DNA of 64,000 bases from Gordonia hongkongensis (GTDB lineage: Bacteria; Actinomycetota; Actinomycetes; Mycobacteriales; Mycobacteriaceae), in the NCBI RefSeq assembly GCF_023078355.1, contig NZ_CP095552.1, positions 2,666,001 through 2,730,000 on the forward strand, read 5' to 3'. The translations under genes were made by a program, and so were the position numbers. This document shows, in pieces, positions 1 to 64,000 of this stretch; the stretch's first letter is position 1; each line of letters begins with the position of its first letter. The notes beneath the pieces were generated by a model. It was not told the origin of the DNA, did not search any database, and saw only the letters and a list, made by a program, of their open reading frames with translations.

Positions 1-2577
1 GCCGTCCATGGGCACGAGTCGGTCGGGCTGCTGACCGGCGACAGTTCGATCAATCCCGATGCCCCGGTCGTCGTCATGACGACCGAGGTCGTCCGCAACA
101 TGATCTACGCCGAATCACGGGCCCTGGACGGTCTGTCCCACGTCGTCATGGACGAGGTCCACTTCCTGGCGGACCGGTTCCGCGGGGCGGTGTGGGAAGA
201 GGTGATCCTGCACCTCGAACCGTCGGTGCGGGTCGTCAGTCTGTCGGCGACGGTGAGCAACGCCGAGGAGTTCGGCGACTGGATCCAGACGGTTCGCGGT
301 GACACCTCGGTGATCGTCGACGAACACCGTCCGGTGCCGCTGTCCCAGCACATGCTCGTCGGGCAGCGACTGTTCGACCTGTTCGATCCGGCCGACACCG
401 GTCCGGCCCGCAAGGCCGGAACGCGACCGCGCGTCAATCCGGAGCTCAAACGCCAGATCCGGCACCGGATCCTGATGGCCGACGACGAGCGGGAGTCGTC
501 GCGCGGCCGTGGCCGAGGACGTGGCGGCGCGCCCCGTCGACGCGACGGACGGGGACCCGCGCTCTCCCGGCCGAACCTCGTCACGCGACTCGACCGCGAG
601 GGGCTGCTCCCCGCGATCGGTTTCATCTTCTCCCGTGTCGGTTGCGACGCCGCCCTGGCGCAGTGTCTGCGATCCGGGATCTCGCTTCTGACTCCCGCAG
701 AGATCGGCGAGGTCGACGCGATCGTCGACCGCCACCTCACCGAACTGGCGCCGGCCGACCTCGACGTGCTCGGGGTGCATGAGTGGCGTGAGGGGCTGCG
801 ACGCGGACTGGCCTCGCACCATGCGGGGATGCTCCCGACCTTCCGGCACACGGTCGAGGAACTTTTCGTGCGCGGCCTGGTCCGGATGGTGTTCGCCACC
901 GAGACGCTCGCGCTCGGCATCAACATGCCCGCTCGCTCGGTGGTTCTCGAGCGTCTCGTGAAGTACAACGGCGAATCGCACGTCGACCTGACGCCCGGCG
1001 AGTTCACGCAGCTGACCGGTCGCGCCGGCCGTCGCGGGATCGACGTCGAGGGTCACGCCGTCGTGGTGTGGACACCCGAGGTGGTGCCGGAGGAGGTCGC
1101 CGGCCTCGCCGGCGCGCGGACGTTCCCGCTGCGGAGTTCGTTCTCCCCGGAATACAACATGGCGGTCAACCTGCTCGGCCGATTGGGCCTGGACGGCGCG
1201 CGTGAGCTGCTCCATCGGTCGTTCGCCCAGTTCCAGGCCGATCGATCGGTCGTCGGTCAGGCGCGGAAGCTGGACGAGGCGCAACGGGCGTTGCGCAAGC
1301 TCGACGGCGAGCTGGCCCGCGCCGCGCAGGCGCGGGGGGTGGAACCCGATGGCGCCGAATCGGATTCGGACGACGGTCCGTACGCGGGCTTCCTCGGTTA
1401 CATCACTTTGCGCGAGGACATCCGCCGCCGCGAACGAGATCTGAAGTACCGCAAGCGGGTCAATACACACGACGCCATCACCGCTGACCTGGCCGCGCTC
1501 AAACGCGGTCATGTCATCGGCGTACCCGTCGGACGGCACCGCGGTCTGGCGGTCATCATCGAACCGGCCACGCAGGCGCAGGATCCCAAGCCGCTCGTAC
1601 TGACCGAGGACGCCTGGTGCGGACGCGTCGGTACCCGCGACTTCGTCAACCCGCCCGAGGTGCTGGGCAACATGCGGATGCCGAAGAACGCCGACCGACG
1701 CAGCGGGCGCGGTCGCCGCGACCTGGCGTCGGCGTTGCGATCGACCGGCATCGAGATGCCGCGCGGACGTCAGAAGAAGCGCGCCGACGCCGCCGACGAC
1801 ACCGAACTCGCGCACCTTCGGCGAACCCTGCGCGCGCATCCGGCACATCAGCTGTCCAACGGTGACGAGCTGTTCCGGCTCGCCGAACGCCGTAACCGGC
1901 TGGTGCGCGACATCGTCAACGCCGAGCGGAGCATCGGGGAGCGGACGTCCACCCTCGGGGTCACCTTCGATCACATCGTCGGCGTCCTCAGCGAGCTGGG
2001 ATATCTCGAGCGCGTCGCCGAGTCGACCGAGTCCACCGGGCACACGATGATGGTGACCGATTCGGGCAAGCTGCTCGGCCGTATCTACAGCGAGAGCGAC
2101 CTGGTCGTGACCGAGTGCATCCGAGCCGGGGTCTGGGACGAGTTGTCACCCGCGGACCTCGCCGCGGTCGTCGCCGCACTCGTCTACGAGAGCCGGCGCG
2201 ACAGTTACAGCGGGGTCGACGCCCTGCCCGGCAGCAGCTCGATGCGTGCGGCGATGGCCGCGACCGTCGAGATCTGGTCGCGGGTCACCGCGGTCGAGCA
2301 GCGTCATCGGGTCAGTCCGACACGCGAACCCGACACCGGTTTCTCGGTCGCCGTGGCCACGTGGGCGTCGGGTCGTTCGCTCGGCGAGGCCCTGTTGCTG
2401 GCGGGCGAACGCGGACAGCTGCTCTCTCCGGGCGACTTCGTGCGATGGAACCGGCAGGTCGTGGACCTGCTCGAGCAGATCCGACTCGGGGTGGGCTCCG
2501 ACACGCGCCTCGGTGGGACGGCGCGGGCAGCGGTCAAGGCCATCCGCCGCGGCGTGGTCGCCGCCGAGCTCGGCTGA
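1..2577 (+). CDS. helY: Ski2-like DEAD/DEAH-box RNA helicase HelY (5' end outside window)
   Basis: The reading frame is open from base 1, so the start lies upstream; 858 codons are visible. A DEVH box (VMDEVHFLADRF) sits near residue 50 of the visible part. It is followed by the SAT motif (LSATVSN), then the helicase C domain with ATETLALGINMPA and the QLTGRAGRRG motif, and a long C-terminal Ski2/DSHCT-type region. Family members are superfamily 2 ATP-dependent RNA helicases; M. tuberculosis HelY is about 906 aa, so most of the protein is present. Residues around visible 140-170 form an Arg/Gly-rich insertion, common in actinobacterial HelY. It is followed by a DUF4333 gene and a 5'-3' exonuclease, as around Rv2092c. 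RNA-processing role is family knowledge. Confidence 0.93.
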   Translation, partial: AVHGHESVGLLTGDSSINPDAPVVVMTTEVVRNMIYAESRALDGLSHVVMDEVHFLADRFRGAVWEEVILHLEPSVRVVSLSATVSNAEEFGDWIQTVRGDTSVIVDEHRPVPLSQHMLVGQRLFDLFDPADTGPARKAGTRPRVNPELKRQIRHRILMADDERESSRGRGRGRGGAPRRRDGRGPALSRPNLVTRLDREGLLPAIGFIFSRVGCDAALAQCLRSGISLLTPAEIGEVDAIVDRHLTELAPADLDVLGVHEWREGLRRGLASHHAGMLPTFRHTVEELFVRGLVRMVFATETLALGINMPARSVVLERLVKYNGESHVDLTPGEFTQLTGRAGRRGIDVEGHAVVVWTPEVVPEEVAGLAGARTFPLRSSFSPEYNMAVNLLGRLGLDGARELLHRSFAQFQADRSVVGQARKLDEAQRALRKLDGELARAAQARGVEPDGAESDSDDGPYAGFLGYITLREDIRRRERDLKYRKRVNTHDAITADLAALKRGHVIGVPVGRHRGLAVIIEPATQAQDPKPLVLTEDAWCGRVGTRDFVNPPEVLGNMRMPKNADRRSGRGRRDLASALRSTGIEMPRGRQKKRADAADDTELAHLRRTLRAHPAHQLSNGDELFRLAERRNRLVRDIVNAERSIGERTSTLGVTFDHIVGVLSELGYLERVAESTESTGHTMMVTDSGKLLGRIYSESDLVVTECIRAGVWDELSPADLAAVVAALVYESRRDSYSGVDALPGSSSMRAAMAATVEIWSRVTAVEQRHRVSPTREPDTGFSVAVATWASGRSLGEALLLAGERGQLLSPGDFVRWNRQVVDLLEQIRLGVGSDTRLGGTARAAVKAIRRGVVAAELG

Positions 2578-2788
2578 ACCGCGCCGTCGACCTCCGCCGA
2601 CGAGTGTGGGCCGGTGTCGGTTCACCGGACGACGCGACGCCGGGCCACGCGCGATGTTCGCTGATAGTCCCAGGCCGCTGAGGTAACGTTCATCCCGCAT
2701 TCGGTGTCGGCGTGTCCTGCCCCGATACTGCCGCGACGTCACAGTTCGCCGGCACCCGTCCGGGTGAACGGCCGAGTGGGAGGGACTC

Positions 2789-3679
2789 ATGACCGACCCG
2801 TACAACCCCAACCCGTCCCAGCCGAATCCCTCCGGTGATCAGTCCGGTCCCGACGGCAAGACCGAGATCGTGAACCTCCCCGGCGCCACTCCGACGGGCG
2901 CCCCGCAGGCCGACCCGACCACCATGGCCCCCAACCCGGGCTCCGCCAACCCCGGGTCACAGAACCCGGGTTATGGTCAGCCGCAACAGAATCCGTACCA
3001 GCAGAATCCCTACCAGCAAAACCCGTACCAGCAGCCGGGTGGGCCGACGGGCCAGCCGCCCCAGTCGGCCCCGTCTCAGTCCCAGCCGACTCAGGTCGGT
3101 CAGCCGGCGCAGTACGGGCAACCGGCCGGTCAGCCCTACGGGCAGCCCGGCGGTCAGTATGGCGCCGAGCAATACGGAGCCGGTCAGTACGGGGGCCCGG
3201 GTCAGTACGGGCCCGGTCAGTACGGGGCACCCGGACAGTACGGCCAGCAGCCCCCCGGCCAGGATCCGTACGCCCAGAACCAATACGGGCAGAACCAGTA
3301 CGGACAGAACCAGTACGGGGGCGGCGACCAGTTCAGCGGAATGGCGACCGGGAAGTCGAACAAGACCGCCCGGACGCTGATGTTCGTCGGCGGCGGCGCG
3401 CTGCTCCTCATCGCCGCGATCGTGCTGATCACCGCATTCCTCTTCCCCGGATGGGCACCGAAGAACCTCGATCAGCAGGCGGCGCAGGACGGCGTGCAGA
3501 AGATCCTCACCGAGGACTACCAGGCCAGCGACGTCTCCGACGTCCAGTGCCCGTCGGGGCAGCGGGTGGAGACCGGAGCGTCGTTCACGTGCTCGGTCAC
3601 CGTCGGCGGGCAGCAGCAGCAGGTCACCGTCACGTTCATCGACGACGACGGCCGCTACGAGGTCTCGCGCCCCAGCTGA
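2789..3679 (+). CDS. DUF4333 membrane protein with Pro/Gln/Tyr-rich N-terminal tail
   Basis: A 296-aa protein whose first ~185 residues are a low-complexity Q/P/G/Y/N-rich tail with repeats such as QNPYQQNPYQQ and GQYGxGQYG. One transmembrane helix follows (LMFVGGGALLLIAAIVLITAFLF), then a ~75-residue C-terminal DUF4333 domain with two cysteines (VQCPSGQ, FTCSV) that probably form a disulfide outside the cell. The ATG is preceded by GGGAGG at good spacing. The protein is anchored with the DUF4333 domain probably extracytoplasmic and the disordered tail cytoplasmic. Function is not known. M. tuberculosis has an equivalent gene (Rv2091c) in the same place between helY and the exonuclease. Confidence 0.85.
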   Translation: MTDPYNPNPSQPNPSGDQSGPDGKTEIVNLPGATPTGAPQADPTTMAPNPGSANPGSQNPGYGQPQQNPYQQNPYQQNPYQQPGGPTGQPPQSAPSQSQPTQVGQPAQYGQPAGQPYGQPGGQYGAEQYGAGQYGGPGQYGPGQYGAPGQYGQQPPGQDPYAQNQYGQNQYGQNQYGGGDQFSGMATGKSNKTARTLMFVGGGALLLIAAIVLITAFLFPGWAPKNLDQQAAQDGVQKILTEDYQASDVSDVQCPSGQRVETGASFTCSVTVGGQQQQVTVTFIDDDGRYEVSRPS

Positions 3680-3745
3680 CTCGACCGGCTGCGAGCTCCA
3701 GCCTCAACCGACTGTGACATCCGGCCTCAGCCGGCTGCGACATGC

Positions 3746-3766
3746 GGCCTCAGCCGGCCTGAGGCC
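3746..3766. terminator. Hairpin between convergent genes
   Basis: Perfect 8-bp stem GGCCTCAG / CTGAGGCC with a 5-nt loop, lying at the shared 3' ends of the DUF4333 gene (plus) and the exonuclease gene (minus). There is no clear U-tract. Two direct repeats of the form TGYGACATSCGGCCTCAGCCGG overlap it. It could act as a bidirectional terminator. Confidence 0.4.
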
Positions 3767-4727
3767 AGCCGAGAGCCTTGGCCAGCCTGCCCACCGACGC
3801 TCCGATACCCAGCTCCTCGACGAGCTCCGCGAGGGCCGCGGGGTCGGCGGGCTCGGCCGGGAGGATGTCCGAACCGCTGTCGATCGTCTCGGCGTCGGTG
3901 CGCACGGAGACGACGGTCCGCGCCGCCTGCAGGTACTCGACCGAGGCGAGCAGTGTCTTGCGGCTCCGTGTCGGAACCGATGACGACGGGTCGGCGGCAG
4001 CCGCCTCCAGGGCGTCGAGGCTGCCGTACTCGGTGATCAGTTTCGCCGCGGTCTTCTCGCCGATACCGGCCACGCCCGGCAGACCGTCCGAGGGATCTCC
4101 GCGCAACATCGACATCTCCGCGTAGCCGATACCCGCGCGCTCGACCGGCACGCCGTATTTCTCGGCGACCTCCACCGGGCCCATCATCTCGGCCTTCGCC
4201 AGACCGCGGCCGACGTACAGAACGCGCACCGGGACGGGATCGTCGGCGACCACCTGCAGCAGGTCCCGGTCACCGCTGACCACGATCACCGGATCGTTCG
4301 CCTCGTCGTAGGCGAGTGTGCCGATCACGTCGTCGGCCTCACAACCGACGGCGCCCGAGGTGGCGATGCCCGCTGCCGCGAGAACGGCCATGATCATGTC
4401 GACCTGCGGGGTGAGGGTGTCGGGTACCTCTTCGACGTCGATGTCCCGGCCCTCGACGTCGGTCCCACCGTCGGGGACCGCGACGCGATGGGCCTTGTAG
4501 GTGGGGATCAGGTCGGTGCGGAACTCGGGGCGCCAGTCGAGATCGAGGCACACCACCAAGCGTGTTGGGCGTTCGCGCACCACGAGATTGGCGATCGTGT
4601 CGACGAAACCGCGTACGGCGTTGACCGGTCGCCCATCCGGGCTGGTCATCTTCTCCGGCAGCGCGAAGAACGATCGGAACCACAGGCTGGCGCCGTCGAG
4701 CAGCATCAACGAATCCGTCACCCCCAC
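3750..4727 (-). CDS. 5'-3' exonuclease (Pol I N-domain / FEN-like)
   Basis: 325-aa stand-alone homologue of the 5'-3' exonuclease domain of DNA polymerase I. Visible: the N-terminal [16 protein letters not shown], a helical-arch segment with YKAHR, acidic metal-binding residues in [14 protein letters not shown] and [12 protein letters not shown], and the helix-hairpin-helix core [22 protein letters not shown]. It probably removes 5' flaps or RNA primers. The start is GTG, 33 bp from the divergent pepE start; a second in-frame GTG lies two codons on. Rv2090 holds the same position in M. tuberculosis. Confidence 0.92.
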
Positions 4728-4760
4728 ACTCTGTCATGAGTCGGCGGTAGTGTTCGTCGC

Positions 4761-5925
4761 ATGGCATCTGGGAGTGGGGCAGCACGGGTCGCGACGGCGG
4801 GCGAGGGGACCGGAGCCGGGCCACTCTTCGAGGCGCAGGTCTATCGCGACCGGGTCCGCCGCGCCGCCGAACTCACCCGCGCCGCGGAGTTGGACGCGCT
4901 GGTCGTCGCCCCCGGGCCGGACCTGCGGTACCTCATCGGTTCCCGGGCGGAGACCTTCGAACGGCTCACGGCGCTCGTGATCCCCGCGACCAGTGATCCC
5001 CGATTGGTGATCGCGCGGCTCGAGGTCCCGTCGCTGTCGTCCTCCGCGGTCGGTGATCTCGACATCGAGGTGGCCGACTGGGTCGACGGCGACGACGCCC
5101 ACGCTCTCGCATTGGCCGGATTGCCGTCGCAGCCGCGGATCGCGGTCTCCGACTCCATGCCCGCCCTCCACGTCATCCCGCTGGCCCGACACACCGGCGC
5201 CACACCGCAATTGGCGACCGACGTGCTCCGCGAACTGCGAATGATCAAAGACGCCGCGGAGGTCGACGCGCTCCGCCGCGCGGGTGCCGCGATCGACCGG
5301 GTGCACTCGCGGATGGGGGACTGGCTGATCCCCGGCCGCACCGAACGCGAGGTCGCCGCCGACATCGCCGCCGCGATCCTCGAGGAGGGACACACCGAGG
5401 CGGCCTTCATCATCGTCGGGTCGGGACCGAATGGAGCCGATCCCCACCACGAATTCTCCGACCGGGTCATCGAGCGGTCCGACATCGTCGTGATCGACAT
5501 CGGCGGCCCGGTAGAGCCGGGCTACAACTCCGACTCGACGCGCACCTACTGCTTCGACGATCCGCCCGCCGAGATCGCCGACGCCTACGCCGCCCTGCTC
5601 GCGGCCCAACGCGCGGCGGTGGCCGCCGTCCGGCCGGGGGTGAGCGCGTCCTCGATCGATGCGGCGGCGCGTGATCTTCGCCGAGCGCGGCCTGGCCGAT
5701 CGGTTCATCCACCGGACGGGCCATGGGATCGGGCTGTCGGTACACGAGGAGCCGTACATCGTCGGCGGCAACGACATCCCGTTGCGCACCGGTATGGCGT
5801 TCAGCGTCGAGCCGGGGGTGTACGTGCCCGGTCACTGGGGTGCCCGCATCGAGGACATCGTCGTCGTGACCGATGACGGCTGCGAGTCGCTGAACAACCG
5901 CCCGCACGAACTCGTCCGGTTGTAG
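4761..5925 (+). pseudogene. pepE: M24 Xaa-Pro aminopeptidase (PepE-like), frameshifted
   Basis: The N-terminal frame (from ATG 4761) encodes a creatinase-type N domain and the start of a pita-bread M24 fold, with metal ligands in VVIDIGG and YNSDSTRTY. After residue ~305 (SIDAAARD) homology jumps to another frame, which supplies RFIHRTGHGIGLSVHEEPYI, the FSVEPGVYV metal site and the C-terminus ending at 5925. Joined, the product would be about 387 aa, normal for the family. The shift maps to CGTGA at 5670-5674. Restoring a second tandem CGTGA would give AARDVIFAERGL and repair the frame, so loss of one copy of a 5-bp repeat (true mutation or assembly error) explains it. Confidence 0.85.
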
Positions 5926-5952
5926 GCGAAATTCGACCGGTGAACCTCATTT

Positions 5953-5986
5953 CGACTGCTGGACTTCGATCGAGGTCCAGCAGTCG
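5953..5986. repeat. Long perfect hairpin, dispersed element copy 1
   Basis: CGACTGCTGGAC and GTCCAGCAGTCG form a perfect 12-bp stem around a TTCGATCGAG loop that is itself partly palindromic, followed by GAGTTGAAGT. It lies in the 373-bp gap between the pepE remnant (plus) and the F420 reductase gene (minus), so it may terminate both. The core GGACTTCGATCGAGGTC recurs in a larger inverted repeat at 35580-35649. The rest of the gap (5987-6298) holds a tail copy of the dispersed repeat (GTCACGAAGGGTCCGGCGACC) and no gene. Confidence 0.55.
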
Positions 5987-6298
5987 AGTTGAAGTTCGCT
6001 GGTTGGCGGGTTTGAATCCGGGGGCGCGTCACGAAGGGTCCGGCGACCGAGCCTGCCAAACCGTCGGGTGGTAGGTCCGTGGATCTCATCGCGCCCGGTG
6101 TTCAGATGTTCTGCGAACCGTCGGGGTATGTCGGGTCGGCGGTTGATGTGTTCGGGGTTGGGTGGTGCGCCGGGTTCAGGGTTGAGTCGCCAGGCGCAGC
6201 GGCCTTCGTCGGGTCCGTTGCGGACCACCCGGGTGGTGTATTGGCCGGGCCGGTGCCGGACGGCTCCGCAAGAAGCATCCGACTTCCGACGCGCGTCA

Positions 6299-6700
6299 CT
6301 AGCTGAACAGCGACGCCGAACCCAGTACGCGACTCACGCTTATCTCGATCACGACGCGGCGCGGGTTCGGCCTGGGCTCCCGGTATCGCTGGGCGTAGCG
6401 CTGCTCGGCCTCGCGCACGCGCTCGGGCTCACGACGCACCGTGGCGGGACCCTCCAGGGTCAGCCATCGCGGGCCGTCGACGTTGGTGACGGCCGCGTAG
6501 CCACCCCGCTCGGTGTTGCGGACCTTCTGATTGCCGTCCGAGGTGATGACCCTCGCCAGGCCGGCGTCGGGATCCCAGGTGAACCCGACGGCCACGGCAT
6601 GGGGGGTGCCGTCGGCGCGCAGCGTGGTGAGGGTCCCGAGGTGGCGTTCGACGAGGAAGGCGAGCGCATCGGGCCCGAGATCGGCGGCGGTACGAGGCAT
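6299..6700 (-). CDS. PPOX-fold F420H2-dependent reductase (Rv2074-like biliverdin reductase)
   Basis: 133-aa split-barrel flavin/deazaflavin reductase fold. Visible: the N-terminal [29 protein letters not shown], the strand [22 protein letters not shown], and the C-terminal helix and ISVSRVLG ending typical of the TIGR F420-PPOX group. Its place next to an SDR and cobL matches Rv2074, reported as an F420H2-dependent biliverdin reductase. That substrate is inferred from the M. tuberculosis protein and not visible in the sequence. The ATG faces a divergent SDR start 64 bp away. Confidence 0.82.
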
Positions 6701-6763
6701 GACACCAAACTAGCCGCGACGCCGCACACGGTCGGTCGCGGGGCCGATGCGATACTGGCAGCC

Positions 6764-7561
6764 ATGGCGTCACGCAGCAGAGGGGCATCAGCGCGTCCGG
6801 ACACCGACCCGTCCGGTGCCCTCGTGCTGTTCGGCGGCCGCAGCGAGATCGGCGTCGCGACGGCGGCGCGCCTCGCACCCGGGCGGACCGTCGTCCTGGC
6901 GGCCCGCCGTCCCGACGACCTCGCGGCCGAGTCCGCACGACTGCTCGACGCCGGTGCAACCGAGGTACACACCGTCGCCTTCGACGCGAACGACACCGAC
7001 AGCCACCCAACGCTCGTCGAGTCGTTGGCGCAGCGACACGGGCCGATCGGGATCGCGATCATCGCGTTCGGCATCCTCGGCGACCAGGCCCGCGCCGAAA
7101 CCGATGCGGCGCATGCACTTCAGATCGCCCACACCGACTACTACGCCCACATCAGCGTGCTGACCCCGCTCGCTTCGGTACTGCGCACGCAGGGCTCCGG
7201 AACCATCATCGTCTTCTCCTCGGTCGCCGGTGTCCGGGTGCGCCGCGCCAACTACGTCTACGGGTCGACGAAGGCGGGCCTCGACGGATTCGCGAGCGGA
7301 CTCGCGGATGCGCTGCACGGCACCGGCGCTCGCCTGCTGCTGGCCCGCCCGGGCTTCGTGATCGGCGCGATGACCCGCGACCTGATGGCGTCCGGGGTGA
7401 AGCCGGCCCCGCTGTCGCGGGATGCCGAGCAGGTCGCCGACGCGGTGGCTCATGCCTATCGCAAGGGCCGCGGCGAGGTCTGGATCCCGGGGACGTTGCG
7501 TCCGTTGTTCTTCGGGATGCGACTACTGCCGCGTGCCGTGTGGCGGAGACTGCCCCGATGA
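6764..7561 (+). CDS. SDR oxidoreductase, DprE2/Rv2073c-like
   Basis: 265-aa short-chain dehydrogenase. The nucleotide-binding glycine segment is FGGRSEIGVATA near residues 22-33; catalytic residues are the Ser in VFSSVAGVRVRR and the YxxxK of YVYGSTKAG. The C-terminal end (IPGTLRPLFFGMRLLPRAVWRRLP) is the membrane-associated tail seen in DprE2-type decaprenylphosphoryl sugar reductases. M. tuberculosis has a DprE2 paralogue, Rv2073c, immediately before cobL, as here. The chosen ATG is the first giving a normal N-terminus; its stop overlaps cobL's ATG, so the two are translationally coupled. The substrate is unknown. Confidence 0.85.
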   Translation: MASRSRGASARPDTDPSGALVLFGGRSEIGVATAARLAPGRTVVLAARRPDDLAAESARLLDAGATEVHTVAFDANDTDSHPTLVESLAQRHGPIGIAIIAFGILGDQARAETDAAHALQIAHTDYYAHISVLTPLASVLRTQGSGTIIVFSSVAGVRVRRANYVYGSTKAGLDGFASGLADALHGTGARLLLARPGFVIGAMTRDLMASGVKPAPLSRDAEQVADAVAHAYRKGRGEVWIPGTLRPLFFGMRLLPRAVWRRLPR

Positions 7562-8844
7562 CCTCCGCGGAATCCGCTGCGGTGATGTCCGCATTCGTCG
7601 TGGTGGGTATCGGCGCCGACGGTTGGTCCGGTCTGGGCGAGACCGTCCGCAACGAACTTCGCCGCGCCCGCGTGATCTACGGCGCCGCACGCCAACTGGC
7701 GCTGCTCGGCGGCGCGGTGCCCGAACTGGACGCCGAACTGCGACCGTGGCGGTCGCCGATGTCGGAACACCTCGCAGAAGTGGTCGAGAGCGAGGACACG
7801 GACGCCGTTCACCCGGGCACGATTCACATCCTGGCCAGCGGCGACCCGATGTTCCACGGCGTCGGTGCGAGCATCATCGCGCGCGTCGGTGCCGACCGGG
7901 TACGGGTGTATCCGGCCGTGTCGAGCGCGAGCCTCGCCTGTGCGCGTCTGGGCTGGGACCTCGCCACGACCCGGATCGTCAGTGCGGTGCGCGCCGAGCC
8001 GGGAGTCGTGCTCGGCGAGGTCACCGACGGGGCTCGCGTGCTGGTCTTGAGCCGCGACGAGACCACACCCGCCGCACTCGCCGGCATCCTGGTCGACGCC
8101 GGTTTCGGCGCGTCGACGATGACCGTCCTCGAGCAGCTCGGTGGGCCGGCCGAACAGATCGCCACCGGTGCGGCCGTAACCTGGCGCCGCCGGGCCGGCG
8201 ACCCGCTCAACATCGTCGCCGTCGACTGCGTCGGACCCCGCCGGTCCCGGCTCCCGGGGCGGCCGGACGACACCTACGAACACGACGGCCAGATCACCAA
8301 GTCGACGATCCGTGCCCTCACCGTGTGCGCGCTGGAACCGGCCGGCGCGCAGGTCCTCTGGGACATCGGGGCCGGATCGGGCAGTGTGACGATCGAGTGG
8401 TTGCGTGCGGACGACCGGGGAGTGGCCGTCGCGTTCGAACGCGACCCCGATCGCGCTGATCGGTTGCGGCGCAACGCCACCCGGCACGGGGTCGCGCATC
8501 GGCTCTCGGTGAGGGGACCGGCTCCCGACGATCTGTCCGACGCGCCGCAGCCGGATGCCGTCTTCATCGGTGGCGGACTGGACGAGGAGATCCTCTCGCT
8601 CGTCTGGGCCAGGCTGCCGGACTCGGCGCGGCTCGTCGTGAACGCGGTGACCGTGGAGAACCAGACGCTCGTCACGCGCTGGCACGCCCGACACGGCGGT
8701 GAGCTACGACGCCTGTCGGTCGAAACCGTGGCACCGCTCGGCACGATGCACACCTGGCGCCCGGCTCTGCCGATCGTGCAGTGGGCCGTCGCGAAGACGG
8801 CACCCCACGCTGCCGCCTCGGATTCGACGGAGGCGCTCCGTTGA
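7558..8844 (+). CDS. cobL: Precorrin-6Y C5,15-methyltransferase (decarboxylating) CobL
   Basis: 428 aa, two methyltransferase domains as in CobL (CbiE + CbiT). The N-terminal CbiE part has VVVGIGADGWSGL and LASGDPMFHGVGASI. The CbiT part from about residue 240 carries the SAM motif WDIGAGSGSVTIEW and FIGGGLDEE. The enzyme methylates C5 and C15 of precorrin-6B and decarboxylates the acetate side chain. The ATG overlaps the SDR stop (ATGA), and its own TGA overlaps a TTG start of cobM, so cobL-cobM-cobK form a coupled operon. Confidence 0.94.
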   Translation: MTSAESAAVMSAFVVVGIGADGWSGLGETVRNELRRARVIYGAARQLALLGGAVPELDAELRPWRSPMSEHLAEVVESEDTDAVHPGTIHILASGDPMFHGVGASIIARVGADRVRVYPAVSSASLACARLGWDLATTRIVSAVRAEPGVVLGEVTDGARVLVLSRDETTPAALAGILVDAGFGASTMTVLEQLGGPAEQIATGAAVTWRRRAGDPLNIVAVDCVGPRRSRLPGRPDDTYEHDGQITKSTIRALTVCALEPAGAQVLWDIGAGSGSVTIEWLRADDRGVAVAFERDPDRADRLRRNATRHGVAHRLSVRGPAPDDLSDAPQPDAVFIGGGLDEEILSLVWARLPDSARLVVNAVTVENQTLVTRWHARHGGELRRLSVETVAPLGTMHTWRPALPIVQWAVAKTAPHAAASDSTEALR

Positions 8845-9616
8845 CCGTCTACTTCATCGGGGCCGGCCCGGGTTCGCCCGATCTCATCACGGTGCGCGGA
8901 GCGCGGCTGCTGGGGGAGTGTCAGACCTGTGTCTATGCCGGGTCACTGGTGCCCCCGGAACTGCTCGACCTGTGTCCCGACGGTGCCGAACTGGTCGACA
9001 CGGCCCGGTTGCCGTTGTCGGACATCATCGATGTCATCGCGGCGGCCGTCGGTAAGGGGCACGACGTGGCCCGCCTCCACTCCGGTGACCTCTCCGTGTA
9101 CTCGGCGATGTCCGAGCAACAGCGTGAGCTGACCGCGCGCGGAATCGATCACGAGATCGTGCCCGGTGTCCCGGCGTTCGCGGCTGCCGCGGCGGCACTC
9201 GACACCGAACTCACCATCCCCGGTGTCGGCCAGAGCCTGCTGATCACGAGGGTCTCCACCCTGTCGACGGACATGCCGCCGGGGAGGACCTCGCGACCCT
9301 GGCCCGGACGGGGGTGACACTCGCGCTGCATCTCGCAGCCCATCGGGCCGAGGAGATCGTGGCGGCGCTAGCCCCGCACTACGGTCATGACTGCCCCACC
9401 GCCACAGTCGCTTTCGCCAGTCGGGAGAACGAGCAGATCGTGCGGTGTCCGCTCAACCGGTTGCCCGAGGCCCTCGACGCCGCCGACATCCGGAGGACCG
9501 CGGTCATCTTCGTCGGCCACGTGCTCGGCCCGCGCCGGTCGGACGTCACCGACAGCTATCTGTACTCGCACGCGCGGATGACCAAACTCCGCGCTGATCG
9601 CCACTCGGCGCCGTGA
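8841..9616 (+). pseudogene. cobM: Precorrin-4 C11-methyltransferase CobM, one-base frameshift
   Basis: Starts at TTG overlapping the cobL stop; begins VYFIGAGPGSPDLITVRG and contains the SAM-site LHSGDLSVYSAM and EIVPGVPAFAAAAA. The first frame runs off after TDMPPG. The homologous continuation (EDLATLARTGVTLALHLAAH...) is in the next frame and ends at 9616 with RRSDVTDSYLYSH, the normal CobM C-terminus. The break is at the G-run 9281-9284 (GGGG); one more G restores a single ~258-aa protein of normal length. CobM makes precorrin-5, so a real loss would block the pathway that the surrounding intact genes serve. A homopolymer sequencing error is therefore likely. Confidence 0.88.
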
Positions 9617-10377
9617 CCGAACAGATCCCGCCGGATCCTGTCCCGCACGTCCTGATCCTCGGCGGGACCGGGGAGGCGCGAGCGCTCGCCTCGACCCTCG
9701 CCGACACCGACATCGCGTTCATCAGTTCCCTCGCCGGCCGGGTGAAACACCCCCGCCTACCGGTCGGTCCGGTGCGCATCGGCGGGTTCGGCGGACCCGA
9801 CGGGCTCCGGGAATGGTTGCAGAGCAACCGCATTCAGGCAGTGGTCGATGCGACCCATCCGTTTGCCGCGACGATCACCCGTAGCGCGGCGCGGGCCGCA
9901 GCCGATGCGGGTGTGCCGCTGTTGCGCCTGCGCCGGGACCCCTGGGTGCCCGGAGACATCGACACCTGGATCCGTGTGCCCGACCTGCCCGCTGCCGCTC
10001 GTGAAGTGGCCGCCCGCGGCAGACGTGTCTTCCTGACCACCGGCCGCCAGGACGTCGGTGTCTTCGCGGGGATCGATTCGGCGTGGTTCCTGATCCGGGT
10101 CGTCGACGCCCCGACCGGAGCGCTTCCGCTGCATCACGAGGTGCTGCGCTCGCGGGGGCCCTATGACCACCGGTCGGAGCGAGAGCTGCTGCGTGACAAC
10201 GGCATCGATCTGCTGGTCACGAAGAACAGCGGCGGAACGCTGACCTCGGCCAAGCTGGCGGCCGCGTCCGAACTCGGGATCGAGGTCATCATGGTCGACC
10301 GGCCCGCCGAACCCGACACGCCGGTCGTCTCAGATGTCGGTGCCGCCCGGAACTGGCTCGAGGAGCTGTCCGGCTGA
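9613..10377 (+). CDS. cobK: Precorrin-6A reductase CobK
   Basis: 254 aa. The N-terminal ILGGTGEARALASTLAD nucleotide-binding motif and DATHPFAATIT are the family hallmarks, with LTTGRQDVGVF and VTKNSGG in the C-terminal half. It reduces the macrocycle of precorrin-6A using NADPH. The GTG start overlaps the cobM stop (GTGA). Its 3' end overlaps the convergent cobIJ gene by 48 bp. Confidence 0.93.
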   Translation: MTEQIPPDPVPHVLILGGTGEARALASTLADTDIAFISSLAGRVKHPRLPVGPVRIGGFGGPDGLREWLQSNRIQAVVDATHPFAATITRSAARAAADAGVPLLRLRRDPWVPGDIDTWIRVPDLPAAAREVAARGRRVFLTTGRQDVGVFAGIDSAWFLIRVVDAPTGALPLHHEVLRSRGPYDHRSERELLRDNGIDLLVTKNSGGTLTSAKLAAASELGIEVIMVDRPAEPDTPVVSDVGAARNWLEELSG

Positions 10378-11946
10378 GTGGTCGGCGGTGTGATCGTCGC
10401 TGTCGACCGGGTGGTGACTGCGCGGCGTGAACACCAACGTTCCGGCCGCGCGCGGCACGACCCTTGTGGCCGACGACCCGATGATGATCATCGTGCGCAT
10501 GTCGACGACCGCGGGATCGAAGTCCGCGAGCGTGGTCGTGGTGAGTTGCTGCTCCGGACCACCGACGTCCCGTCCGAGGACGACGACGCGATCGGGCGAC
10601 ACCGTCTGCGAGAGAGTGTGTTTGAGGGCGCCGACCTGCCAGGTGCGGCTCGCCGAGCCCGGGTTGTAGATGGCGATCACCAGGTCGGCGCCGAGTGCGG
10701 CTCGGATGCGCCGTTCGATGACCGACCACGGCTTCAACCGGTCGGAGAGCGAGATGATCGCGAAGTCATGCCCGAGGGGCGCTCCCACGGCAGCGGCGAC
10801 CGCGGTCGCCGCCGTGACACCGGGCACGACGCGGACGGGCACTTCGTGCCACCGCGGCTGCGCGGCGACCTCGGCAACCGCCGCAGCCATCGCGAACACG
10901 CCGGGATCACCGGACGAGACGACGGCGACGCGAGCGCCGCGTCGAGCGAGGTCGAGCGCGAACTCGGCCCGCTCGGCCTCGACCCGGTTGTCGCTGGCGT
11001 GTACTCGCTGCCCCGGCCGCGGGGTGACGCGCTTGAGATAGGTGGTGTAACCGACGAGGTCGGTGGCCGTGGCCAGCTCCGCGCGGACCTCCGGGGTGGT
11101 CCAGCTGTCGTGACCCGGTCCGAGCCCCACGACGACGAGCTCACCGGGCACGGGCTCCGGTTCGAACATCGGGTTGTTGCGGCGTCCGGGGACGATGAGG
11201 ATCGAGAAGTACGGCACCTCTGCGGGATTCACGTCGGCGGCCGGCAGCACCCGCTCGACGGTCGTCGACGCGCGTTCGACGTAGAAGGCCTCGTCGAGAC
11301 GCCCGGCTTCGCGGAGGGCGTCGCGCACCCGCTCGAAGGTCCGACCGAGTTTCATGACCACGATCGCGTCCGCGGACCGGAAGCGGAAGAGCAACTCCGA
11401 GGTCGACGCGGTACCGGGCACGACGGTCAGCGTCTCCTCGCCCTCGACGAGCGGGACCCCGGTCGCTGCGGACGCCGCGCTGACCGAGGTGACGCCGGGC
11501 ACGATTTCGGCGTCGAAGTGCGGTGCCAGGCGCTTGTGCATGTGCATGTAGGAGCTGTAGAAAAGCGGATCGCCCTCGGCGAGCAGGACGACATCACGGC
11601 CCGCGCGCAGGTGCACCGCGAGACGTTCGGCGCTCTCGGTGTAGAAGTCGTCGAGCGCGCCCTGGTACCCGCCGGGGTGGTCGGTCGTCTCGGTGGTGAC
11701 CGGGTACATGAGACGTTCCTCGGTCTGTCCGTCACGCAGGTAGGGTTCGGCCACCGATCGTGCGATGCTGTTGCCGTGTCGCGCAGAGTGATACGCGATC
11801 ACGTCCGCGGTGCTGATCAGGCGGGCGGCCTTGACGGTCATCAGCTCGCTGTCACCCGGGCCGAGCCCGATGCCGTAGAGCGTGCCCGGACCTGACTCCC
11901 GTCCGGCCGCTGTGGTGCTGTCAGAGTTCATGGGGTCCACCATCAT
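10330..11946 (-). CDS. cobIJ: Bifunctional CobI-CobJ methyltransferase (precorrin-2 C20 / precorrin-3B C17)
   Basis: 538 aa, two fused tetrapyrrole methylase domains. The CobI half starts at GTLYGIGLGPGDSELMTVKAA and has LAEGDPLFYSSYMHMHKRL. The CobJ half starts near residue 280 at ELVVVGLGPGHDSWTTPEV and has VSSGDPGVFAMAA and IYNPGSASRTWQ. The fusion is the usual mycobacterial arrangement (Rv2066). The ATG at 11946 overlaps the cobH stop (ATGA); an internal ATG at 11931 (MNSDST) is an alternative. Last gene of the minus-strand cobG-cobH-cobIJ operon; its end overlaps cobK by 48 bp. Confidence 0.93.
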   Translation of the reverse strand: MMVDPMNSDSTTAAGRESGPGTLYGIGLGPGDSELMTVKAARLISTADVIAYHSARHGNSIARSVAEPYLRDGQTEERLMYPVTTETTDHPGGYQGALDDFYTESAERLAVHLRAGRDVVLLAEGDPLFYSSYMHMHKRLAPHFDAEIVPGVTSVSAASAATGVPLVEGEETLTVVPGTASTSELLFRFRSADAIVVMKLGRTFERVRDALREAGRLDEAFYVERASTTVERVLPAADVNPAEVPYFSILIVPGRRNNPMFEPEPVPGELVVVGLGPGHDSWTTPEVRAELATATDLVGYTTYLKRVTPRPGQRVHASDNRVEAERAEFALDLARRGARVAVVSSGDPGVFAMAAAVAEVAAQPRWHEVPVRVVPGVTAATAVAAAVGAPLGHDFAIISLSDRLKPWSVIERRIRAALGADLVIAIYNPGSASRTWQVGALKHTLSQTVSPDRVVVLGRDVGGPEQQLTTTTLADFDPAVVDMRTMIIIGSSATRVVPRAAGTLVFTPRSHHPVDSDDHTADHSAGQLLEPVPGGTDI

Positions 11947-12566
11947 TCCTGCGGGGTCGCGAGCGCGTTGACCGCGGCCGCGGTGATCGCCGATCCGCCG
12001 CGCCGGCCCGTGACCGTGATGAATTCGAGGTCGTCGCGCTCGGCGAGTGCCGCGCAGGATTCGACCGCGCCGACGAAACCGACGGGTGCGCCGACGATGG
12101 CGGCGGGACGCGGTGCGCCGTCGTCGATCATGTCCAGGAGCCCGAACAGTGCGGTCGGCGCGTTGCCGATCGCGACAACCGCACCTTCCAGGCGCGGCCG
12201 CCAGAACTCCAGTGCCGCAGCGGTCCTCGTGGTTTCCATCTTCTCGGCGAGGACTGGGAGGGTGGGTTCGGACAGGTGGCAGAGCACCTCGTTGTCCGCG
12301 GGGAGACGCTTGCGCGTGATCCCGGACGCCACCATGTTGGCGTCGCAGAGGATCGGGGCGCCGGCTTCGAGGGCTCCGCGGGCGGCGGCCACGACACCGG
12401 GCGTCGCGACCACGTCGCGCGTCAGGTCGGTCTGGCCGCACGCGTGGATCATGCGGACGACAACGGTCGCGACGTCGGGTGCGAACGCGGAGAGATCGGA
12501 CTCGGCGCGGATCGTGGCGAAGGACTGGCGGTAGATCGCGGCGCCGTCACGCAGGTACTCGGTCAT
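11943..12566 (-). CDS. cobH: Precorrin-8X methylmutase CobH
   Basis: 207 aa, beginning MTEYLRDGAAIYRQSFATIRAE. It carries the catalytic-His region VVRMIHACGQTDL and the substrate loops APILCDANMVASGI, IGNAPTALFGLLDMI and GAPVGFVGAVESC. It moves the C11 methyl to C12 to give hydrogenobyrinate. The start is the ATG matching the family N-terminus, 14 bp after the cobG stop. The stop overlaps the cobIJ ATG. Confidence 0.94.
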   Translation of the reverse strand: MTEYLRDGAAIYRQSFATIRAESDLSAFAPDVATVVVRMIHACGQTDLTRDVVATPGVVAAARGALEAGAPILCDANMVASGITRKRLPADNEVLCHLSEPTLPVLAEKMETTRTAAALEFWRPRLEGAVVAIGNAPTALFGLLDMIDDGAPRPAAIVGAPVGFVGAVESCAALAERDDLEFITVTGRRGGSAITAAAVNALATPQE

Positions 12567-12579
12567 GGTGCTGACGAGC

Positions 12580-13740
12580 CTAACGGCGCCGCCGTTCGTA
12601 TCCGCCGTCGGGCGTGGCCTGCACCGACAGGTGCGATTCGGCCGGCGACCCGCAGCCACGGGCGCAGCCCACCCAGTGTTCGCGCTCCTCGACGGGGTCG
12701 CCGTCCTGCACTCGGGCCATCAGGTCGTCCCGGACCGGCGCGTGCGCGGACGAGCAACCCGGGGCTCCCACGCAGCAGCTGACCTGGGCCCATGGCGAAG
12801 CGGCGTCGAAGATCAGACCCATCGGTGCGAGCACGCGGACGACGGTCTCGGCCACCCCTTCGCCGAGGTCGCACAGGAGGATCTCGCGGTCGGGGGTGAA
12901 CACGACCGGCGCCTGCACGGCCGCGATGAATTCCGCCAGCCGGGCCGGCAAGCGTCCGAGTTCGACGACCGCGCCGAGCAGCACCGCGCCGTCGTCCTGG
13001 TCGAACCAGCCGACGATTGGTTCCCCCGCAGCGACCGGTGCCGCGTCCGGGTCGGCCCCGATGACGGGATCCAGCGTCGAGGCGATGAGTTCCGCGAGCC
13101 GGCGCCGGGAGTCGTCGTCGAGGTCGCGGACCCGCCAGGCGCCGGGCGAGACCTCGCCCAGACCCGCGGCCACCGCGATGAGCGCGCGCACGATCGCCTC
13201 CGTACCGGTGGCCGATCCGACGGCCGTCCCGCCGATGAGCACATCCGCGGCCAGGGGAGTGCCGCCCCGGATCACCGCGCACGCATCGGGTCGTCGTCCG
13301 GCGATGTCACCGCGCCCGTCGTCGATGCCGAACAGGAACCGGCCGGACAGGGTGGCCGCGGCCGGGTCGGCCCGCAGGGCGTCGTCGAGGGCCGCGGAGA
13401 GCGGACGCGCATCGGCGACGCCGCCGATGCGACCGGTCAGGGGGCTGAGCTCGATGTTGCGCACCTTGTCGTGGCTGCTGCTCGGCGCGAGCCCGGCGGC
13501 GACGACGGCCTGCGCGACGGCTTCGACGTCGGTGATCCCGCGCAGCTGGAGGTTGCCGCGCACCGTCAGTTCCAGGTGCCCGTCGGCGTGGTCGGCGGCG
13601 GCCCGGGCGAGCGTCTCCAGCTGGTCCGGACGGATCCGTCCGCCCGGCAGGCGGACACGGGCCAGCGCGCCGTCGGCCGCCGGGTGCGTGTCGAAGACCC
13701 CTGGGCAACGGTCGGTGGCGGCCCGGGCTGGCTGGTTCAT
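12580..13740 (-). CDS. cobG: Precorrin-3B synthase CobG
   Basis: 386 aa sulfite/nitrite-reductase-like fold. The N-terminal ferredoxin-like domain has LPGGRIRPDQLETLA and HLELTVRGNLQLRGI. The C-terminal 4Fe-4S/siroheme-type cysteines are in VSCCVGAPGCSSAHAPV and VGCARGCGSPAESH. CobG uses O2 to form precorrin-3B, so the ring is made by the aerobic route. It starts divergently from the cobalamin riboswitch of cobN, with about 30 bp between its ATG and the start of the aptamer. Confidence 0.93.
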   Translation of the reverse strand: MNQPARAATDRCPGVFDTHPAADGALARVRLPGGRIRPDQLETLARAAADHADGHLELTVRGNLQLRGITDVEAVAQAVVAAGLAPSSSHDKVRNIELSPLTGRIGGVADARPLSAALDDALRADPAAATLSGRFLFGIDDGRGDIAGRRPDACAVIRGGTPLAADVLIGGTAVGSATGTEAIVRALIAVAAGLGEVSPGAWRVRDLDDDSRRRLAELIASTLDPVIGADPDAAPVAAGEPIVGWFDQDDGAVLLGAVVELGRLPARLAEFIAAVQAPVVFTPDREILLCDLGEGVAETVVRVLAPMGLIFDAASPWAQVSCCVGAPGCSSAHAPVRDDLMARVQDGDPVEEREHWVGCARGCGSPAESHLSVQATPDGGYERRRR

Positions 13741-13770
13741 CCCACCAGCCTACGACCGGCGGGCGCGGTG

Positions 13771-13895
13771 GCCGTAGGCTGAACGCACCGCGAGCGGGCT
13801 GAAGCCGGTGCGATTCCGGCGCGGTCGCGCCACTGTGACCGGGGGTCGGCATCGGCCGGACATCCGGAAGTCAGACCAGTCCCTCGCACTGCACC
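13771..13895 (+). promoter_or_regulatory. Cobalamin (B12) riboswitch upstream of cobN
   Basis: Plus-strand leader with the conserved blocks of the AdoCbl aptamer: GAAGCCGGTGCGATTCCGGC (13801-13820), a GCGCCACTGT B12-box-like segment (13827-13836), and the 3' GGAAGTCAGACC block (13866-13877). It ends about 55 nt before the cobN ATG, placing the expression platform over the ribosome-binding region GGAGACACG. It should repress cobaltochelatase synthesis when B12 is plentiful. Confidence 0.93.
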
Positions 13896-13949
13896 CGCCA
13901 CCCACGGCACCGACACGCACCGGGCGCGACAACCCGGCGAGGAGACACG

Positions 13950-16900
13950 ATGATCCTGCTGCTCTCGACCTCGGACACCGATCTGCTCACGGCCTCGGCG
14001 GCCGACGAGGGCAGCGCGTCGCCCGATGCGTCGGTGTCCTACCGCGGCGCGAATCCCTCTCGCATCCTGATCGAGGACATCCCGCGCCTGGCCGCCGACG
14101 CCGACCTCATCGTCGTGCGCATCCTGGGCGGTGTACGCGCCTGGGAGGACGGGCTGGCTGCGGTCGAGGCGACCGGCAAGCCGCTCGTCGTGTGTTCCGG
14201 TGAGCAGCAGCCCGACCCCGATCTGATGGCGCACTCGACGGTGCCCTCCGGCGTCGCCGCCCAGGCCCACGACTATCTCGCCGCGGGCGGTGTCGCCAAC
14301 CTCGTGAACCTGCACCACTTCCTGTCCGACACCGTCCTGCTGACCGGCAACGGTTTCGAACTCCCGCAGCAGACGCCCGCGTGGGGCGTGCTCGAACGTT
14401 CTCCGGCCGCCGAGCCGTCTCTGCTCCCTGAGTTTCGAGGAGCACACGCTGAGGCTTCCATGCTCCCTGAGGTGCGAGGAGCGCAAGCCGCCGGGCCGAG
14501 CGAGCGACGAAGGAGCGCGTCGAGGTCGACGAGCCACGAAGGGCCCGACGCCCCCACCATCGCGGTCCTTTACTACCGCGCCCAGCACCTGGCGGGCAAC
14601 ACGCGGTACATCGCCGCGCTGTGCGATGCGATCGAGGACCGCGGGGCCCGCGCGCTGCCGATCTTCTGCGCGTCGCTGCGGACCGCCCCCGACGACCTGC
14701 TCGAGCTGCTCGGTACCGCCGACGCCCTCGTGGTCACGGTGCTGGCCGCCGGTGGCGCCACCCCGGCCACCGCTTCGGCCGGCGGCGACGACGAGGCGTG
14801 GAACATCGAACGGCTGGCCGCCCTCGACATCCCGATCCTGCAGGGTCTCTGCCTCACCGGGTCCCGCGCGGACTGGGAGGACAGTGATGACGGCCTGTCG
14901 CCACTCGACGTCGCCACCCAGGTGGCGGTGCCCGAGTTCGACGGCCGCATCATCACCGTGCCGTTCTCCTTCAAGGAGTTCGACGACGACGGATTGCCGT
15001 GGTACCAGCCGGATCTCGAGCGCTGCGCACGGGTGGCGGGGATCGCCACCGCGCACGCCCGGTTGCGTCGGACCCCGGCCGCCGACAAGCGGATCGCGGT
15101 CATGTTGTCGGCCTACCCGACGAAGCACGCGCGGATCGGCAACGCCGTCGGTCTCGACACCCCGCGCAGCCTGCTGCGCCTGCTCGCCGCGATGCGCGAC
15201 GCCGGCTACGACATCGGCCCGGAGTCCGGTCCGGACGCGATTCCCGGTCTCGCCGACGATGATTCGGATGCGCTGATCCACCAGATCATCGCCACCGGCG
15301 GTCAGGATGCGGATTGGCTCACCGAGGAGACCCTCGCCGCCAACCCGATCCGCCTGTCGGCGCGCGACTACCGGTCGTGGTTCGACACCCTGCCCGAGGG
15401 GCTTCGCTCGGCGGTCATCGAACACTGGGGTCCCGCACCGGGCGACCTGTTCGTCGACCGCACGCGCAACCCGGTTGGCGACATCGTCATCGCCGCACTG
15501 ACCTTCGGCAACATCGCGATCATGGTGCAGCCGCCGCGCGGGTTCGGCGAGAACCCGGTCGCGATCTACCACGATCCGGATCTGCCGCCGTCGCACCACT
15601 ATCTGGCCTCGTACCGGTGGATCGCGGCGCACGACACCGGCTTCGGCGCCGACGCCATCGTGCACGTCGGCAAACACGGCAACCTCGAGTGGCTGCCCGG
15701 CAAGAACCTCGGCATGTCGGCGGACTGCGGGACCGACGCCGCCCTCGGCGACCTCCCGCTCGTCTACCCGTTCCTGGTGAACGACCCGGGCGAGGGGACG
15801 CAGGCCAAGCGCCGCGCTCATGCGGTTCTCGTCGACCATCTGATCCCGCCGATGGCACGCGCCGAGTCCTACGGCGACATCGCCCGGCTGGAACAGCTTC
15901 TCGACGAGCACGCCAACATCTCCGCACTCGACCCGGCGAAGCTGCCCGCGATCCGCCAGCAGATCTGGACACTGCTGACCGCGGCGAAGATGGACTCCGA
16001 TCTCGGGCTCACCGAACGGCCCGACGAAGAGGTCTTCGACGACATGCTGCTGCACGTCGACGGGTGGCTGTGCGAGATCAAGGACGTGCAGATCCGTGAC
16101 GGGCTGCACGTGCTCGGCGAGCCCCCGCGCGACGACGCCGAGGTCGACCTCGTCCTCGCCATGCTGCGCGCACGCCAGCTCTGGGGTGGCACGTCGGCCC
16201 TGCCCGGCCTGCGCGAGGCCCTCGGACTCGTCGAAGACGGCTCGGCCGAACGCGGTTCCGTCGACGCCGTCGAGGCGCAGGCCCGCGAACTCGTCGCCGC
16301 CTGCGCGAAGGACGACTGGTCGACCGAAGCAGTTGCCGCGGCCACCGCGGGACTGCCCAGCGCGGTCGGGGATGTTCTCACCTTCGCGGCGACCGAGGTC
16401 GTCCCGCGCCTGCGTCAGACGACCGGCGAGGTCCCGCGGGTGCTGCACGCCTTGGACGGCGGGTTCATCCCGGCCGGACCCAGCGGGTCACCGCTGCGCG
16501 GGCTGATCAACGTGCTGCCGACCGGACGCAACTTCTACTCGGTCGACCCGAAGGCCGTGCCCTCACGGCTGGCGTGGGAGACCGGCCGCGCGATGGCCGA
16601 CTCCCTTCTCGAGCGTTATCTGACCGACCACGGCGAATACCCGGCGTCGGTGGGGCTGTCGGTGTGGGGGACCAGCGCCATGCGCACCTCGGGTGACGAC
16701 GTCGCCGAGGTGCTCGCGCTGCTCGGGGTCATGCCGGTGTGGGACGAGATGTCGCGGCGGGTCTCCTCGCTCGAGCTCATCGGCCTCGAGGAACTCGGAC
16801 GTCCCCGCATCGATGTCGCCGTCCGCATCTCTGGCTTCTTCCGGGATGCCTTCCCGCACGTCGTCACCATGCTCGACGACGCGGTCGCGCTCGCCGCGGC

Positions 16901-17729
16901 CGCTGACGACGAGTCCGACGAGCAGAACTTCGTCGCGGCACACGTGCGCGCCGCGATGTCCGAGCACGGCGACCGGCGTCGGGCCGTGACACGTGTCTTC
17001 GGTTCCAAGCCCGGCACCTACGGCGCCGGCATCCTGCAACTCATCGACTCACGGGACTGGCGCAGCGATGAGGACCTGGCCCGCGTCTACACCGAGTGGG
17101 GCGGTTACGCCTACGGACGCGACCTCGACGGGGTGCCCGCGGTCGACGACATGCGCGCCGCGTACAAGCGGATCGCCGTGGCGGCCAAGAACACCGACAC
17201 CCGCGAACACGACATCGCCGACTCCGATGACTACTTCCAGTACCACGGCGGCATGGTCGCGACCGTTCGCGCTTTGACTGGTTCCTCGCCGGAGGCCTAC
17301 ATCGGCGACAGCACCCGCCCCGACTCCGTCCGCACCCGCACGCTGTCGGAGGAGACCAGCCGGGTGTTCCGCGCCCGCGTCGTCAACCCGCGCTGGATCT
17401 CGGCCATGCAGCGCCACGGATACAAGGGGGCCTTCGAGATGGCTGCCACCGTCGACTATCTCTTCGGTTACGACGCCACCACCGACGTCGTCGCCGACTG
17501 GATGTACGAGAAACTCACCGAGTCCTATGTCCTCGACGAGACGAACCAGCAGTTCATGCAGCAGTCCAACCCCTGGGCGTTGCACGGCATCGCCGAACGT
17601 CTCCTCGAGGCCGTCGAACGCGACATGTGGCGCGAACCGCCGGCCGAGCTCCTCGACGCCCTGCGCACCGTCTACCTCCAGACCGAGGGCGACATCGAGG
17701 GCCGCGGCGAGGACGCCTCTGCCGGCTGA
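13950..17729 (+). CDS. cobN: Cobaltochelatase subunit CobN with repeat-derived insert
   Basis: 1259 aa, large subunit of the aerobic cobaltochelatase that inserts Co2+ into hydrogenobyrinate a,c-diamide with CobS/CobT-type partners (not in this window). Visible family segments: IAVLYYRAQHLAGNTRY, VMLSAYPTKHARIGNAVGL, AIVHVGKHGNLEWLPGKNLGMS, TGRNFYSVDPKAVPSRLAWE and RRVSSLELIGLEELGRPRIDV. Residues ~158-201 (LLPEFRGAHAEASMLPEVRG...) are encoded by two head copies and a tail of the dispersed genomic repeat, inserted in frame just before IAVLYYRAQ. This explains the ~60 extra residues over the ~1194-aa M. tuberculosis protein. Controlled by the upstream riboswitch. Confidence 0.94.
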   Translation: MILLLSTSDTDLLTASAADEGSASPDASVSYRGANPSRILIEDIPRLAADADLIVVRILGGVRAWEDGLAAVEATGKPLVVCSGEQQPDPDLMAHSTVPSGVAAQAHDYLAAGGVANLVNLHHFLSDTVLLTGNGFELPQQTPAWGVLERSPAAEPSLLPEFRGAHAEASMLPEVRGAQAAGPSERRRSASRSTSHEGPDAPTIAVLYYRAQHLAGNTRYIAALCDAIEDRGARALPIFCASLRTAPDDLLELLGTADALVVTVLAAGGATPATASAGGDDEAWNIERLAALDIPILQGLCLTGSRADWEDSDDGLSPLDVATQVAVPEFDGRIITVPFSFKEFDDDGLPWYQPDLERCARVAGIATAHARLRRTPAADKRIAVMLSAYPTKHARIGNAVGLDTPRSLLRLLAAMRDAGYDIGPESGPDAIPGLADDDSDALIHQIIATGGQDADWLTEETLAANPIRLSARDYRSWFDTLPEGLRSAVIEHWGPAPGDLFVDRTRNPVGDIVIAALTFGNIAIMVQPPRGFGENPVAIYHDPDLPPSHHYLASYRWIAAHDTGFGADAIVHVGKHGNLEWLPGKNLGMSADCGTDAALGDLPLVYPFLVNDPGEGTQAKRRAHAVLVDHLIPPMARAESYGDIARLEQLLDEHANISALDPAKLPAIRQQIWTLLTAAKMDSDLGLTERPDEEVFDDMLLHVDGWLCEIKDVQIRDGLHVLGEPPRDDAEVDLVLAMLRARQLWGGTSALPGLREALGLVEDGSAERGSVDAVEAQARELVAACAKDDWSTEAVAAATAGLPSAVGDVLTFAATEVVPRLRQTTGEVPRVLHALDGGFIPAGPSGSPLRGLINVLPTGRNFYSVDPKAVPSRLAWETGRAMADSLLERYLTDHGEYPASVGLSVWGTSAMRTSGDDVAEVLALLGVMPVWDEMSRRVSSLELIGLEELGRPRIDVAVRISGFFRDAFPHVVTMLDDAVALAAAADDESDEQNFVAAHVRAAMSEHGDRRRAVTRVFGSKPGTYGAGILQLIDSRDWRSDEDLARVYTEWGGYAYGRDLDGVPAVDDMRAAYKRIAVAAKNTDTREHDIADSDDYFQYHGGMVATVRALTGSSPEAYIGDSTRPDSVRTRTLSEETSRVFRARVVNPRWISAMQRHGYKGAFEMAATVDYLFGYDATTDVVADWMYEKLTESYVLDETNQQFMQQSNPWALHGIAERLLEAVERDMWREPPAELLDALRTVYLQTEGDIEGRGEDASAG
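14424..14553 (+). repeat. Dispersed repeat inserted in frame inside cobN
   Basis: A degenerate head (CTCCCTGAGTTTCGAGGAGC, 14424-14443) is followed by a full copy: head CTCCCTGAGGTGCGAGGAGC (14463), middle GCCGCCGGGCCGAGC and GAAGGAGCGCGTCGAGGTCG, and tail GAGCCACGAAGGG. The same unit occurs in gaps at 35.4, 41.7 and 42.0 kb. Here it keeps the reading frame. Confidence 0.85.
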
Positions 17730-17730
17730 G

Positions 17731-17822
17731 CCGCCCACCGCCGCCTGAGCCGCCCTCCGCTGGTTGAGCCGCGCACCGCCGGTTGAGCCGCCCTCCGCTG
17801 GTTGAGCTTGTCGAAACCCCCC
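17731..17822. repeat. GCTGGTTGAGCC-type repeat cluster
   Basis: Five imperfect units of the form CCCTCCGCTGGTTGAGCCGC follow the cobN stop, ending in GGTTGAGCTTGTCGAAACCC. Variants of this unit recur at 41.97-42.12, 50.28-50.36 and 51.74-51.82 kb. It occupies the cobN-fxsA gap; no gene is seen there. Confidence 0.7.
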
Positions 17823-17909
17823 CGGGACAAAACCGCGTCGTCGTTCGTTGTCCACGCAGACCCTGACGTCAACGGGTGCCGAAGGGCACCGAAGGACAGG
17901 TGAAGCATC

Positions 17910-18419
17910 ATGGCTCTCCGCTGGTTCGCGGCCTACGCCGTGCTGGAGATCGCCGCGTTCGTCGCGATGGTCATGACCCTCGGATTCGGCTGGGCGGTGC
18001 TCATCAGCCTCGCCGCCGTGGTCCTCGGATTCGTCGTCCTGCGCTGGCAGGGCGGCAAGGTCTTCGACGAGCTGCGCCGCGCGTCGAGAAACGAGGTCGA
18101 CGCCCGCGCCCCGCTGGCCGACACCGCGCTCGTCGCCGTGTCGACCATCCTTTTGGTTGTCCCGGGCGTCGTGTCGACCGTGGCCGGGACCCTGCTGCTG
18201 TTCCCGCCGACCCGTCGGGTGATGCGTCCGGCCGTCGCCGCGGTGGGTGCCCGCCGTGTGGCGACCGCGATGGACCGGGCCGGGATGTATGCCACCGGTG
18301 TCTACGGCGCCGGACGTGGCGCGACCGTCGTCGAGGGTTCCGTCGTGGAATCCGACACGCCCGAGCCGGGATCTTCGTCGTCCCCGTACGGCACCCGAGG
18401 TCTGCCGCAGGGCCACTGA
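17910..18419 (+). CDS. fxsA: FxsA family membrane protein
   Basis: 169 aa with an FxsA domain: two N-terminal helices (FAAYAVLEIAAFVAMVMTLG, WAVLISLAAVVLGFVVL), the GGKVFDELRRA connector, and a third hydrophobic stretch LVAVSTILLVVPGVVSTVAGTLLLFPPTR. A hydrophilic C-terminal tail follows. In E. coli FxsA relieves phage T7 exclusion by F; its role in actinobacteria is unknown. ATG preceded by GAAGGACAGG. M. tuberculosis Rv2053c is in the same neighbourhood. Confidence 0.88.
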   Translation: MALRWFAAYAVLEIAAFVAMVMTLGFGWAVLISLAAVVLGFVVLRWQGGKVFDELRRASRNEVDARAPLADTALVAVSTILLVVPGVVSTVAGTLLLFPPTRRVMRPAVAAVGARRVATAMDRAGMYATGVYGAGRGATVVEGSVVESDTPEPGSSSSPYGTRGLPQGH

Positions 18420-18528
18420 ACAGGTCCTGATCTGCGCCCGAGCGCAGCACAACCCACTGGGGTCCCGGAACACACGCACCCCGGACCCCTCGCCACCCTC
18501 CTCCGACGGCAAGGCACACTGAACGATC

Positions 18529-20163
18529 GTGGCAACCCAACTGCTTCTCGGCGGCGCCGTGTACTCGCCGGCCGCCCCCGACGCGACCGCGATGGCCGTG
18601 ACCGACGGAATCGTCGTCTGGGTCGGGACCGACGACGTCGGCCGCGCACTCCATCCCGACGCCGAGGTCATCGACCTCGCCGGACACTTCGTCAGTCCCG
18701 GGTTCGTCGACTCCCACGTCCACCTGACGTCCACCGGGCTCGGACTCGACGGCCTCACCCTGAACGAGGCGTCGAGCCGCACGCACTGCCTGCGGCTGGT
18801 GGAGAAGGCCGTGGCCGCCGAATCCGCCCATGACGAAGGCGACCTCATCTGGGGTCTCGGCTGGGACGACTCGACGTGGGCGGGCGCCGAACCCGACGAC
18901 GGTCGTTTCCCGACGACCACCGAGCTCGACGCCGTCGTCGGGACCAGGCCGGTGTACCTCGCCCGGATCGACGAGCACTCCGCGGTGGCGTCCACCGCGC
19001 TGCGACGCCTGATCCCGGACCTGGCCGACGCCGTCGGGTATCACCCGGAGGAGCCGCTGGTCGCCGAGGCCCACCACCTCGTCCGCGGCGCGGCCCGCCT
19101 GCTGGTCACCGCGGCGCATCGCGAACGCGCACAACGCCGCGCGCTCGACGGGGCCGCCGCCCACGGGGTGGTGGCCGTGCACGAGAACGGCGGACCGGAC
19201 ATCAGCGGCATGGACGACTTCCTCGCGCTCGCCGAACTCGACCATCCCGTCGAGATCCGGCGCTACTGGGGCCAGGCCGTCACCGACGCCGACCACGCCC
19301 GCGAACTGATGTCGATCACCCGGGCCGATGCCCTGGGCGGTGACCTGTTCATCGACGGTGCCATCGGCTCCCACACCGCGTGGCTCTCGGAGCCATACAC
19401 CGACGATCCGCACACCAGCGGTATCAGCTACCTCGACCCCGACCAGATCCGCGATCACCTGCGCGCCTGCACGATCGCGGGCATCCAGGCGGGCTTCCAC
19501 GTCATCGGCGATGCCGCGACCGGTGTGGTCGTCGGCGCACTCGCCGAACTCGCCGACGAACTCGGCACGCCCGCGCTCGCACGCTGTGCGCACCGGCTCG
19601 AACACGCCGAGATGGTCACCGCCGCCGGCGCCGAGGTCCTCGCCCGCTGCGGCGTCATCGCCAGCATGCAACCGTTGTTCGACGCCGAATGGGGCGGTCC
19701 GGGCGACCTGTACGACGCCCGTCTCGGGGCGAGCCGTGCGGCCACCCTCAACGACTTCGCGATGCTGGCCAAAACCGGTGTCGCGCTGTCGTTCTCGTCA
19801 GACGCACCGGTGACGGCCATCGACCCGTGGTCGACCATCCGGGCCGCCGTGCACCATCATCAGCCGACCAATGCGATCTCGGCGCGCGGCGCGTTCGCCG
19901 CGACGACCCGCGGCGGCTGGCGGGCCGGGGGAGTCAACGACGGTGTCACCGGGACCCTGACGCCCGGCGCCCCGGCGAGTTACGCGGTGTGGGAGGTCGA
20001 CGAGCTCGTCGTCGCCGGATCCCACGAGAAGGTCCAGCGGTGGTCGACCGATCCGCGGTCGCGGGTGCCCGCGCTGCCGGACGTCTCACCGGGGGCCGCG
20101 CTGCCGCGCTGCGTGCGCACCGTGCATCGCGGCCGGACCCTGTACGACCGGGACGCCGGGTGA
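18529..20163 (+). CDS. Amidohydrolase, YtcJ-like metal-dependent hydrolase
   Basis: 544-aa amidohydrolase-superfamily protein. The N-terminal composite domain is followed by the HxH metal site GFVDSHVHLTSTGL. Further metal ligands are in IQAGFHVIGDAA and HRLEHAEMV, and the terminal Asp in VALSFSSDAPVTAIDPW. This arrangement is that of the YtcJ/formamide-deformylase-like group. The substrate cannot be told from sequence. The start is GTG; its stop overlaps the GTG of lnt, so the two genes are coupled. Confidence 0.85.
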   Translation: MATQLLLGGAVYSPAAPDATAMAVTDGIVVWVGTDDVGRALHPDAEVIDLAGHFVSPGFVDSHVHLTSTGLGLDGLTLNEASSRTHCLRLVEKAVAAESAHDEGDLIWGLGWDDSTWAGAEPDDGRFPTTTELDAVVGTRPVYLARIDEHSAVASTALRRLIPDLADAVGYHPEEPLVAEAHHLVRGAARLLVTAAHRERAQRRALDGAAAHGVVAVHENGGPDISGMDDFLALAELDHPVEIRRYWGQAVTDADHARELMSITRADALGGDLFIDGAIGSHTAWLSEPYTDDPHTSGISYLDPDQIRDHLRACTIAGIQAGFHVIGDAATGVVVGALAELADELGTPALARCAHRLEHAEMVTAAGAEVLARCGVIASMQPLFDAEWGGPGDLYDARLGASRAATLNDFAMLAKTGVALSFSSDAPVTAIDPWSTIRAAVHHHQPTNAISARGAFAATTRGGWRAGGVNDGVTGTLTPGAPASYAVWEVDELVVAGSHEKVQRWSTDPRSRVPALPDVSPGAALPRCVRTVHRGRTLYDRDAG

Positions 20164-21854
20164 GTCCCCCGCGGGTCTCCCGATCCCGGATCTCAGCGTC
20201 CTGGCTCGCACGTACCGGGACCGCCGCCGCCGCGGGCTTGGCGATGTGGGCCGCGTTCCCACCGCGCAACTGGTGGTTCCTCGCGGTCCTCGGCCTCGGC
20301 CTGCTGTTCGCCGCACTCTTCGTCGGGTCGCCCCGGGTGCGCACCGGCGGGTGGATCGGCTTCGTCTTCGGGCTGGCGTTCTTCGTGCCGCTGTTGCCGT
20401 GGATCGGCGTCTACGTCGGTCCGCTCCCGTGGCTCGCCCTGGCCGCGGTGCTCGCCGTCTACCTCGCGCTGTTCGGCGCGATCGCCACCCTGACGATGCG
20501 CCTTCCGGTGCCCCCGGTGTGGTTCACGTTGTCGTGGGTGCTCGTCGAAGGGCTCCGGTCCGCCTTCCCGTTCGGCGGGTTCCCCTGGGGGAGAACCGCA
20601 TTCAGTCAGGTCGACGGACCGCTGCTGCCGCTGGCCTCGGTGCTCGGCGCACCCGGGCTGTCGGCCGGTGTCGCGCTCTTCGGCTCCGCCGTCGCCTGGC
20701 TGCTCGTGATCCTCACCCGGGCGTACCGGCGCACGACGACCGTCTCCGACCCCGAGCACGCCGACGGTCCGGGACCGTCCACCGAACGTTCCTCGGGCGT
20801 GGTGCGCATCGCGACCGCCGCAGTGGCCATCGCGCTGCTCGCACCGATCGCCGCCATCGCGGCGACCCCCGCCAGCCTCGACCGCAACATCGCGACGTCC
20901 TCGGCCCGGATCGGTGCCATCCAGGGCAATGTCCCGCGACTGGGTCTGGATTTCAACGCCCAGCGGCGCGCTGTCCTCGACAATCACGTCCGCACGACGA
21001 TGTCCTACGGCCGGGCGATCGACACCGGGCAGACCGAGCAGCCCGACTTCGTCCTCTGGCCGGAGAACGCCTCGGACATCTCGCCGCTGGACAACGAAGA
21101 CGCGGCCGCCGGCATCACCGCAGCCTCCGAGGCCGTCGACGCGCCGATCCTGGTCGGCACGCTCATCCGCAACCCCGATGGCCGACCCACCAATTCGGTC
21201 CTGGTCTGGGACGGCGCGCAGGGCCCGGTCGACCGCTACGACAAGCACATCGTCCAGCCGTTCGGCGAATACCTCCCGTGGCGGCCGTTCTTCCGCCTCT
21301 TCTCGTCGTATGCGGACATGGCCGGAGACTTCCGCCCCGGCACCGGACCCACCGTGGTCGATGTGCCCGGTCGCTCGGGGACGGTGACCGTCGGTGTCGC
21401 GACCTGCTGGGAGGTCGCCTTCGACCGGGCCGCTCGGCAATCCGTCCGGGACGGCGCGCAGATGCTGTTCGTGCCCACCAACAACGCGACCTTCGGCCGG
21501 ACCGAGATGACGTACCAGCAGTTGGCCATGTCACAGGTCCGGGCCGTCGAACACGGGCGGTCCGTGGTCGTCGCGGCCACCAGTGGGGTGAGCGCCGTCA
21601 TCGAGCCGGACGGATCCATCAGCCAGCAGTCCGGCATATTCACCGCGGACGTGCTGACCGGGCGTCTGCCACTCCATGAGGACATGACCCTCGCGACCCG
21701 CCTGGGCCCCTGGCCGGAGGTGATCGCGATCATCGCGGCGGTGGCCGGGCTTTTGTTTGCGCTGCGCTCGCGTACTAGGTTCTCACTCAGGCCACGCAGG
21801 GTCGCCGCACGGGCGACCGGTGACACGAAGGAGCTCGATGGCATCGGGGATTGA
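20160..21854 (+). CDS. lnt: Apolipoprotein N-acyltransferase Lnt
   Basis: 564-aa membrane enzyme. The N-terminal ~200 residues hold about six transmembrane helices. The C-terminal nitrilase domain has the E-K-C triad in [27 protein letters not shown] and [14 protein letters not shown], and a final transmembrane helix ([15 protein letters not shown]). It N-acylates the lipoprotein cysteine. In M. tuberculosis this domain is fused to Ppm (Rv2051c); here the genes are separate but overlap by 17 bp. GTG start overlapping the amidohydrolase stop. Confidence 0.93.
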
Positions 21855-22656
21855 CGCCACGGCAGGGCAGCGGCGGCCCGACGACGCGCCGCAACGCGTG
21901 GTCGGCGCCGACGGCACGGGCGCGCTCGTCGTCGTGCCGACGTTCAACGAACGCGACAACCTGCCGCTCATCATCGGACGTCTGCAGGACGTGCTGCCGG
22001 GAGTGCATGTCCTCGTGGTCGACGACTCGAGCCCGGACGGCACGGGTGACGTCGCCGACGACCTCGCCCGCGCCGACGCGGCGACCCGGGTCCATGTCAT
22101 GCACCGCGTCGACAAAGACGGCCTGGGCAAGGCGTACCTCGCCGGCTTCGCGTGGGGACTCAACCGCGACTATGCGGTCATCGTCGAGATGGACGCGGAC
22201 GGCAGCCACGCGCCTGAGCAGCTGCACCGCCTGTTCGACGCCGTCAACGACGGCGCGGATCTCGTGATCGGGTCCCGTTATGTCCCGGGCGGCAAGCTGG
22301 TGAACTGGCCCAAGCGCCGGGAGTTCCTCTCCCGCGGTGCCAACACCTACGCACGTCTGGCCCTCGGTGCGGGCGTCCACGACATCACCGCCGGGTTCCG
22401 CGCCTATCGCCGCATCGTGCTGGAGAAGATCCAGCTCGACACCGTCGAGTCCGCGGGTTATTGCTTCCAGATCGACCTGGCGTGGCGCACGGTGCGTGCC
22501 GGCTTCGACGTCCGGGAGGTGCCGATCACCTTCACCGAACGTGAGATAGGGGTGTCCAAGATGAGCGGCGGCGTGATGTCCGAGGCGTTCACGATGGTCG
22601 CCCGCTGGGGAGTCCAGAGCCGCCTCGAGCGCTGGGGACTCGTCCGGACGCGATGA
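21838..22656 (+). CDS. ppm1: Polyprenol monophosphomannose synthase
   Basis: 272-aa GT2 glycosyltransferase. Visible: [16 protein letters not shown], the [13 protein letters not shown] nucleotide-sugar site, the metal-binding [14 protein letters not shown], and the [18 protein letters not shown] and TAGFRAYRR segments of dolichol-phosphate mannose synthases. It makes polyprenyl-phosphomannose for lipoglycan (LM/LAM) and protein mannosylation. The ATG has AAGGAG 5 nt upstream and lies inside the 3' end of lnt. The coupling mirrors the single fused gene of slow-growing mycobacteria. Confidence 0.94.
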
Positions 22657-22670
22657 TCCGCTGAGCAGAC

Positions 22671-22706
22671 GGACAGACCCGGCAGGATGTCCTGCCGGGT
22701 CTGTCC
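22671..22706. terminator. Strong bidirectional hairpin between ppm1 and rbpA
   Basis: GGACAGACCCGGCAGGA pairs with TCCTGCCGGGTCTGTCC, a perfect 17-bp stem with a 2-nt loop, between the convergent ppm1 and rbpA genes. A terminator for both directions is the natural reading, though there is no U-tract. Confidence 0.7.
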
Positions 22707-22734
22707 GGTTCCGGGCGTCGGGCGCCCGCGGGTG

Positions 22735-23079
22735 TCAGTTGGTGATGCCCTTGCGCCGCTGCTTGAGCAGGTCGAGGCGCTCGTTGAGCAGCACTTCGAG
22801 CTCTTCCTCGCTGCGACGCTCGAGCAGCATGTCCCAGTGCGTACGCGGCGGCTTGGTCTTCTTCTCCTCGGGCTCGGCACCCTCGAGGATGGTGCCTTCC
22901 ATGCCGTTCTTGCACGGCCACTTCGACGGGACCTCCGCGTCGTCGGCGAACGGCACGTCGAAGATCTCGCCGTTGTCGGTGCGGTACTGGACGATGCGTC
23001 GTGGCGCGAGGTCGTGGTCACGATCGGTCTCGTAGCTCACCGCGCCGAGGCGGCTACCCCGAAGTACTCGATCTGCCAT
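22735..23079 (-). CDS. rbpA: RNA polymerase-binding protein RbpA
   Basis: 114 aa. The N-terminal tail MADRVLRGSRLGAVSYETD is followed by the core domain (VQYRTDNGEIFDVPFADDAEVPSKWPCKNG) and a C-terminal sigma-interaction domain (THWDMLLERRSEEELEVLLNERL). It binds RNA polymerase and the group 1 and 2 sigma factors, stabilises open complexes, and is essential in mycobacteria. The upstream gap 23080-23387 would hold its promoter; a -10-like TAGAAT lies at 23194-23189 on the minus strand. Confidence 0.96.
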   Translation of the reverse strand: MADRVLRGSRLGAVSYETDRDHDLAPRRIVQYRTDNGEIFDVPFADDAEVPSKWPCKNGMEGTILEGAEPEEKKTKPPRTHWDMLLERRSEEELEVLLNERLDLLKQRRKGITN

Positions 23080-23258
23080 GAAGGGTTCCTCTCAACTTCG
23101 TCGGATCTCCCGGTCTGCCGGGAGATCTCTGTTGCATTCCAGGTTCGTGCGCAACGCTGCGCACGACTTTCGGGTCGTCAACAGGAACATTCTACGCGCA
23201 TTCCTGCGTGGGTTCGCCACCGGCGACGACCCGTGTTGTCCACGGCGGTCCGCGGGGC

Positions 23259-23362
23259 CGCCGCCGGGAGCGCAGCGAGCGGGGCGAGTGTGTGCCGCCG
23301 CCGGGAGCGCAGCGAGCGGGGCGAGTGTGTGTGCGCCGCCGGGAGCGCAGCGAGCGGGGCCG
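23259..23362. repeat. Three tandem GGGAGCGCAGCGAGCGGGGC units
   Basis: Three copies of CGCCGGGAGCGCAGCGAGCGGGGC spaced by GAGTGTGTG-type linkers, in the divergent rbpA/zinc-cluster gene gap. They are probably related to the genome's other dispersed GAGCGCAAGCGACGAG-type repeats. No gene is seen in 23080-23387. Confidence 0.7.
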
Positions 23363-23387
23363 GTCGTGACAGCGGTACGGTCTCGGT

Positions 23388-23747
23388 GTGGAACCAGGCA
23401 CTACGCACGGCGTACAAACGGGCGCATCGCGTCGGCGTCGGCCGTACGCCTGGTGCGGCCGCACGATGGTGGACTCCGAGATGGGGCGTCGGCGGAAGTA
23501 CTGCAAGCGATCGTGCAGGCAGCGTGCCTACGAGCAGAGAACGCTGCTCGAGGGCACATCCATTCCCGACGACGCGGTGATCCTCTCCTCGGCGGAGGCC
23601 GCCGACTTCGGCGACCGGATGTTCGCGCTGCGGTGCGCCGCGGAGGACCTCGGCACCGCGGTGGCCGAAGGTGCCGAACACGACGTGCTGGCCGACCTCA
23701 CCGACACGCTGCTCGAACTCGCGCGGGAAGCCGAGAAGCTGCGGTGA
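23388..23747 (+). CDS. Small zinc-cluster protein, function unknown
   Basis: 119 aa. Residues ~20-45 contain AWCGRTM...GRRRKYCKRSCRQRAYEQR, a Cys-rich basic motif resembling a short treble-clef zinc site, with the pattern C-x(15)-C-x3-C visible. The C-terminal half is an acidic helical region (LGTAVAEGAEHDVLADLTDTLLELAREAEKL). GTG start. The stop overlaps the GTG of the DUF475 gene, so the two are coupled. I know no function; nucleic-acid binding is only a guess from the basic Cys motif. Confidence 0.7.
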   Translation: MEPGTTHGVQTGASRRRRPYAWCGRTMVDSEMGRRRKYCKRSCRQRAYEQRTLLEGTSIPDDAVILSSAEAADFGDRMFALRCAAEDLGTAVAEGAEHDVLADLTDTLLELAREAEKLR

Positions 23748-24895
23748 CCGCGCGCATCTTCGCGCCCTCGCTCGTCGTCACGCTCGTGGCCCTGGTCGTC
23801 GCCTACCTCTACCTCGGCTGGACCGGCCTCGCCCTGTGCGCCATCCTCGGCGTGCTCGAGGTGTCCCTGTCGTTCGACAACGCGGTCATCAACGCGACGA
23901 TCCTCGAACGGATGAGCGCGTTCTGGCAGAAGATGTTCCTCACCGTCGGCGTGCTCATCGCCGTGTTCGGCATGCGTCTCCTGTTCCCGCTGGTCATCGT
24001 GTGGATCACCGGAGGTCTCAACCCCGTCGAGGCGCTCGACCTGGCGATGAACCCGCCACCTGAGGGGCAGACGCATTTCGCCGACGGTCAGCCCAGCTAC
24101 GAGACGATCCTCACCGAGGCCCACCCGCAGATCGCGGCGTTCGGCGGGATGTTCCTCCTGCTCCTGTTCCTCAACTTCGTGCTCACCGAGCGCCCGCAGA
24201 CCTGGCTCACGTGGCTCGAGAAGCCGCTCGCCACGCTCGGCAAGCTCGACCAGCTCGCGGTCGTACTGGCCGCCCTCGCGCTGGTTCTCACCGCCGAGTT
24301 CCTGGCGCCGGACGAGAGCCGCGCGACCGTCCTGATCGCCGGAATCCTGGGCATGGTCACCTACATCACCGTCGACGGGCTCAGCTCGATGTTCATGGCC
24401 GAACCGGAATCGGACGGGCCGGAATCGGACGCGACGGAATCAGGCGGGCCCGGATCACACAGGTCCGGATCGAACGGCTCCGGTCCGCACCCGGTCACCG
24501 TCGCCACCGGCAAGGCCGGGTTCTTCCTGTTCCTCTATCTCGAGCTCCTGGACGCGTCGTTCTCCTTCGACGGGGTGATCGGCGCCTTCGCCATCACCTC
24601 CGACCCGATCATCATCGCGTTGGGGCTCGGATTCATCGGCGCGATGTTCGTGCGGTCCATCACGATCTACCTTGTCCGCAAGGGCACGCTGGAGGAGTAC
24701 CGCTACCTCGAACACGGTGCGCACTGGGCCATCGGCGCGCTGGCCGCAATCCTGTTGATCAGCATCGAGATCGAGATCAACGAGGTGATCACGGGGCTCG
24801 TCGGCGTGGCGTTCATCGGCGCGTCGCTCGCCAGCAGCATCCGCGCGAACCGGCGCGAAGCGCGTGCCGGGACCGGCGATCGACTGGCGGTCTGA
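23744..24895 (+). CDS. DUF475 / TerC-like integral membrane protein
   Basis: 383-aa polytopic protein with two related halves. Each carries the TerC-type acidic motif in a helix: VSLSFDNAVINATIL near residue 45 and LDASFSFDGVIGAFAI near residue 270. The halves are joined by a Ser/Gly/Glu-rich linker (MAEPESDGPESDATESGG). TerC-fold proteins are linked to metal (Mn2+) efflux or metal insertion during secretion; the DUF475 branch is uncharacterised. GTG start coupled to the preceding gene. Confidence 0.85.
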   Translation: MTARIFAPSLVVTLVALVVAYLYLGWTGLALCAILGVLEVSLSFDNAVINATILERMSAFWQKMFLTVGVLIAVFGMRLLFPLVIVWITGGLNPVEALDLAMNPPPEGQTHFADGQPSYETILTEAHPQIAAFGGMFLLLLFLNFVLTERPQTWLTWLEKPLATLGKLDQLAVVLAALALVLTAEFLAPDESRATVLIAGILGMVTYITVDGLSSMFMAEPESDGPESDATESGGPGSHRSGSNGSGPHPVTVATGKAGFFLFLYLELLDASFSFDGVIGAFAITSDPIIIALGLGFIGAMFVRSITIYLVRKGTLEEYRYLEHGAHWAIGALAAILLISIEIEINEVITGLVGVAFIGASLASSIRANRREARAGTGDRLAV

Positions 24896-25007
24896 GCTTC
24901 TCCGCGGCCGTCCTCGAACGTGCGATGAACATCTGCGGGACCTTTGGAATCAGCATGGGCCGCCTGCTGTCTTCTGTCGGTCGACAGGTGTAGAAATGAC
25001 GACGTCG

Positions 25008-25021
25008 GTGACGTGTGTCAC
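25008..25021. promoter_or_regulatory. Possible CRP-family binding site
   Basis: GTGACGTGTGTCAC matches the GTGA-N6-TCAC core of CRP/FNR-family sites and lies 75 bp upstream of the DUF3263 gene start. Chance occurrence is possible. Confidence 0.3.
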
Positions 25022-25095
25022 GCAGGAGCCGAAGCCGAGTGGCTCCGCGACACAGGTCCGGGTTTCAGGTCGAAAACGCAGATTCGGTGGTCTTC

Positions 25096-25317
25096 ATGGA
25101 CAGCAAACAGCAGCAGATGATCCAGTTCGAGACGGACTGGTACTCCCTGGGCGGGGGCTCCTCCCGGCAGATCGTCGAGGAGTTCGGCCTCACCGATCGG
25201 GACTTCTTCTCCCAGGTCGACCGCCTCGTCGACACCGACCCGCCGTCGGGATTGACCGCTGCGGAGCTGCGCCGCATGCGCCAGGTCATCCGCCGTCGGC
25301 TGTGGATGGCCCGCTGA
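25096..25317 (+). CDS. DUF3263 family small protein
   Basis: 73 aa, entirely a helical DUF3263 domain: QQQMIQFETDWYSLGGGSSRQIVEEFGLTDRDFFSQV followed by LTAAELRRMRQVIRRRLWM. The fold reads as a small helix-turn-helix-like unit of the kind found in actinobacterial genomes; DNA binding is plausible but unproven. A CRP-like palindrome lies upstream. Start chosen at ATG 25096, the first giving a normal N-terminus. Confidence 0.8.
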   Translation: MDSKQQQMIQFETDWYSLGGGSSRQIVEEFGLTDRDFFSQVDRLVDTDPPSGLTAAELRRMRQVIRRRLWMAR

Positions 25318-25352
25318 TCCCAGCCCGCGCGCGGCTCGGGGATAATCGACGG

Positions 25353-25676
25353 GTGCCCTTCTCCGATGACGATCTCGAAGCGTTCTATCGCGATGTCGAG
25401 GCACGCACGGCGTTCCGCGAGCAACCCCGACGCCGGCGCAACGCCGGCATCGACTATCCAGCCTGCCCGACGCCGGACAAACTGCCGTTCGCCTCGCCGG
25501 CCGACGCTCGTGAGGGCATCGATCGACTCCGCCGCCACCTCGTCGGTACCGCCCCGGAGCTGCGCTACTACGAGTGCTCCTGCCGCGCTTGGCATATCAC
25601 CAGCTCAGCGCAACTGATCCATCGACGGGTGCCGCCGGCGCCGGCTCGTCGTCGGAAGGGTAAGAAGAAGCGGTGA
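25353..25676 (+). CDS. Small basic conserved protein, function unknown
   Basis: 107 aa, starting at GTG. The central part has a Cys pair (YYECSCRAWHITSS) and an earlier single Cys (YPACPTPDKLP); the C-terminus is strongly basic (RRKGKKKR). No family recognised beyond a likely actinobacterial conserved hypothetical. The stop overlaps the GTG of the following VOC gene, so the pair is coupled. Confidence 0.6.
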   Translation: MPFSDDDLEAFYRDVEARTAFREQPRRRRNAGIDYPACPTPDKLPFASPADAREGIDRLRRHLVGTAPELRYYECSCRAWHITSSAQLIHRRVPPAPARRRKGKKKR

Positions 25677-26419
25677 CGATTCCGCCCGCCGGCCCGCACG
25701 CACTCGTCGACCTCGCGAGCGACGACCCGTCGACGACCGCCGAGACCTACCAGCGGTTGCTCGGACGCGAGGTCGGTACGGGCGCCGACGGCCGGCGAGT
25801 GGTGAACCTCGGCAACGTCGCCCTCTCGATCCGGCCGTCGGCCGGCGAGCCCGACACCCACGACGTGTACTTCACGGTCGACGACATCACGGCGTCCCGG
25901 CGTCTACTCGGCCGGCGCGGGTATCCGCTCGCGGACACCGTCCTCGGAGCGCTGGGTGAGACCAGTCCCGTCGGGATCGCCGAACGACCCGAATCCGGAG
26001 TCGCCGCCGACGGCGATCTGACCGGCCTCGACCACCTGGTCTTCACCTGTGACAACCGCGATGTCGCCGTCGCGCTGTTCGCCGGCACCTTCGGCCTCGA
26101 TTTCCGTCTCGACCAGCCGATCGGGCAGGACGCCCGTCAGCTGTTCTTCCGGCGCGACGACCTGATCGTCGAGGTCGTCGCCGCGCCCCGCCCGCCGGCC
26201 GACCCGGTGCCGTCGTCGCCGGTCATGCTCTGGGGTGTGGCATGGCGGTCGACCGATGTGGACACGACCCACGCGCGTCTGACGGCCGACGGACTCGATC
26301 TCAGCGAGGTCCGCATCGGACGCAAGAAGGGCACGCGGATCTTCACGGTTCGCCACCGCGAACTCGCCACGCGGACCGTGGTCATCGGCCCCGAGGCCGG
26401 ACCCGACTCGCTTCAGTAG
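25673..26419 (+). CDS. VOC/glyoxalase-fold protein, two modules
   Basis: 248 aa with two VOC-like modules: HALVDLASDDPSTTAETYQRLLG to DVYFTVDDITASRRLLGRRG, and GLDHLVFTCDNRDVAVALFAGTFGLDF to LWGVAWRSTDVDTTHARLTADG. Ligands for a metal are incomplete, so catalysis is uncertain. GTG start overlapping the preceding stop. The substrate is unknown. Confidence 0.75.
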   Translation: MTIPPAGPHALVDLASDDPSTTAETYQRLLGREVGTGADGRRVVNLGNVALSIRPSAGEPDTHDVYFTVDDITASRRLLGRRGYPLADTVLGALGETSPVGIAERPESGVAADGDLTGLDHLVFTCDNRDVAVALFAGTFGLDFRLDQPIGQDARQLFFRRDDLIVEVVAAPRPPADPVPSSPVMLWGVAWRSTDVDTTHARLTADGLDLSEVRIGRKKGTRIFTVRHRELATRTVVIGPEAGPDSLQ

Positions 26420-26518
26420 CCGAAATCCGACAAAAGGTGGGTTTTCGGGAACGCCTGCGCTAATCTGACTACGAATGTTGTCGAATTAGTAGTATCCGAG
26501 ACCGATGTTGGGGGCACC

Positions 26519-27526
26519 ATGACCGCGGTACACGAAGAACGGACAGCGTCCGAACCCGCAGCGAGTGACTTCGTGGCGGGCGAGCCGCTGCTCAACCACC
26601 GCGACGACGAGATCGAACTGATCCCGCCGGACTCGCTGACCGCCAAGCTCACCGGCATGTACACGTTCCTCCCGATCAACGGGGCGGCGTTCGTGATGCA
26701 GGTGATGCACCCCGTCATCGGCGATGTCGTCGACAAGTATTCAGTCTTCCGCACCGATCCCGTGGGACGTGCGATCCGCTCCGCCGACTCGGTGCTGCGC
26801 TGGACCTACGGCGGTCAGGAGGCTCTCGAGGAGGGCAAGCGTCTCCGCAAGCTGCACCAGCCGCTGCAGATGCGCAACTCGGAGGGCAAGCACATCAGTG
26901 CACTCAACCCGGAGGCGTACGCCTGGGTGATCGCCACCGCGCTACCCACGATCGAGACCGCCGCGCCGCTGGTGCTGGGCCGTCACTTCACTCTCGAGGA
27001 GCGCAAAGAACTCCTGCGGGACAACCGCCGCATCGCCAAGATCGTCCAGGTACCGATGAAGAACTACCCCGAGACCCTCGAGGAGTTCGACGAGTACTTC
27101 GACGATTTCATCGAGAACAAGCTCGTCCGGCACCCGGTCGCGCTGGAACTGATCGGTCAGATGCGCGCCGCGCCCGTGGTCCCGAAGTCGGTGCCCAAGG
27201 CGTTGCGCCCCGCCGTGAAGAAGGCCGCTGCCACCGCGTCGGTGCCGTTCCAGAACTTCAACTACCTGACCACCGTCGGCGTCATGGATCCGCGGGTGCG
27301 CGAAATCCTGGGCCTGAGCTGGTCCGACGCCGAGCAGCGTCACCTCGAGCGGATTCATCGCAATCTGCGATTCGCCTACCGCACCCTGCCGGAGCGGCTG
27401 ACGTACTTCCCGCTGGCCTATCACGCCCGGCGTCATCACGACGCGATCCAGGCCATGAAGGTTCGCGAGAAGGCAAGCGCTGCCTACCAGTACCACCCCA
27501 AAGAGGGTGCGGCGCACCAGGGCTGA
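26519..27526 (+). CDS. MpaB-family (DUF2236) oxygenase
   Basis: 335 aa of the ER-bound-oxygenase/MpaB-like family, which also includes latex-clearing-type heme proteins. Visible: LTGMYTFLPINGAAFVMQVMHPVIG near the N-terminus, then RTDPVGRAIRSADSVLRWTYGG, the Asn/Pro-rich ISALNPEAYAWVIATALPT, and a C-terminal LTYFPLAYHARRHHDAIQA. Catalytic histidines cannot be assigned with certainty. The 99-bp upstream gap is AT-richer than its surroundings and probably holds its own promoter. Confidence 0.78.
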   Translation: MTAVHEERTASEPAASDFVAGEPLLNHRDDEIELIPPDSLTAKLTGMYTFLPINGAAFVMQVMHPVIGDVVDKYSVFRTDPVGRAIRSADSVLRWTYGGQEALEEGKRLRKLHQPLQMRNSEGKHISALNPEAYAWVIATALPTIETAAPLVLGRHFTLEERKELLRDNRRIAKIVQVPMKNYPETLEEFDEYFDDFIENKLVRHPVALELIGQMRAAPVVPKSVPKALRPAVKKAAATASVPFQNFNYLTTVGVMDPRVREILGLSWSDAEQRHLERIHRNLRFAYRTLPERLTYFPLAYHARRHHDAIQAMKVREKASAAYQYHPKEGAAHQG

Positions 27527-27535
27527 GCGCTCCCG

Positions 27536-27575
27536 GTCGGTCTGGTCACGTCGTCGGGGGCGTGACCAGACCGAC
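27536..27575. terminator. Bidirectional hairpin between mpaB-like and lhgO-like genes
   Basis: GTCGGTCTGGTCACG (27536-27550) pairs perfectly with CGTGACCAGACCGAC (27561-27575) around a 10-nt loop, across the convergent 3' ends. It overlaps the last codons of the lhgO-like gene. Confidence 0.65.
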
Positions 27576-28718
27576 GACATGGTCGGCGATCGCCAACGAT
27601 GACGTGATGCCCGGCGACTCGATACCGAAGAGGTTGACCAGGCCCGCGATGCCGTGTGACCGCGGGCCCTGGATCACGAAGTCGCCGGAGGCGCCCGGCC
27701 CGGCGACCTTCGGCCGGATCCCCGCGTAGGCGGGCACCAAGGCGTTGCTCGGCAACTCAGGCCAATACGTGCGGATGGCTCGCTCGAATGCGTCGGCGCG
27801 CGCCTCGTCGACGGCGTAGTCGAGTTCCTCCCCGGCGGTCGCCTCGTCGGGGGACGGCGTCAGCCATTCGACGTCGGGGCCGAATCGGGCCTCGCCGGCG
27901 AGATCCATCGTGAAGTGCACGCCCAATCCGCCGTCGGCGGGGATCGGGTAGACGAGGTGACGGAACGGCGCCCGGACGCCGGACAACCCGAAGTAATTCC
28001 CCTTGGCGAGGAAGCGCGGCGGGATCGGGCCGCTGAAACCGGCCAGCGCCCGGGCCACCTCCCACGCGCCGATCCCGGCACAGTTGACGAGCGTCCGGGC
28101 GCACGCCGATTCACCGTCCGATGTGTGCACGGTGACGCCGTGTGCGTCGATCTGTCCGCCGATCACCCTGCTGCGCAACGCGATCGCGCCGCCGTGTGCC
28201 TCCAGGTCACGCACCAGCGCACGCACCACGCCGTCGACGTCGACGATCCCGGTCGACGGTGAGAACAGTGCCGCGACGCCTTCGACTGCCGGTTCCCGGT
28301 CGCGCAGTTCGTCCACTCCGATCCGTCGAAGGTCGGAAACGCCGTTGGCCAGACCGTGTCGGAGCAAGACGTCGAGGCGTTCGCTCTGGGTGCCGTCGGT
28401 GGCGACGATGAGTTTGCCCGGCCGCGCCCACGAGACGCCGTGCTCGTCGCAGAATCGGGTCAACTGCTCGCGACCGCGGACGCACAGTTCCGCCTTCAGG
28501 CTGCCCTCGGGGTAGTAGATGCCGGCGTGGATCACCTCCGAGCTCCGCGAGGTCGTCTGCGCGCCAACCGAATCGGTGGCCTCGAGGACGACGACGTCGC
28601 GTCCTCGCCGGGCGAATGCCCACGCCACCGCCAGCCCGACGATGCCGCCGCCGATCACGAGGCAGTCGACCTCCACACCGTCCGTCGTCGCGTGCTCGGC
28701 CCGGTGGATGCGCGTCAC
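27546..28718 (-). CDS. lhgO: FAD-dependent L-2-hydroxyglutarate oxidase-like enzyme
   Basis: 390-aa DAO-family flavoprotein. The FAD dinucleotide motif is DCLVIGGGIVGLAVAWAFARRG near the N-terminus. LhgO-type segments follow: TTSRSSEVIHAGIYYPEGSLKAELCVRGREQL, LARFLAKGNYF-like FLAKGNYFGLSG, and the C-terminal GIRPKVAGPGASGDFVIQG and LFGIESPGITSSLAIAD. It should oxidise L-2-hydroxyglutarate to 2-oxoglutarate. GTG start chosen because GAGGAGG lies 8 nt upstream on that strand. It faces the GlgC-like gene divergently. Confidence 0.85.
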   Translation of the reverse strand: MTRIHRAEHATTDGVEVDCLVIGGGIVGLAVAWAFARRGRDVVVLEATDSVGAQTTSRSSEVIHAGIYYPEGSLKAELCVRGREQLTRFCDEHGVSWARPGKLIVATDGTQSERLDVLLRHGLANGVSDLRRIGVDELRDREPAVEGVAALFSPSTGIVDVDGVVRALVRDLEAHGGAIALRSRVIGGQIDAHGVTVHTSDGESACARTLVNCAGIGAWEVARALAGFSGPIPPRFLAKGNYFGLSGVRAPFRHLVYPIPADGGLGVHFTMDLAGEARFGPDVEWLTPSPDEATAGEELDYAVDEARADAFERAIRTYWPELPSNALVPAYAGIRPKVAGPGASGDFVIQGPRSHGIAGLVNLFGIESPGITSSLAIADHVVGLVTPPTT

Positions 28719-28803
28719 TGCTCGTACCTCCTCGTCGCATGTCGTCGAGTTCCGTCGGCCACGGTATCCGGGCAAACCCGGCGGCGTGGGGCAGACTGGG
28801 GTG

Positions 28804-30033
28804 ATGCGGTATTCGGAGGTTCTCGCGATCGTGCAGGCCGGTGGACGTGGTTCGCGAATGGAGGTGCTGACCGATCGGCGGGCGAAACCCGCGTTGCCGT
28901 TCGCGGGCAACTATCAGCTCATCGACTTCCCGCTCTCCAACCTGCACCACAGTCACATCGACGACGTGTGGTTGTGCGTGCAGTACGAGGCCGAGACCAT
29001 CACCCAGATCGTGGCGGGTGGCCGTCCCTGGGATCTGGACCGCACGAGCGGCGGGTTGCGCGTGGTGATGCCGGAGCAGACCGACGCCCCGGAAACCGAA
29101 GACGGCTTCGCGACCGGCAACGCCGACCTGCTGTATCGCATCCGCGGCCGCATCGCCGCCCACGCACCGGCCGAGGTCATCGTCATGAGCGCCGACCACG
29201 TCTACGACTTCGACTTCCGCGACGCCATCGAGACCCATCGCCGCCATGGCGCCGAATGCACTGTTGTCACCACGACGTGTCCGCTGGACGAGGCCACCCA
29301 GCACGCCACCGTGAAGGCCCGTCGAGACGGGATAGTCCGCGAGTTCCGCTACAAACCCGAACGCGCCACCACGCGCACGATCGCCACCGAGATCTTCGTC
29401 TACGACCCGGCCGTGCTCATCGAGGGCCTCGAGTACCTGGAGAGCCGGACGACCGAGGGATCCCCGAAGGACGACACCGGCCTGGGGGACTTCGGCGAAC
29501 ACCTGGTGCCCTGGTTCGTCGACCGCGGCAAGACGGTCGCCCACGCGATGCCTGGCTATTGGATCGACGCCGGCCGTCCCGAGACCTACCTGCAGGCGCA
29601 CCGCGACCTCATCGACGGGTCCCTCGACGTCTTCCGCGCCGACCGGCCGATCCTCACCAACCAGCCGCAGCGCCCGGCCGCGCGTATCGAGACCGGGGCG
29701 GTCGTCGAGGATAGTCTCGTCAGCAGCGGCGCCCACGTGCACGGAACGGTCCGACGCAGCGTTCTCGGACCGGGGGTGGTCGTCGAAAAAGGTGCGGTCG
29801 TGGCCGATTCGGTGATCTTCGGTGACGTTGTCATCGGCGCCGGCGCGTCGGTCGCATGGTCTGTCCTCGACGAACGGGTGCGCGTCGGCCCGAATGCGGT
29901 GATCGGCGGGCACCCGCGGACACGCCCGGTCCCGACCGAGAAGATCACGTTGGTGGGGATGGACACGCAGATCCTGCGTGGCGCCCGGGTGGCACTGGGT
30001 GACCGCGTCGAGCCGGGTCGCCGCATCCGGTGA
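28804..30033 (+). CDS. GlgC-like sugar-phosphate nucleotidyltransferase
   Basis: 409 aa: an N-terminal nucleotidyltransferase domain with AIVQAGGRGSRMEVLTDRRAKPALPFAGNYQLIDFPLSN, VIVMSADHVYDFDF and the product-site PGYWIDAGRPETYLQAH. A left-handed beta-helix from about residue 300 follows (hexapeptide repeats VVEDSLVSSGAHVHGTV...). Close to glucose-1-phosphate adenylyltransferase. The usual GlgC loop reads AGGRGSRM rather than GGGxGTRL-type, so the exact sugar is not certain. The stop overlaps the GTG of a phosphosugar mutase, which would supply hexose-1-phosphate. Confidence 0.82.
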   Translation: MRYSEVLAIVQAGGRGSRMEVLTDRRAKPALPFAGNYQLIDFPLSNLHHSHIDDVWLCVQYEAETITQIVAGGRPWDLDRTSGGLRVVMPEQTDAPETEDGFATGNADLLYRIRGRIAAHAPAEVIVMSADHVYDFDFRDAIETHRRHGAECTVVTTTCPLDEATQHATVKARRDGIVREFRYKPERATTRTIATEIFVYDPAVLIEGLEYLESRTTEGSPKDDTGLGDFGEHLVPWFVDRGKTVAHAMPGYWIDAGRPETYLQAHRDLIDGSLDVFRADRPILTNQPQRPAARIETGAVVEDSLVSSGAHVHGTVRRSVLGPGVVVEKGAVVADSVIFGDVVIGAGASVAWSVLDERVRVGPNAVIGGHPRTRPVPTEKITLVGMDTQILRGARVALGDRVEPGRRIR

Positions 30034-31709
30034 CCCGGGCCGAGCTGTTCGCGGCCGCGCGGCGCTGGCGGGACCACGATCCGGATCCGTCGACCCGAGC
30101 CGTGCTGACCGATCTGATCGACGCGGCGGTGACCGGTGACGTCGCCGCTGCCGACGATCTCGCGTCCCGCTTCCGCGGACCGCTGACCTTCGGCACCGCC
30201 GGCCTGCGCGGGGAGGTCGGTGCGGGCGAGTCACGGATGAACGTCGCCGTGGTCACCCGCGCCACGGCCGGTGTCGCGCGGTATCTGCTCGACACGGTCG
30301 GTCCCGACGCGCGTGTCGTGGTCGGGTGCGACGCCCGGCACGGATCGGCCGAGTTCTTCGACGCGGCAACCGAAGTGCTTGCGGCGCAAGGGCTCACGGC
30401 GTTCACGCTACCTCCTCGGTTGCCGACGCCGGTCACCGCTCATGCGACGCGTGCGCTCGACTGCGACGCCGGGGTGATGATCACCGCCTCGCACAACCCA
30501 CCGGCCGACAACGGTTACAAGGTGTATCTCGGCGGGCGTGTCACCGACGATGCGGGCAGGGGAGTGCAGATCATCTCGCCGGCTGACGCCGACATCGCGG
30601 ACCGGATCGCGCAGGCGCCGCCCGCCGACGAGGTGCCCCGCGACTCCGCGGCAGTCATCCACCTCGATGACGAGACGGTCCGTACCTATGTCGTACGCAC
30701 CGCGCGGCTACGACCCGTCGGCGGTCCGTCGCCGGTGCGCGTCGTACTGACGCCGATGCACGGGGTCGGGGGTACGGTCGCCCGAGACGTGTTGCAGGCC
30801 GCGGGAATCGGCGACGTCCACGTGGTGGCGGCGCAGTCCGCTCCCGATCCGGACTTCCCGACGGTGCCGTTCCCGAACCCGGAGGAGCCCGGTGCCCTCG
30901 ACCTCGCGCTCGACCTCGCACGCGACGTCGACGCGGACGTCGTCATCGCCCTCGACCCCGACGCCGACCGCTGCTCGGTGGCGACGGTCGGTCCCGATGG
31001 TCAGTGGCGGCAGCTGACCGGCGACGAGATCGGCGCGCTGCTGGGGGAGCAGGCGGCACGGGATGCGACGCGCCCCGGTGACACCCTGGCGTGTTCGATC
31101 GTGTCGAGCCGGCTGCTCGGCCGGATCGCCGCGGACCACGGGCTGCGGTTCGCGGCGACGCTCACCGGATTCAAGTGGATCGCCCGGACTTCCGGCCTGC
31201 GTTTCGGTTACGAGGAGGCGATCGGCTACTGCACCGACCCCGACACCGTCCGCGACAAGGACGGCATCGGTGCGATGGTCCGGGTCATCTCCCTCGTCGA
31301 GGAACTCGGGAGGGATGGCCGCACGCTGACCGACGAGCTCGACCGGCTCGCCCGTCGCCACGGCCTGCATGCCACCGCACCGTTGACGATCCGCGTCGAG
31401 GACACCGCGCTGATCGGCGAGATGATGCAGCGCCTGCGTTCCTCACCGATCGAACGACTGGCCGGCTCGCCGGTGGTGGAGAACCGCGACCTGGCACATG
31501 GATCCGCTGACCTGCCGCCGACCGATGGCGTCATGGTGCGGACCGCCGCCGACGACCGCGTCGTCGTGCGTCCCTCCGGCACCGAGCCGAAGCTGAAGTG
31601 CTATCTCGAAGTCGTCCTCGACTGCCCGGACGGCGCCGTACCGCGGGACGAGGCCGCACGCCGTCTCGACGCCCTCGGTGCGGACATCTCGGCGGTGCTC
31701 GGGGTCTGA
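30030..31709 (+). CDS. Phosphoglucomutase/phosphomannomutase (PmmB-like)
   Basis: 559-aa alpha-D-phosphohexomutase. Visible in order: the FGTAGLRGEVGAGESRMN N-terminus, the phosphoserine loop VMITASHNPPADNGYKVY, the metal loop ALDPDADRCSVA, the sugar loop FKWIARTSGLRFGYEEAIGYC, and the C-terminal phosphate-binding RPSGTEPKLKCYLEV. Interconverts hexose 6- and 1-phosphates. The GTG overlaps the GlgC-like stop, suggesting a joint role in making an activated sugar. Confidence 0.92.
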   Translation: MTRAELFAAARRWRDHDPDPSTRAVLTDLIDAAVTGDVAAADDLASRFRGPLTFGTAGLRGEVGAGESRMNVAVVTRATAGVARYLLDTVGPDARVVVGCDARHGSAEFFDAATEVLAAQGLTAFTLPPRLPTPVTAHATRALDCDAGVMITASHNPPADNGYKVYLGGRVTDDAGRGVQIISPADADIADRIAQAPPADEVPRDSAAVIHLDDETVRTYVVRTARLRPVGGPSPVRVVLTPMHGVGGTVARDVLQAAGIGDVHVVAAQSAPDPDFPTVPFPNPEEPGALDLALDLARDVDADVVIALDPDADRCSVATVGPDGQWRQLTGDEIGALLGEQAARDATRPGDTLACSIVSSRLLGRIAADHGLRFAATLTGFKWIARTSGLRFGYEEAIGYCTDPDTVRDKDGIGAMVRVISLVEELGRDGRTLTDELDRLARRHGLHATAPLTIRVEDTALIGEMMQRLRSSPIERLAGSPVVENRDLAHGSADLPPTDGVMVRTAADDRVVVRPSGTEPKLKCYLEVVLDCPDGAVPRDEAARRLDALGADISAVLGV

Positions 31710-31727
31710 GCGCACTACGATCGACTC

Positions 31728-32159
31728 GTGCCGCGAACCGATTCCGATCAGCGCCTGCGCGACCTGACCCTGCTGCGTCAGGTCCGCGACCGGATCGACC
31801 GCGAGTACGCGCAGCCGCTCGACGTCGAGGCGCTCGCGCGCGGGGTGAACATGTCGGCCGGTCACCTGAGCCGGAAGTTTCGCCAGACCTACGGCGAATC
31901 GCCCTACTCGTACTTGATGACTCGCCGCATCGAACGGGCGATGACGCTGCTGCGGCGCGGCGACCTGACCGTCACCGAGGTCTGCTTCGAGGTGGGTTGC
32001 TCGTCACTGGGCACCTTCAGCACCCGGTTCACCGAACTCGTCGGGGTCCCGCCGACGGTCTATCGCGAACAGTCGGCCGACGCGACGGACGGGATACCGG
32101 CGTGCCTGGCGAAGAACATCACGAGACCGATCAGGAATCGAGAAGCACAGCGCGGGTGA
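31728..32159 (+). CDS. AraC/XylS-type transcriptional regulator
   Basis: 143 aa, essentially the AraC DNA-binding domain. HTH 1 is DVEALARGVNMSAGHLSRKFRQTYGESPYSYL; HTH 2 is VTEVCFEVGCSSLGTFSTRFTELVG, followed by PPTVYR. There is no ligand domain. GTG start. It lies 19 bp before a VOC gene and upstream of a UvrA-like ABC protein, a grouping typical of drug or toxin resistance modules. Confidence 0.88.
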   Translation: MPRTDSDQRLRDLTLLRQVRDRIDREYAQPLDVEALARGVNMSAGHLSRKFRQTYGESPYSYLMTRRIERAMTLLRRGDLTVTEVCFEVGCSSLGTFSTRFTELVGVPPTVYREQSADATDGIPACLAKNITRPIRNREAQRG

Positions 32160-32178
32160 GACTGCCTAGCCTGATCCC

Positions 32179-32589
32179 ATGAACATCACGATCCAGTACA
32201 CCTTCCTCCCACACACCGATGGCGACGCCGCCCTGGGCTTCTACCGCGACCTCCTCGGTTTCGAACTCCGCAAGGATGTCGGCTACGAGGGCATGCGGTG
32301 GCTGACCGTCGGCCCGCCCGGACAACCGGGCACGTCGATCGTGCTGCATCCGCCGGCTGCCGATCCCGGTATCTCCGAGGAGGAACGACAGACGATCCTC
32401 GAGCTGATCGCCAAGGGGAGTTACGGTGCGCTGACGCTGGCGACCGACGACTTCGACGGGCTGTTCGACAAGTTGCAGTCAAGCGGCGTCGACATCGTGC
32501 AGGAGCCGATGGATCAGCCGTATGGCGTGCGCGACGCCGCCGTTCGTGACCCGGCGGGCAACCTCATCCGTATCGACCAGGCCGGCTGA
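32179..32589 (+). CDS. VOC family protein
   Basis: 136-aa single-module VOC/glyoxalase fold: [42 protein letters not shown], with the C-terminal half [24 protein letters not shown] and the ending [18 protein letters not shown]. Glyoxalase/bleomycin-resistance-like; the ligand is unknown. Probably co-transcribed with the AraC gene 19 bp upstream. Confidence 0.85.
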
Positions 32590-32795
32590 GAGATGTGCGG
32601 ACCCGGTCGATACCCGCCCCCGGAAGCACTCGGCGCGGTCGTCGACCGACAACACCCCGCGCCGGCGTCCGCCACCCTGGTTAGATCGACCGGGAGTCCG
32701 CGCACCGACCTCGTGCCAACGGACCTCCGGAATGACACGAGCACCCCGAACGTCGACGACCGCCCGCCCGCGGTCGCCACATTGATGGAGAGACG

Positions 32796-35204
32796 ATGAG
32801 CCGAACCGCCACCCGTCCCGCACGGAAGGTCGACGCCGTGCGGGCCGACGGCATTCACCCCGCCGACACGCACGACATCATCCGCGTCCACGGCGCCCGG
32901 GAGAACAACCTCAAGGACGTCAGCGTCGATCTGCCGAAGCGTCGGCTGACGGTCTTCACCGGGGTGTCGGGTTCCGGGAAGAGTTCACTGGTCTTCAGCA
33001 CCATCGCGGCGGAATCCCAGCGCCTCATCAACGAGACGTACAGTGCGTTCGTCCAGGGATTCATGCCGTCGATGGCTCGTCCGGACGTCGACATCCTGGA
33101 GGGTCTGACGACGGCGATCATCGTCGACCAGGAGCGGATGGGTGCCAACGTTCGGTCGACCGTCGGCACGGCCACCGACGCGAACGCGATGCTGCGTATC
33201 CTGTTCAGTCGCTTGGGAACTCCGCATATCGGTTCGCCTCAGGCCTTCTCGTTCAACGTCGCCTCGATCAGCGGGGCGGGTGCGGTGACCATCGAGAAGG
33301 GCGGGCAGAAGGTCAAGGAGCGTCGGAGCTTCTCCATCACCGGCGGGATGTGCCCACGATGCGAGGGCCGCGGCGACGTCTCCGACTTCGACCTCACCGC
33401 GCTGTACGACTCGTCGAAGTCGCTCAACGAGGGCGCGCTGACGATCCCCGGTTACTCCATGGACGGCTGGTACGGCCGGATCTACCGCGGCTGCGGCTTC
33501 TTCGACCCCGACAAGCCAATTGCCAAGTACACCAAGAAGCAACTCAACGACCTGCTCTACAAAGAGCCCACCAAGATCAAGGTCGAGGGCATCAACATCA
33601 CCTACGAGGGTCTGATCCCGAAGATCCAGAAGTCGATGTTGAGCAAGGACCGTGAGGCGATGCAGCCGCACATCCGCGCCTTCGTCGATCGCGCGATCAC
33701 CTTCGCGAAGTGCCCGGACTGTGAGGGCACCCGCCTCACCGCCGAGACCCGCTCGTCGAAGATCAAGGGCATCAGCATCGCCGACGCGTGCGCGATGCAG
33801 ATCAGCGATCTCGCCCAGTGGGTCGCCGAACTCGACGATCCGTCCGCGGCCCCGCTGATCGCCGCGCTGCGGGACCACCTCAACGCGTTCGTCGACATCG
33901 GACTCGGCTACCTGTCCCTGGAACGCCCGGCCGGCACCCTGTCCGGCGGAGAGGCGCAGCGCACCAAGCTGATCCGGCATCTCGGTTCGTCGCTGACCGA
34001 CGTGACCTATGTGTTCGACGAGCCGTCGATCGGTCTGCACCCGCACGACATCACCCGGATGAACGATCTGCTGCGCGCATTGCGGGACAAGGGCAACACG
34101 GTGCTGGTGGTCGAGCACAAGCCGGAGGTGATCGCGATCGCCGACCGCGTCGTCGACATCGGCCCGGGAGCGGGCACCGACGGCGGCACGATCGTGTTCG
34201 AAGGCACCGTCGACGAACTGCGGGCCGCGGACACGCTCACCGGGCGCCATCTAGAGGACCGCGCCGCCGTCAAGGACGAGGTCCGCACGCCCAGTGGCCA
34301 TCTCGAGGTCCGCGGGGCCGACGCCAACAATCTGCGCGATGTCGACGTCGACATCCCGCTCGGTGTGCTGGTCGTGCTCACCGGTGTCGCGGGCTCCGGC
34401 AAGAGTTCGTTGATCAACTCGACGGTCGCCAAGGAGGACGGGGTCGTCTCCATCGACCAGAGCGCCATCAAGGGGTCGCGGCGTTCTAATCCGGCGACCT
34501 ACACCGGTCTGCTCGAGCCGATCCGCAAGGCGTTCGCCAAGGCCAACGGCGTGAAACCCGCCTTGTTCAGCGCGAACTCGGAGGGTGCCTGCCCCAACTG
34601 CAACGGTGCGGGTGTCGTCTACTCCGACCTCGCGATGATGGCCGGCGTCGCCGCGCCCTGCGAGGTGTGCGAGGGCAAGCGATTCCAGGCCGAGGTGCTC
34701 GACTACACCTTCGGCGGCCGCAACATCAGCGAAGTGCTCGAGATGTCGGTCGCCCAGGCGGAGGCCTTCTTCGCCGACGGCGACGCCAAACTCCCGGCGG
34801 CGCACAAGATCCTGCACCGGATGGTCGACGTCGGGCTCGGTTACATCAAGGTCGGTCAGCCGCTGACCACCCTGTCCGGCGGCGAACGCCAGCGCCTGAA
34901 GTTGGCCAGTCACATGGGGGAGAAGGGCGACGTCTACATCCTCGACGAGCCCACCACGGGCCTCCACCTCGCCGATGTGGAACAGCTCCTCGGGCTGCTC
35001 GACCGTCTCGTCGACTCCGGGAAGTCGGTGATCGTCATCGAGCACCATCAGGCGGTGATGGCCCACGCCGACTGGATCATCGACCTCGGCCCGGGCGCCG
35101 GCCACGACGGCGGCCGGATCGTCTTCGAGGGCACGCCCGCCGACATCGTCGCCGACCCATCGACCCTCACCGGTGAGCACCTCGCCGAGTACGTCGGTGC
35201 CTGA
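32796..35204 (+). CDS. UvrA-like ABC ATPase (class II, drug-resistance type)
   Basis: 802 aa, a short UvrA-like protein with two ABC units. Walker A motifs are [12 protein letters not shown] (~residue 56) and [12 protein letters not shown] (~530). ABC signatures are [11 protein letters not shown] (~383) and [11 protein letters not shown] (~693). Zn-type CxxC pairs are [25 protein letters not shown] and CEVCEGKR. Canonical UvrA is ~940-970 aa and includes a UvrB-binding domain that is reduced here. Such short paralogues (for example DrrC) confer resistance to DNA-binding drugs; a role in global excision repair is less likely. The 206-bp gap before it contains no gene. Confidence 0.88.
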
Positions 35205-35268
35205 CCCTGGGGTGCGGGCGGGAAGCGGCGCCTCCCACTGCTCCCTATCCGAAGGAGCGCCCCCGCTG

Positions 35269-35560
35269 CTCCCTGAGGTGCGTAGAGCGGTAGCGACGGC
35301 CTCCCAACGCTCCCTGAGGTGCGAGGAGCGATAGCGATGGCCTCCCAACGCTCCCTGAGGTGCGAGGAGCGATAGCGATGGCCTCCCAACGCTCCCTGAG
35401 GTGCGAGGAGCGATAGCGACGAGCCACGAAGGGTCCGGCGACCGAGGCTCCCAAACCCTAAGTGACGAGCCTTCTTCCGCTCCCTGAGGTGCGAGGAGCG
35501 CAAGCCGCCGGGCCGAGCAAGCGACGAAGGAGCGCGTCGAGGTCGACGAGCCTCGAAGGG
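35269..35560. repeat. 41-bp tandem array of dispersed-repeat heads, plus one full unit
   Basis: Heads CTCCCTGAGGTGCG(A)GGAGCG start at 35269, 35310, 35351 and 35392 with an exact 41-bp period (linker near ATAGCGATGGCCTCCCAACG). A GAGCCACGAAGGGTCC tail follows, then a second full unit near 35479-35560 with CCGCCGGGCCGAGC and GAAGGAGCGCGTCGAGGTCG. It fills the gap between the UvrA-like and GNAT genes (35205-35722), which contains no gene. Confidence 0.8.
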
Positions 35561-35579
35561 TCCAGCAACCAGCCCCCGC

Positions 35580-35649
35580 GACCGACAGACTTCAACTCGA
35601 CCTATGGACTTCGATCGAGGTCTACCGGTCCAGTTGCAGTCTGTCGGTC
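35580..35649. repeat. Large inverted repeat, dispersed hairpin element copy 2
   Basis: GACCGACAGACT (35580-35591) pairs with AGTCTGTCGGTC (35638-35649), extended inward by CAACT/AGTTG after one mismatch. The interior carries GGACTTCGATCGAGGTC, the same core as the hairpin at 5953-5986. Confidence 0.6.
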
Positions 35650-35722
35650 AACAAGCGAGCAGGATCGCGCGAGCAGTACCGGGGTTCAGGTGCGCCAGTG
35701 GGTGCTGTTGGTCGGGCGGTCA

Positions 35723-36245
35723 TCACTGTGCGTTGTTCATGCGTACTTCGTGACAATCCCAGCCGGAGTCGTGACGTGTGGCCCCGTCGAGTTCGAATCC
35801 GTGTTTACGATAGAAGGCCACTGCCCCGCGCGTTGTCGCGTGCAACCCAGAGGTAGGCCGGGATATCCGTTCCGCCGAGCACTGAGGTCATCAAGTCCAT
35901 CGCCACACCGGTGCCGTGATGGCGGAGAACGACATTCAGAGACCACAATTCGGTCGGTGCGGGAGCGTCGTGGTCGCGAGCCGGGCCGCTTGCTGCAAAA
36001 CCGACCATCTCCTGCGTGTCGAGTGAGGTCGCCCACCGGATGCGGATGCCGCGCCCAGCGTGGCCTGCGAGGTCTCCGACGGTCTGTCGCCAGCGTGAGG
36101 CCGACTCCGCAGGAGTGAGCGCATCGAGCCGGTCCTGAGCCACCATTCCCGCATACGTGGCCTTCCAGATGGCGGTGTGCAGGCTTGAGATCTGATCGAT
36201 ATCGCCTGCAACCACCGGCCGAATCTCATAGCTACCCACAGACAC
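35723..36245 (-). pseudogene. GNAT acetyltransferase, one-base frameshift
   Basis: Starts MSVGSYEIRPVVAGDIDQISSLHTAIWKATY..., a GNAT N-terminus. The acetyl-CoA region is LWSLNVVLRHHGTGVAMDLM. The first frame stops at 35805 after RDNARGSGLLS. Shifting one base in the G-run at 35824-35827 gives the standard GNAT ending AVAFYRKHGFELDGATRHDSG and a stop at 35723, about 173 aa in all. One extra G in a GGGG tract therefore explains the break (mutation or sequencing error). Confidence 0.7.
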
Positions 36246-36347
36246 CGGGTCTACCAGACCTCGACCTCAGTGCGAGCGACGTCGGTGAACCCGCGCAGAT
36301 CTGCGTCCTCGCCTCGGCTGTCTCACCGCCGTGGCACCATGTCGGTT

Positions 36348-36509
36348 GATGAACGACGGGCAAGGTGAGAGTGGATCGTCGCGATCCGTCTCAGGGGTAA
36401 CCCCTGGGTGCACTTCACAGCTGGTCCCTGCGTCCGACGCCGGCGCGCACGCTGCACGTGCCACACGGCGCCGCTGCACAGTTCTGGTCACCCCATCCGT
36501 CGTTCATCA
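36348..36509 (+). ncRNA. Candidate retron msr-msd RNA upstream of the reverse transcriptase
   Basis: A perfect 13-nt inverted repeat, TGATGAACGACGG (36348-36360) and CCGTCGTTCATCA (36497-36509), brackets 136 nt. It ends 30 nt before the RT start codon, exactly as retron a1/a2 repeats bracket the msr-msd. Inside, in order: a stem GAGA-GGATCG/CGATCC-TCTC (36367-36391), a stem CAGGGG/CCCCTG with a TAA loop (36392-36406), and a GC-rich region with nested CGGCGC/GCGCCG and GCACG/CGTGC stems (36441-36473) suited to an msd hairpin. Whether it is reverse transcribed is unknown. The branching G was not assigned. Confidence 0.6.
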
Positions 36510-36539
36510 CCACGTCAGCTCGCGACGCGACACGGCGCC

Positions 36540-37811
36540 GTGACCGAACCGTTCCTGCAACCGCATGAGGCAGCGGAAGTCGCTGCGGCCTTCTCGCGCA
36601 CGTATACCGCGTGGACGTGGCCGGAGATCCTGGCGGCAGTGACAGCGGTCCTGCCCGCTGAGGTCACCTCCGAAGTCGCCGCCGGCATCATCGAACTCTC
36701 GCCTCACGAACCGCGACATCCCGCGACCGTGATGATCCAGGCCCTCGCGCCGTGGACCCACCCGGCACCCGTCGCCGCTCAACCCGTCGTCGTGCACGAA
36801 CCACGTTCCGCGGGAACGGTGTCCGACGCTCTGCCCGATCTCTACGATGTCGAGCAGTTCGCGCACTGGCTCGACTTCACCGTGCCCGAGCTCGAATGGT
36901 TCGCCGACCGCGGCCAATGGCTACGAACGGCGCGCCCGCCGTTGCGTCACTACCGAATCTGGCGGCGTGAGAAGCGGGACGGTGTCCGGGTCATCGAAGC
37001 TCCGAAACCCCGTATGCGCGAGACACAGCGTCGCCTGCTCAGACGGTTGATTGAGCGCATTCCGGCGCATCCCGCAGCACGCGGCTTCATACCCGGCTCG
37101 TCACCGGCTGCTTTCGCCTGGCCGCACACGGACCGTCCCGTGGTACTGCGCGTCGACCTCCGGCATTGCTTCGAGACGATCACCGTACCGCGCGTCCGAG
37201 CAGTGTTCCGGCAGGCCGGCTACCCGCCGCACATCGCCCGCCTGCTCGCCGAATTGTGCACCACGGCAACGCCTGTGGACGAACTCCGCGGTATCGATCA
37301 CACGCACGCAGCACTCCTTCGGGAACGACACCTGCCGCAAGGTGCGCCGACCTCGCCGCATCTGGCGAACCTCGTGATGCGGCCGCTCGATCGGCGGCTC
37401 GACGGGTACGCCCGCCGTCACGGCCTCCGCTACACCCGCTACGGCGACGACCTCGCGATCTCGGGCGACGCGATGAACGCCGACCGCGCGCTGTGGACCG
37501 TGCTCCGCATCGTCGAAGACGAGCGATTCACCGTGCACCCGGAGAAGGTCCGGATCATGCACAGTCATCAGCGCCAACACCTTGCCGGTCTCGTCGTCAA
37601 CGACCGTCCGCAGGTCGCCAGATCCGACTACGACAATCTGCGGGCCCTGCTCCACAACGCCCGCCGGCACGGGGCGTCGTCGCAGAATCACGACGAGCAC
37701 CCGGACTTCCGCGCACACGTCTACGGACTCATCGCGTGGGTCGGTGCGACGGGGGAGACGCGCCGACGCCGGTTGCTGAACATGGCCCGCACCGTCGACT
37801 GGGACAGCTGA
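36540..37811 (+). CDS. Retron-like reverse transcriptase
   Basis: 423 aa, GTG start. Fingers/palm motifs: RVIEAPKPRMRETQRRLL (149-167), GFIPGSSPAAFAWPH (182-196), VLRVDLRHCFETI (202-214, first catalytic Asp), LPQGAPTSPHLANLVMRPLDRRL (265-287), and YTRYGDDLAISGD (298-310, YGDD box). Then FTVHPEKVRIM and HLAGLVVNDRP (347-357). Gene order and the PTSP, YxDD and xxGLVVN signatures fit retron RTs. However, the NAxxH position reads FAWPH and the VTG position reads LAG, so it is a diverged member. Residues 1-100 are an extension of no recognised family. No effector gene is fused; the next gene is a globin 134 bp away. Confidence 0.85.
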   Translation: MTEPFLQPHEAAEVAAAFSRTYTAWTWPEILAAVTAVLPAEVTSEVAAGIIELSPHEPRHPATVMIQALAPWTHPAPVAAQPVVVHEPRSAGTVSDALPDLYDVEQFAHWLDFTVPELEWFADRGQWLRTARPPLRHYRIWRREKRDGVRVIEAPKPRMRETQRRLLRRLIERIPAHPAARGFIPGSSPAAFAWPHTDRPVVLRVDLRHCFETITVPRVRAVFRQAGYPPHIARLLAELCTTATPVDELRGIDHTHAALLRERHLPQGAPTSPHLANLVMRPLDRRLDGYARRHGLRYTRYGDDLAISGDAMNADRALWTVLRIVEDERFTVHPEKVRIMHSHQRQHLAGLVVNDRPQVARSDYDNLRALLHNARRHGASSQNHDEHPDFRAHVYGLIAWVGATGETRRRRLLNMARTVDWDS

Positions 37812-37945
37812 CAACCTCTGAAGACGGACCAAACGCCCGAACCATCCCGAACCTCACACCGGCTGCGGTTCGCTGTGAGACCACTGTTACCTCGGCCTTC
37901 CCCGCAGCGCGCCCAGTCGCAATGCCGGTGCACCAAGGTCCGTGC

Positions 37946-38395
37946 ATGGACAAACAACTGCTCGAACGCAGCCTGGCACTCGTCGACCTTCCCGACTCAG
38001 GCCTCACCGTTCGCTTCTACGAGATCCTGTTCGACCGCTATCCCACCGTTCGCGCCATGTTCGGCCGCGACACTCGAGCCCAGGCCGAAATGTTGCGCAG
38101 CGCCGTCGCCTCGGTCGTGGAGCATCTCGACGATCCCGAGTGGCTGACGACGACTCTGCACGCGTTGGGGCGACGACACGCCGGTCTCGGCGTCACCAGA
38201 CCGATGTACACGGCGGTCGCGGAATGCATGATCGCCGCGATGAGCGAGATCGGCGGCGAGTCCTGGACCCCGGCCATGACGCTGGCCTGGGACCGCGCCC
38301 TCGGCGCGGTCGCGACGATCATGCTCGACGGCTATCCGGACGACGGCGTGGTCGACATCATGCCGGCCGATCGACGCAAACCCGGAGCCGCCTGA
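37946..38395 (+). CDS. Single-domain globin (flavohemoglobin-globin type)
   Basis: 149 aa, all-alpha globin: LLERSLALVDLPDSGLTVRFYEILFDRYPTVRAMF, with the proximal-His region LHALGRRHAGLGVTRPMY and the G/H helices AMSEIGGESWTPAMTLAWDRALGAVATIML. There is no reductase domain. Such globins bind O2/NO. An earlier in-frame ATG at 37922 is possible; 37946 has the better globin start. Follows the RT on the same strand; a functional link is not evident. Confidence 0.82.
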   Translation: MDKQLLERSLALVDLPDSGLTVRFYEILFDRYPTVRAMFGRDTRAQAEMLRSAVASVVEHLDDPEWLTTTLHALGRRHAGLGVTRPMYTAVAECMIAAMSEIGGESWTPAMTLAWDRALGAVATIMLDGYPDDGVVDIMPADRRKPGAA

Positions 38396-38605
38396 CCCGC
38401 CCTTCGCCCGATCCCGGCGACGCCCGATCACTTCGACTCGCCACGGTCCCGTCGACCGACCCCACCGGAGAACGCGCGACCACCCTTCGACTGTCGACGA
38501 CCGACGAGTCCACGTGGACCCGCACCGCCCGACTACACGGCCACGGCCCGGCCACCCTGAACCGCACGCCCTCCGCGATACGATCCCGCTCGGAAGTGAG
38601 GGCTC

Positions 38606-39877
38606 GTGACTGCTGTAAACCCGCGACGTGCGCTGGATCGATACCTGGGATCAGCCCGGGCCCGGTGGGCGACACTCGCCGTATTCCTCATCAGTTCGGC
38701 GGTCGCCATCGTCGTGCTGCCGAACCAACCGCCGGCCCCGTATCGCATCGATTTCGACGTCTACCGCATGGGCGGACAGGTCCTGCTCGACGGCGGCGAC
38801 CTGTACGGCATCCTGCCCCGGCTCGCGGAAGGCTCGTACCTCCCGTTCACGTATCCACCGCTTGCCGCAGCGCTGTTCTCGATCTTCACGGTCGTTCCAC
38901 TCAGCCTCGGTCAGGCCCTGTTCACCGCGATCTCCATCGGCTGCCTGCTGGTGGTGTGCCGCATCGTCCTGTCTAGCCTCGTCGAGCGGCCGGCGCACGA
39001 ATTATGGTGGCTCGCAACGGCCGCCACGACGGTGGGCCTCTGGCTCGAACCCGTCCGCGACACCCTCAACTTCGGACAGATCAACATCGTGCTGATGACG
39101 CTCGTCGTCGTCGACGTACTGCTGGGCCGCGGCAAGTGGTGGAACGGGCTGCTCGTCGGACTCGCCATCTCGATCAAGCTCACCCCCGCGGTGTTCCTGC
39201 TGTTCTTCTTCGTCCGCCGGGACTGGCGCGCACTCGGCGTGGCCGCGGCGTCAGCGGTCGCCTACGCCGCCCTCGGCCATCTCCTGACACCGAACGACTC
39301 GCGCACCTACTGGACATCGACCCTCTTCGACACCGACCGCATCGGGAGTCCGCACTTCGCGAACAACCAATCGATCAAGGGTGAGCTCGGCAGGCTCGGC
39401 ATCGAGTCCGACGTCGCGTGGTTCCTCGTCTCGCTGATCGTCGGCCTGTTCATCGCCTGGGTCGCGTGGCGTCTGCTGTCGGTTGCACCGGCGGGTCCAC
39501 AACCGTCCGGCCCGCACGATGTCGCGGCACTGATGGCAGTCGCGTTCGCCGCGCTGTACTGCTCGCCGGTCGCGTGGGACCACAGCTGGGTCTGGGTGGT
39601 CCCGCTGCTGATCCTGTTGACCTTCCTCGCGACCAGGCCCGCGGCGTCGGCGATGTGGTGGTGGCTCGTCGGTTTCGGGCTCGTCATCTTCGCCGTCGCG
39701 CCGCATCAGCGAATCCCGCAGCGGTACGACGCCGAGTTGTCCTGGGTCTGGTGGCAGCATCTCGTCGGGTCGTCGTACCTGCTCTGGGGTCTGGCGGTGC
39801 TGGTCGCGCTGGGGGTCTCGGCGCCCCGCGTGCTGACGTCCCGACGGTCGGGCGACACGCTCGCACAACCTGCGTGA
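38606..39877 (+). CDS. GT87 (DUF2029) polyprenol-phosphate-mannose mannosyltransferase
   Basis: 423-aa polytopic GT-C enzyme with about ten hydrophobic helices. The first loop carries the catalytic-Asp motif YRIDFDVYRMGGQVLLDGGDLYG, and YLPFTYPPLAAALF follows, as in mycobacterial alpha-mannosyltransferases (PimE/Rv2181 group). It would use polyprenyl-phosphomannose made by ppm1 for lipoglycan assembly in the membrane; the exact linkage is not deducible. GTG start; the 210-bp upstream gap contains no gene. Confidence 0.85.
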   Translation: MTAVNPRRALDRYLGSARARWATLAVFLISSAVAIVVLPNQPPAPYRIDFDVYRMGGQVLLDGGDLYGILPRLAEGSYLPFTYPPLAAALFSIFTVVPLSLGQALFTAISIGCLLVVCRIVLSSLVERPAHELWWLATAATTVGLWLEPVRDTLNFGQINIVLMTLVVVDVLLGRGKWWNGLLVGLAISIKLTPAVFLLFFFVRRDWRALGVAAASAVAYAALGHLLTPNDSRTYWTSTLFDTDRIGSPHFANNQSIKGELGRLGIESDVAWFLVSLIVGLFIAWVAWRLLSVAPAGPQPSGPHDVAALMAVAFAALYCSPVAWDHSWVWVVPLLILLTFLATRPAASAMWWWLVGFGLVIFAVAPHQRIPQRYDAELSWVWWQHLVGSSYLLWGLAVLVALGVSAPRVLTSRRSGDTLAQPA

Positions 39878-39920
39878 ACACCCCGTCTGCACACCCCCCT
39901 TGAAACAGACGCTAAAATCC

Positions 39921-39958
39921 GTTCCAATGGTGCATAGTGATGTAACGCACATCGGAAC
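39921..39958. promoter_or_regulatory. Imperfect palindrome upstream of the P450 gene
   Basis: GTTCCAATG and CATCGGAAC (8 of 9 pairs) flank 20 nt, ending 19 nt before the P450 start codon. It could be an operator for a local regulator; no regulator gene is adjacent. Confidence 0.3.
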
Positions 39959-39977
39959 AACGGGGAGTGGCAGGTCC

Positions 39978-41393
39978 ATGACGAGTCGGAAAAAGCAGAT
40001 CCAGAGCGTGCTGGCGAAGGCGAGCAGCATGTACCCGAGCTCGGAGCGTCCGCTGGCCGAGCCGCCCGCCGGATCCGATCTCAAGCCGGTGATGGGTGAC
40101 CCAGGGGTTCCGTGGCTCGGCAACACCCTCGAAGCGCTCGTCGACCCGCTCAAGTCGGCCATGGAACGTTTTGAGCGGTACGGACAGGTCTCCTGGTCGG
40201 GTGCGCTGGGGATGAACATGGTCACCCTCGTCGGTCCGGACGCGATCGAAGCGGTGTGGATGAACCGCAAGAAGGCGTTCTCGAGCGAACTCGGCTGGGA
40301 ACCGATGATCGGCCCGTTCTTCCGCCGGGGCGTGATGCTGATGGACTTCGACGAGCACATGCAGCACCGCCGCATCATGCAGCAGGCGTTCAGCCGCCCC
40401 CGCCTCACCGGCTACCTCGACATCATGACCCCGCACATCGAGAAGACCCTCGCCAACTGGGAGGTGGGCAACGGCTTCAAGATGTACTCCCGGACCAAGG
40501 ACCTCACCCTGTCGCTGGCGACCGAAGTCTTCATGGGTGCTCACGTCAGCGAGTCCGAGGCCCACCGACTGGAGCACGCCTTCGAGGCGGCGGTTCGCGG
40601 CGGTCAGGCGATCGTGCGCAAGGACGTCGGCAACTGGACCTGGGCCAAGGGGCTCCGGGGCCGCGAGGTGCTGCAGGAGTACTTCCGCTCCGAGATCCCG
40701 CTGCGTCGCGGCAACGACGCCGACGACCTGTTCAGCGTGCTCTGCAACGCCGAGAGCGACGAGGGCGAGACGTTCTCCGACGAGGACATCGTCAACCACA
40801 TGATCTTCGTGATGATGGCTGCACACGACACCAGCACCATCGCGCTGTCGATGATGACCTACTTCCTCGGCAAGCACCCCGAGTGGCAGCAGCGCCTGCG
40901 CGAGGAGTCCCTGGCCCTCGACAAGCCGACGATCGACTACGACGACGTCGACAAGCTCCCCAGCATGGAGCTGGCCTTCAAGGAGACGCTGCGCCTCAAC
41001 GCCCCGGTCGGGATGCTCTTCCGCATGGCGATCGAGGACACCGAGGTCTGCGGCCACTACATCCCGAAGGGCACACTGCTCGGCATCCACCCGTGGGCGA
41101 CGATGCTGCGCAAGGAATGGTGGCCCAACCCCACCCACTTCGACCCCGAACGCTTCTCGCCGGAGCGCCGCGAAGACAAGGTCCACCGCTTCGCATGGGC
41201 GCCCTTCGGCGGCGGTGCCCACAAGTGCATCGGCCTGTATTTCGGTGGCATGGAGGTGAAGTCGATCCTGCACCAGATGCTGCAGCGCTTTGAATGGGAC
41301 GTCCCGGCCGGTTACCGCCCGGAACTCACCTACGGCACCGGTCCGACCCCCGCCGACGGCCTCCCGATCAACCTGCGGCACCGCAAGATCTGA
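39978..41393 (+). CDS. Cytochrome P450
   Basis: 471 aa. I-helix AAHDTS (281-286), ExxR in KETLR (335-339), PERF meander near 389-393, and heme loop FGGGAHKCIG with Cys417. The length and the FGGGAHKCIGLYFGGMEVK loop are those of the longer, membrane-associated-like bacterial P450s (CYP51/CYP136-like range) rather than the ~400-aa soluble class. Start chosen at ATG 39978 preceded by GGGGAGTGGCAGG; an upstream in-frame ATG at 39900 is less likely. No ferredoxin or reductase gene is adjacent; the substrate is unknown. Confidence 0.9.
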   Translation: MTSRKKQIQSVLAKASSMYPSSERPLAEPPAGSDLKPVMGDPGVPWLGNTLEALVDPLKSAMERFERYGQVSWSGALGMNMVTLVGPDAIEAVWMNRKKAFSSELGWEPMIGPFFRRGVMLMDFDEHMQHRRIMQQAFSRPRLTGYLDIMTPHIEKTLANWEVGNGFKMYSRTKDLTLSLATEVFMGAHVSESEAHRLEHAFEAAVRGGQAIVRKDVGNWTWAKGLRGREVLQEYFRSEIPLRRGNDADDLFSVLCNAESDEGETFSDEDIVNHMIFVMMAAHDTSTIALSMMTYFLGKHPEWQQRLREESLALDKPTIDYDDVDKLPSMELAFKETLRLNAPVGMLFRMAIEDTEVCGHYIPKGTLLGIHPWATMLRKEWWPNPTHFDPERFSPERREDKVHRFAWAPFGGGAHKCIGLYFGGMEVKSILHQMLQRFEWDVPAGYRPELTYGTGPTPADGLPINLRHRKI

Positions 41394-41423
41394 CGGTTCC
41401 TCACACCCGAGGAGCGAGCCGCT

Positions 41424-41745
41424 CCACCGCTCCCCGGGGGTGCGAGTAGCGCAGGCACCATCCCACCGCTCTCCGGGGTGCGAGCAGCGCGAGCACCGGC
41501 CCACCGCTCTCCGGGGTGCGAGTAGCGCAAGCACCGGTCCACCGCTCTCCGGGGTGCGAGTAGCGCGAGCACCGGCCCACCGCTCTCCGGGGGTGCGAGC
41601 AGCGCTAGCACCAGCCCACCGGTCTCCGGGGTGCGAGTAGCGCAAGCACCAACCCACCGCTCCCTGAGGTGCGAGGAGCGATAGCCGCCGGGCCGAGCAA
41701 GCGACTAAGGAGCGCGTCGAGGTCGACGAGCCACGAAGGGTCCCA
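41424..41745. repeat. 38-bp minisatellite merging into a full dispersed repeat
   Basis: Seven units starting at 41424, 41463, 41501, 41539, 41577, 41616 and 41654 (spacing 38-39 bp) with a form near CCACCGCTCTCCGGGGTGCG followed by AGTAGCGCAAGCACCGGC. The last unit passes into the genome-wide element (CTCCCTGAGGTGCGAGGAGCG, then CCGCCGGGCCGAGC, then GAGCCACGAAGGGTCC). No spacers differ between units, so it is not a CRISPR. Confidence 0.85.
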
Positions 41746-41834
41746 GTCGATCTCACGGCTGGGGCCTTCGTGGTTCGCTGCTCGTGCAACTCAAGGTCAG
41801 GAGTAGACAGGCGCAAAAAAATTCTCGTCCCCCT

Positions 41835-42140
41835 GAGCACGATCGAAGGGAAATATGCCCTTCGATCACGCTGAGAGGGACGGGTTTTGGCACGCCAGTG
41901 GTCCAACTGTGCGCAACCTCAGACCCCAACGGGTGAAGAGCGACGGCGACGACCTCAGCAGAGCCCCTCCCCGCTGATTGAGCCGGCACCGAGCGGAGCC
42001 GCCGGGCCGAGCAAGCGACGAAGGAGCGCGTCGAGGTCGAGGAGCCTCCGCCCCCCGCTGATTGAGCCGGCACCGAGCGGAGCGAGAAGTCCACCCCCGC
42101 TGATTGAGCCGGCACCGAGCGGAGCGAGGAGCCGTGTCGA
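41835..42140. repeat. Intergenic repeat mosaic
   Basis: An imperfect hairpin CTGAGCACGATCGAAGGG / CCCTTCGATCACGCTGAG (41836-41877) is followed by three CCGCTGATTGAGCCGGCACCGAGCGG units (from about 41972, 42055 and 42096). Between the first and second lies a copy of the CCGCCGGGCCGAGCAAGCGAC-type middle. The 795-bp gap 41394-42188 between the convergent P450 and FKBP genes contains only repeats. Confidence 0.7.
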
Positions 42141-42188
42141 AATCACCTGGTGACCCGATGTCACCAAGTGATTCCGCACCACAACCCC

Positions 42189-42797
42189 CTACGACGCCCC
42201 GACAATGCTGATCTCGAAGACGAGGGTGTCGCCGACCTCGATGTTCGCCTGCGGATTACCCTGCGCGTAACCGTCGGCCGATGTCATGGCGACGCCCACC
42301 TTCGACCCGACCTTCTGTCCCGCGATGGCCTTGCTGAACCCGGGGATCACGCCGTCGAGCGGGAACGTCACGGGGGAGCCGTTTGCGTAGGCGCTGTCGA
42401 AGGTCTCGCCGGTGCGGCCGTTCACACCGACGTAGCAGACCGACACCGACGCGGTGTCCGGCACGACGGCGCCGTCACCCTCGACGAGCGTCTTGACCTG
42501 GGTCTCGTCGACGCTGAACGGGTTCTCGACGGTGATGTTCGGGGCCTCGGTCGCGGTGGACGCGACCATCTGCAATCCACCGGTGGCGCCCTGCTCGGTC
42601 CACTGCGGTGTGGCGTCCGCGTTCGCCGGTGCGGTCGGGCAGCTCTCCGCTCCCGCCGCCGGTGTCTCGGCGCCGCCGGTCGCCGCGGTTGCGGTGGGTT
42701 CGGTTGTGCCCGAACCGGAGTCGGAGTCGGAGCTGCAACCGGCGACAGCCAGGACGAGAGCGGTGCCGAGGGCGAGGGTCACGTTCTTGATGTTCAC
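42189..42797 (-). CDS. FKBP-type peptidyl-prolyl isomerase lipoprotein
   Basis: 202 aa. The lipoprotein signal peptide NIKNVTLALGTALVLAVAGC has the lipobox LAVAGC; a Ser/Thr/Gly/Ala linker follows. The FKBP domain has VSVCYVGVNGRTGETFDSAYANGSPVTFPL, VIPGFSKAIAGQKVGSKVGVAM and the C-terminal VGDTLVFEISIV. Folding helper on the outer face of the membrane. The GTG start is set by the signal peptide; the Shine-Dalgarno (AAGGG) is unusually close. It lies 29 bp after the SRPBCC gene and may be co-transcribed with it. Confidence 0.85.
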   Translation of the reverse strand: MNIKNVTLALGTALVLAVAGCSSDSDSGSGTTEPTATAATGGAETPAAGAESCPTAPANADATPQWTEQGATGGLQMVASTATEAPNITVENPFSVDETQVKTLVEGDGAVVPDTASVSVCYVGVNGRTGETFDSAYANGSPVTFPLDGVIPGFSKAIAGQKVGSKVGVAMTSADGYAQGNPQANIEVGDTLVFEISIVGAS

Positions 42798-42826
42798 CCT
42801 TGGAACGCTACCCGAGGCGCGGCCCC

Positions 42827-43291
42827 TCACCGAGAGCCTCGACCGGCCAACAGTCGAGCGGCCCGTTCGAGATCGGCCCGCACCGCTTGCGCCGCCGGCC
42901 ACCGCGTCACGGTCAGCACCAGCCCACCGATCGCGGGCACCGTCAGCACCGCCTCGGCATGCACGTCGGTGCGGGCCTCGCGATCGGCGAACGTCAACGT
43001 CAGGACCGCATCAACGGACCGCCACCGTCCGATCTCCTGCCACCGTCGACGGGACTCACAGGCGGTCACCTCCATCCGCGGCGACACCCCGGGTACGACG
43101 GTGACGTCGGTCCAGCTGGTGCCGACGTCACCCGCCCGGTGACCGATCGGCCGCAGGTCGTCGATGCGGCGCAGACTCGACTGCCATTCCGGTCGGTTCG
43201 TCGGGTCGGCGAGGTAGTCGAAGGTGACCTCGATCGGGGCGTCGAACGAGACCACCGTGTCGATGACGGTGACGCGGGCGGGGGAGGGCAT
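42827..43291 (-). CDS. SRPBCC/polyketide cyclase-like protein
   Basis: 154-aa START/Bet v1-type fold: VTVIDTVVSFDAPIEVTFDYLADPTNRPEWQSSLRRI, then VGTSWTDVTVVPG and a C-terminal helix (AAQAVRADLERAARLLAG). Binds a hydrophobic ligand; the ligand is unknown. The ATG overlaps the stop of the LLM gene by one base (TGATG), so it is translated with it. Confidence 0.8.
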   Translation of the reverse strand: MPSPARVTVIDTVVSFDAPIEVTFDYLADPTNRPEWQSSLRRIDDLRPIGHRAGDVGTSWTDVTVVPGVSPRMEVTACESRRRWQEIGRWRSVDAVLTLTFADREARTDVHAEAVLTVPAIGGLVLTVTRWPAAQAVRADLERAARLLAGRGSR

Positions 43292-44325
43292 CAGCGGATG
43301 AGCTCCGCGAGCTGCTCGACCTCGGCGACGCTGCCCGGCGACACGAGCATCATCGTCACCCCGCACGCTTCCCAGACCTTGATCTGTTCACGCACGTGGT
43401 CCAGGTCGCCGACGATCGCCGAGTCGTCCACCAAGGCGTCGGGAATGATCTGTGCCGCTTCGTCTTTGCGGTTGCTGCGGAAGAGTGCGGTCACCTCGTC
43501 GACGACGTCGGCGTACCCCATCCGGCGGTACACCTCGGCATGGAAGTTGGTGTCCTCACTGCCCATGCCGCCCATGTACAGCGCCAGGAACGGTTTGATC
43601 GCGGCGTAGGTGCCCTCGCGGTCATCGGTGACGACGATCTGGGCGGTCGCGCAGATCTCGAAGTCTTCGCGACTGCGTCGTGCACCCGGGCGGGCGAAAC
43701 CCTCGTCGAGCCACTCGTTGTAGGTGTCGGCCATGCGCGGCGTGTAGAACAGCGGCAGCCAGCCGTCTGCGATCTCGGCGGCGAGCGCGACGTTCTTCGG
43801 CCCCTCGGCGCCGAGCATCACGGGGATGTCGCTGCGCAGCGGGTGCGTGATCGGCTTGAGCGTCTTGCCCAGTCCCGATGCGCCCTCCCCGTCGAACGGC
43901 AGGGGATAGTGGGGTCCGGCGCTGCTGACCGGCGCCTCGCGCGCCCACACCTGACGCATGATGTCGATGTACTCGCGGGTCCGGGCCAGCGGCTTGGCGA
44001 ACTTCTGCCCGTACCAGCCTTCGACGACCTGCGGACCCGACACACCGAGCCCGACGATGTGCCGACCGCCGGACAGGTGGTCGAGGGTCAGCGCGGCCAT
44101 CGCACACGCGGTCGGGGTGCGGGCCGAGAGCTGCAGCACCGACGTCCCGAGCCGGACGCGTTCCGTCGACGACCCGAGCCAGGCCAGCGGGGTGTAGGCG
44201 TCGGATCCCCAGGCCTCGGCGGTGAAGATGCTGTCGAAGCCGGACGCCTCGGCCGCGGCGACGATCTCGGCGTGGTGGGTCGGCGGTTGCGCGCCCCAGT
44301 AGCCCAGTTGCAGACCGAGTTTCAC
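43291..44325 (-). CDS. LLM-class F420-dependent oxidoreductase
   Basis: 344-aa luciferase-like monooxygenase fold: KLGLQLGYWGAQPPTHHAEIVAAAEASGFDSIFTAEAWGSDAY, VRLGTSVLQLSARTPTACAMAALTLDHLSGGRHIVGLGVSGPQVVEGWYG, and VMLGAEGPKNVALAAEIADGWLP. These are typical of mycobacterial F420-dependent members. The GTG start overlaps the stop of the NTF2-like gene (GTGA). The substrate is unknown. Confidence 0.87.
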   Translation of the reverse strand: MKLGLQLGYWGAQPPTHHAEIVAAAEASGFDSIFTAEAWGSDAYTPLAWLGSSTERVRLGTSVLQLSARTPTACAMAALTLDHLSGGRHIVGLGVSGPQVVEGWYGQKFAKPLARTREYIDIMRQVWAREAPVSSAGPHYPLPFDGEGASGLGKTLKPITHPLRSDIPVMLGAEGPKNVALAAEIADGWLPLFYTPRMADTYNEWLDEGFARPGARRSREDFEICATAQIVVTDDREGTYAAIKPFLALYMGGMGSEDTNFHAEVYRRMGYADVVDEVTALFRSNRKDEAAQIIPDALVDDSAIVGDLDHVREQIKVWEACGVTMMLVSPGSVAEVEQLAELIR

Positions 44326-44750
44326 TGGCTGACCCCCTCGGACTCCGCTGTGTTTTCTGACTCCGCAGCGGCCTCGGCGGCGATCTGATCGAACTGCGCC
44401 CCCATCGCCGCGGCGACGGACTGCGCACCCGACAGCGGCCGAACCATGACCATGAGGTCGTCGATCTTGCCGTCGTCGTTGACGTGGATGAAGTCGCAGC
44501 CGGTGATCTTCTTGCCGCCGACCACGGCCTCGAAGACGAGCGCCGAGTCGTGTCCGCCGGCGTCGTTGATCTCTCGGATGTAGCGGAAGTCCTCGAAGAC
44601 CCGCAGCACGCCCCGCAGGATGGCCGACGTGATGGCCTTGCCCGGATACGGCTTGAATGCGACCGGACTGGTGAAGACCACATCGTCGGCGAGCAGTGCC
44701 CTCATCGCCTGCTCGTCACGCGCCTCGACGGCCTCTCGGAACTGCTTCAT
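44322..44750 (-). CDS. NTF2/SnoaL-like protein
   Basis: 142 aa: FREAVEARDEQAMRALLADDVVFTSPVAFKPYPGKAIT, a central VFEDFRYIREINDAGGHDSALVFEAVVGGKKITGCDFIHVNDDGKIDDLMVMVRP, and an acidic Glu/Ala-rich tail. Pocket-type fold that may be an isomerase, hydrolase or binding protein. Its start lies 35 nt inside the 3' end of the upstream DMT gene. Coupled to the LLM gene downstream. Confidence 0.8.
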   Translation of the reverse strand: MKQFREAVEARDEQAMRALLADDVVFTSPVAFKPYPGKAITSAILRGVLRVFEDFRYIREINDAGGHDSALVFEAVVGGKKITGCDFIHVNDDGKIDDLMVMVRPLSGAQSVAAAMGAQFDQIAAEAAAESENTAESEGVSQ

Positions 44751-45717
44751 GCGTCGACCTCCCTGTCGATGATCCTGCGTCGACGCTAGTGGATGCCGGG
44801 CCGGTTGCGGACGGAAGGCGAGGAGCCAGCAGGACGACCAGCGCCGCCGCCAGCATTGCGATACCCACCCAACCGATCGCGGTGATGGATTCGGAGAGCA
44901 CTCCGACGGCCAGCGCGGTCGCGACCGCGGGCTCGATCAGGGTGATGGTGGTGGCGGTCGAGCTGTCGATCCGACCAAGTCCACGACTGAATAGCACGTA
45001 CCCGAGGAACTGCGGGACAAGGACGAGGTAGGCGAGAACGCCGAGGGTCTCGGGGTGCGCGACCACGGCCGGTACCCCGACCGCGACGACCGGCAGCAGA
45101 AACAATCCGCCCAGTCCCATCACTGTCCCGGCCGCGGCGCCGCGCGGCACCGACCTGTTCATGAGCCGACGCATCGCCCACGACAACCCGGCGTAAGTGA
45201 TACCCGCGAGCAGGCCGAGACAGACACCGAGCGCCGACGACGAACTCCCGCCGAGTGCGTCTGCATGCGACGACTCGCTGCGCGACACGGCCAACGCCGC
45301 ACTGCCGACGATGCCGAGCGCGCACGCGATGGTCCACCGCAGGGTCAGCCTCCGCCCGTCGGCCACGCGCTCGATGACCGCCGACACCAGCGGTGCCGAC
45401 GCCAACGACACGACTGTTCCGAGCGCGACGCCGCCGACGCGCATCGACCCGAAGAAGCAGAGTGGGTAGATCAGCACGCAGATCCCACCGAGAAGAGCGA
45501 CCCGCCACTGTGCCGTCACCGACGACCACGCGGCTCGAATCCCGCGGGCGTTGACCGCCGCCTGCAACAAGCCGCCGCCACACATGGCCACGGCGCCGAC
45601 GGTCACGGCACTGAGCTCGGGCGCCATCGCCGCGGCGGTACCCGAGGTTCCCCACAGGATCGCGGTGAGAGCGACCGCCAGCATCCCGATGCGTTCGCTC
45701 CGACGGGACTCGCTCAT
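44716..45717 (-). CDS. EamA/DMT-family transporter
   Basis: 333 aa, ten predicted transmembrane helices in two EamA repeats: MLAVALTAILWGTSGTAAAM..., and ALGVCLGLLAGITYAGLSWAMRRLM with LGYVLFSRGLGRIDSSTATTITLIEPAVATALAVGVLSE. Drug/metabolite exporter type. The ATG overlaps the stop of the glycosyltransferase (ATGA), so it belongs to the nitrilase-cluster operon and could export its product. Confidence 0.86.
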   Translation of the reverse strand: MSESRRSERIGMLAVALTAILWGTSGTAAAMAPELSAVTVGAVAMCGGGLLQAAVNARGIRAAWSSVTAQWRVALLGGICVLIYPLCFFGSMRVGGVALGTVVSLASAPLVSAVIERVADGRRLTLRWTIACALGIVGSAALAVSRSESSHADALGGSSSSALGVCLGLLAGITYAGLSWAMRRLMNRSVPRGAAAGTVMGLGGLFLLPVVAVGVPAVVAHPETLGVLAYLVLVPQFLGYVLFSRGLGRIDSSTATTITLIEPAVATALAVGVLSESITAIGWVGIAMLAAALVVLLAPRLPSATGPASTSVDAGSSTGRSTHEAVPRGRRGA

Positions 45718-46850
45718 CCGTGGGTGCCGACCGGCGACGCCGGATGGGGGTGTCGCGCATAGAACTCGAGGTGCCGACGTGCCGCGTCGCCCCACGTGAG
45801 AGATGCGGCCAGGCGTCGGCCCGACGCGATGCGGTCGGGGTCCGGGACGAGGGATGCGTGGAGGGCGTCGGCCAGTTCGACGATGGTCGAGGCGTAGGAG
45901 ACGGTCGTACCGAAGACCTCGCGCAGGATGGGGAGGTCGCGCGCGACGACGGGACGCCCCGCGGCGAGGGCTTCCATCGCGGCCAGGCCGAAGCCCTCTT
46001 TCACCGATGGGAATGCGAACACCTGGCAGGCGGCGACCAGTGACGGCAGGTCGTCGTCGGGCACATTGCCGAGGACGATCGGTTCGACGTCGAGTTCGGC
46101 TCGCCGACGGTCGAAGTCGGCACGGTAATTGCGGTAGTCGAACAGGGTCTCGCCGCCCGCGAAGACGAGCTTCAGTCCTGGGTGACGTTCGCGCAGTAGG
46201 GCGTACGCTTCCAGGAGGTCGATGCTGCCCTTGCGCGGTTCGATTCCGCCGACGGCGAGCACGTAGTCGCCCAGTTGATCCGACCAGCGGCGTCGCGCCT
46301 CGACGGACGTGGGGGAGTCCGACGCCGCGCCGGCGAAGCGTTCATACGCAACGCCGTTCGGGATCACCGTCGGATGGAGGCGCCAGCCCTGCTCGACCTC
46401 GTCGGCTACCGCTCGTGACACGCAGATCCGGGCGTAAGGGTTGACGACGGCCTTCTCATGGCACTCAACGAGGATCGGCGTGGTGAACTGGTCGAGATGG
46501 TGGATCGTGCGGATGCACGTCCCGACGGCGTTGGCACTGATGCAGTCCTGGGCGTGCACGATGTCGAAGTCAGCCGGGTCGAAGGCGGCCCGCAGGGTGT
46601 CGATGGACCGCACGATGCGTTGGGTGATCGTCTCGTTCTCTCGGTCGGGGAACGGAACGAGCCGCACCCGCACAGCCGGATCCACAGCGCGGAAGAAGCC
46701 CTCGTCGCCACCGCGGGCGAGCGACCACACCGTCACGTCGGCGCCGAGCCGGGCCATCGCCTCAGCCAGGTTCAACGTATGGACCACGCCTCCACGGGGT
46801 TTCGTCGAATAGGTGAGCAGAGCGACGCGCAGATGCTGCGTGCCGCTCAT
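45714..46850 (-). CDS. MSMEG_0565-type GT4 glycosyltransferase
   Basis: 378-aa GT-B glycosyltransferase: N-terminal RVALLTYSTKPRGGVVHTLNLAEAMARLGADVTVWSL, then HAQDCISANAV, VIPNGVAYERF, VGGIEPRKGSIDLLEAYALL, and the donor site FAFPSVKEGFGLAAMEALAAGRPVVARDLPILREVFG. Always found with the Nit1C nitrilase cluster (MSMEG_0565 family). The ATG overlaps the stop of the nitrilase-like gene; the stop overlaps the DMT gene. Presumably glycosylates a cluster product, which is not known. Confidence 0.9.
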   Translation of the reverse strand: MSGTQHLRVALLTYSTKPRGGVVHTLNLAEAMARLGADVTVWSLARGGDEGFFRAVDPAVRVRLVPFPDRENETITQRIVRSIDTLRAAFDPADFDIVHAQDCISANAVGTCIRTIHHLDQFTTPILVECHEKAVVNPYARICVSRAVADEVEQGWRLHPTVIPNGVAYERFAGAASDSPTSVEARRRWSDQLGDYVLAVGGIEPRKGSIDLLEAYALLRERHPGLKLVFAGGETLFDYRNYRADFDRRRAELDVEPIVLGNVPDDDLPSLVAACQVFAFPSVKEGFGLAAMEALAAGRPVVARDLPILREVFGTTVSYASTIVELADALHASLVPDPDRIASGRRLAASLTWGDAARRHLEFYARHPHPASPVGTHG

Positions 46851-47695
46851 CGCTGGTCCGCCGGCGTCGTCGACCGGTAGGTGTCGGGCCGGAGTTCGGC
46901 GAGATGGCTCAGGACGCGCCGCGCCCGGTCGACTTCGGCATCGACATCGACTGTCACCGTGGCCATTCCGCCTTTCGAACGAGTGGTTGCCAGGATGTCG
47001 CCACCTGGTCCGACGACCTTCGCCTGTCCGAGGAAGCGCAGTGACCCCATCACCCCGGTCTGGTTCGACGACACGACGAACACCTGATTCTCGGCAGCTC
47101 GGGCACTGTCGTAGAGATCGAACAACCGGGACTGGCGGTCGGCCGGTAGGCGTGCGGCGCGGTCGGTGACGCTGGCCGGCCACGCGGACAGCGCCGCGAT
47201 GATCCGTGCGCCGTCGAGCGCCAGCGTGCGTGCCGACTCCGGGAAGGTCTTGTCGTAGTCGATCAGCATGCCGATGCGACCGACCGGGGTGTCGAAGGCA
47301 CCGAAGGAGTCACCGGCCGCGTAGGCGAGTGCCTCGCCGGCGGGCTGATGAACCTTACGGTGCGTGCCCAGGATGCCGTCCCCCGTGACGCAGACGGCAG
47401 TGTTGAATCGCTGCTCGCCGACCGCTTCGGTGTACCCGATACAGACGGTCATGTCGCCGGCGGCCGCGGCGATCGCGGCGAGTTCCGGACCGTCGGGTTG
47501 CAGCGCCGGCGGCAGTTCTGCCGGGTCGGGTTGTCGAAGATCGCCCAGGTATCCACCGAGCGAGGCGTCGGGGAAGACGAGGAGGTCGACGCCGTCGCGC
47601 GCCGCGGATTCGACGATGCCGACCGCTTTGGCGACACCGCGTTCCACGTCGCGTCCGAAGTGCGCGGCGAGGGCGCCGAGGGTGACCGTCCTCAT
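46847..47695 (-). CDS. Nitrilase-fold protein lacking catalytic Cys and Glu
   Basis: 282 aa, carbon-nitrogen hydrolase fold and a paralogue of the Nit1 gene 5 kb upstream in the same operon. Alignment by eye: LVFPDASLGGYL has Asp43 where Nit1 has Glu41 (FPEAAIGGYL). HRKVHQPAGE keeps Lys114. IGMLIDYDKTFPESAR has Asp146 where Nit1 has Cys152 (IGLQICYDKAFPEAAR). With the nucleophile gone it should not act as a standard nitrilase or amidase, and may be a structural partner of Nit1. Position matches MSMEG_0566. Confidence 0.88.
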   Translation of the reverse strand: MRTVTLGALAAHFGRDVERGVAKAVGIVESAARDGVDLLVFPDASLGGYLGDLRQPDPAELPPALQPDGPELAAIAAAAGDMTVCIGYTEAVGEQRFNTAVCVTGDGILGTHRKVHQPAGEALAYAAGDSFGAFDTPVGRIGMLIDYDKTFPESARTLALDGARIIAALSAWPASVTDRAARLPADRQSRLFDLYDSARAAENQVFVVSSNQTGVMGSLRFLGQAKVVGPGGDILATTRSKGGMATVTVDVDAEVDRARRVLSHLAELRPDTYRSTTPADQR

Positions 47696-47747
47696 GGGCG
47701 AACTGTACCGGTCGGATCCGTGGGCGAGTCGGGTCGCTCGAGATCTT

Positions 47748-49178
47748 TCATGCGATACCCAGCCCGGTCACCGTCGACGCGACCGCGACAGTCGTCTCGC
47801 CGTCGGGCCACCGCAGCCGCACGCCCGGTTGGGCGGTCAGTCGGCCGCAATCGGCGGTCGTCACCGGCTCGGGTGCGGGGACGTCGCGTCGAGCACCCGC
47901 GCGATCGGTGGTGAGCGTCGCATATCCCGGGAAACAGGTCAGCCACGCGCCCATCGACGCGTCGCCGGGCCGCGGCACTGCCGTCACGTCCAGTTCGGCA
48001 CCCGTCCCCGACGCTTCGGCGAGCATGCCGAGCGTGCCGACGATCCCGGCCATGCTGACGTCCTTCGCCGACGCCGGGCGCACGGTCGCGAGGTGGGATG
48101 TCATGGCGCAGAGTTCCTCGCTGCTACGTGAACTCGTCGAGTCCCACTGGCGGTCGTGATATCCGGGTCGCCACGAGCCACCGAGGTCGGCGTGCAGGGT
48201 GACGGTGTCGCCGACCCGGCCACCGCCGGCGGGCAGTGGACTGGGCGTCGTGCCCAGTGCGGTCACCGACAGCGCCGACGGCACACCGACCTGGGTGTGA
48301 CCACCGAGAACGGGTGTCCGCCACGCCGCGGCCGCCGAGGAGATCCCGCGGATGATGCGGGTGAGATGCGACGTCGTCGGCGCTCCGACGGCATCGAGGA
48401 GACCGAGCGGACGGGCACCCATCGCACTGAGGTCGTTGAGGTTGACGAGCACCGAACACCAGCCGGCCCATTCGGGATCGCGTTCGATCATCGACGGAAC
48501 GATGGCGTCGCAGGCGGCGATCACGTCGGTGCCCGGTAGCGGGACCCCGTCGTCGCCGCGGAACCCGGAGGATCCGAGCCCGCCCGGTTGGTCTGCGAAC
48601 GGCGCGAGTGCCTCGGCGAGAACCGCTTTCGTCCCGTCGACTGTGCGTTGAATTCTGTCGAGTGGGTAGCGCATCTCCCGGTGCGACCGTCCTTCAATCT
48701 GCGGACCGGGACCGTGGTCCAGCCAGCCGAGCCTCGCGAACATCGGTGCGTAACGATCCTGGACGGTCGCGTCGAACCGGAGGGCGCCCAGCTGTTCGAC
48801 GTGCGCGCACGCCGCCCGCACGAGTGCCGGCCCGATCCCGGCTGCGTGGCCCGGATCGCCGACGACGAGCCGCGACCCGAACCACCATCCGATGTCGGCG
48901 TATGTCGATCCTGCCCACGGAGTGGGTGCGATGCGCACCCCACCCGCGATCGTCCCGTCCGGCAGGGTCGCGACGAGGACGGTGGTGCGCGGATTCTCGT
49001 CGGTGTCGTCGAGATCGCTGTGCTCGAAAAGTGCCTGCCGTTCGACGAATTCGCGGTGTCGCAGCGCGCGATATGCCGCATGTTCCCGCGGGCTGTCCGC
49101 AACGGTGATCAGGAACTCCGACCGCGGCGTCGTTCGTGGCAGCCCGGACAGGATCGACAGTTCGCCCCGTGACAACAC
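47748..49178 (-). CDS. MSMEG_0567-type fusion: GNAT domain + AIR synthase-like (PurM) domain
   Basis: 476 aa. Residues ~20-165 are GNAT-like (YRALRHREFVERQALF, VLVATLPDGTIAGGVRIAPTPW, GDPGHAAGIGPALVRAACAHVEQLGALRFDATV). Residues ~200-476 resemble the PurM/ThiL ATP-binding fold (FRGDDGVPLPGTDVIAACDAIVPSMI, LNDLSAMGARPLGLLDAV, TRPASAKDVSMAGIVGTLGMLAEASG-type segment). This MSMEG_0567/Sll0787 fusion is known only from Nit1C-type clusters. GTG start just after the radical-SAM stop. Confidence 0.88.
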   Translation of the reverse strand: MLSRGELSILSGLPRTTPRSEFLITVADSPREHAAYRALRHREFVERQALFEHSDLDDTDENPRTTVLVATLPDGTIAGGVRIAPTPWAGSTYADIGWWFGSRLVVGDPGHAAGIGPALVRAACAHVEQLGALRFDATVQDRYAPMFARLGWLDHGPGPQIEGRSHREMRYPLDRIQRTVDGTKAVLAEALAPFADQPGGLGSSGFRGDDGVPLPGTDVIAACDAIVPSMIERDPEWAGWCSVLVNLNDLSAMGARPLGLLDAVGAPTTSHLTRIIRGISSAAAAWRTPVLGGHTQVGVPSALSVTALGTTPSPLPAGGGRVGDTVTLHADLGGSWRPGYHDRQWDSTSSRSSEELCAMTSHLATVRPASAKDVSMAGIVGTLGMLAEASGTGAELDVTAVPRPGDASMGAWLTCFPGYATLTTDRAGARRDVPAPEPVTTADCGRLTAQPGVRLRWPDGETTVAVASTVTGLGIA

Positions 49179-49179
49179 G

Positions 49180-50235
49180 TCAGCCCCCGACCGTCGGCAA
49201 TACGCTGCACGCACCGCAGGCAGCGCAACCCGCACGCTGCTCCGACCCGGACATCCCGATGAAGCTCAGATGACCGGCCACCTCGCGGGTGATCTTCTCG
49301 ACGATCGTGGGGTCGGGTGCGGGAGCGTTGTCGACGTCGACGGCGAGGGTCCCCGCGTGACGCCGGAACGGCACGATGAAGGGATACACGCCCATGTCGG
49401 CGAGTTCTTTGGCGCCGGCGATCATCTCGTCGGTGTCCTCGCCGAGCCCGACCAGCAGGTAGGTCGACACCTGGTTGCGCCCGAACACCCGGACCGCCTC
49501 GGTCCACGCCGCCCGGTACTCCGACATCGGTACCGTCGACTTGCCTGGCATCCAGCGGCGCCGCACGTCGTCGTCGAGGGATTCGACGTGGATGCCGACG
49601 GCGTCCGCACCGGCCTCGCGCAGTTCGGTCAGGACGGCCAGATCTGCGGGCGGTTCGCACTGGACCTGGATCGGCAGTTCCGGCAGCGCCGCTTTGATCG
49701 CCCGGACGCACCGGGCGAGATGACGGGCCCCGCGGTCGCGTCCACCACTGGTGCCGGTGGTCATGACCATGTTGGTGACGCCGTCGAGATCGACGGCCGC
49801 ACGGGCGACTTCGGCGAGTTGCTCGGGCTTCTTCACCGCGATCGTCGAGCCGGACGTCAGCGACTCCTCGATCGAACAGAACCGGCACCGCTGGTCCTCG
49901 GCGTAGCGGATACAGGTCTGCAGGACGGTCGTCGCCAACACGTTGCGTCCATGCAGGCGGGCGATCTTCTCGTAGCTCACCCCGTCCGCGGTCTGCAGGT
50001 CGTAGAACCGGGGGCGCCCGATCGCACTGACCTCGACGCCGATGTCGACCCCGTCGTACAGCACGCGATCACCGTCGAAGACGAACGGGCTCTGCGGATT
50101 CCGCGGGATCGCGGCATGCAACCCGTCGACCATGAGGTGGCCGTCGTCGCTGGGCCCCGCGCCGCCGCTGCGCTGCACCGGCGGCTCCCCGCGAATACCG
50201 AGCAACGCCAGGTCAACTCGTGTGGATACCGTCAT
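49180..50235 (-). CDS. MSMEG_0568-type radical SAM protein
   Basis: 351 aa, biotin-synthase-like radical SAM. The cluster-binding cysteines are Cys108-x8-Cys117-x2-Cys120 (TCIRYAEDQRCRFCSIEE), a wider first gap than the usual CxxxCxxC but characteristic of this family. Then VTNMVMTTGTSGGRDRGARHL, IQVQCEPPADLAVL and VGIHVESLDDDVR; a second Cys group CAACGAC near the C-terminus may hold another cluster. The reaction is unknown. Preceded (upstream on its strand) by a repeat-filled gap. Confidence 0.9.
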   Translation of the reverse strand: MTVSTRVDLALLGIRGEPPVQRSGGAGPSDDGHLMVDGLHAAIPRNPQSPFVFDGDRVLYDGVDIGVEVSAIGRPRFYDLQTADGVSYEKIARLHGRNVLATTVLQTCIRYAEDQRCRFCSIEESLTSGSTIAVKKPEQLAEVARAAVDLDGVTNMVMTTGTSGGRDRGARHLARCVRAIKAALPELPIQVQCEPPADLAVLTELREAGADAVGIHVESLDDDVRRRWMPGKSTVPMSEYRAAWTEAVRVFGRNQVSTYLLVGLGEDTDEMIAGAKELADMGVYPFIVPFRRHAGTLAVDVDNAPAPDPTIVEKITREVAGHLSFIGMSGSEQRAGCAACGACSVLPTVGG

Positions 50236-50282
50236 GGGTGCTCCTTAGAAGAATGAACTATGTGCTCGACGGTGAGCGCTTC

Positions 50283-50400
50283 TTGCTGGTTGAGCCGGCC
50301 CCGACCCCGCTGGTTGAACCGTCCGCGCACCCCCGCTGGTTGAGCCGACCCCGAGCGAAGCGAGGCGTCGAGTCGAAGCCACCTGGTGACCCGACCTCGA
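50283..50400. repeat. GCTGGTTGAGCC repeat cluster inside the nitrilase operon
   Basis: Three units (CTTGCTGGTTGAGCCGGCCC, CCCGCTGGTTGAACCGTCC, CCCGCTGGTTGAGCCGACC) followed by GAGCGAAGCGAGGCGTCGAGTCGAAGCC. It separates the MSMEG_0568- and MSMEG_0569-like genes, which abut in other genomes as far as I recall. Confidence 0.7.
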
Positions 50401-50434
50401 CAACCCAACCCTGGAAGCCCACAGGACCCCAAAC

Positions 50435-51706
50435 CTACTGCGCAACAACCAACTGCGCGCGTCCACCACAAACCGCTTCGACAACATGCTCAGCCACATA
50501 CCTCGCGTCACGATCGATACCGAGGAACCGTCCGGACCCCCAGGTGTGCATCCAGGGCAACCCGACGAAGCTGAGCCCGGGGACTTCGGTGATCCCGCGT
50601 GTCTGCATGGGCCGGCCACCGCCGTCGAAGGCGCTGGCCTCGATCCACCGGTAGTCGGGTCGGTAGCCGATGGCCCAGATGATCGAGGTGACGTCTTCGG
50701 CCGAGAGATCGAGTTCGGTCGGATCGACCTCGGGCGCCCACACCGGCTCGTACCGAGATGCCTCCGGCGCGTCGATGCCGAGCTTGTCGATATGGCGGTC
50801 GATGTCACCGCAGATCGAGTTGTACACGGCGTCGGCCCGGTCGAGCGCGGCCGTGAGCGTCGGCGCGAACCGCAGCGTCGAGTCCTTGCCGTCGCTGAGC
50901 ACGCCGTACAGCTTCATCCCTTCGACGGCAAAGCGTCGAAGGTCGATGTCGCGGCCGCCGTCGCGACCGGTGACGTAGTGATTCGTCTTCTCCTGCGCAG
51001 CCCGTCCGCCGGGGTACTCCTGGGTCGGTGTGTCGTAGAGACCCATGTCCGACAGCCAGGTCATGCAGTCGCGGCCGCGGTAGAACCGAGCGACTCGCGG
51101 TGCGTTGCCGATCGCGAGATGTACCTGCCGGCCGGCGAGGTGCAAGTCCTCGGCGATCTGCGTGCCCGACTGTCCCGACCCGACGACCAGCACGGCACCG
51201 TCGGGAAGTTGCTCTGGGTTGAAATACTCCTCGGAGTGCACCTGGTGCACGGCCGGATCCAGCGACGACGCGAACGGCGGAACCACCGGCAGGGGATACC
51301 CGCCGGTTGCGATGACGGCCTGGTCGCAGGTGAGCGACCGCATTCCGTCGGGGCCTTCAAGAGTCAGCTCGAACCGATCACCGGAGAGACGTTGCAGGCG
51401 AGTGACTTTGGTGTGTTCGACGAGGGGTGGTTCGAAGGTCTCCAGCCAACCGTGCAACCACTCTACGACTTCGTCACGGGTCATGAAGCCGTCCGGATCC
51501 GGGCCGTCGTAAGAGTATCCAGGGAGCTTGCAATGCCAGTTCGGAGTCACCAGCGTGAAGTTGTCCCAACGCTTATCGGCCCATGCATGAACCGCGGTGT
51601 CGGCTTCGACGACGAGATGTTCGACGCCCGCCTGCCCGAGGTACCAGCTGACCGAGAGGCCGGCCTGTCCGCCGCCGATGACGACGACCGGCACGTGTGC
51701 GTTCAT
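50435..51706 (-). CDS. MSMEG_0569-type flavin-dependent oxidoreductase
   Basis: 423-aa flavin monooxygenase-like protein. FAD motif VVVIGGGQAGLSVSWYLGQAG near the N-terminus; the NADPH motif VLVVGSGQSGTQIAEDLHLAG near residue 175; then DVTSIIWAIGYRPDYRWI, near the ATG motif region. Family known from Nit1C clusters. The ATG overlaps the stop of the MSMEG_0570-like gene. Confidence 0.9.
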   Translation of the reverse strand: MNAHVPVVVIGGGQAGLSVSWYLGQAGVEHLVVEADTAVHAWADKRWDNFTLVTPNWHCKLPGYSYDGPDPDGFMTRDEVVEWLHGWLETFEPPLVEHTKVTRLQRLSGDRFELTLEGPDGMRSLTCDQAVIATGGYPLPVVPPFASSLDPAVHQVHSEEYFNPEQLPDGAVLVVGSGQSGTQIAEDLHLAGRQVHLAIGNAPRVARFYRGRDCMTWLSDMGLYDTPTQEYPGGRAAQEKTNHYVTGRDGGRDIDLRRFAVEGMKLYGVLSDGKDSTLRFAPTLTAALDRADAVYNSICGDIDRHIDKLGIDAPEASRYEPVWAPEVDPTELDLSAEDVTSIIWAIGYRPDYRWIEASAFDGGGRPMQTRGITEVPGLSFVGLPWMHTWGSGRFLGIDRDARYVAEHVVEAVCGGRAQLVVAQ

Positions 51707-52128
51707 GACAGCTCCTCATTGCTGGTTCTAGCGCTACCACCGCTGGTTGAGCCGGGGCGGAGCGAAGCGGCGACCGGGCCCCCTCCGCTGGTTGAGCCGG
51801 GCCGGAGCGAAGCGACGCCCCGAGTCGAAGCCACTTCCGCACCCGGCAACGGCGGGTACATCGAGACCACCTCGACCTCAGCGGAATCCGCATGCCGCCG
51901 GGCATCGACGGCGATCTCCTCCGCCGACGCCGCTGCCGAGGTACAGGCGAACCCGTACTTGGCACGGACACGCGCGCTGGCCTCGTCGAGCGCCGTGGTG
52001 GCCCGCGACCGGAAGTCGTCGACGCGGTACGTACCTGGCGTGAGGTGGTCGTGCAGTACGAGGCTGGGGGAGTAGTACTGGCGGAACTGCCCGTCGGGCC
52101 AGCGCACCTGGACGGTCATCTCAGGCAT
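51703..52128 (-). CDS. MSMEG_0570-type small protein with repeat-encoded tail
   Basis: 141 aa. The first ~95 residues (MPEMTVQVRWPDGQFRQYYSPSL..., TPGTYRVDDFRSRATTALDEASARVRAKYGFACTSAAASAEEI) match the MSMEG_0570 nitrogen-starvation-response family and end near VVSMYPPLPG. Residues ~98-141 (VASLRPGSTSGGG repeated) are translated from a GCTGGTTGAGCC-type dispersed repeat at 51735-51830, so the tail is an accretion. The ATG overlaps the Nit1 stop by 8 nt. Confidence 0.85.
   Translation of the reverse strand: MPEMTVQVRWPDGQFRQYYSPSLVLHDHLTPGTYRVDDFRSRATTALDEASARVRAKYGFACTSAAASAEEIAVDARRHADSAEVEVVSMYPPLPGAEVASTRGVASLRPGSTSGGGPVAASLRPGSTSGGSARTSNEELS
51735..51830. repeat. Dispersed repeat translated as a C-terminal tail
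   Basis: Two CCGCTGGTTGAGCCGGG(G/C)CGGAGCGAAGCG units, ending CCGAGTCGAAGCCAC, read in the minus frame as the tail of the MSMEG_0570-like protein. Confidence 0.75.
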
Positions 52129-53032
52129 GGGCGAGGTCCCGCCATGCGAAGGCCGCCGCGGCATCGGGATCGGTGTCGGCCTCGACGAGCATCCCGTACA
52201 CCTCAGGCCGACGGTCCCTCAGATGGAACATGCCGGCCCGCATGGCGGTGAAGCTCTCCGCGATGTCCACCTCGGCGACGGCCAGGCCGCTCCCGAGAAG
52301 TGTTGTGTCGAGGATGTTCCCACCAGGGTCGACGATCTTGGCGTTGCCGACGTAGCGCAGCGACCCGAAGGTACCGCTCTGATTGGCCGCGACCCAGAAC
52401 ACCTGATTCTCCAGCGCGCGAGCGGTGTCGAAGAGGTTGAACCGGTAGGTCCAGCGGTCTTCTTGCAGGTTCTCCGCGGTCGCGGTGCGGGCCGCCGGCC
52501 AGGCGGAGAGGCTGGCGATGATCTCGGCGCCCTTGAGCGCCATGATCCGGGCGGCCTCGGGAAACGCCTTGTCGTAACAGATCTGGAGGCCGATCCGGCC
52601 GACGGGCGTGTCGAAGACGTCGTACCCGGTGCCCGACGAGTACGACATGTTCTCGCCGAGCGGTTGATGGACCTTGCGGTAGCTGCCGTAGATGGTGGTG
52701 CCGTCGAGGACGGCGGCCGCGTTGTAGCGGGTCTCACCGTCCTCGCCGAGTTCACAGAACCCGATCGCCACCACGAGATCTCCGACGATGGACTGCACCC
52801 GAGCGATCTCGGGTCCGTCGAGGGAGATCGCCGGCGGCAACGACCGGGCGCTGTTCTTCTGGGTGTCGCCGTGGTTGCCCAGGGACGACAGGTATCCGCC
52901 GATCGCCGCCTCCGGGAACACCAGGAAGTCGACGCCCCGCGTTCGTGCTTCGGCGACGTACTGTTCGATCGTCGCGTAGTTCTGCTCGAGATCGCGGGTG
53001 AAGTTCGCCGCGACGGTTCCGATGGTGGTCAT
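52121..53032 (-). CDS. Nit1 nitrilase/aliphatic amidase (MSMEG_0571-type)
   Basis: 303 aa with an intact E-K-C triad: Glu41 in LVFPEAAIGGYL, Lys120 in SYRKVHQPLGE and Cys152 in GLQICYDKAFPEA, plus SAWPAARTATAENLQEDRWTYRFNLFDTARALENQVFWVAANQ. Hydrolyses a nitrile or amide; the natural substrate is unknown. Second gene of the Nit1C operon, 37 bp after the MSMEG_0572-like gene, which suggests a shared transcript. Confidence 0.92.
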   Translation of the reverse strand: MTTIGTVAANFTRDLEQNYATIEQYVAEARTRGVDFLVFPEAAIGGYLSSLGNHGDTQKNSARSLPPAISLDGPEIARVQSIVGDLVVAIGFCELGEDGETRYNAAAVLDGTTIYGSYRKVHQPLGENMSYSSGTGYDVFDTPVGRIGLQICYDKAFPEAARIMALKGAEIIASLSAWPAARTATAENLQEDRWTYRFNLFDTARALENQVFWVAANQSGTFGSLRYVGNAKIVDPGGNILDTTLLGSGLAVAEVDIAESFTAMRAGMFHLRDRRPEVYGMLVEADTDPDAAAAFAWRDLAHA

Positions 53033-53069
53033 AAGATTCCCAAAGATGGTTGTCGGAAGCTGCTGTGGG

Positions 53070-53594
53070 TCAGACCATGTAGGTCGAGTTGATGATTGCG
53101 CCCTTGCGTGCGTAGTGGATGAGTGCGTCCTGGACGTCGAGCGGGTGTGCCGGGATGACGCCTTCGATCAGGTCCTCTTCACGTCCGCCGTGCAGGGCGA
53201 GGCCGAAGCGGCAGCAGAACACGGTGCCGCCTTCGGAGATGAAGGTCTCGAGCGAGTTGTTAATATTCTGCTCGCCCGGGAATCCGGAGTCGCCGGTCGT
53301 CGGGAATCCCCGTGTGGCAAGGCAATTGATGGCACCGGGTCCGTAGAAGTACATGGCCGATTCGAAGCCCTTGCGGAGCGCGCGAGTGGCCTGCAGAACG
53401 GCGACGAACGACACCGACGACTCGTGGGCGATGCCGTGCACGAGCGTGAAGTAGGACTCACCGTTCTCGGCCTGGTAGTCCGGGAAGATCTTGGTGCCGC
53501 CATAGATGTTGGAGCCCTTGGGAAGTGAGGGGTGCGGGATCTCCGCCAGCGACGCGGCGATGTTCTCGGTGATGGTTTCGTCGAAAGAAGGCAC
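53070..53594 (-). CDS. MSMEG_0572/Sll0783-type nitrogen-starvation protein
   Basis: 174 aa: IYGGTKIFPDYQAENGESYFTLVHGIAHESSVSFVAVLQATRALRKGFESAMYFYGPGAINCLATRGFPTTG, then TVFCCRFGLALHG and PAHPLDVQDALIHYARKGAIINSTYMV. DsrE-like fold is likely. First gene of the cluster; the Sll0783 homologue in Synechocystis responds to nitrogen starvation. GTG start with AGGAG 6 nt upstream. Its 580-bp upstream region contains a terminator-like hairpin (53843-53890). Confidence 0.9.
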   Translation of the reverse strand: MPSFDETITENIAASLAEIPHPSLPKGSNIYGGTKIFPDYQAENGESYFTLVHGIAHESSVSFVAVLQATRALRKGFESAMYFYGPGAINCLATRGFPTTGDSGFPGEQNINNSLETFISEGGTVFCCRFGLALHGGREEDLIEGVIPAHPLDVQDALIHYARKGAIINSTYMV

Positions 53595-53786
53595 AAGAAC
53601 TCCTGGGATGGCGAGACGAGACGACGCCGACATGGCGGCTCGACGTGCGAGGATGGATCGGGCATCATTGCCCAGAGTGGTTCGACCGGAGATCGGTTTC
53701 ATCGAGTAGCTACTGCTTGCTACGTCACACAGTTCACTCGCCATCGATTACCGAATGGTTTCCGGCGGAATAAAGAAAACCCGGAT

Positions 53787-53827
53787 TCGTGTAACACGAC
53801 CCTGGTCGGTCGACCGACTGGACCAGG
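53787..53827. promoter_or_regulatory. Palindromes in the nitrilase-operon leader
   Basis: TCGTGTAACACGA (53787-53799), a 5-bp-arm palindrome, and the hairpin CCTGGTC (53801-53807) / GACCAGG (53821-53827) enclosing GGTCGACC. They lie between the terminator-like stem and the first gene. Operator or leader structure; no GlnR box could be assigned with confidence. Confidence 0.4.
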
Positions 53828-53842
53828 CGTGCCCGACACATG

Positions 53843-53890
53843 AAAAATCCGACGAACCGGTCGGGTCGGGGGTCTGACCGGTTCGTCGGA
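53843..53890 (-). terminator. Intrinsic-terminator-like hairpin upstream of the nitrilase operon
   Basis: TCCGACGAACCGGTC (53848-53862) and GACCGGTTCGTCGGA (53876-53890) form a perfect 15-bp stem with a 13-nt loop. Read on the minus strand, it is followed at once by five U (53847-53843). No minus-strand gene lies upstream, so it either ends a small transcript or attenuates the nitrilase operon, 249 nt before its start codon. Confidence 0.65.
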
Positions 53891-53984
53891 CGAGACCCAG
53901 TGTATCCCTCGCCCCTGACGACGGTCCATCGAGGTATCCGCAATTCTGTGACCTGTCGGATTGCAGATACTTCAGCGTGCTCGC

Positions 53985-54105
53985 TGCCTGAGGAGCGAAG
54001 CGACCCCCATTGATCCCTGGCGAGGCCCGGAGCTTGCGGAGGGCCATGCACCCCCTGCTCCCTGAGGAGGCCCGGAGCTTGCGGAGGGCCGTCACGAAGG
54101 GTCTC
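53985..54105. repeat. CCCGGAGCTTGCGGAGGGCC repeats
   Basis: Two units of GAGGCCCGGAGCTTGCGGAGGGCC within a CTCCCTGAGGAG...CACGAAGGGTC framework, the same family as at 54960-55050. They fill the rest of the divergent nitrilase/ZIP gap. Confidence 0.7.
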
Positions 54106-54176
54106 CCCAACCCAACCCACCACACCTCCGCGCGCCGCAGTCGCCATCGCCCGCGACTCGGAGCAACCTTGTCTTC

Positions 54177-54863
54177 ATGCTGACTGCAGTTCTGTACGGG
54201 CTCGCAACCGCCATCCCCATCGCGGTCGGCGCGGCGATCGGTCTGCGCTGGAACCTGCCGAATCCGGTCCTGGCGACGCTGATGGCGTTCGGCGCGGGCA
54301 CGATGATCGCGGCAGTCTCGACCGAACTCTTCGAACCCGCCTTCACCCAGGCCGGCACCGGCGTCGCAGCCGTCGCGCTGTTCTCCGGGACCGCGGTCTA
54401 CGTCGTCGCCGACCGGCTCGTCGAGACCAAGCTCGGAGCCACGGCGATCGGTCCCGCACTGATGATCGGCGTCTTCCTCGACGGCGTACCGGAGAACACC
54501 GCGCTCGGCGTCTCACTGACCGCGGGTGGCTCGCTCGTGCTGGTGGTGGCGATTGCCGTCGGCAACGTCCCGGAAGCGGTGAGCGGCGCGTCGCTGATGC
54601 GGCGGGAGCACGACGCCTCGATGCGCTCCGCACTCGCGATGTGGACGTTCACCGCCGTCGTCCTCGTCGCTGTCACGGTCGGCGGTTACGCGATGGCCGA
54701 CGCCATCCCGGCGACCGCGATCAGCGTGGTCCAAGCCTTCGCCGGCGGCGCGACGCTCGGTGTGCTCGCCAACTCACTGATGCCGGAGGCCTACCGCGAA
54801 GGTGGCTGGTGGGTGGGCCTCGCGACCGCGGGCGGTTTCCTCCTCGCCTTCGTCCTCGGCTGA
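54177..54863 (+). CDS. ZIP-family metal transporter
   Basis: 228-aa polytopic protein: LTAVLYGLATAIPIAVGAAIGLRW, LATLMAFGAGTMIAAVSTELFEPA, the acidic metal helix GVFLDGVPENTALGVSL and the following IAVGNVPEAVSGASLM. Both contain ZIP-type Asn/Glu residues, though the usual His of HxxxE is replaced (DGVPEN and GNVPEA). Probably a divalent-metal or related transporter of the GufA-like branch. ATG start; no clear Shine-Dalgarno. Confidence 0.75.
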   Translation: MLTAVLYGLATAIPIAVGAAIGLRWNLPNPVLATLMAFGAGTMIAAVSTELFEPAFTQAGTGVAAVALFSGTAVYVVADRLVETKLGATAIGPALMIGVFLDGVPENTALGVSLTAGGSLVLVVAIAVGNVPEAVSGASLMRREHDASMRSALAMWTFTAVVLVAVTVGGYAMADAIPATAISVVQAFAGGATLGVLANSLMPEAYREGGWWVGLATAGGFLLAFVLG

Positions 54864-54896
54864 CCGCTTACTCCTCCCCGAGGATGGCGTACCTAA

Positions 54897-55050
54897 TGCT
54901 CCATGAGGTGCGAGGAGCGCAAGCGACGAGCCACGAAGGGCGCCCGCAACCCCGCCGCTTCCTGAGGAGGCCCGGAGCTTGCGGAGGGCCGTCACCCCCT
55001 GCTCCCTGAGGAGGCCCGGAGCTTGCGGAGGGCCGTCACGAAGGGTCCCG
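54897..55050. repeat. Dispersed repeat cluster between ZIP and esterase genes
   Basis: A head CTCCATGAGGTGCGAGGAGCG and tail GAGCCACGAAGGGCG (54899-54940) are followed by two TGAGGAGGCCCGGAGCTTGCGGAGGGCC units (from ~54963 and ~55007) and a CACGAAGGGTCC tail. Confidence 0.75.
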
Positions 55051-55072
55051 CCCAAACGCAAAGCCCACCCCC

Positions 55073-56188
55073 TCAGTGCGTCTGCGCAGCCTCGGGGTCT
55101 CCTTCGACATGCCCTTCGGCCAACTCCGACAACGCCCGGAACACCCGCTTCGACGCCTCGGCCCAGGGCATGAGGATGGGGAAGACGTGGAACATGCCGG
55201 GTTCTTCGATGGCGTGGGTCGTCACGTCCGACGCCTCGAGCCGTGCCGCGAAGTCGCGTATGCCGTCGCGGAACATCTCGCTGCCGCCCCAGCACACGAA
55301 CGTCGGTGGGAACCACGACGGATCGGGTTCACCGTTGATCGGTGACACCCGCGCGTCGTTCGGCTGGACGCCATGCAGGTACGGCGTGACCGGGATGCTC
55401 CAGGGGAGGATGTCGTAGGGCGCGTTGTCGGTGATCGACGGGTGGTCGAGGTCGAGGTCGATCTCGGGGGAGAACAACGCCAAAGCGCCCGGACGCGGTA
55501 GGTCGTGGTCCCGAAGGTAGGCCACCAGCGACGCCGCGAGACCACCGCCACCGGAGTCGCCGGCGACGATGATGTGTTCTGGGTCGACATCGCGTCCCAG
55601 CAGTCCGCGGTAGACGTCGGCTGCGTCGTGAACGCCTGCGGGAAAAGGGAATTCAGGTGCCATCCGATAGTCGGCGATGAACACCTCATGCCCGGAGATC
55701 CGTACGAGCGACGACGCGAACGCCGAGTACATCATCGGCGAGGTACCGATGTAACCGCCGCCGTGGAGGTACAGGATGGTTGCGCCGATCTCCTGCTTGT
55801 CGTCAAAGTCGTCGACATATGCGTCGGAACTCGCCTTGGCACGACACCACAGCCCGGGCACGCCGCCGACGATGTCGTCGGTGAGTTCGACGCCGTCGGT
55901 CAGCTCGACGAAGGGCGGCATCACGACGCGGCACACGTCGTCGAGGATCTTCTCCATCGACCGGAACTCCTCGATCGGCAGTCCCATCGAGTAGCCCATG
56001 AACGCACGGATGGTCTGGCGGGTGACGGACTGGCCAAGGTTGTCGAGCAGCCCGGACGGGCCCGACCACGGCTTGCGGAACGGGACCCGCGCGAGGCCGT
56101 TGATCATGCTCTGCGCGAGTCCGACGACGGTCAGCGCGGTCACCGGCGCCGACGCGGTCTGGACCTCCGGACGATCAGCCATCACCAT
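55073..56188 (-). CDS. HSL-type alpha/beta hydrolase (esterase/lipase)
   Basis: 371 aa. The oxyanion motif ILYLHGGGYIGTSP and nucleophile elbow IIVAGDSGGGGLAASL, with catalytic Asp near DPSWFPPTFVCWGGSEMFRDG and His in EEPGMFHVFPIL, define the hormone-sensitive-lipase group. The N-terminal ~110 residues are a helical cap. Start ATG 56188 (a second ATG two codons on). Divergent from jetA with 124 bp between; no functional link is seen. Confidence 0.87.
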   Translation of the reverse strand: MVMADRPEVQTASAPVTALTVVGLAQSMINGLARVPFRKPWSGPSGLLDNLGQSVTRQTIRAFMGYSMGLPIEEFRSMEKILDDVCRVVMPPFVELTDGVELTDDIVGGVPGLWCRAKASSDAYVDDFDDKQEIGATILYLHGGGYIGTSPMMYSAFASSLVRISGHEVFIADYRMAPEFPFPAGVHDAADVYRGLLGRDVDPEHIIVAGDSGGGGLAASLVAYLRDHDLPRPGALALFSPEIDLDLDHPSITDNAPYDILPWSIPVTPYLHGVQPNDARVSPINGEPDPSWFPPTFVCWGGSEMFRDGIRDFAARLEASDVTTHAIEEPGMFHVFPILMPWAEASKRVFRALSELAEGHVEGDPEAAQTH

Positions 56189-56312
56189 GCCGCCAAGCGT
56201 AACGAGCGTGCCGGTGCCCGGCTGGACACGCGACCCACCGGGTGGGGCGGCGGTCGCCAGGCGTGGCAGACTACCCGGGTCCTCTAGTCCCCGAGATCCC
56301 CGTGAGGCGGCG

Positions 56313-57722
56313 ATGGAGTTCTCAGCCTTCCCGGCTCCGGTCGAGGCCCCCGGCGCGTCGAGCGGCGCCGAGTCTGTGCAGCTCACGCTGGCCGACGCGT
56401 GGGAATCGAACCGCTCGATCCAGAAGTCGGCGGTGGGACGACTCTTCGCGGCCACCAACTCGGCTCTCTACGTCACCTTGATGGAACGTCACCTCGACTA
56501 CGGCGCCAAACTGTCCGAGACCGAGCTGACCGTGCGCCTGGACCGCGACCTCGCCGACCTCGACCTCACCGATCAGGCAACCGGCCTCGACCTGGTCAAA
56601 CTCTGGGCTCGGCAGGGCTGGCTGCACCGCGTCACCGACACCACCGACCCGCACGCCCCGAACCTGTGCCACCTGACCAGTGAGGCGCGGTCGGTCCTGG
56701 ACTTCATGCGGCGTCAGCGTCGCGAGGACTCGATCGCCACCGGCGGCTCCATCACCGGTATCGCCGCCGAGCTCCGACGCGTCGCGGGTCAGGTCAGCAA
56801 CGACCCCGACCAGATCCGTTCGGAGATCGAGGCGCAGATGTCCGACCTCGACGCCGAACTCGCCGACCTCGACGCCGGCCGACGCCCCCCGGTCGACCTG
56901 CGCGTGGCCGAGGACGCCGCCCGCACAATCGGCTACCAGATGGAGCAGATCATCTCCGACATCGGGCAGTACGGCGCGATGCTCGACCGCATCACCACCG
57001 CGCTGCTCGACGACCCCGGCGACTCCGACCTCGCCTACCGCGATCGCCAGCGTCAGCTATTCGACGACTACGAGGCGCTCCTCGACTCGCCGCAGTCCGC
57101 GTCGTACCAGGCGTTCTCGCACCTGATCCAGGATCCGGAGCGTCGCGCGCGCCTGAAGTCCGATATCGAGACCATTATCGACAGCTTCCCGGGCATTGAC
57201 GCAGGCCTGCGGTCGGTGATGGACAACTTCTTCGGCCTCGTGACCCAGCAGATGGCCGAGGTCGGCCGAACCCGGCAGCGGTGTGCACGCCGTATCCGAC
57301 GCTTCGTCGCGTCCGGCACGCTCGAGCAGAGCCGCGGTCTGGCCCGCCAGCTCAACGACGCCCTGGCCACCGCCAACGAACTGCTCAAGACGTCACTCGC
57401 CGATCGTCGCATCGGTTACGAGCTACCCCTGGCCGCGCCGACGGTGAACTCGATCGGCCGACTCGCCTTCGAGATCCGCGAACACGTGCCGCCCGCGCCG
57501 GCGCTCCCGGCCGCCGTCGACGCCGATCTCACGTCGTTCGCATCGCTGTCGGGCCAGGTCGACACCACCGAACTCACCGACACCGTGAATGCCGCGGTCG
57601 CCACCGGGCCCGTCGCCCTCGCCGACGTCATCGACGGACTCGAGGAGCCGTACCTCGCGCACGTGATCGTCCTGTGGTCGTGGGCCTCGAAACAGCAAGC
57701 GGCAGGGGGAAGGTACCGATGA
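56313..57722 (+). CDS. jetA: JetA/MksF-like condensin subunit (DUF3375)
   Basis: 469 aa, DUF3375. The N-terminal winged-helix-like part is [37 protein letters not shown]...; long helices follow ([55 protein letters not shown]), and the C-terminal part is [16 protein letters not shown]3375 proteins are the kleisin-like subunit of Wadjet/MksBEF complexes that act on plasmid DNA. First gene of the operon; the stop overlaps an ATG of a 35-codon ORF. Confidence 0.88.
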
Positions 57723-57826
57723 CCACCGTCCGCTTCCGGTCCCTCATCGGCGACGACCACGCCATCGAAGTCCCCGACCTGACCTTCACCGAACCGATTC
57801 CGACTGCGGAGGTCGACGCCGAATGA
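57719..57826 (+). CDS. 35-aa ORF coupled between jetA and jetB
   Basis: ATG overlaps the jetA stop (ATGA) and its TGA overlaps the jetB ATG (ATGA). The peptide begins [21 protein letters not shown] and ends in an acidic stretch (TAEVDAE). The ATG has GGGGGAAGG 5 nt upstream, a strong ribosome-binding site. The double coupling suggests it is translated, either as a small subunit or as a ribosome bridge to jetB. I recognise no family. Confidence 0.55.
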
Positions 57827-58806
57827 CCACCACCGACGAGACCGACCCCTCGCTCCCTGAGGAAGCCAACAACATGCTCCCTGAGGTGCGAGCGCAGCGA
57901 GCCACGAAGGGCGACCCTGCGAAGCGAGCGGACGACTCTCTGCCCCCTGAGGTGCGAGCGGACGACCCTCTGCTCCCTGAGGTGCGAGCGCAGCGAGCCA
58001 CGAAGGGCGACCCCAAGTCCGACGCTGCGACCAGCGCCCCCGCGACCCCCGACGAATTCGCCGGCTTCGACGACCTGCCCACCGTCGCGAACCGCGCGGC
58101 GACCCACACGCCGAACGCTCCCCGCTTCGACGGCGACGTCAGCGAGCTGCCCGACCGCGCGTGCTGGGCACTGCAGAACCTGTTGACCCGCCGCTACGTC
58201 AGCGGCGACCGGCAGCCGCAGCTGTGGTCGTGGGTGGCCGAATACCAGGACGTGCTGCGCGGTCGTCTCTCCGAACTCGACCTCCGGCTGCGCATCGTCG
58301 ACGAACTGCAGGTCGCCTTCGTCGAGCAGGCCGGATACGACTCGCGGTGGGGCCGAAAGATCCTTAAGCGCGAGACGATTCACACCTACGACGCCATCCT
58401 GGCGTTGCACCTGGCCAAGTACGTGCGTGCCGCTCGCGACGAGCCGGTCCTGATCACCCGCGAGGAGATCCACGAGCTGTTCGCCGGCGTCACCAACACC
58501 ATCGACCGCGACCTCGCGCTCTTCGACAAGCGAATCGAACGCGCCCTGGACAAGATGGAGGAGCTCGAGTTTCTGCGCAAGCAGCGCGACGACGCCGACA
58601 CCTTCATCGTCAGCCCGGTGATCTCCGCGGTGATGACGGCGTCGGTGATCACCGACCTACAGCGACAATTCGAGCAGTTCATCGGATCCGGTGACACCGG
58701 GGAAGTGCCGCCGGAGGACCTCGCCGACGAGCCTGCGGAACGCGACGACGACGCTGCCGACCTCGACAATGCGTACGGCGAGAACGACGAAGGAGACGAC
58801 TGGTGA
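57823..58806 (+). CDS. jetB: JetB/MksE-like condensin subunit (DUF4194) with repeat insert
   Basis: 327 aa. The DUF4194 core runs from about residue 85: [77 protein letters not shown], then a KITE-like region ([18 protein letters not shown]) and an acidic tail. Residues ~8-66 ([17 protein letters not shown] repeated) come from in-frame copies of the dispersed repeat. The ATG and stop overlap the 35-codon ORF and jetC. Confidence 0.87.
57850..58015 (+). repeat. Dispersed repeats in frame at the 5' end of jetB
   Basis: Three CTCCCTGAG(G)- or CCCCTGAGGTGCGAGCG-type heads with two CGAGCCACGAAGGGCGACCC tails, close relatives of the units at 14.4 and 54.9 kb, are all translated in one frame. Confidence 0.8.
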
Positions 58807-61800
58807 GCGGGCAGGTCGACCAGTACCACCTGTCCCGGTTGCAGCTGATCAACTGGGGCGTGTTCGACGGGTATCACTCGATCCCGTTCAGTCCCAACGG
58901 TTCTCTGATCACCGGGTCGTCGGGTAGCGGTAAGTCGTCGTTGCTCGACGCCATCTCGCTGGCGTTCCTGCCGGATCATCGACGCAACTTCAACGCCTCG
59001 GGCGATGCGACGGCGGCCGGATCCTCCAGCGGCAAGCGCACGGTCGGCAAGTACGTGCGCGGCGCGTGGGGTGAGCGGCGCGACGGCACCAACGCCCACC
59101 GCGAGATCATGTACCTGCGGGGCACCGGCCCGGCGTGGGCGGCCATCGCGGTCACGTACACCTCAAGCTCCGGCGAGGCCATCACCGGCCTGGTGCTGAA
59201 ATGGCTTGCCGCGGGCAAGATGACCGACGCGCACAGCTCGTACTTCATCTACGACGGCGACGCCGACATCGTCGAGGCCTGCAACGAGTGGGCCGCCAAC
59301 AACTACAACTCGGCCAAGTTCCGCGACCGCGGCTGGCGCGGCGGACCCGGCGAGGGCAAGTACCTCTCGACGCTGTACTCACTCATCGGAATCCGCGGCT
59401 CCGACGCCGCCCAGCAGCTCCTCGGAAAGGCCAAGTCGCTCAAGAGCGTCGGCGGACTCGCGCAGTTCGTGCGGGAGTTCATGCTCGACGCCCCGACCAG
59501 CATCGTCGGCATCGCCGACGCCCTCGACCAGATCGACCCGCTCGTCGAAGCCCGCGAACTACTCGACGTCGCGCGCCGCAAGCGCACCATCCTCGGCAAC
59601 ATCGAGGAGGTGCACGAGCGGTACGCGGGGGAGTCGGCCACCTTCTCCGTCCTCGACACCATCGACAACACCACCATCCGCAGCTACGTCAACAACCTGC
59701 GGATCCACAACGCGCAGCCCGAGGTCGCCGACCTCGACGACCAGATCACCCGCCTCGACGGCGATCTCGCCGCGCTGACCACCCAGCACGACCAGCTCCG
59801 CCAGGACCACAGCCTGCTGCTGTCCCGGATCGCCACGTCCACCGGCGACCTCGCTCCGCTGCGCGAACAGCTCGGCGGCGCACAGAAGCTCAGCACCGAG
59901 GTCACCGCCCGACGCAACGCGTACGAGGACAAGGTCTCCGCGCTCGGCTTCACCCCGCCCACCCGGGCCGAGGGATTCTGGCTGCTCCGCGAGGAACTCA
60001 CGGAGGAGGCCGCCAAGATCGACGGTCAGCTCGACGCCGGGCGCGCCCACTATGCCGAGGCACTGGCCAGCGAGGTCGCCGCACGTACCCGCCGCGACGC
60101 CGCGTTGGAGGAATTGGGCCGCGTCGAGAACGCCGGCTCCGCGCTGCCGCGCACCGAGCACGAGATGCGCCGCGCCATCGCCCACGGACTCCAGATCGAC
60201 GAGTCCGAGCTGAAGTACGTCGCCGAGCTCGTCGAACTCGACCCCGACGAAGAGCGCTGGCGCCTAGCCGTCGAGAAGGTCCTGCGGAACGTCGGCCTGC
60301 GCCTGCTGGTGCCGGACAAACACTTCCGCGCCGCCCTGCGGTTCGTGAACTCGCACGACATGCGCGGCCGGATCCAGCTGCACCAGGCCGACTCTCGCCC
60401 GATGCCAGTCCTGGAACCGGGGACCCTGGCGTCGAAGCTGCGTCCCGTCGACGCCTCGCACCCGTGCGCGGCCGAGGCGATGACGGTGCTGTCGAAGCTG
60501 GGCAACCACATGTGCGTCGACAGTCCCGGCGAGTTCTCCCAGCACGCCAAGGCTGTCACCGACCAGGGTCTGCGCAAGGATTCGGCGAAGCTCGCGGTGA
60601 AGGACGACCGCCAGCAGCTGCGCCGGTCGCAGTACATCTTCGTCGGCGACGTCGCGTCGAAGATCGCCGCCCTGCGCGATGAACTCGAGTACGAGGAACG
60701 GGCGTTCGAGGATGCCCGCCAGGATTGCGCAGAGCTCGATCGTGAGCGCAGCGCCAAGGAACGGCGCCGCGACGCGTATCGCCGTGTGTGCGAGCAGTTC
60801 ACGCAGTGGAACGAGATCGACGTCGACTCCGTCGATGACCGCGTCGACCAGCTCACCGATCAGTACGACCTCCTGATCGAGGAGAATCCCGACGTCGAGG
60901 CGTTGCAGCGCAAGGCCGAGGACCTGTGGGAGCAGGTCCGCAACGCAATCTCGCAGGCCGCGTTGGTCAAAGACAAGATCGCCCGTCAGGATTCGCGGCG
61001 CACGCAGCTCCTCGACCTCATCGACCGGTTGAAGCCCGAAGACGTTCCCGCTCAGGCGGAGAAGACCCTCGACGGTTTCCGCGAGGACCTCTCGGCAACC
61101 CTCGACGTGCTCAACCCGGAGCCGTACCGCCAGGAGATCGTCAAGGCCGCGAGCCGCGAGCGCGACCGGATGCGCTCTGATGCCCGACGATCACGCGACG
61201 AGCTGGCCCGGATCCTGGACACCTACGACGAGGAGTTCCCTGACGCCATCCCCAACGACAGTGACGACTTCGACGAACGCATCCACGACTATGTCGCCGT
61301 CTGCCGCCGCATCGACGAGCGCGAGCTGCCGTCGGCCTACGAGCGGATGCGCCGCCTGATCACCGAGCAGGCCCCCGGCGCGATCCTCGGCCTGCACATG
61401 GCCGCCGACGCCGAGGAACGACGCATCGTCGAGCAGATCGAGCGCGTCAACACCGGGCTGGGCGCGGTGGCGTTCAACCGCGGCACCCGCCTGCGGCTGG
61501 TCCCGGGCCGCAAGAAGCTCGCCGCGGTCGAGGAGCTGACCGAGAAGGCCCGCCAGATCTCCAACCGCGCAACGGCGGTCAGCTTCGGTGATGAGCAGGC
61601 CATCCTCGAGCAGTACTCCGACATCCTGCTGCTGCGCGAACGCCTCGCCGGCAACACCCCGGAGGACCGCCAGTGGACGCGCGACGCCCTTGACGTGCGC
61701 AACCGCTTCGACTTCTACTGCGAAGAGCATGACGCAGAGTCGGGGGAGACCATCCGGACCTACTCCAACGCCGGCGACAACTCCGGTGGCGAGCAGGAGA

Positions 61801-62147
61801 AGCTGATGGCCTTCTGTCTCGCCGGCGCGCTGAGCTTCAACCTTGCCAGCCCTCACGGCAACGACAACCGGCCCATCTTCGCCCAGCTGATGCTCGACGA
61901 GGCGTTCTCGAAGTCGGACCCGCAGTTCGCCCAGCAGGCGCTGTCGGCGTTCCGGAAGTTCGGGTTCCAGCTGATCATCGTGGCCACAGTCCAGAACACC
62001 AGCACCATTCAGCCGTACGTGGACAACGTTGTGATGGTGTCGAAGACAGAGGCTGGGCCGGAGTTGCGGCCGGTTGCTACCGCTACGTCGACAGGGATCA
62101 GAGCGTTCTCGGAGCTGAGGCGGTCGGGGAGTCAGTTGCCAGTGTGA
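58803..62147 (+). CDS. jetC: JetC/MksB-like SMC ATPase
   Basis: 1114 aa. N-terminal Walker [15 protein letters not shown] (residues 38-51); long coiled-coil arms with a hinge-like globular region near 480-620 ([29 protein letters not shown] segment). C-terminal signature [18 protein letters not shown] (~993) and Walker [16 protein letters not shown] (~1025), then [25 protein letters not shown]. This is the SMC-like motor that loops DNA in Wadjet; GTG start coupled to jetB. The usual fourth subunit (JetD/MksG nuclease) does not follow. Confidence 0.92.
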
Positions 62148-62372
62148 GTGTCCCTACCCGCCGACATCGAAGGTCGAAGGGAAGGCGTCCTTGAGCCTCG
62201 GCGTACACCCAAAAGGACACAGTATTCACGCTTTCTGGCGCGCCTGCGTTGCAGGCCAGACCTCCTCCATCAGGTTGCAACCCTGCTAGTTCCGTCACAG
62301 CAGGTCGGCGCCGAGTCATCGAAACCGATGGGCGGGGACTGTCGGTCGTTCTGCCCGAAGGAGGGTCCTATC

Positions 62373-62401
62373 TTGACAGCTGCGTGAACAAGGTTCACAC
62401 T
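62373..62401 (+). promoter_or_regulatory. Sigma-70-type promoter of the ParA-like gene
   Basis: Perfect -35 TTGACA (62373-62378), 17 bp, then a weak -10-like CACACT (62396-62401). The upstream operator covers the spacer and -10. Confidence 0.5.
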
Positions 62402-62425
62402 AGTCCTTACGTGAACATCTTTCAC
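62384..62425. promoter_or_regulatory. Two 15-bp palindromic operators
   Basis: GTGAACAAGGTTCAC (62384-62398) and GTGAACATCTTTCAC (62411-62425) are 15-bp palindromes of the same type, 27 bp apart start to start. They lie over the promoter and directly before the ribosome-binding site AGGGGAAGG. They suggest autoregulation by the following HTH-ATPase or its partner. Confidence 0.6.
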
Positions 62426-62436
62426 AGGGGAAGGCG

Positions 62437-63480
62437 ATGGCGGACGAACTCGTCGGACTGGCGGAGGTTGCGGAACTCGCAAAAGTAGGCCGCAACGTGG
62501 TCGCAAACTGGAGAAACAGGGATGATCGCTTTCCGACGCCTGTGGCTGAGTTGCGGAGCGGTCCCGTATTTAGTCGCGGATCTATCGATAGGTACTTACG
62601 AAGAAGGGGTAGACACATGGCGAGTGTTATTTCGACAATAAACCTAAAGGGTGGGGTGGGAAAGACTACAACTACCATTGGTTTAGCGGAATTACTGGCG
62701 ACGCAATTCAAGAAACGCGTTCTGGTGATTGATCTCGATCCGCAAACCAACGCAACTACTGTGCTAATCGGCGAAGAGAAGTGGCGCAAACTCAACGACC
62801 ACGGTTTCACCTTGGCCTCACTGTTCGAGGATGCCTTGCGGGCAGAGGGGGAGGACAGTCGATTCGTATTGGAGAAGGTTTTACAGAAGAACGTCAGCCC
62901 AGTTGCGGAAGTCCGCAACGTTGACTTACTTCCTTCGTCCCTGGACCTGATTGACGTCCAAGACCGTTTAGCCTCAATGTCGTCTGGCAAATTTTATTCG
63001 AACAATCCAACTGATCTTCTTCGTCGTGCTGTGAAACCGATTCTTGATAACTATGACTACGTGCTTGTTGATTGCCCGCCAAACCTCGGGATTGTCACTT
63101 TGAATGGGCTCAGGATTAGCGATGGCTACATCATCCCAACGATCCCAGATGTGTTAAGTACATACGGAATTCCCCAGATCCAATCGCGAGTAGAGGCTTT
63201 TGCGCACAATCTTGGAGACACGATCCATGAATTAGGAATCGTCGTCACCAAGTACAGGGCCGCTTCCACCGTGCACAACGCGACCATTAAACGTCTTCGC
63301 GAGAGTGATGACTTGCCGGTTGTGTTCGATACGGTAATACCCGAGGCGAACGCCATAGCCGGGTCCGCGGAGTTTGCGGGCACGTCTACCCTCCGCCAGA
63401 AGTATCAATACCAGGGAGGTCACGAAGTTTTTCGGACCTTGGCTGGCGAGTTCATCAAGGCAGTCGAGGATGTGACATGA
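62437..63480 (+). CDS. ParA-type ATPase with N-terminal helix-turn-helix
   Basis: 347 aa. Residues ~5-58 (LVGLAEVAELAKVGRNVVANWRN, then FSRGSIDRYLRRRG) look like an AlpA/MerR-like HTH. The ParA deviant Walker A INLKGGVGKTTTTIG follows (~70-83), then VLVIDLDPQTNATT, YVLVDCPPNLGIVTLNGLRISDGYIIPTIPDVLS and ELGIVVTKYRAAS. An internal ATG at 62617 begins a standard ParA (MASVISTINLKGGVG). Codon use is markedly AT-richer than its neighbours, pointing to transfer. Partner gene overlaps by ATGA. Plasmid or phage partition and silencing-type roles are all possible. Confidence 0.85.
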   Translation: MADELVGLAEVAELAKVGRNVVANWRNRDDRFPTPVAELRSGPVFSRGSIDRYLRRRGRHMASVISTINLKGGVGKTTTTIGLAELLATQFKKRVLVIDLDPQTNATTVLIGEEKWRKLNDHGFTLASLFEDALRAEGEDSRFVLEKVLQKNVSPVAEVRNVDLLPSSLDLIDVQDRLASMSSGKFYSNNPTDLLRRAVKPILDNYDYVLVDCPPNLGIVTLNGLRISDGYIIPTIPDVLSTYGIPQIQSRVEAFAHNLGDTIHELGIVVTKYRAASTVHNATIKRLRESDDLPVVFDTVIPEANAIAGSAEFAGTSTLRQKYQYQGGHEVFRTLAGEFIKAVEDVT

Positions 63481-64000
63481 AAAAGGAAATGGATGATTCT
63501 TTGGTTGTAGACAGTGCGGCCGCCGCATTGGCGGCGTTACATAGAAAGGATCCGAATCTCGCAAAGTGTTTGGCTCGATTGACGGAAGCCGTGGCAACCG
63601 AAGCGATGCGTAGTCCTAGATTCGCGACTGCGATCGCCGGCGCGCTCGTGTCGGATGAAGAGCTGGTGAACCCGTCCAAACGAATCGGACGCCGTTCGCC
63701 GGGTGTGCTCAATCCATTCGAAGTGTACGCGGACTCGGGAGAATTAGGCCTCCGTAGCCAGCTTGGTGCTCTCAAGTTGGATGAGTTACGTGACATCGTT
63801 GCTGAACATGGAATGGACCACGATCGTCTAGCGATGAAATGGAAAACCCCTAGCCGGGTGATTGATCGAATTGTTGAGAAGGTCTCGTCACGGACAGCTA
63901 AGGGCTCTGCATTCCGCACGTCTACAGAATCATCGCACGGCCGTGATGCCGACCGAGGCACTGGAATGAGTCTTCGGACCCATGAGAACTCGGATTTGCC
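63477..64000 (+). CDS. Partner of the ParA-like ATPase, 3' end outside window
   Basis: Starts at the ATG overlapping the ParA-like stop; 174 codons are open to the window edge. N-terminal half: MKKEMDDSLVVDSAAAALAALHRK...; central LGLRSQLGALKLDELRDIVAEHGMDHDRLAMKWKTPSRVIDRIVEKV resembles a small SAP/Rho-N-like helical DNA-binding unit. No ParB signature (such as ExxRRxxA or a ParB nuclease box) is visible in the part present. The same AT-richer composition as the ATPase suggests one acquired operon. Confidence 0.65.
   Translation, partial: MKKEMDDSLVVDSAAAALAALHRKDPNLAKCLARLTEAVATEAMRSPRFATAIAGALVSDEELVNPSKRIGRRSPGVLNPFEVYADSGELGLRSQLGALKLDELRDIVAEHGMDHDRLAMKWKTPSRVIDRIVEKVSSRTAKGSAFRTSTESSHGRDADRGTGMSLRTHENSDL

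Follow-up and report, generated by a model that had tools for sequence, protein, structure and literature searches.

Does the reverse transcriptase (RT) gene of Gordonia hongkongensis that is preceded by an inverted repeat around a structured region belong to a retron, and, if so, to what kind of retron? We addressed this question in a 64,000-nt stretch of the 5.4-Mb host genome, hereafter called the window, in which a sequence-only reading had pointed to a retron-like msr-msd/RT layout. Our combined results argue, at a probability that we put at about 85%, that the locus is a two-part retron, with a template RNA and an RT in one cassette, working by a retron mechanism up to the inferred synthesis of msDNA. 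The cassette looks like a member of a little-known retron family that has no toxin gene found alongside.

Results

Anatomy of the cassette

A perfect 13-nt inverted repeat had been reported from the letters alone. The repeat is real, but its left arm had been set one base off, at 36348-36360, where one G-U pair is included; the perfect 13-bp arms lie at 36347-36359 and 36497-36509. With mismatches allowed, the repeat grows to 22 nt at 82% complementarity (36347-36368/36488-36509), and both lengths fall within the about 8 to 30 bases over which the ends of a retron msr-msd are complementary. Over the 250 nt that precede the RT, no perfect arms are longer than 13 bp (span, 130 to 200), a length reached by none of 1,000 dinucleotide shuffles (maximum, 12; mean, 6.7). 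The a1/a2 repeat closes a structured RNA of 163 nt, and the distance of 30 nt between its 3' end and the RT was confirmed (a2 end at 36509, GTG at 36540). The RNA folds at -78.1 kcal/mol, whereas shuffles average -63.6 (z, -3.27) and 1 in 200 gets as low. The structure has two hairpins in the msr and a single, two-part hairpin in the msd, each with covariation, which is the arrangement of a retron RNA with one to three msr hairpins and the msd as one hairpin.

Table 1. Features of the retron cassette, in window coordinates
Feature	Position	Strand	Basis and details
-10-like promoter hexamer CACCAT (inferred)	36335..36340	+	Ends 6 nt before a1; YANNNT conservation upstream
a1 arm	36347..36368	+	Perfect part 36347-36359; inner GGTGA 36364-36368; repeat search, covariation
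Predicted priming (branch) guanosine	36369	+	First base 3' of the a1/a2 helix; G in 46/46 rows
msr hairpin 1	36373..36387	+	Compensatory changes in 5/5 pairs, 46 rows
msr hairpin 2 (AGGGG-UAA-CCCCU core)	36388..36411	+	Compensatory changes in 6/10 pairs; 96.9% of cells paired (46 rows)
msd hairpin	36435..36473	+	Inner stem 36447-36461; compensatory changes in 8/11 pairs (46 rows)
msd triloop	36453-36455	+	TGC in RNA sense, GCA in msDNA
GG facing the priming G, predicted reverse transcription start	36486..36487	+	G in 46/46 and 44/46 rows
a2 arm	36488..36509	+	Perfect part 36497-36509; repeat search, covariation
Retron-type reverse transcriptase, 423 aa, GTG start	36540..37811	+	Profiles, fold, dN/dS
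N-terminal four-helix domain of RT (residues 5-72)	36552..36755	+	AlphaFold2
Low-confidence linker (about residues 76-94)	36765..36821	+	pLDDT <50 at residues 80-90
RT core	36822..37808	+	FAWPH (NAxxH-like, residues 192-196), YGDD (301-304), LAG (VTG-like, 348-350)

Covariation of the RNA

Covariation across homologous loci, named beforehand as the check on the inverted repeat, was found. In alignment A1, which holds 23 RNAs from closer loci and was made with MAFFT alone and no structure model, 10 of the 14 pairs of the a1/a2 closing helix show compensatory double changes, and no shuffle out of 500 reached any of five overall measures. RNAalifold predicted 42 pairs from A1, 13 of them with double changes; 97.3% of the cells are paired, against 92.3 for shuffles, and the covariation score is 0.200, against 0.099. 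Pairing falls to 32 to 51% when partners are slid along A1, an easy control because the structure derives from A1 itself, and the compensatory counts are the stronger evidence. Outside A1 stood the distant loci L031 to L058, which were kept for the model search, and L016, whose RNA was missed by the repeat finder and found afterwards by the covariance model R1.

R1 matches 46 of the 52 loci at an E value of 0.001, every one at full length. Two loci fell below the threshold (L049, E 0.014; L048, E 0.058), and in this 52-locus search L050, L051, L055, and L058 gave no match up to an E value of 1; the first three of these gave short or weak matches (E 0.18 to 0.89) in a smaller search. Seven repeats of other loci (L001, L021, L022, L024, L026, L029, and L030) had been excluded. 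The search returned 74 matches at an E value of 1, of which the 46 at 0.001 were retained; most of the 28 dropped were partial or lay on the reverse strand, many of them on RNAs already matched, and the weak ones of L048 and L049 were dropped as well. In the resulting 46-row alignment, which leans toward R1 because it was fitted to it, double changes occur in 33 of the 42 pairs overall and in all 14 closing-helix pairs. The model has one match in its own genome at an E value of 0.001.

Predicted priming base and transcript start

The inner end of a1 in retrons contains the priming G or stops immediately 5' to it, as described in a 2019 review (PMC6868368). G36369 stands at this position and is invariant while the adjoining helix varies, and by position and conservation it is the predicted primer; its context here is GAGA, not TAGC, and that of Eco2 is CAGA. 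Upstream, between positions -18 and +4 of the start of the RNA match, YANNNT occurs in 43/46 rows (background, 16%) and TANNNT in 19/46 (background, 1.6%); the window itself has CANNNT. We take the YANNNT upstream of a1 to be a promoter element. Since this -10-like sequence stands just before a1, the transcript probably starts about there.

Possible selection on the msd hairpin

The triloop of the msd hairpin is UNC in 43 of the 46 rows (exceptions, L017, L044, and L057), and its DNA copy would be GNA; DNA loops of the GNA type are known for minihairpins of extraordinary stability (Yoshizawa 1997; Hirao 1994, as cited in PMC6479982 and PMC11101458). The window and six other rows have C-A, in the RNA sense, as the pair adjoining the loop. 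If msDNA were the selected form, A-C in the template (T-G in DNA) would be tolerated, whereas G-U (C-A in DNA) would not. The RNA-side helices, i.e., a1/a2, both msr hairpins, and a middle helix of two pairs whose placement is assumed, hold 131 G-U and 11 A-C cells in the 46 rows, compared with 3 and 11 in the msd helices (Fisher P = 9e-9). The RNA-side counts become 105 and 10 without the middle helix, and 41 and 10 when only a1/a2 and hairpin 1 are taken (P = 8e-5 versus the msd helices). The cells are not independent, and hence we also counted each column and type once, without the middle helix, which gave 22 and 8 compared with 2 and 6 for the msd (P = 0.034). Counting in the MAFFT-only alignment gave 58 and 4 on the RNA side and 0 and 3 in the msd. 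The excess of A-C over G-U among imperfect msd pairs is as expected under selection on a DNA copy, and we regard it as an indirect hint of such selection.

These features also bear on whether the RNA might be no template at all and instead regulate the RT gene as a 5' leader, such as an attenuator or riboswitch. A structured RNA directly upstream of a start codon, with a strongly conserved sequence (as in A1), would suit a leader. However, a long-range closing helix together with an invariant G at the retron priming position would be unexpected there, as would an A-C excess confined to the msd helices, and no family matched the RNA in an Rfam search; we consider a leader very unlikely.

The reverse transcriptase

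Most close relatives also have an ATG or GTG at the position of GTG 36540, which backs this start. A longer frame, from GTG 36408, would begin inside the RNA.

The protein matches RVT_1 at an E value of 6.7e-21, and its best profiles and folds are those of retron RTs: retron profiles score 134 to 160 bits, and those of group II and Drt2 reach 48 and 38 (all of these scores lie below the cut-off), and retron entries occupy rows 1 to 14 of the fold comparison. On the basis of profiles and modeled fold, we place the RT in the retron clade; together with the covariation of the arms, this supports the retron-like layout first read from the sequence. Of the motifs NAxxH and VTG, the A, H, and G are retained and the N, V, and T replaced, with LTG in two relatives; each motif is deviant in 2 of the 16 validated retrons according to the review text (PMC6868368). 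The locus has the retron features that we tested for except exact NAxxH and VTG, which are present as variants. This partial retention, and the use of structured RNAs by other bacterial RTs too, would leave room for an enzyme of the DRT/UG type, or one resembling those of group II, that makes a different product with the RNA, a reading that the profile scores and the run of retron folds make just as improbable as a leader.

The only extra part of this retron-type RT is the N-terminal four-helix domain, which AlphaFold2 models at a pLDDT of about 95 to 96 over residues 11 to 70 of the full-length protein and at a mean of 94.8 alone. Structure comparison returned no convincing match for this domain, and a Pfam search with the domain from the window returned none. 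Compared with five relatives, dN/dS is 0.12 to 0.16 for the whole protein and 0.08 to 0.11 for the RT core; the RT is under purifying selection.

Distribution

An RT search of 151 genomes, own included (threshold, E 0.001), found matches in 56, of which 50 were strong (E <1e-30) and 6 weak; among the strong ones, 22 come from the genus, 12 from the family, and 16 from the order. With stricter filters, R1 matches 22 of the 59 genus genomes, exactly those in which the RT is found at E <1e-60. R1 was found, again with stricter filters, in 5 of 394 genomes of an even class sample, own included. The RT was found at E 1e-40 in 3 of 296 genomes of a phylum sample, namely, its own, one of the family, and one outside the class.

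In-frame stops lie within the RT match in three of the 50 strong genomes (G006, one; G036, two; G068, one), and a reading frame next to the cassette is broken in the window, as might be seen if the cassette were a decaying remnant. The low dN/dS values argue against decay, as do the open RT and intact RNA of the window, and we hold this to be the least probable of the explanations considered.

The nearest named relatives of the window RT are Gordonia species, and among the 120 of 435 proteins listed, relatives belong to Gordonia, Williamsia, Dietzia, Nocardia, Tsukamurella, and Rhodococcus. A close relative is carried by a Dietzia plasmid. Outside the class, an R1 match upstream of an RT was found at L102 (E 6e-4; 73-kb search only). 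A Burkholderia arboris plasmid (L098) carries a 43% relative of the RT with an RNA upstream at 2470-2645 (R1 E 0.0012; 73-kb search), whose 17-nt repeat includes 3 G-U pairs. This plasmid copy is a hint that the family may have been transferred across phyla.

Genomic neighborhood

Of the 74 nearest neighbors of the RTs, 71 were scanned; the two of the window and one of L032 lay outside the scan. No recurrent effector was found beside the RT: defense models match 1 of the 71 neighbors at an E value of 1e-10 (PD-T4-2_B), and the commonest Pfam families (E 1e-5) are SpoU_methylase (7/71) and DNA_pol3_alpha (4/71), with none exceeding 7. An effector adjoining or fused to the RT would mark a tripartite defense retron; none recurs among these 71 neighbors. 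As called, 26 of the 37 loci have their nearest downstream gene on the opposite strand, and 25 of 37 do once the window is corrected; the latter is the better count because the calling was wrong in the window, where Pfam identifies a globin gene on the same strand. Genes were called heuristically, with no RT called in L044, and further errors are possible.

In the window, a gene for a UvrA-like ABC protein and the globin gene enclose the cassette and a broken acetyltransferase-like frame. The acetyltransferase-like frame (35720-36245, minus strand) is split over two frames in the window and open over 192 codons in G057 and G012; Pfam gave no match for the window's frame, and GNAT is an assignment by reading. 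The UvrA-like and globin genes adjoin without an insert in L088, L089, and L096, and other cargo lies between them in L084 to L087, including a DUF222/HNH protein in L085. Judged from these arrangements, the spot between the two genes (window 35204-37940) is a small variable insertion spot. Tandem repeats at 35268-35421 and 41424-41680, with units of 41 and 38 nt, share a similar 'GGTGCGAGnAGCG' core beside different genes and are possibly one repeat family.

In L028, the RT stands between the SpoU_methylase and DNA_pol3_alpha genes as its two neighbors, and these clusters also flank the RT in other Williamsia loci and in a distant Gordonia member. In L026 to L028 and L031, the retron stands just after the DNA polymerase III alpha cluster gene, with the SpoU methylase close in several. 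The gene orders suggest that the family may have long resided at a DNA polymerase III alpha/SpoU site in Williamsia and a distant Gordonia lineage.

Discussion

Our results point to a mechanism in which transcription would begin about at a1 and the closing helix formed by a1 and a2 would have G36369 at its end. Both msr hairpins would be bound by the RT, which would prime from the 2'-OH of G36369 and, starting at about G36487, copy the msd leftwards through the hairpin. This would give a branched RNA-DNA that remains with the RT; its DNA part, of roughly 50 to 75 nt, would run from 36487 back to a point between 36435 and 36412 and carry a GNA triloop in its hairpin. The N-terminal four-helix domain, on its flexible linker, would most likely dock a partner or itself be the acting part, because no effector gene was found beside the cassette.

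A role in phage defense is likely by analogy alone; the cassette might act through an effector encoded in trans, through its N-terminal domain, either as effector or as dock, or through msDNA with no further partner. The same retron could be an ordinary tripartite defense system whose effector is encoded elsewhere or varies with the host and was missed by neighbor counts. A toxic effector usually accompanies the RT and the RNA of a retron (PMC12548924), a gene in trans is invisible to such counts, and the site by the UvrA-like gene takes other cargo in relatives. The single defense match, the absence of any Pfam family above 7 of the 71 neighbors, and the opposite orientation of most downstream genes speak against it, and we give it slightly less than an even chance. 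More speculatively, and we think it rather doubtful, this may be a retron lineage without a separate protein effector, in which msDNA with its deeply conserved GNA-capped hairpin would itself function as ligand or decoy and the RT, with the four-helix domain tethered to it, would be the sole protein partner; such a lineage would be kept in Mycobacteriales for a cell function outside defense islands.

For the two-part retron that we favor, a clade left untyped by PADLOC now has an RNA part, with covariation, a predicted priming base, and a searchable model, and it is therefore directly testable. With its conserved DNA hairpin, and with no effector found alongside, the family is relevant to the question whether retrons always restrain a toxin, and an RT from GC-rich hosts may serve single-stranded DNA production in actinobacteria.

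Comparison with known systems

Actinobacteria have been described as low in RT diversity (PMC4244168), and PMC6868368 names their retrons only among putative ones found by bioinformatics. In Rhodococcus ruber Chol-4, retron-type RT is a gene label (PMC6498646); the likeness is that label in a related actinobacterium only, and the term msDNA is absent from the text of that paper. The PADLOC models RT_other (PDLC02949) and RT_outgroup (PDLC03740) are the two best for the window RT and for all 10 relatives scanned, and their match in the window also spans most of the N-terminal domain. Both are bare RT models without a retron type, and we found neither an RNA nor an effector for them in the literature searched, the main retron surveys excepted. 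The next best model, RT_XIII (305 bits), covers the RT core, scores about 280 bits below the best two, and leaves the N-terminal domain uncovered.

Compared with Ec86 (Eco1) and Ec67 (Eco2), the cassette has an extra N-terminal four-helix domain, no adjacent effector that we found, no fused nuclease, FAWPH and LAG in place of NAxxH and VTG, and an RNA without an Rfam match. Cassettes of msr, msd, and RT only were termed 'standard' in the 2019 review (PMC6868368), and Retron-Bth1 of Bacillus thuringiensis is described as having no obvious effector and an unclassified RT (PMC12548924). Our cassette resembles these by description only; the present family has the N-terminal domain and the conserved triloop as features of its own.
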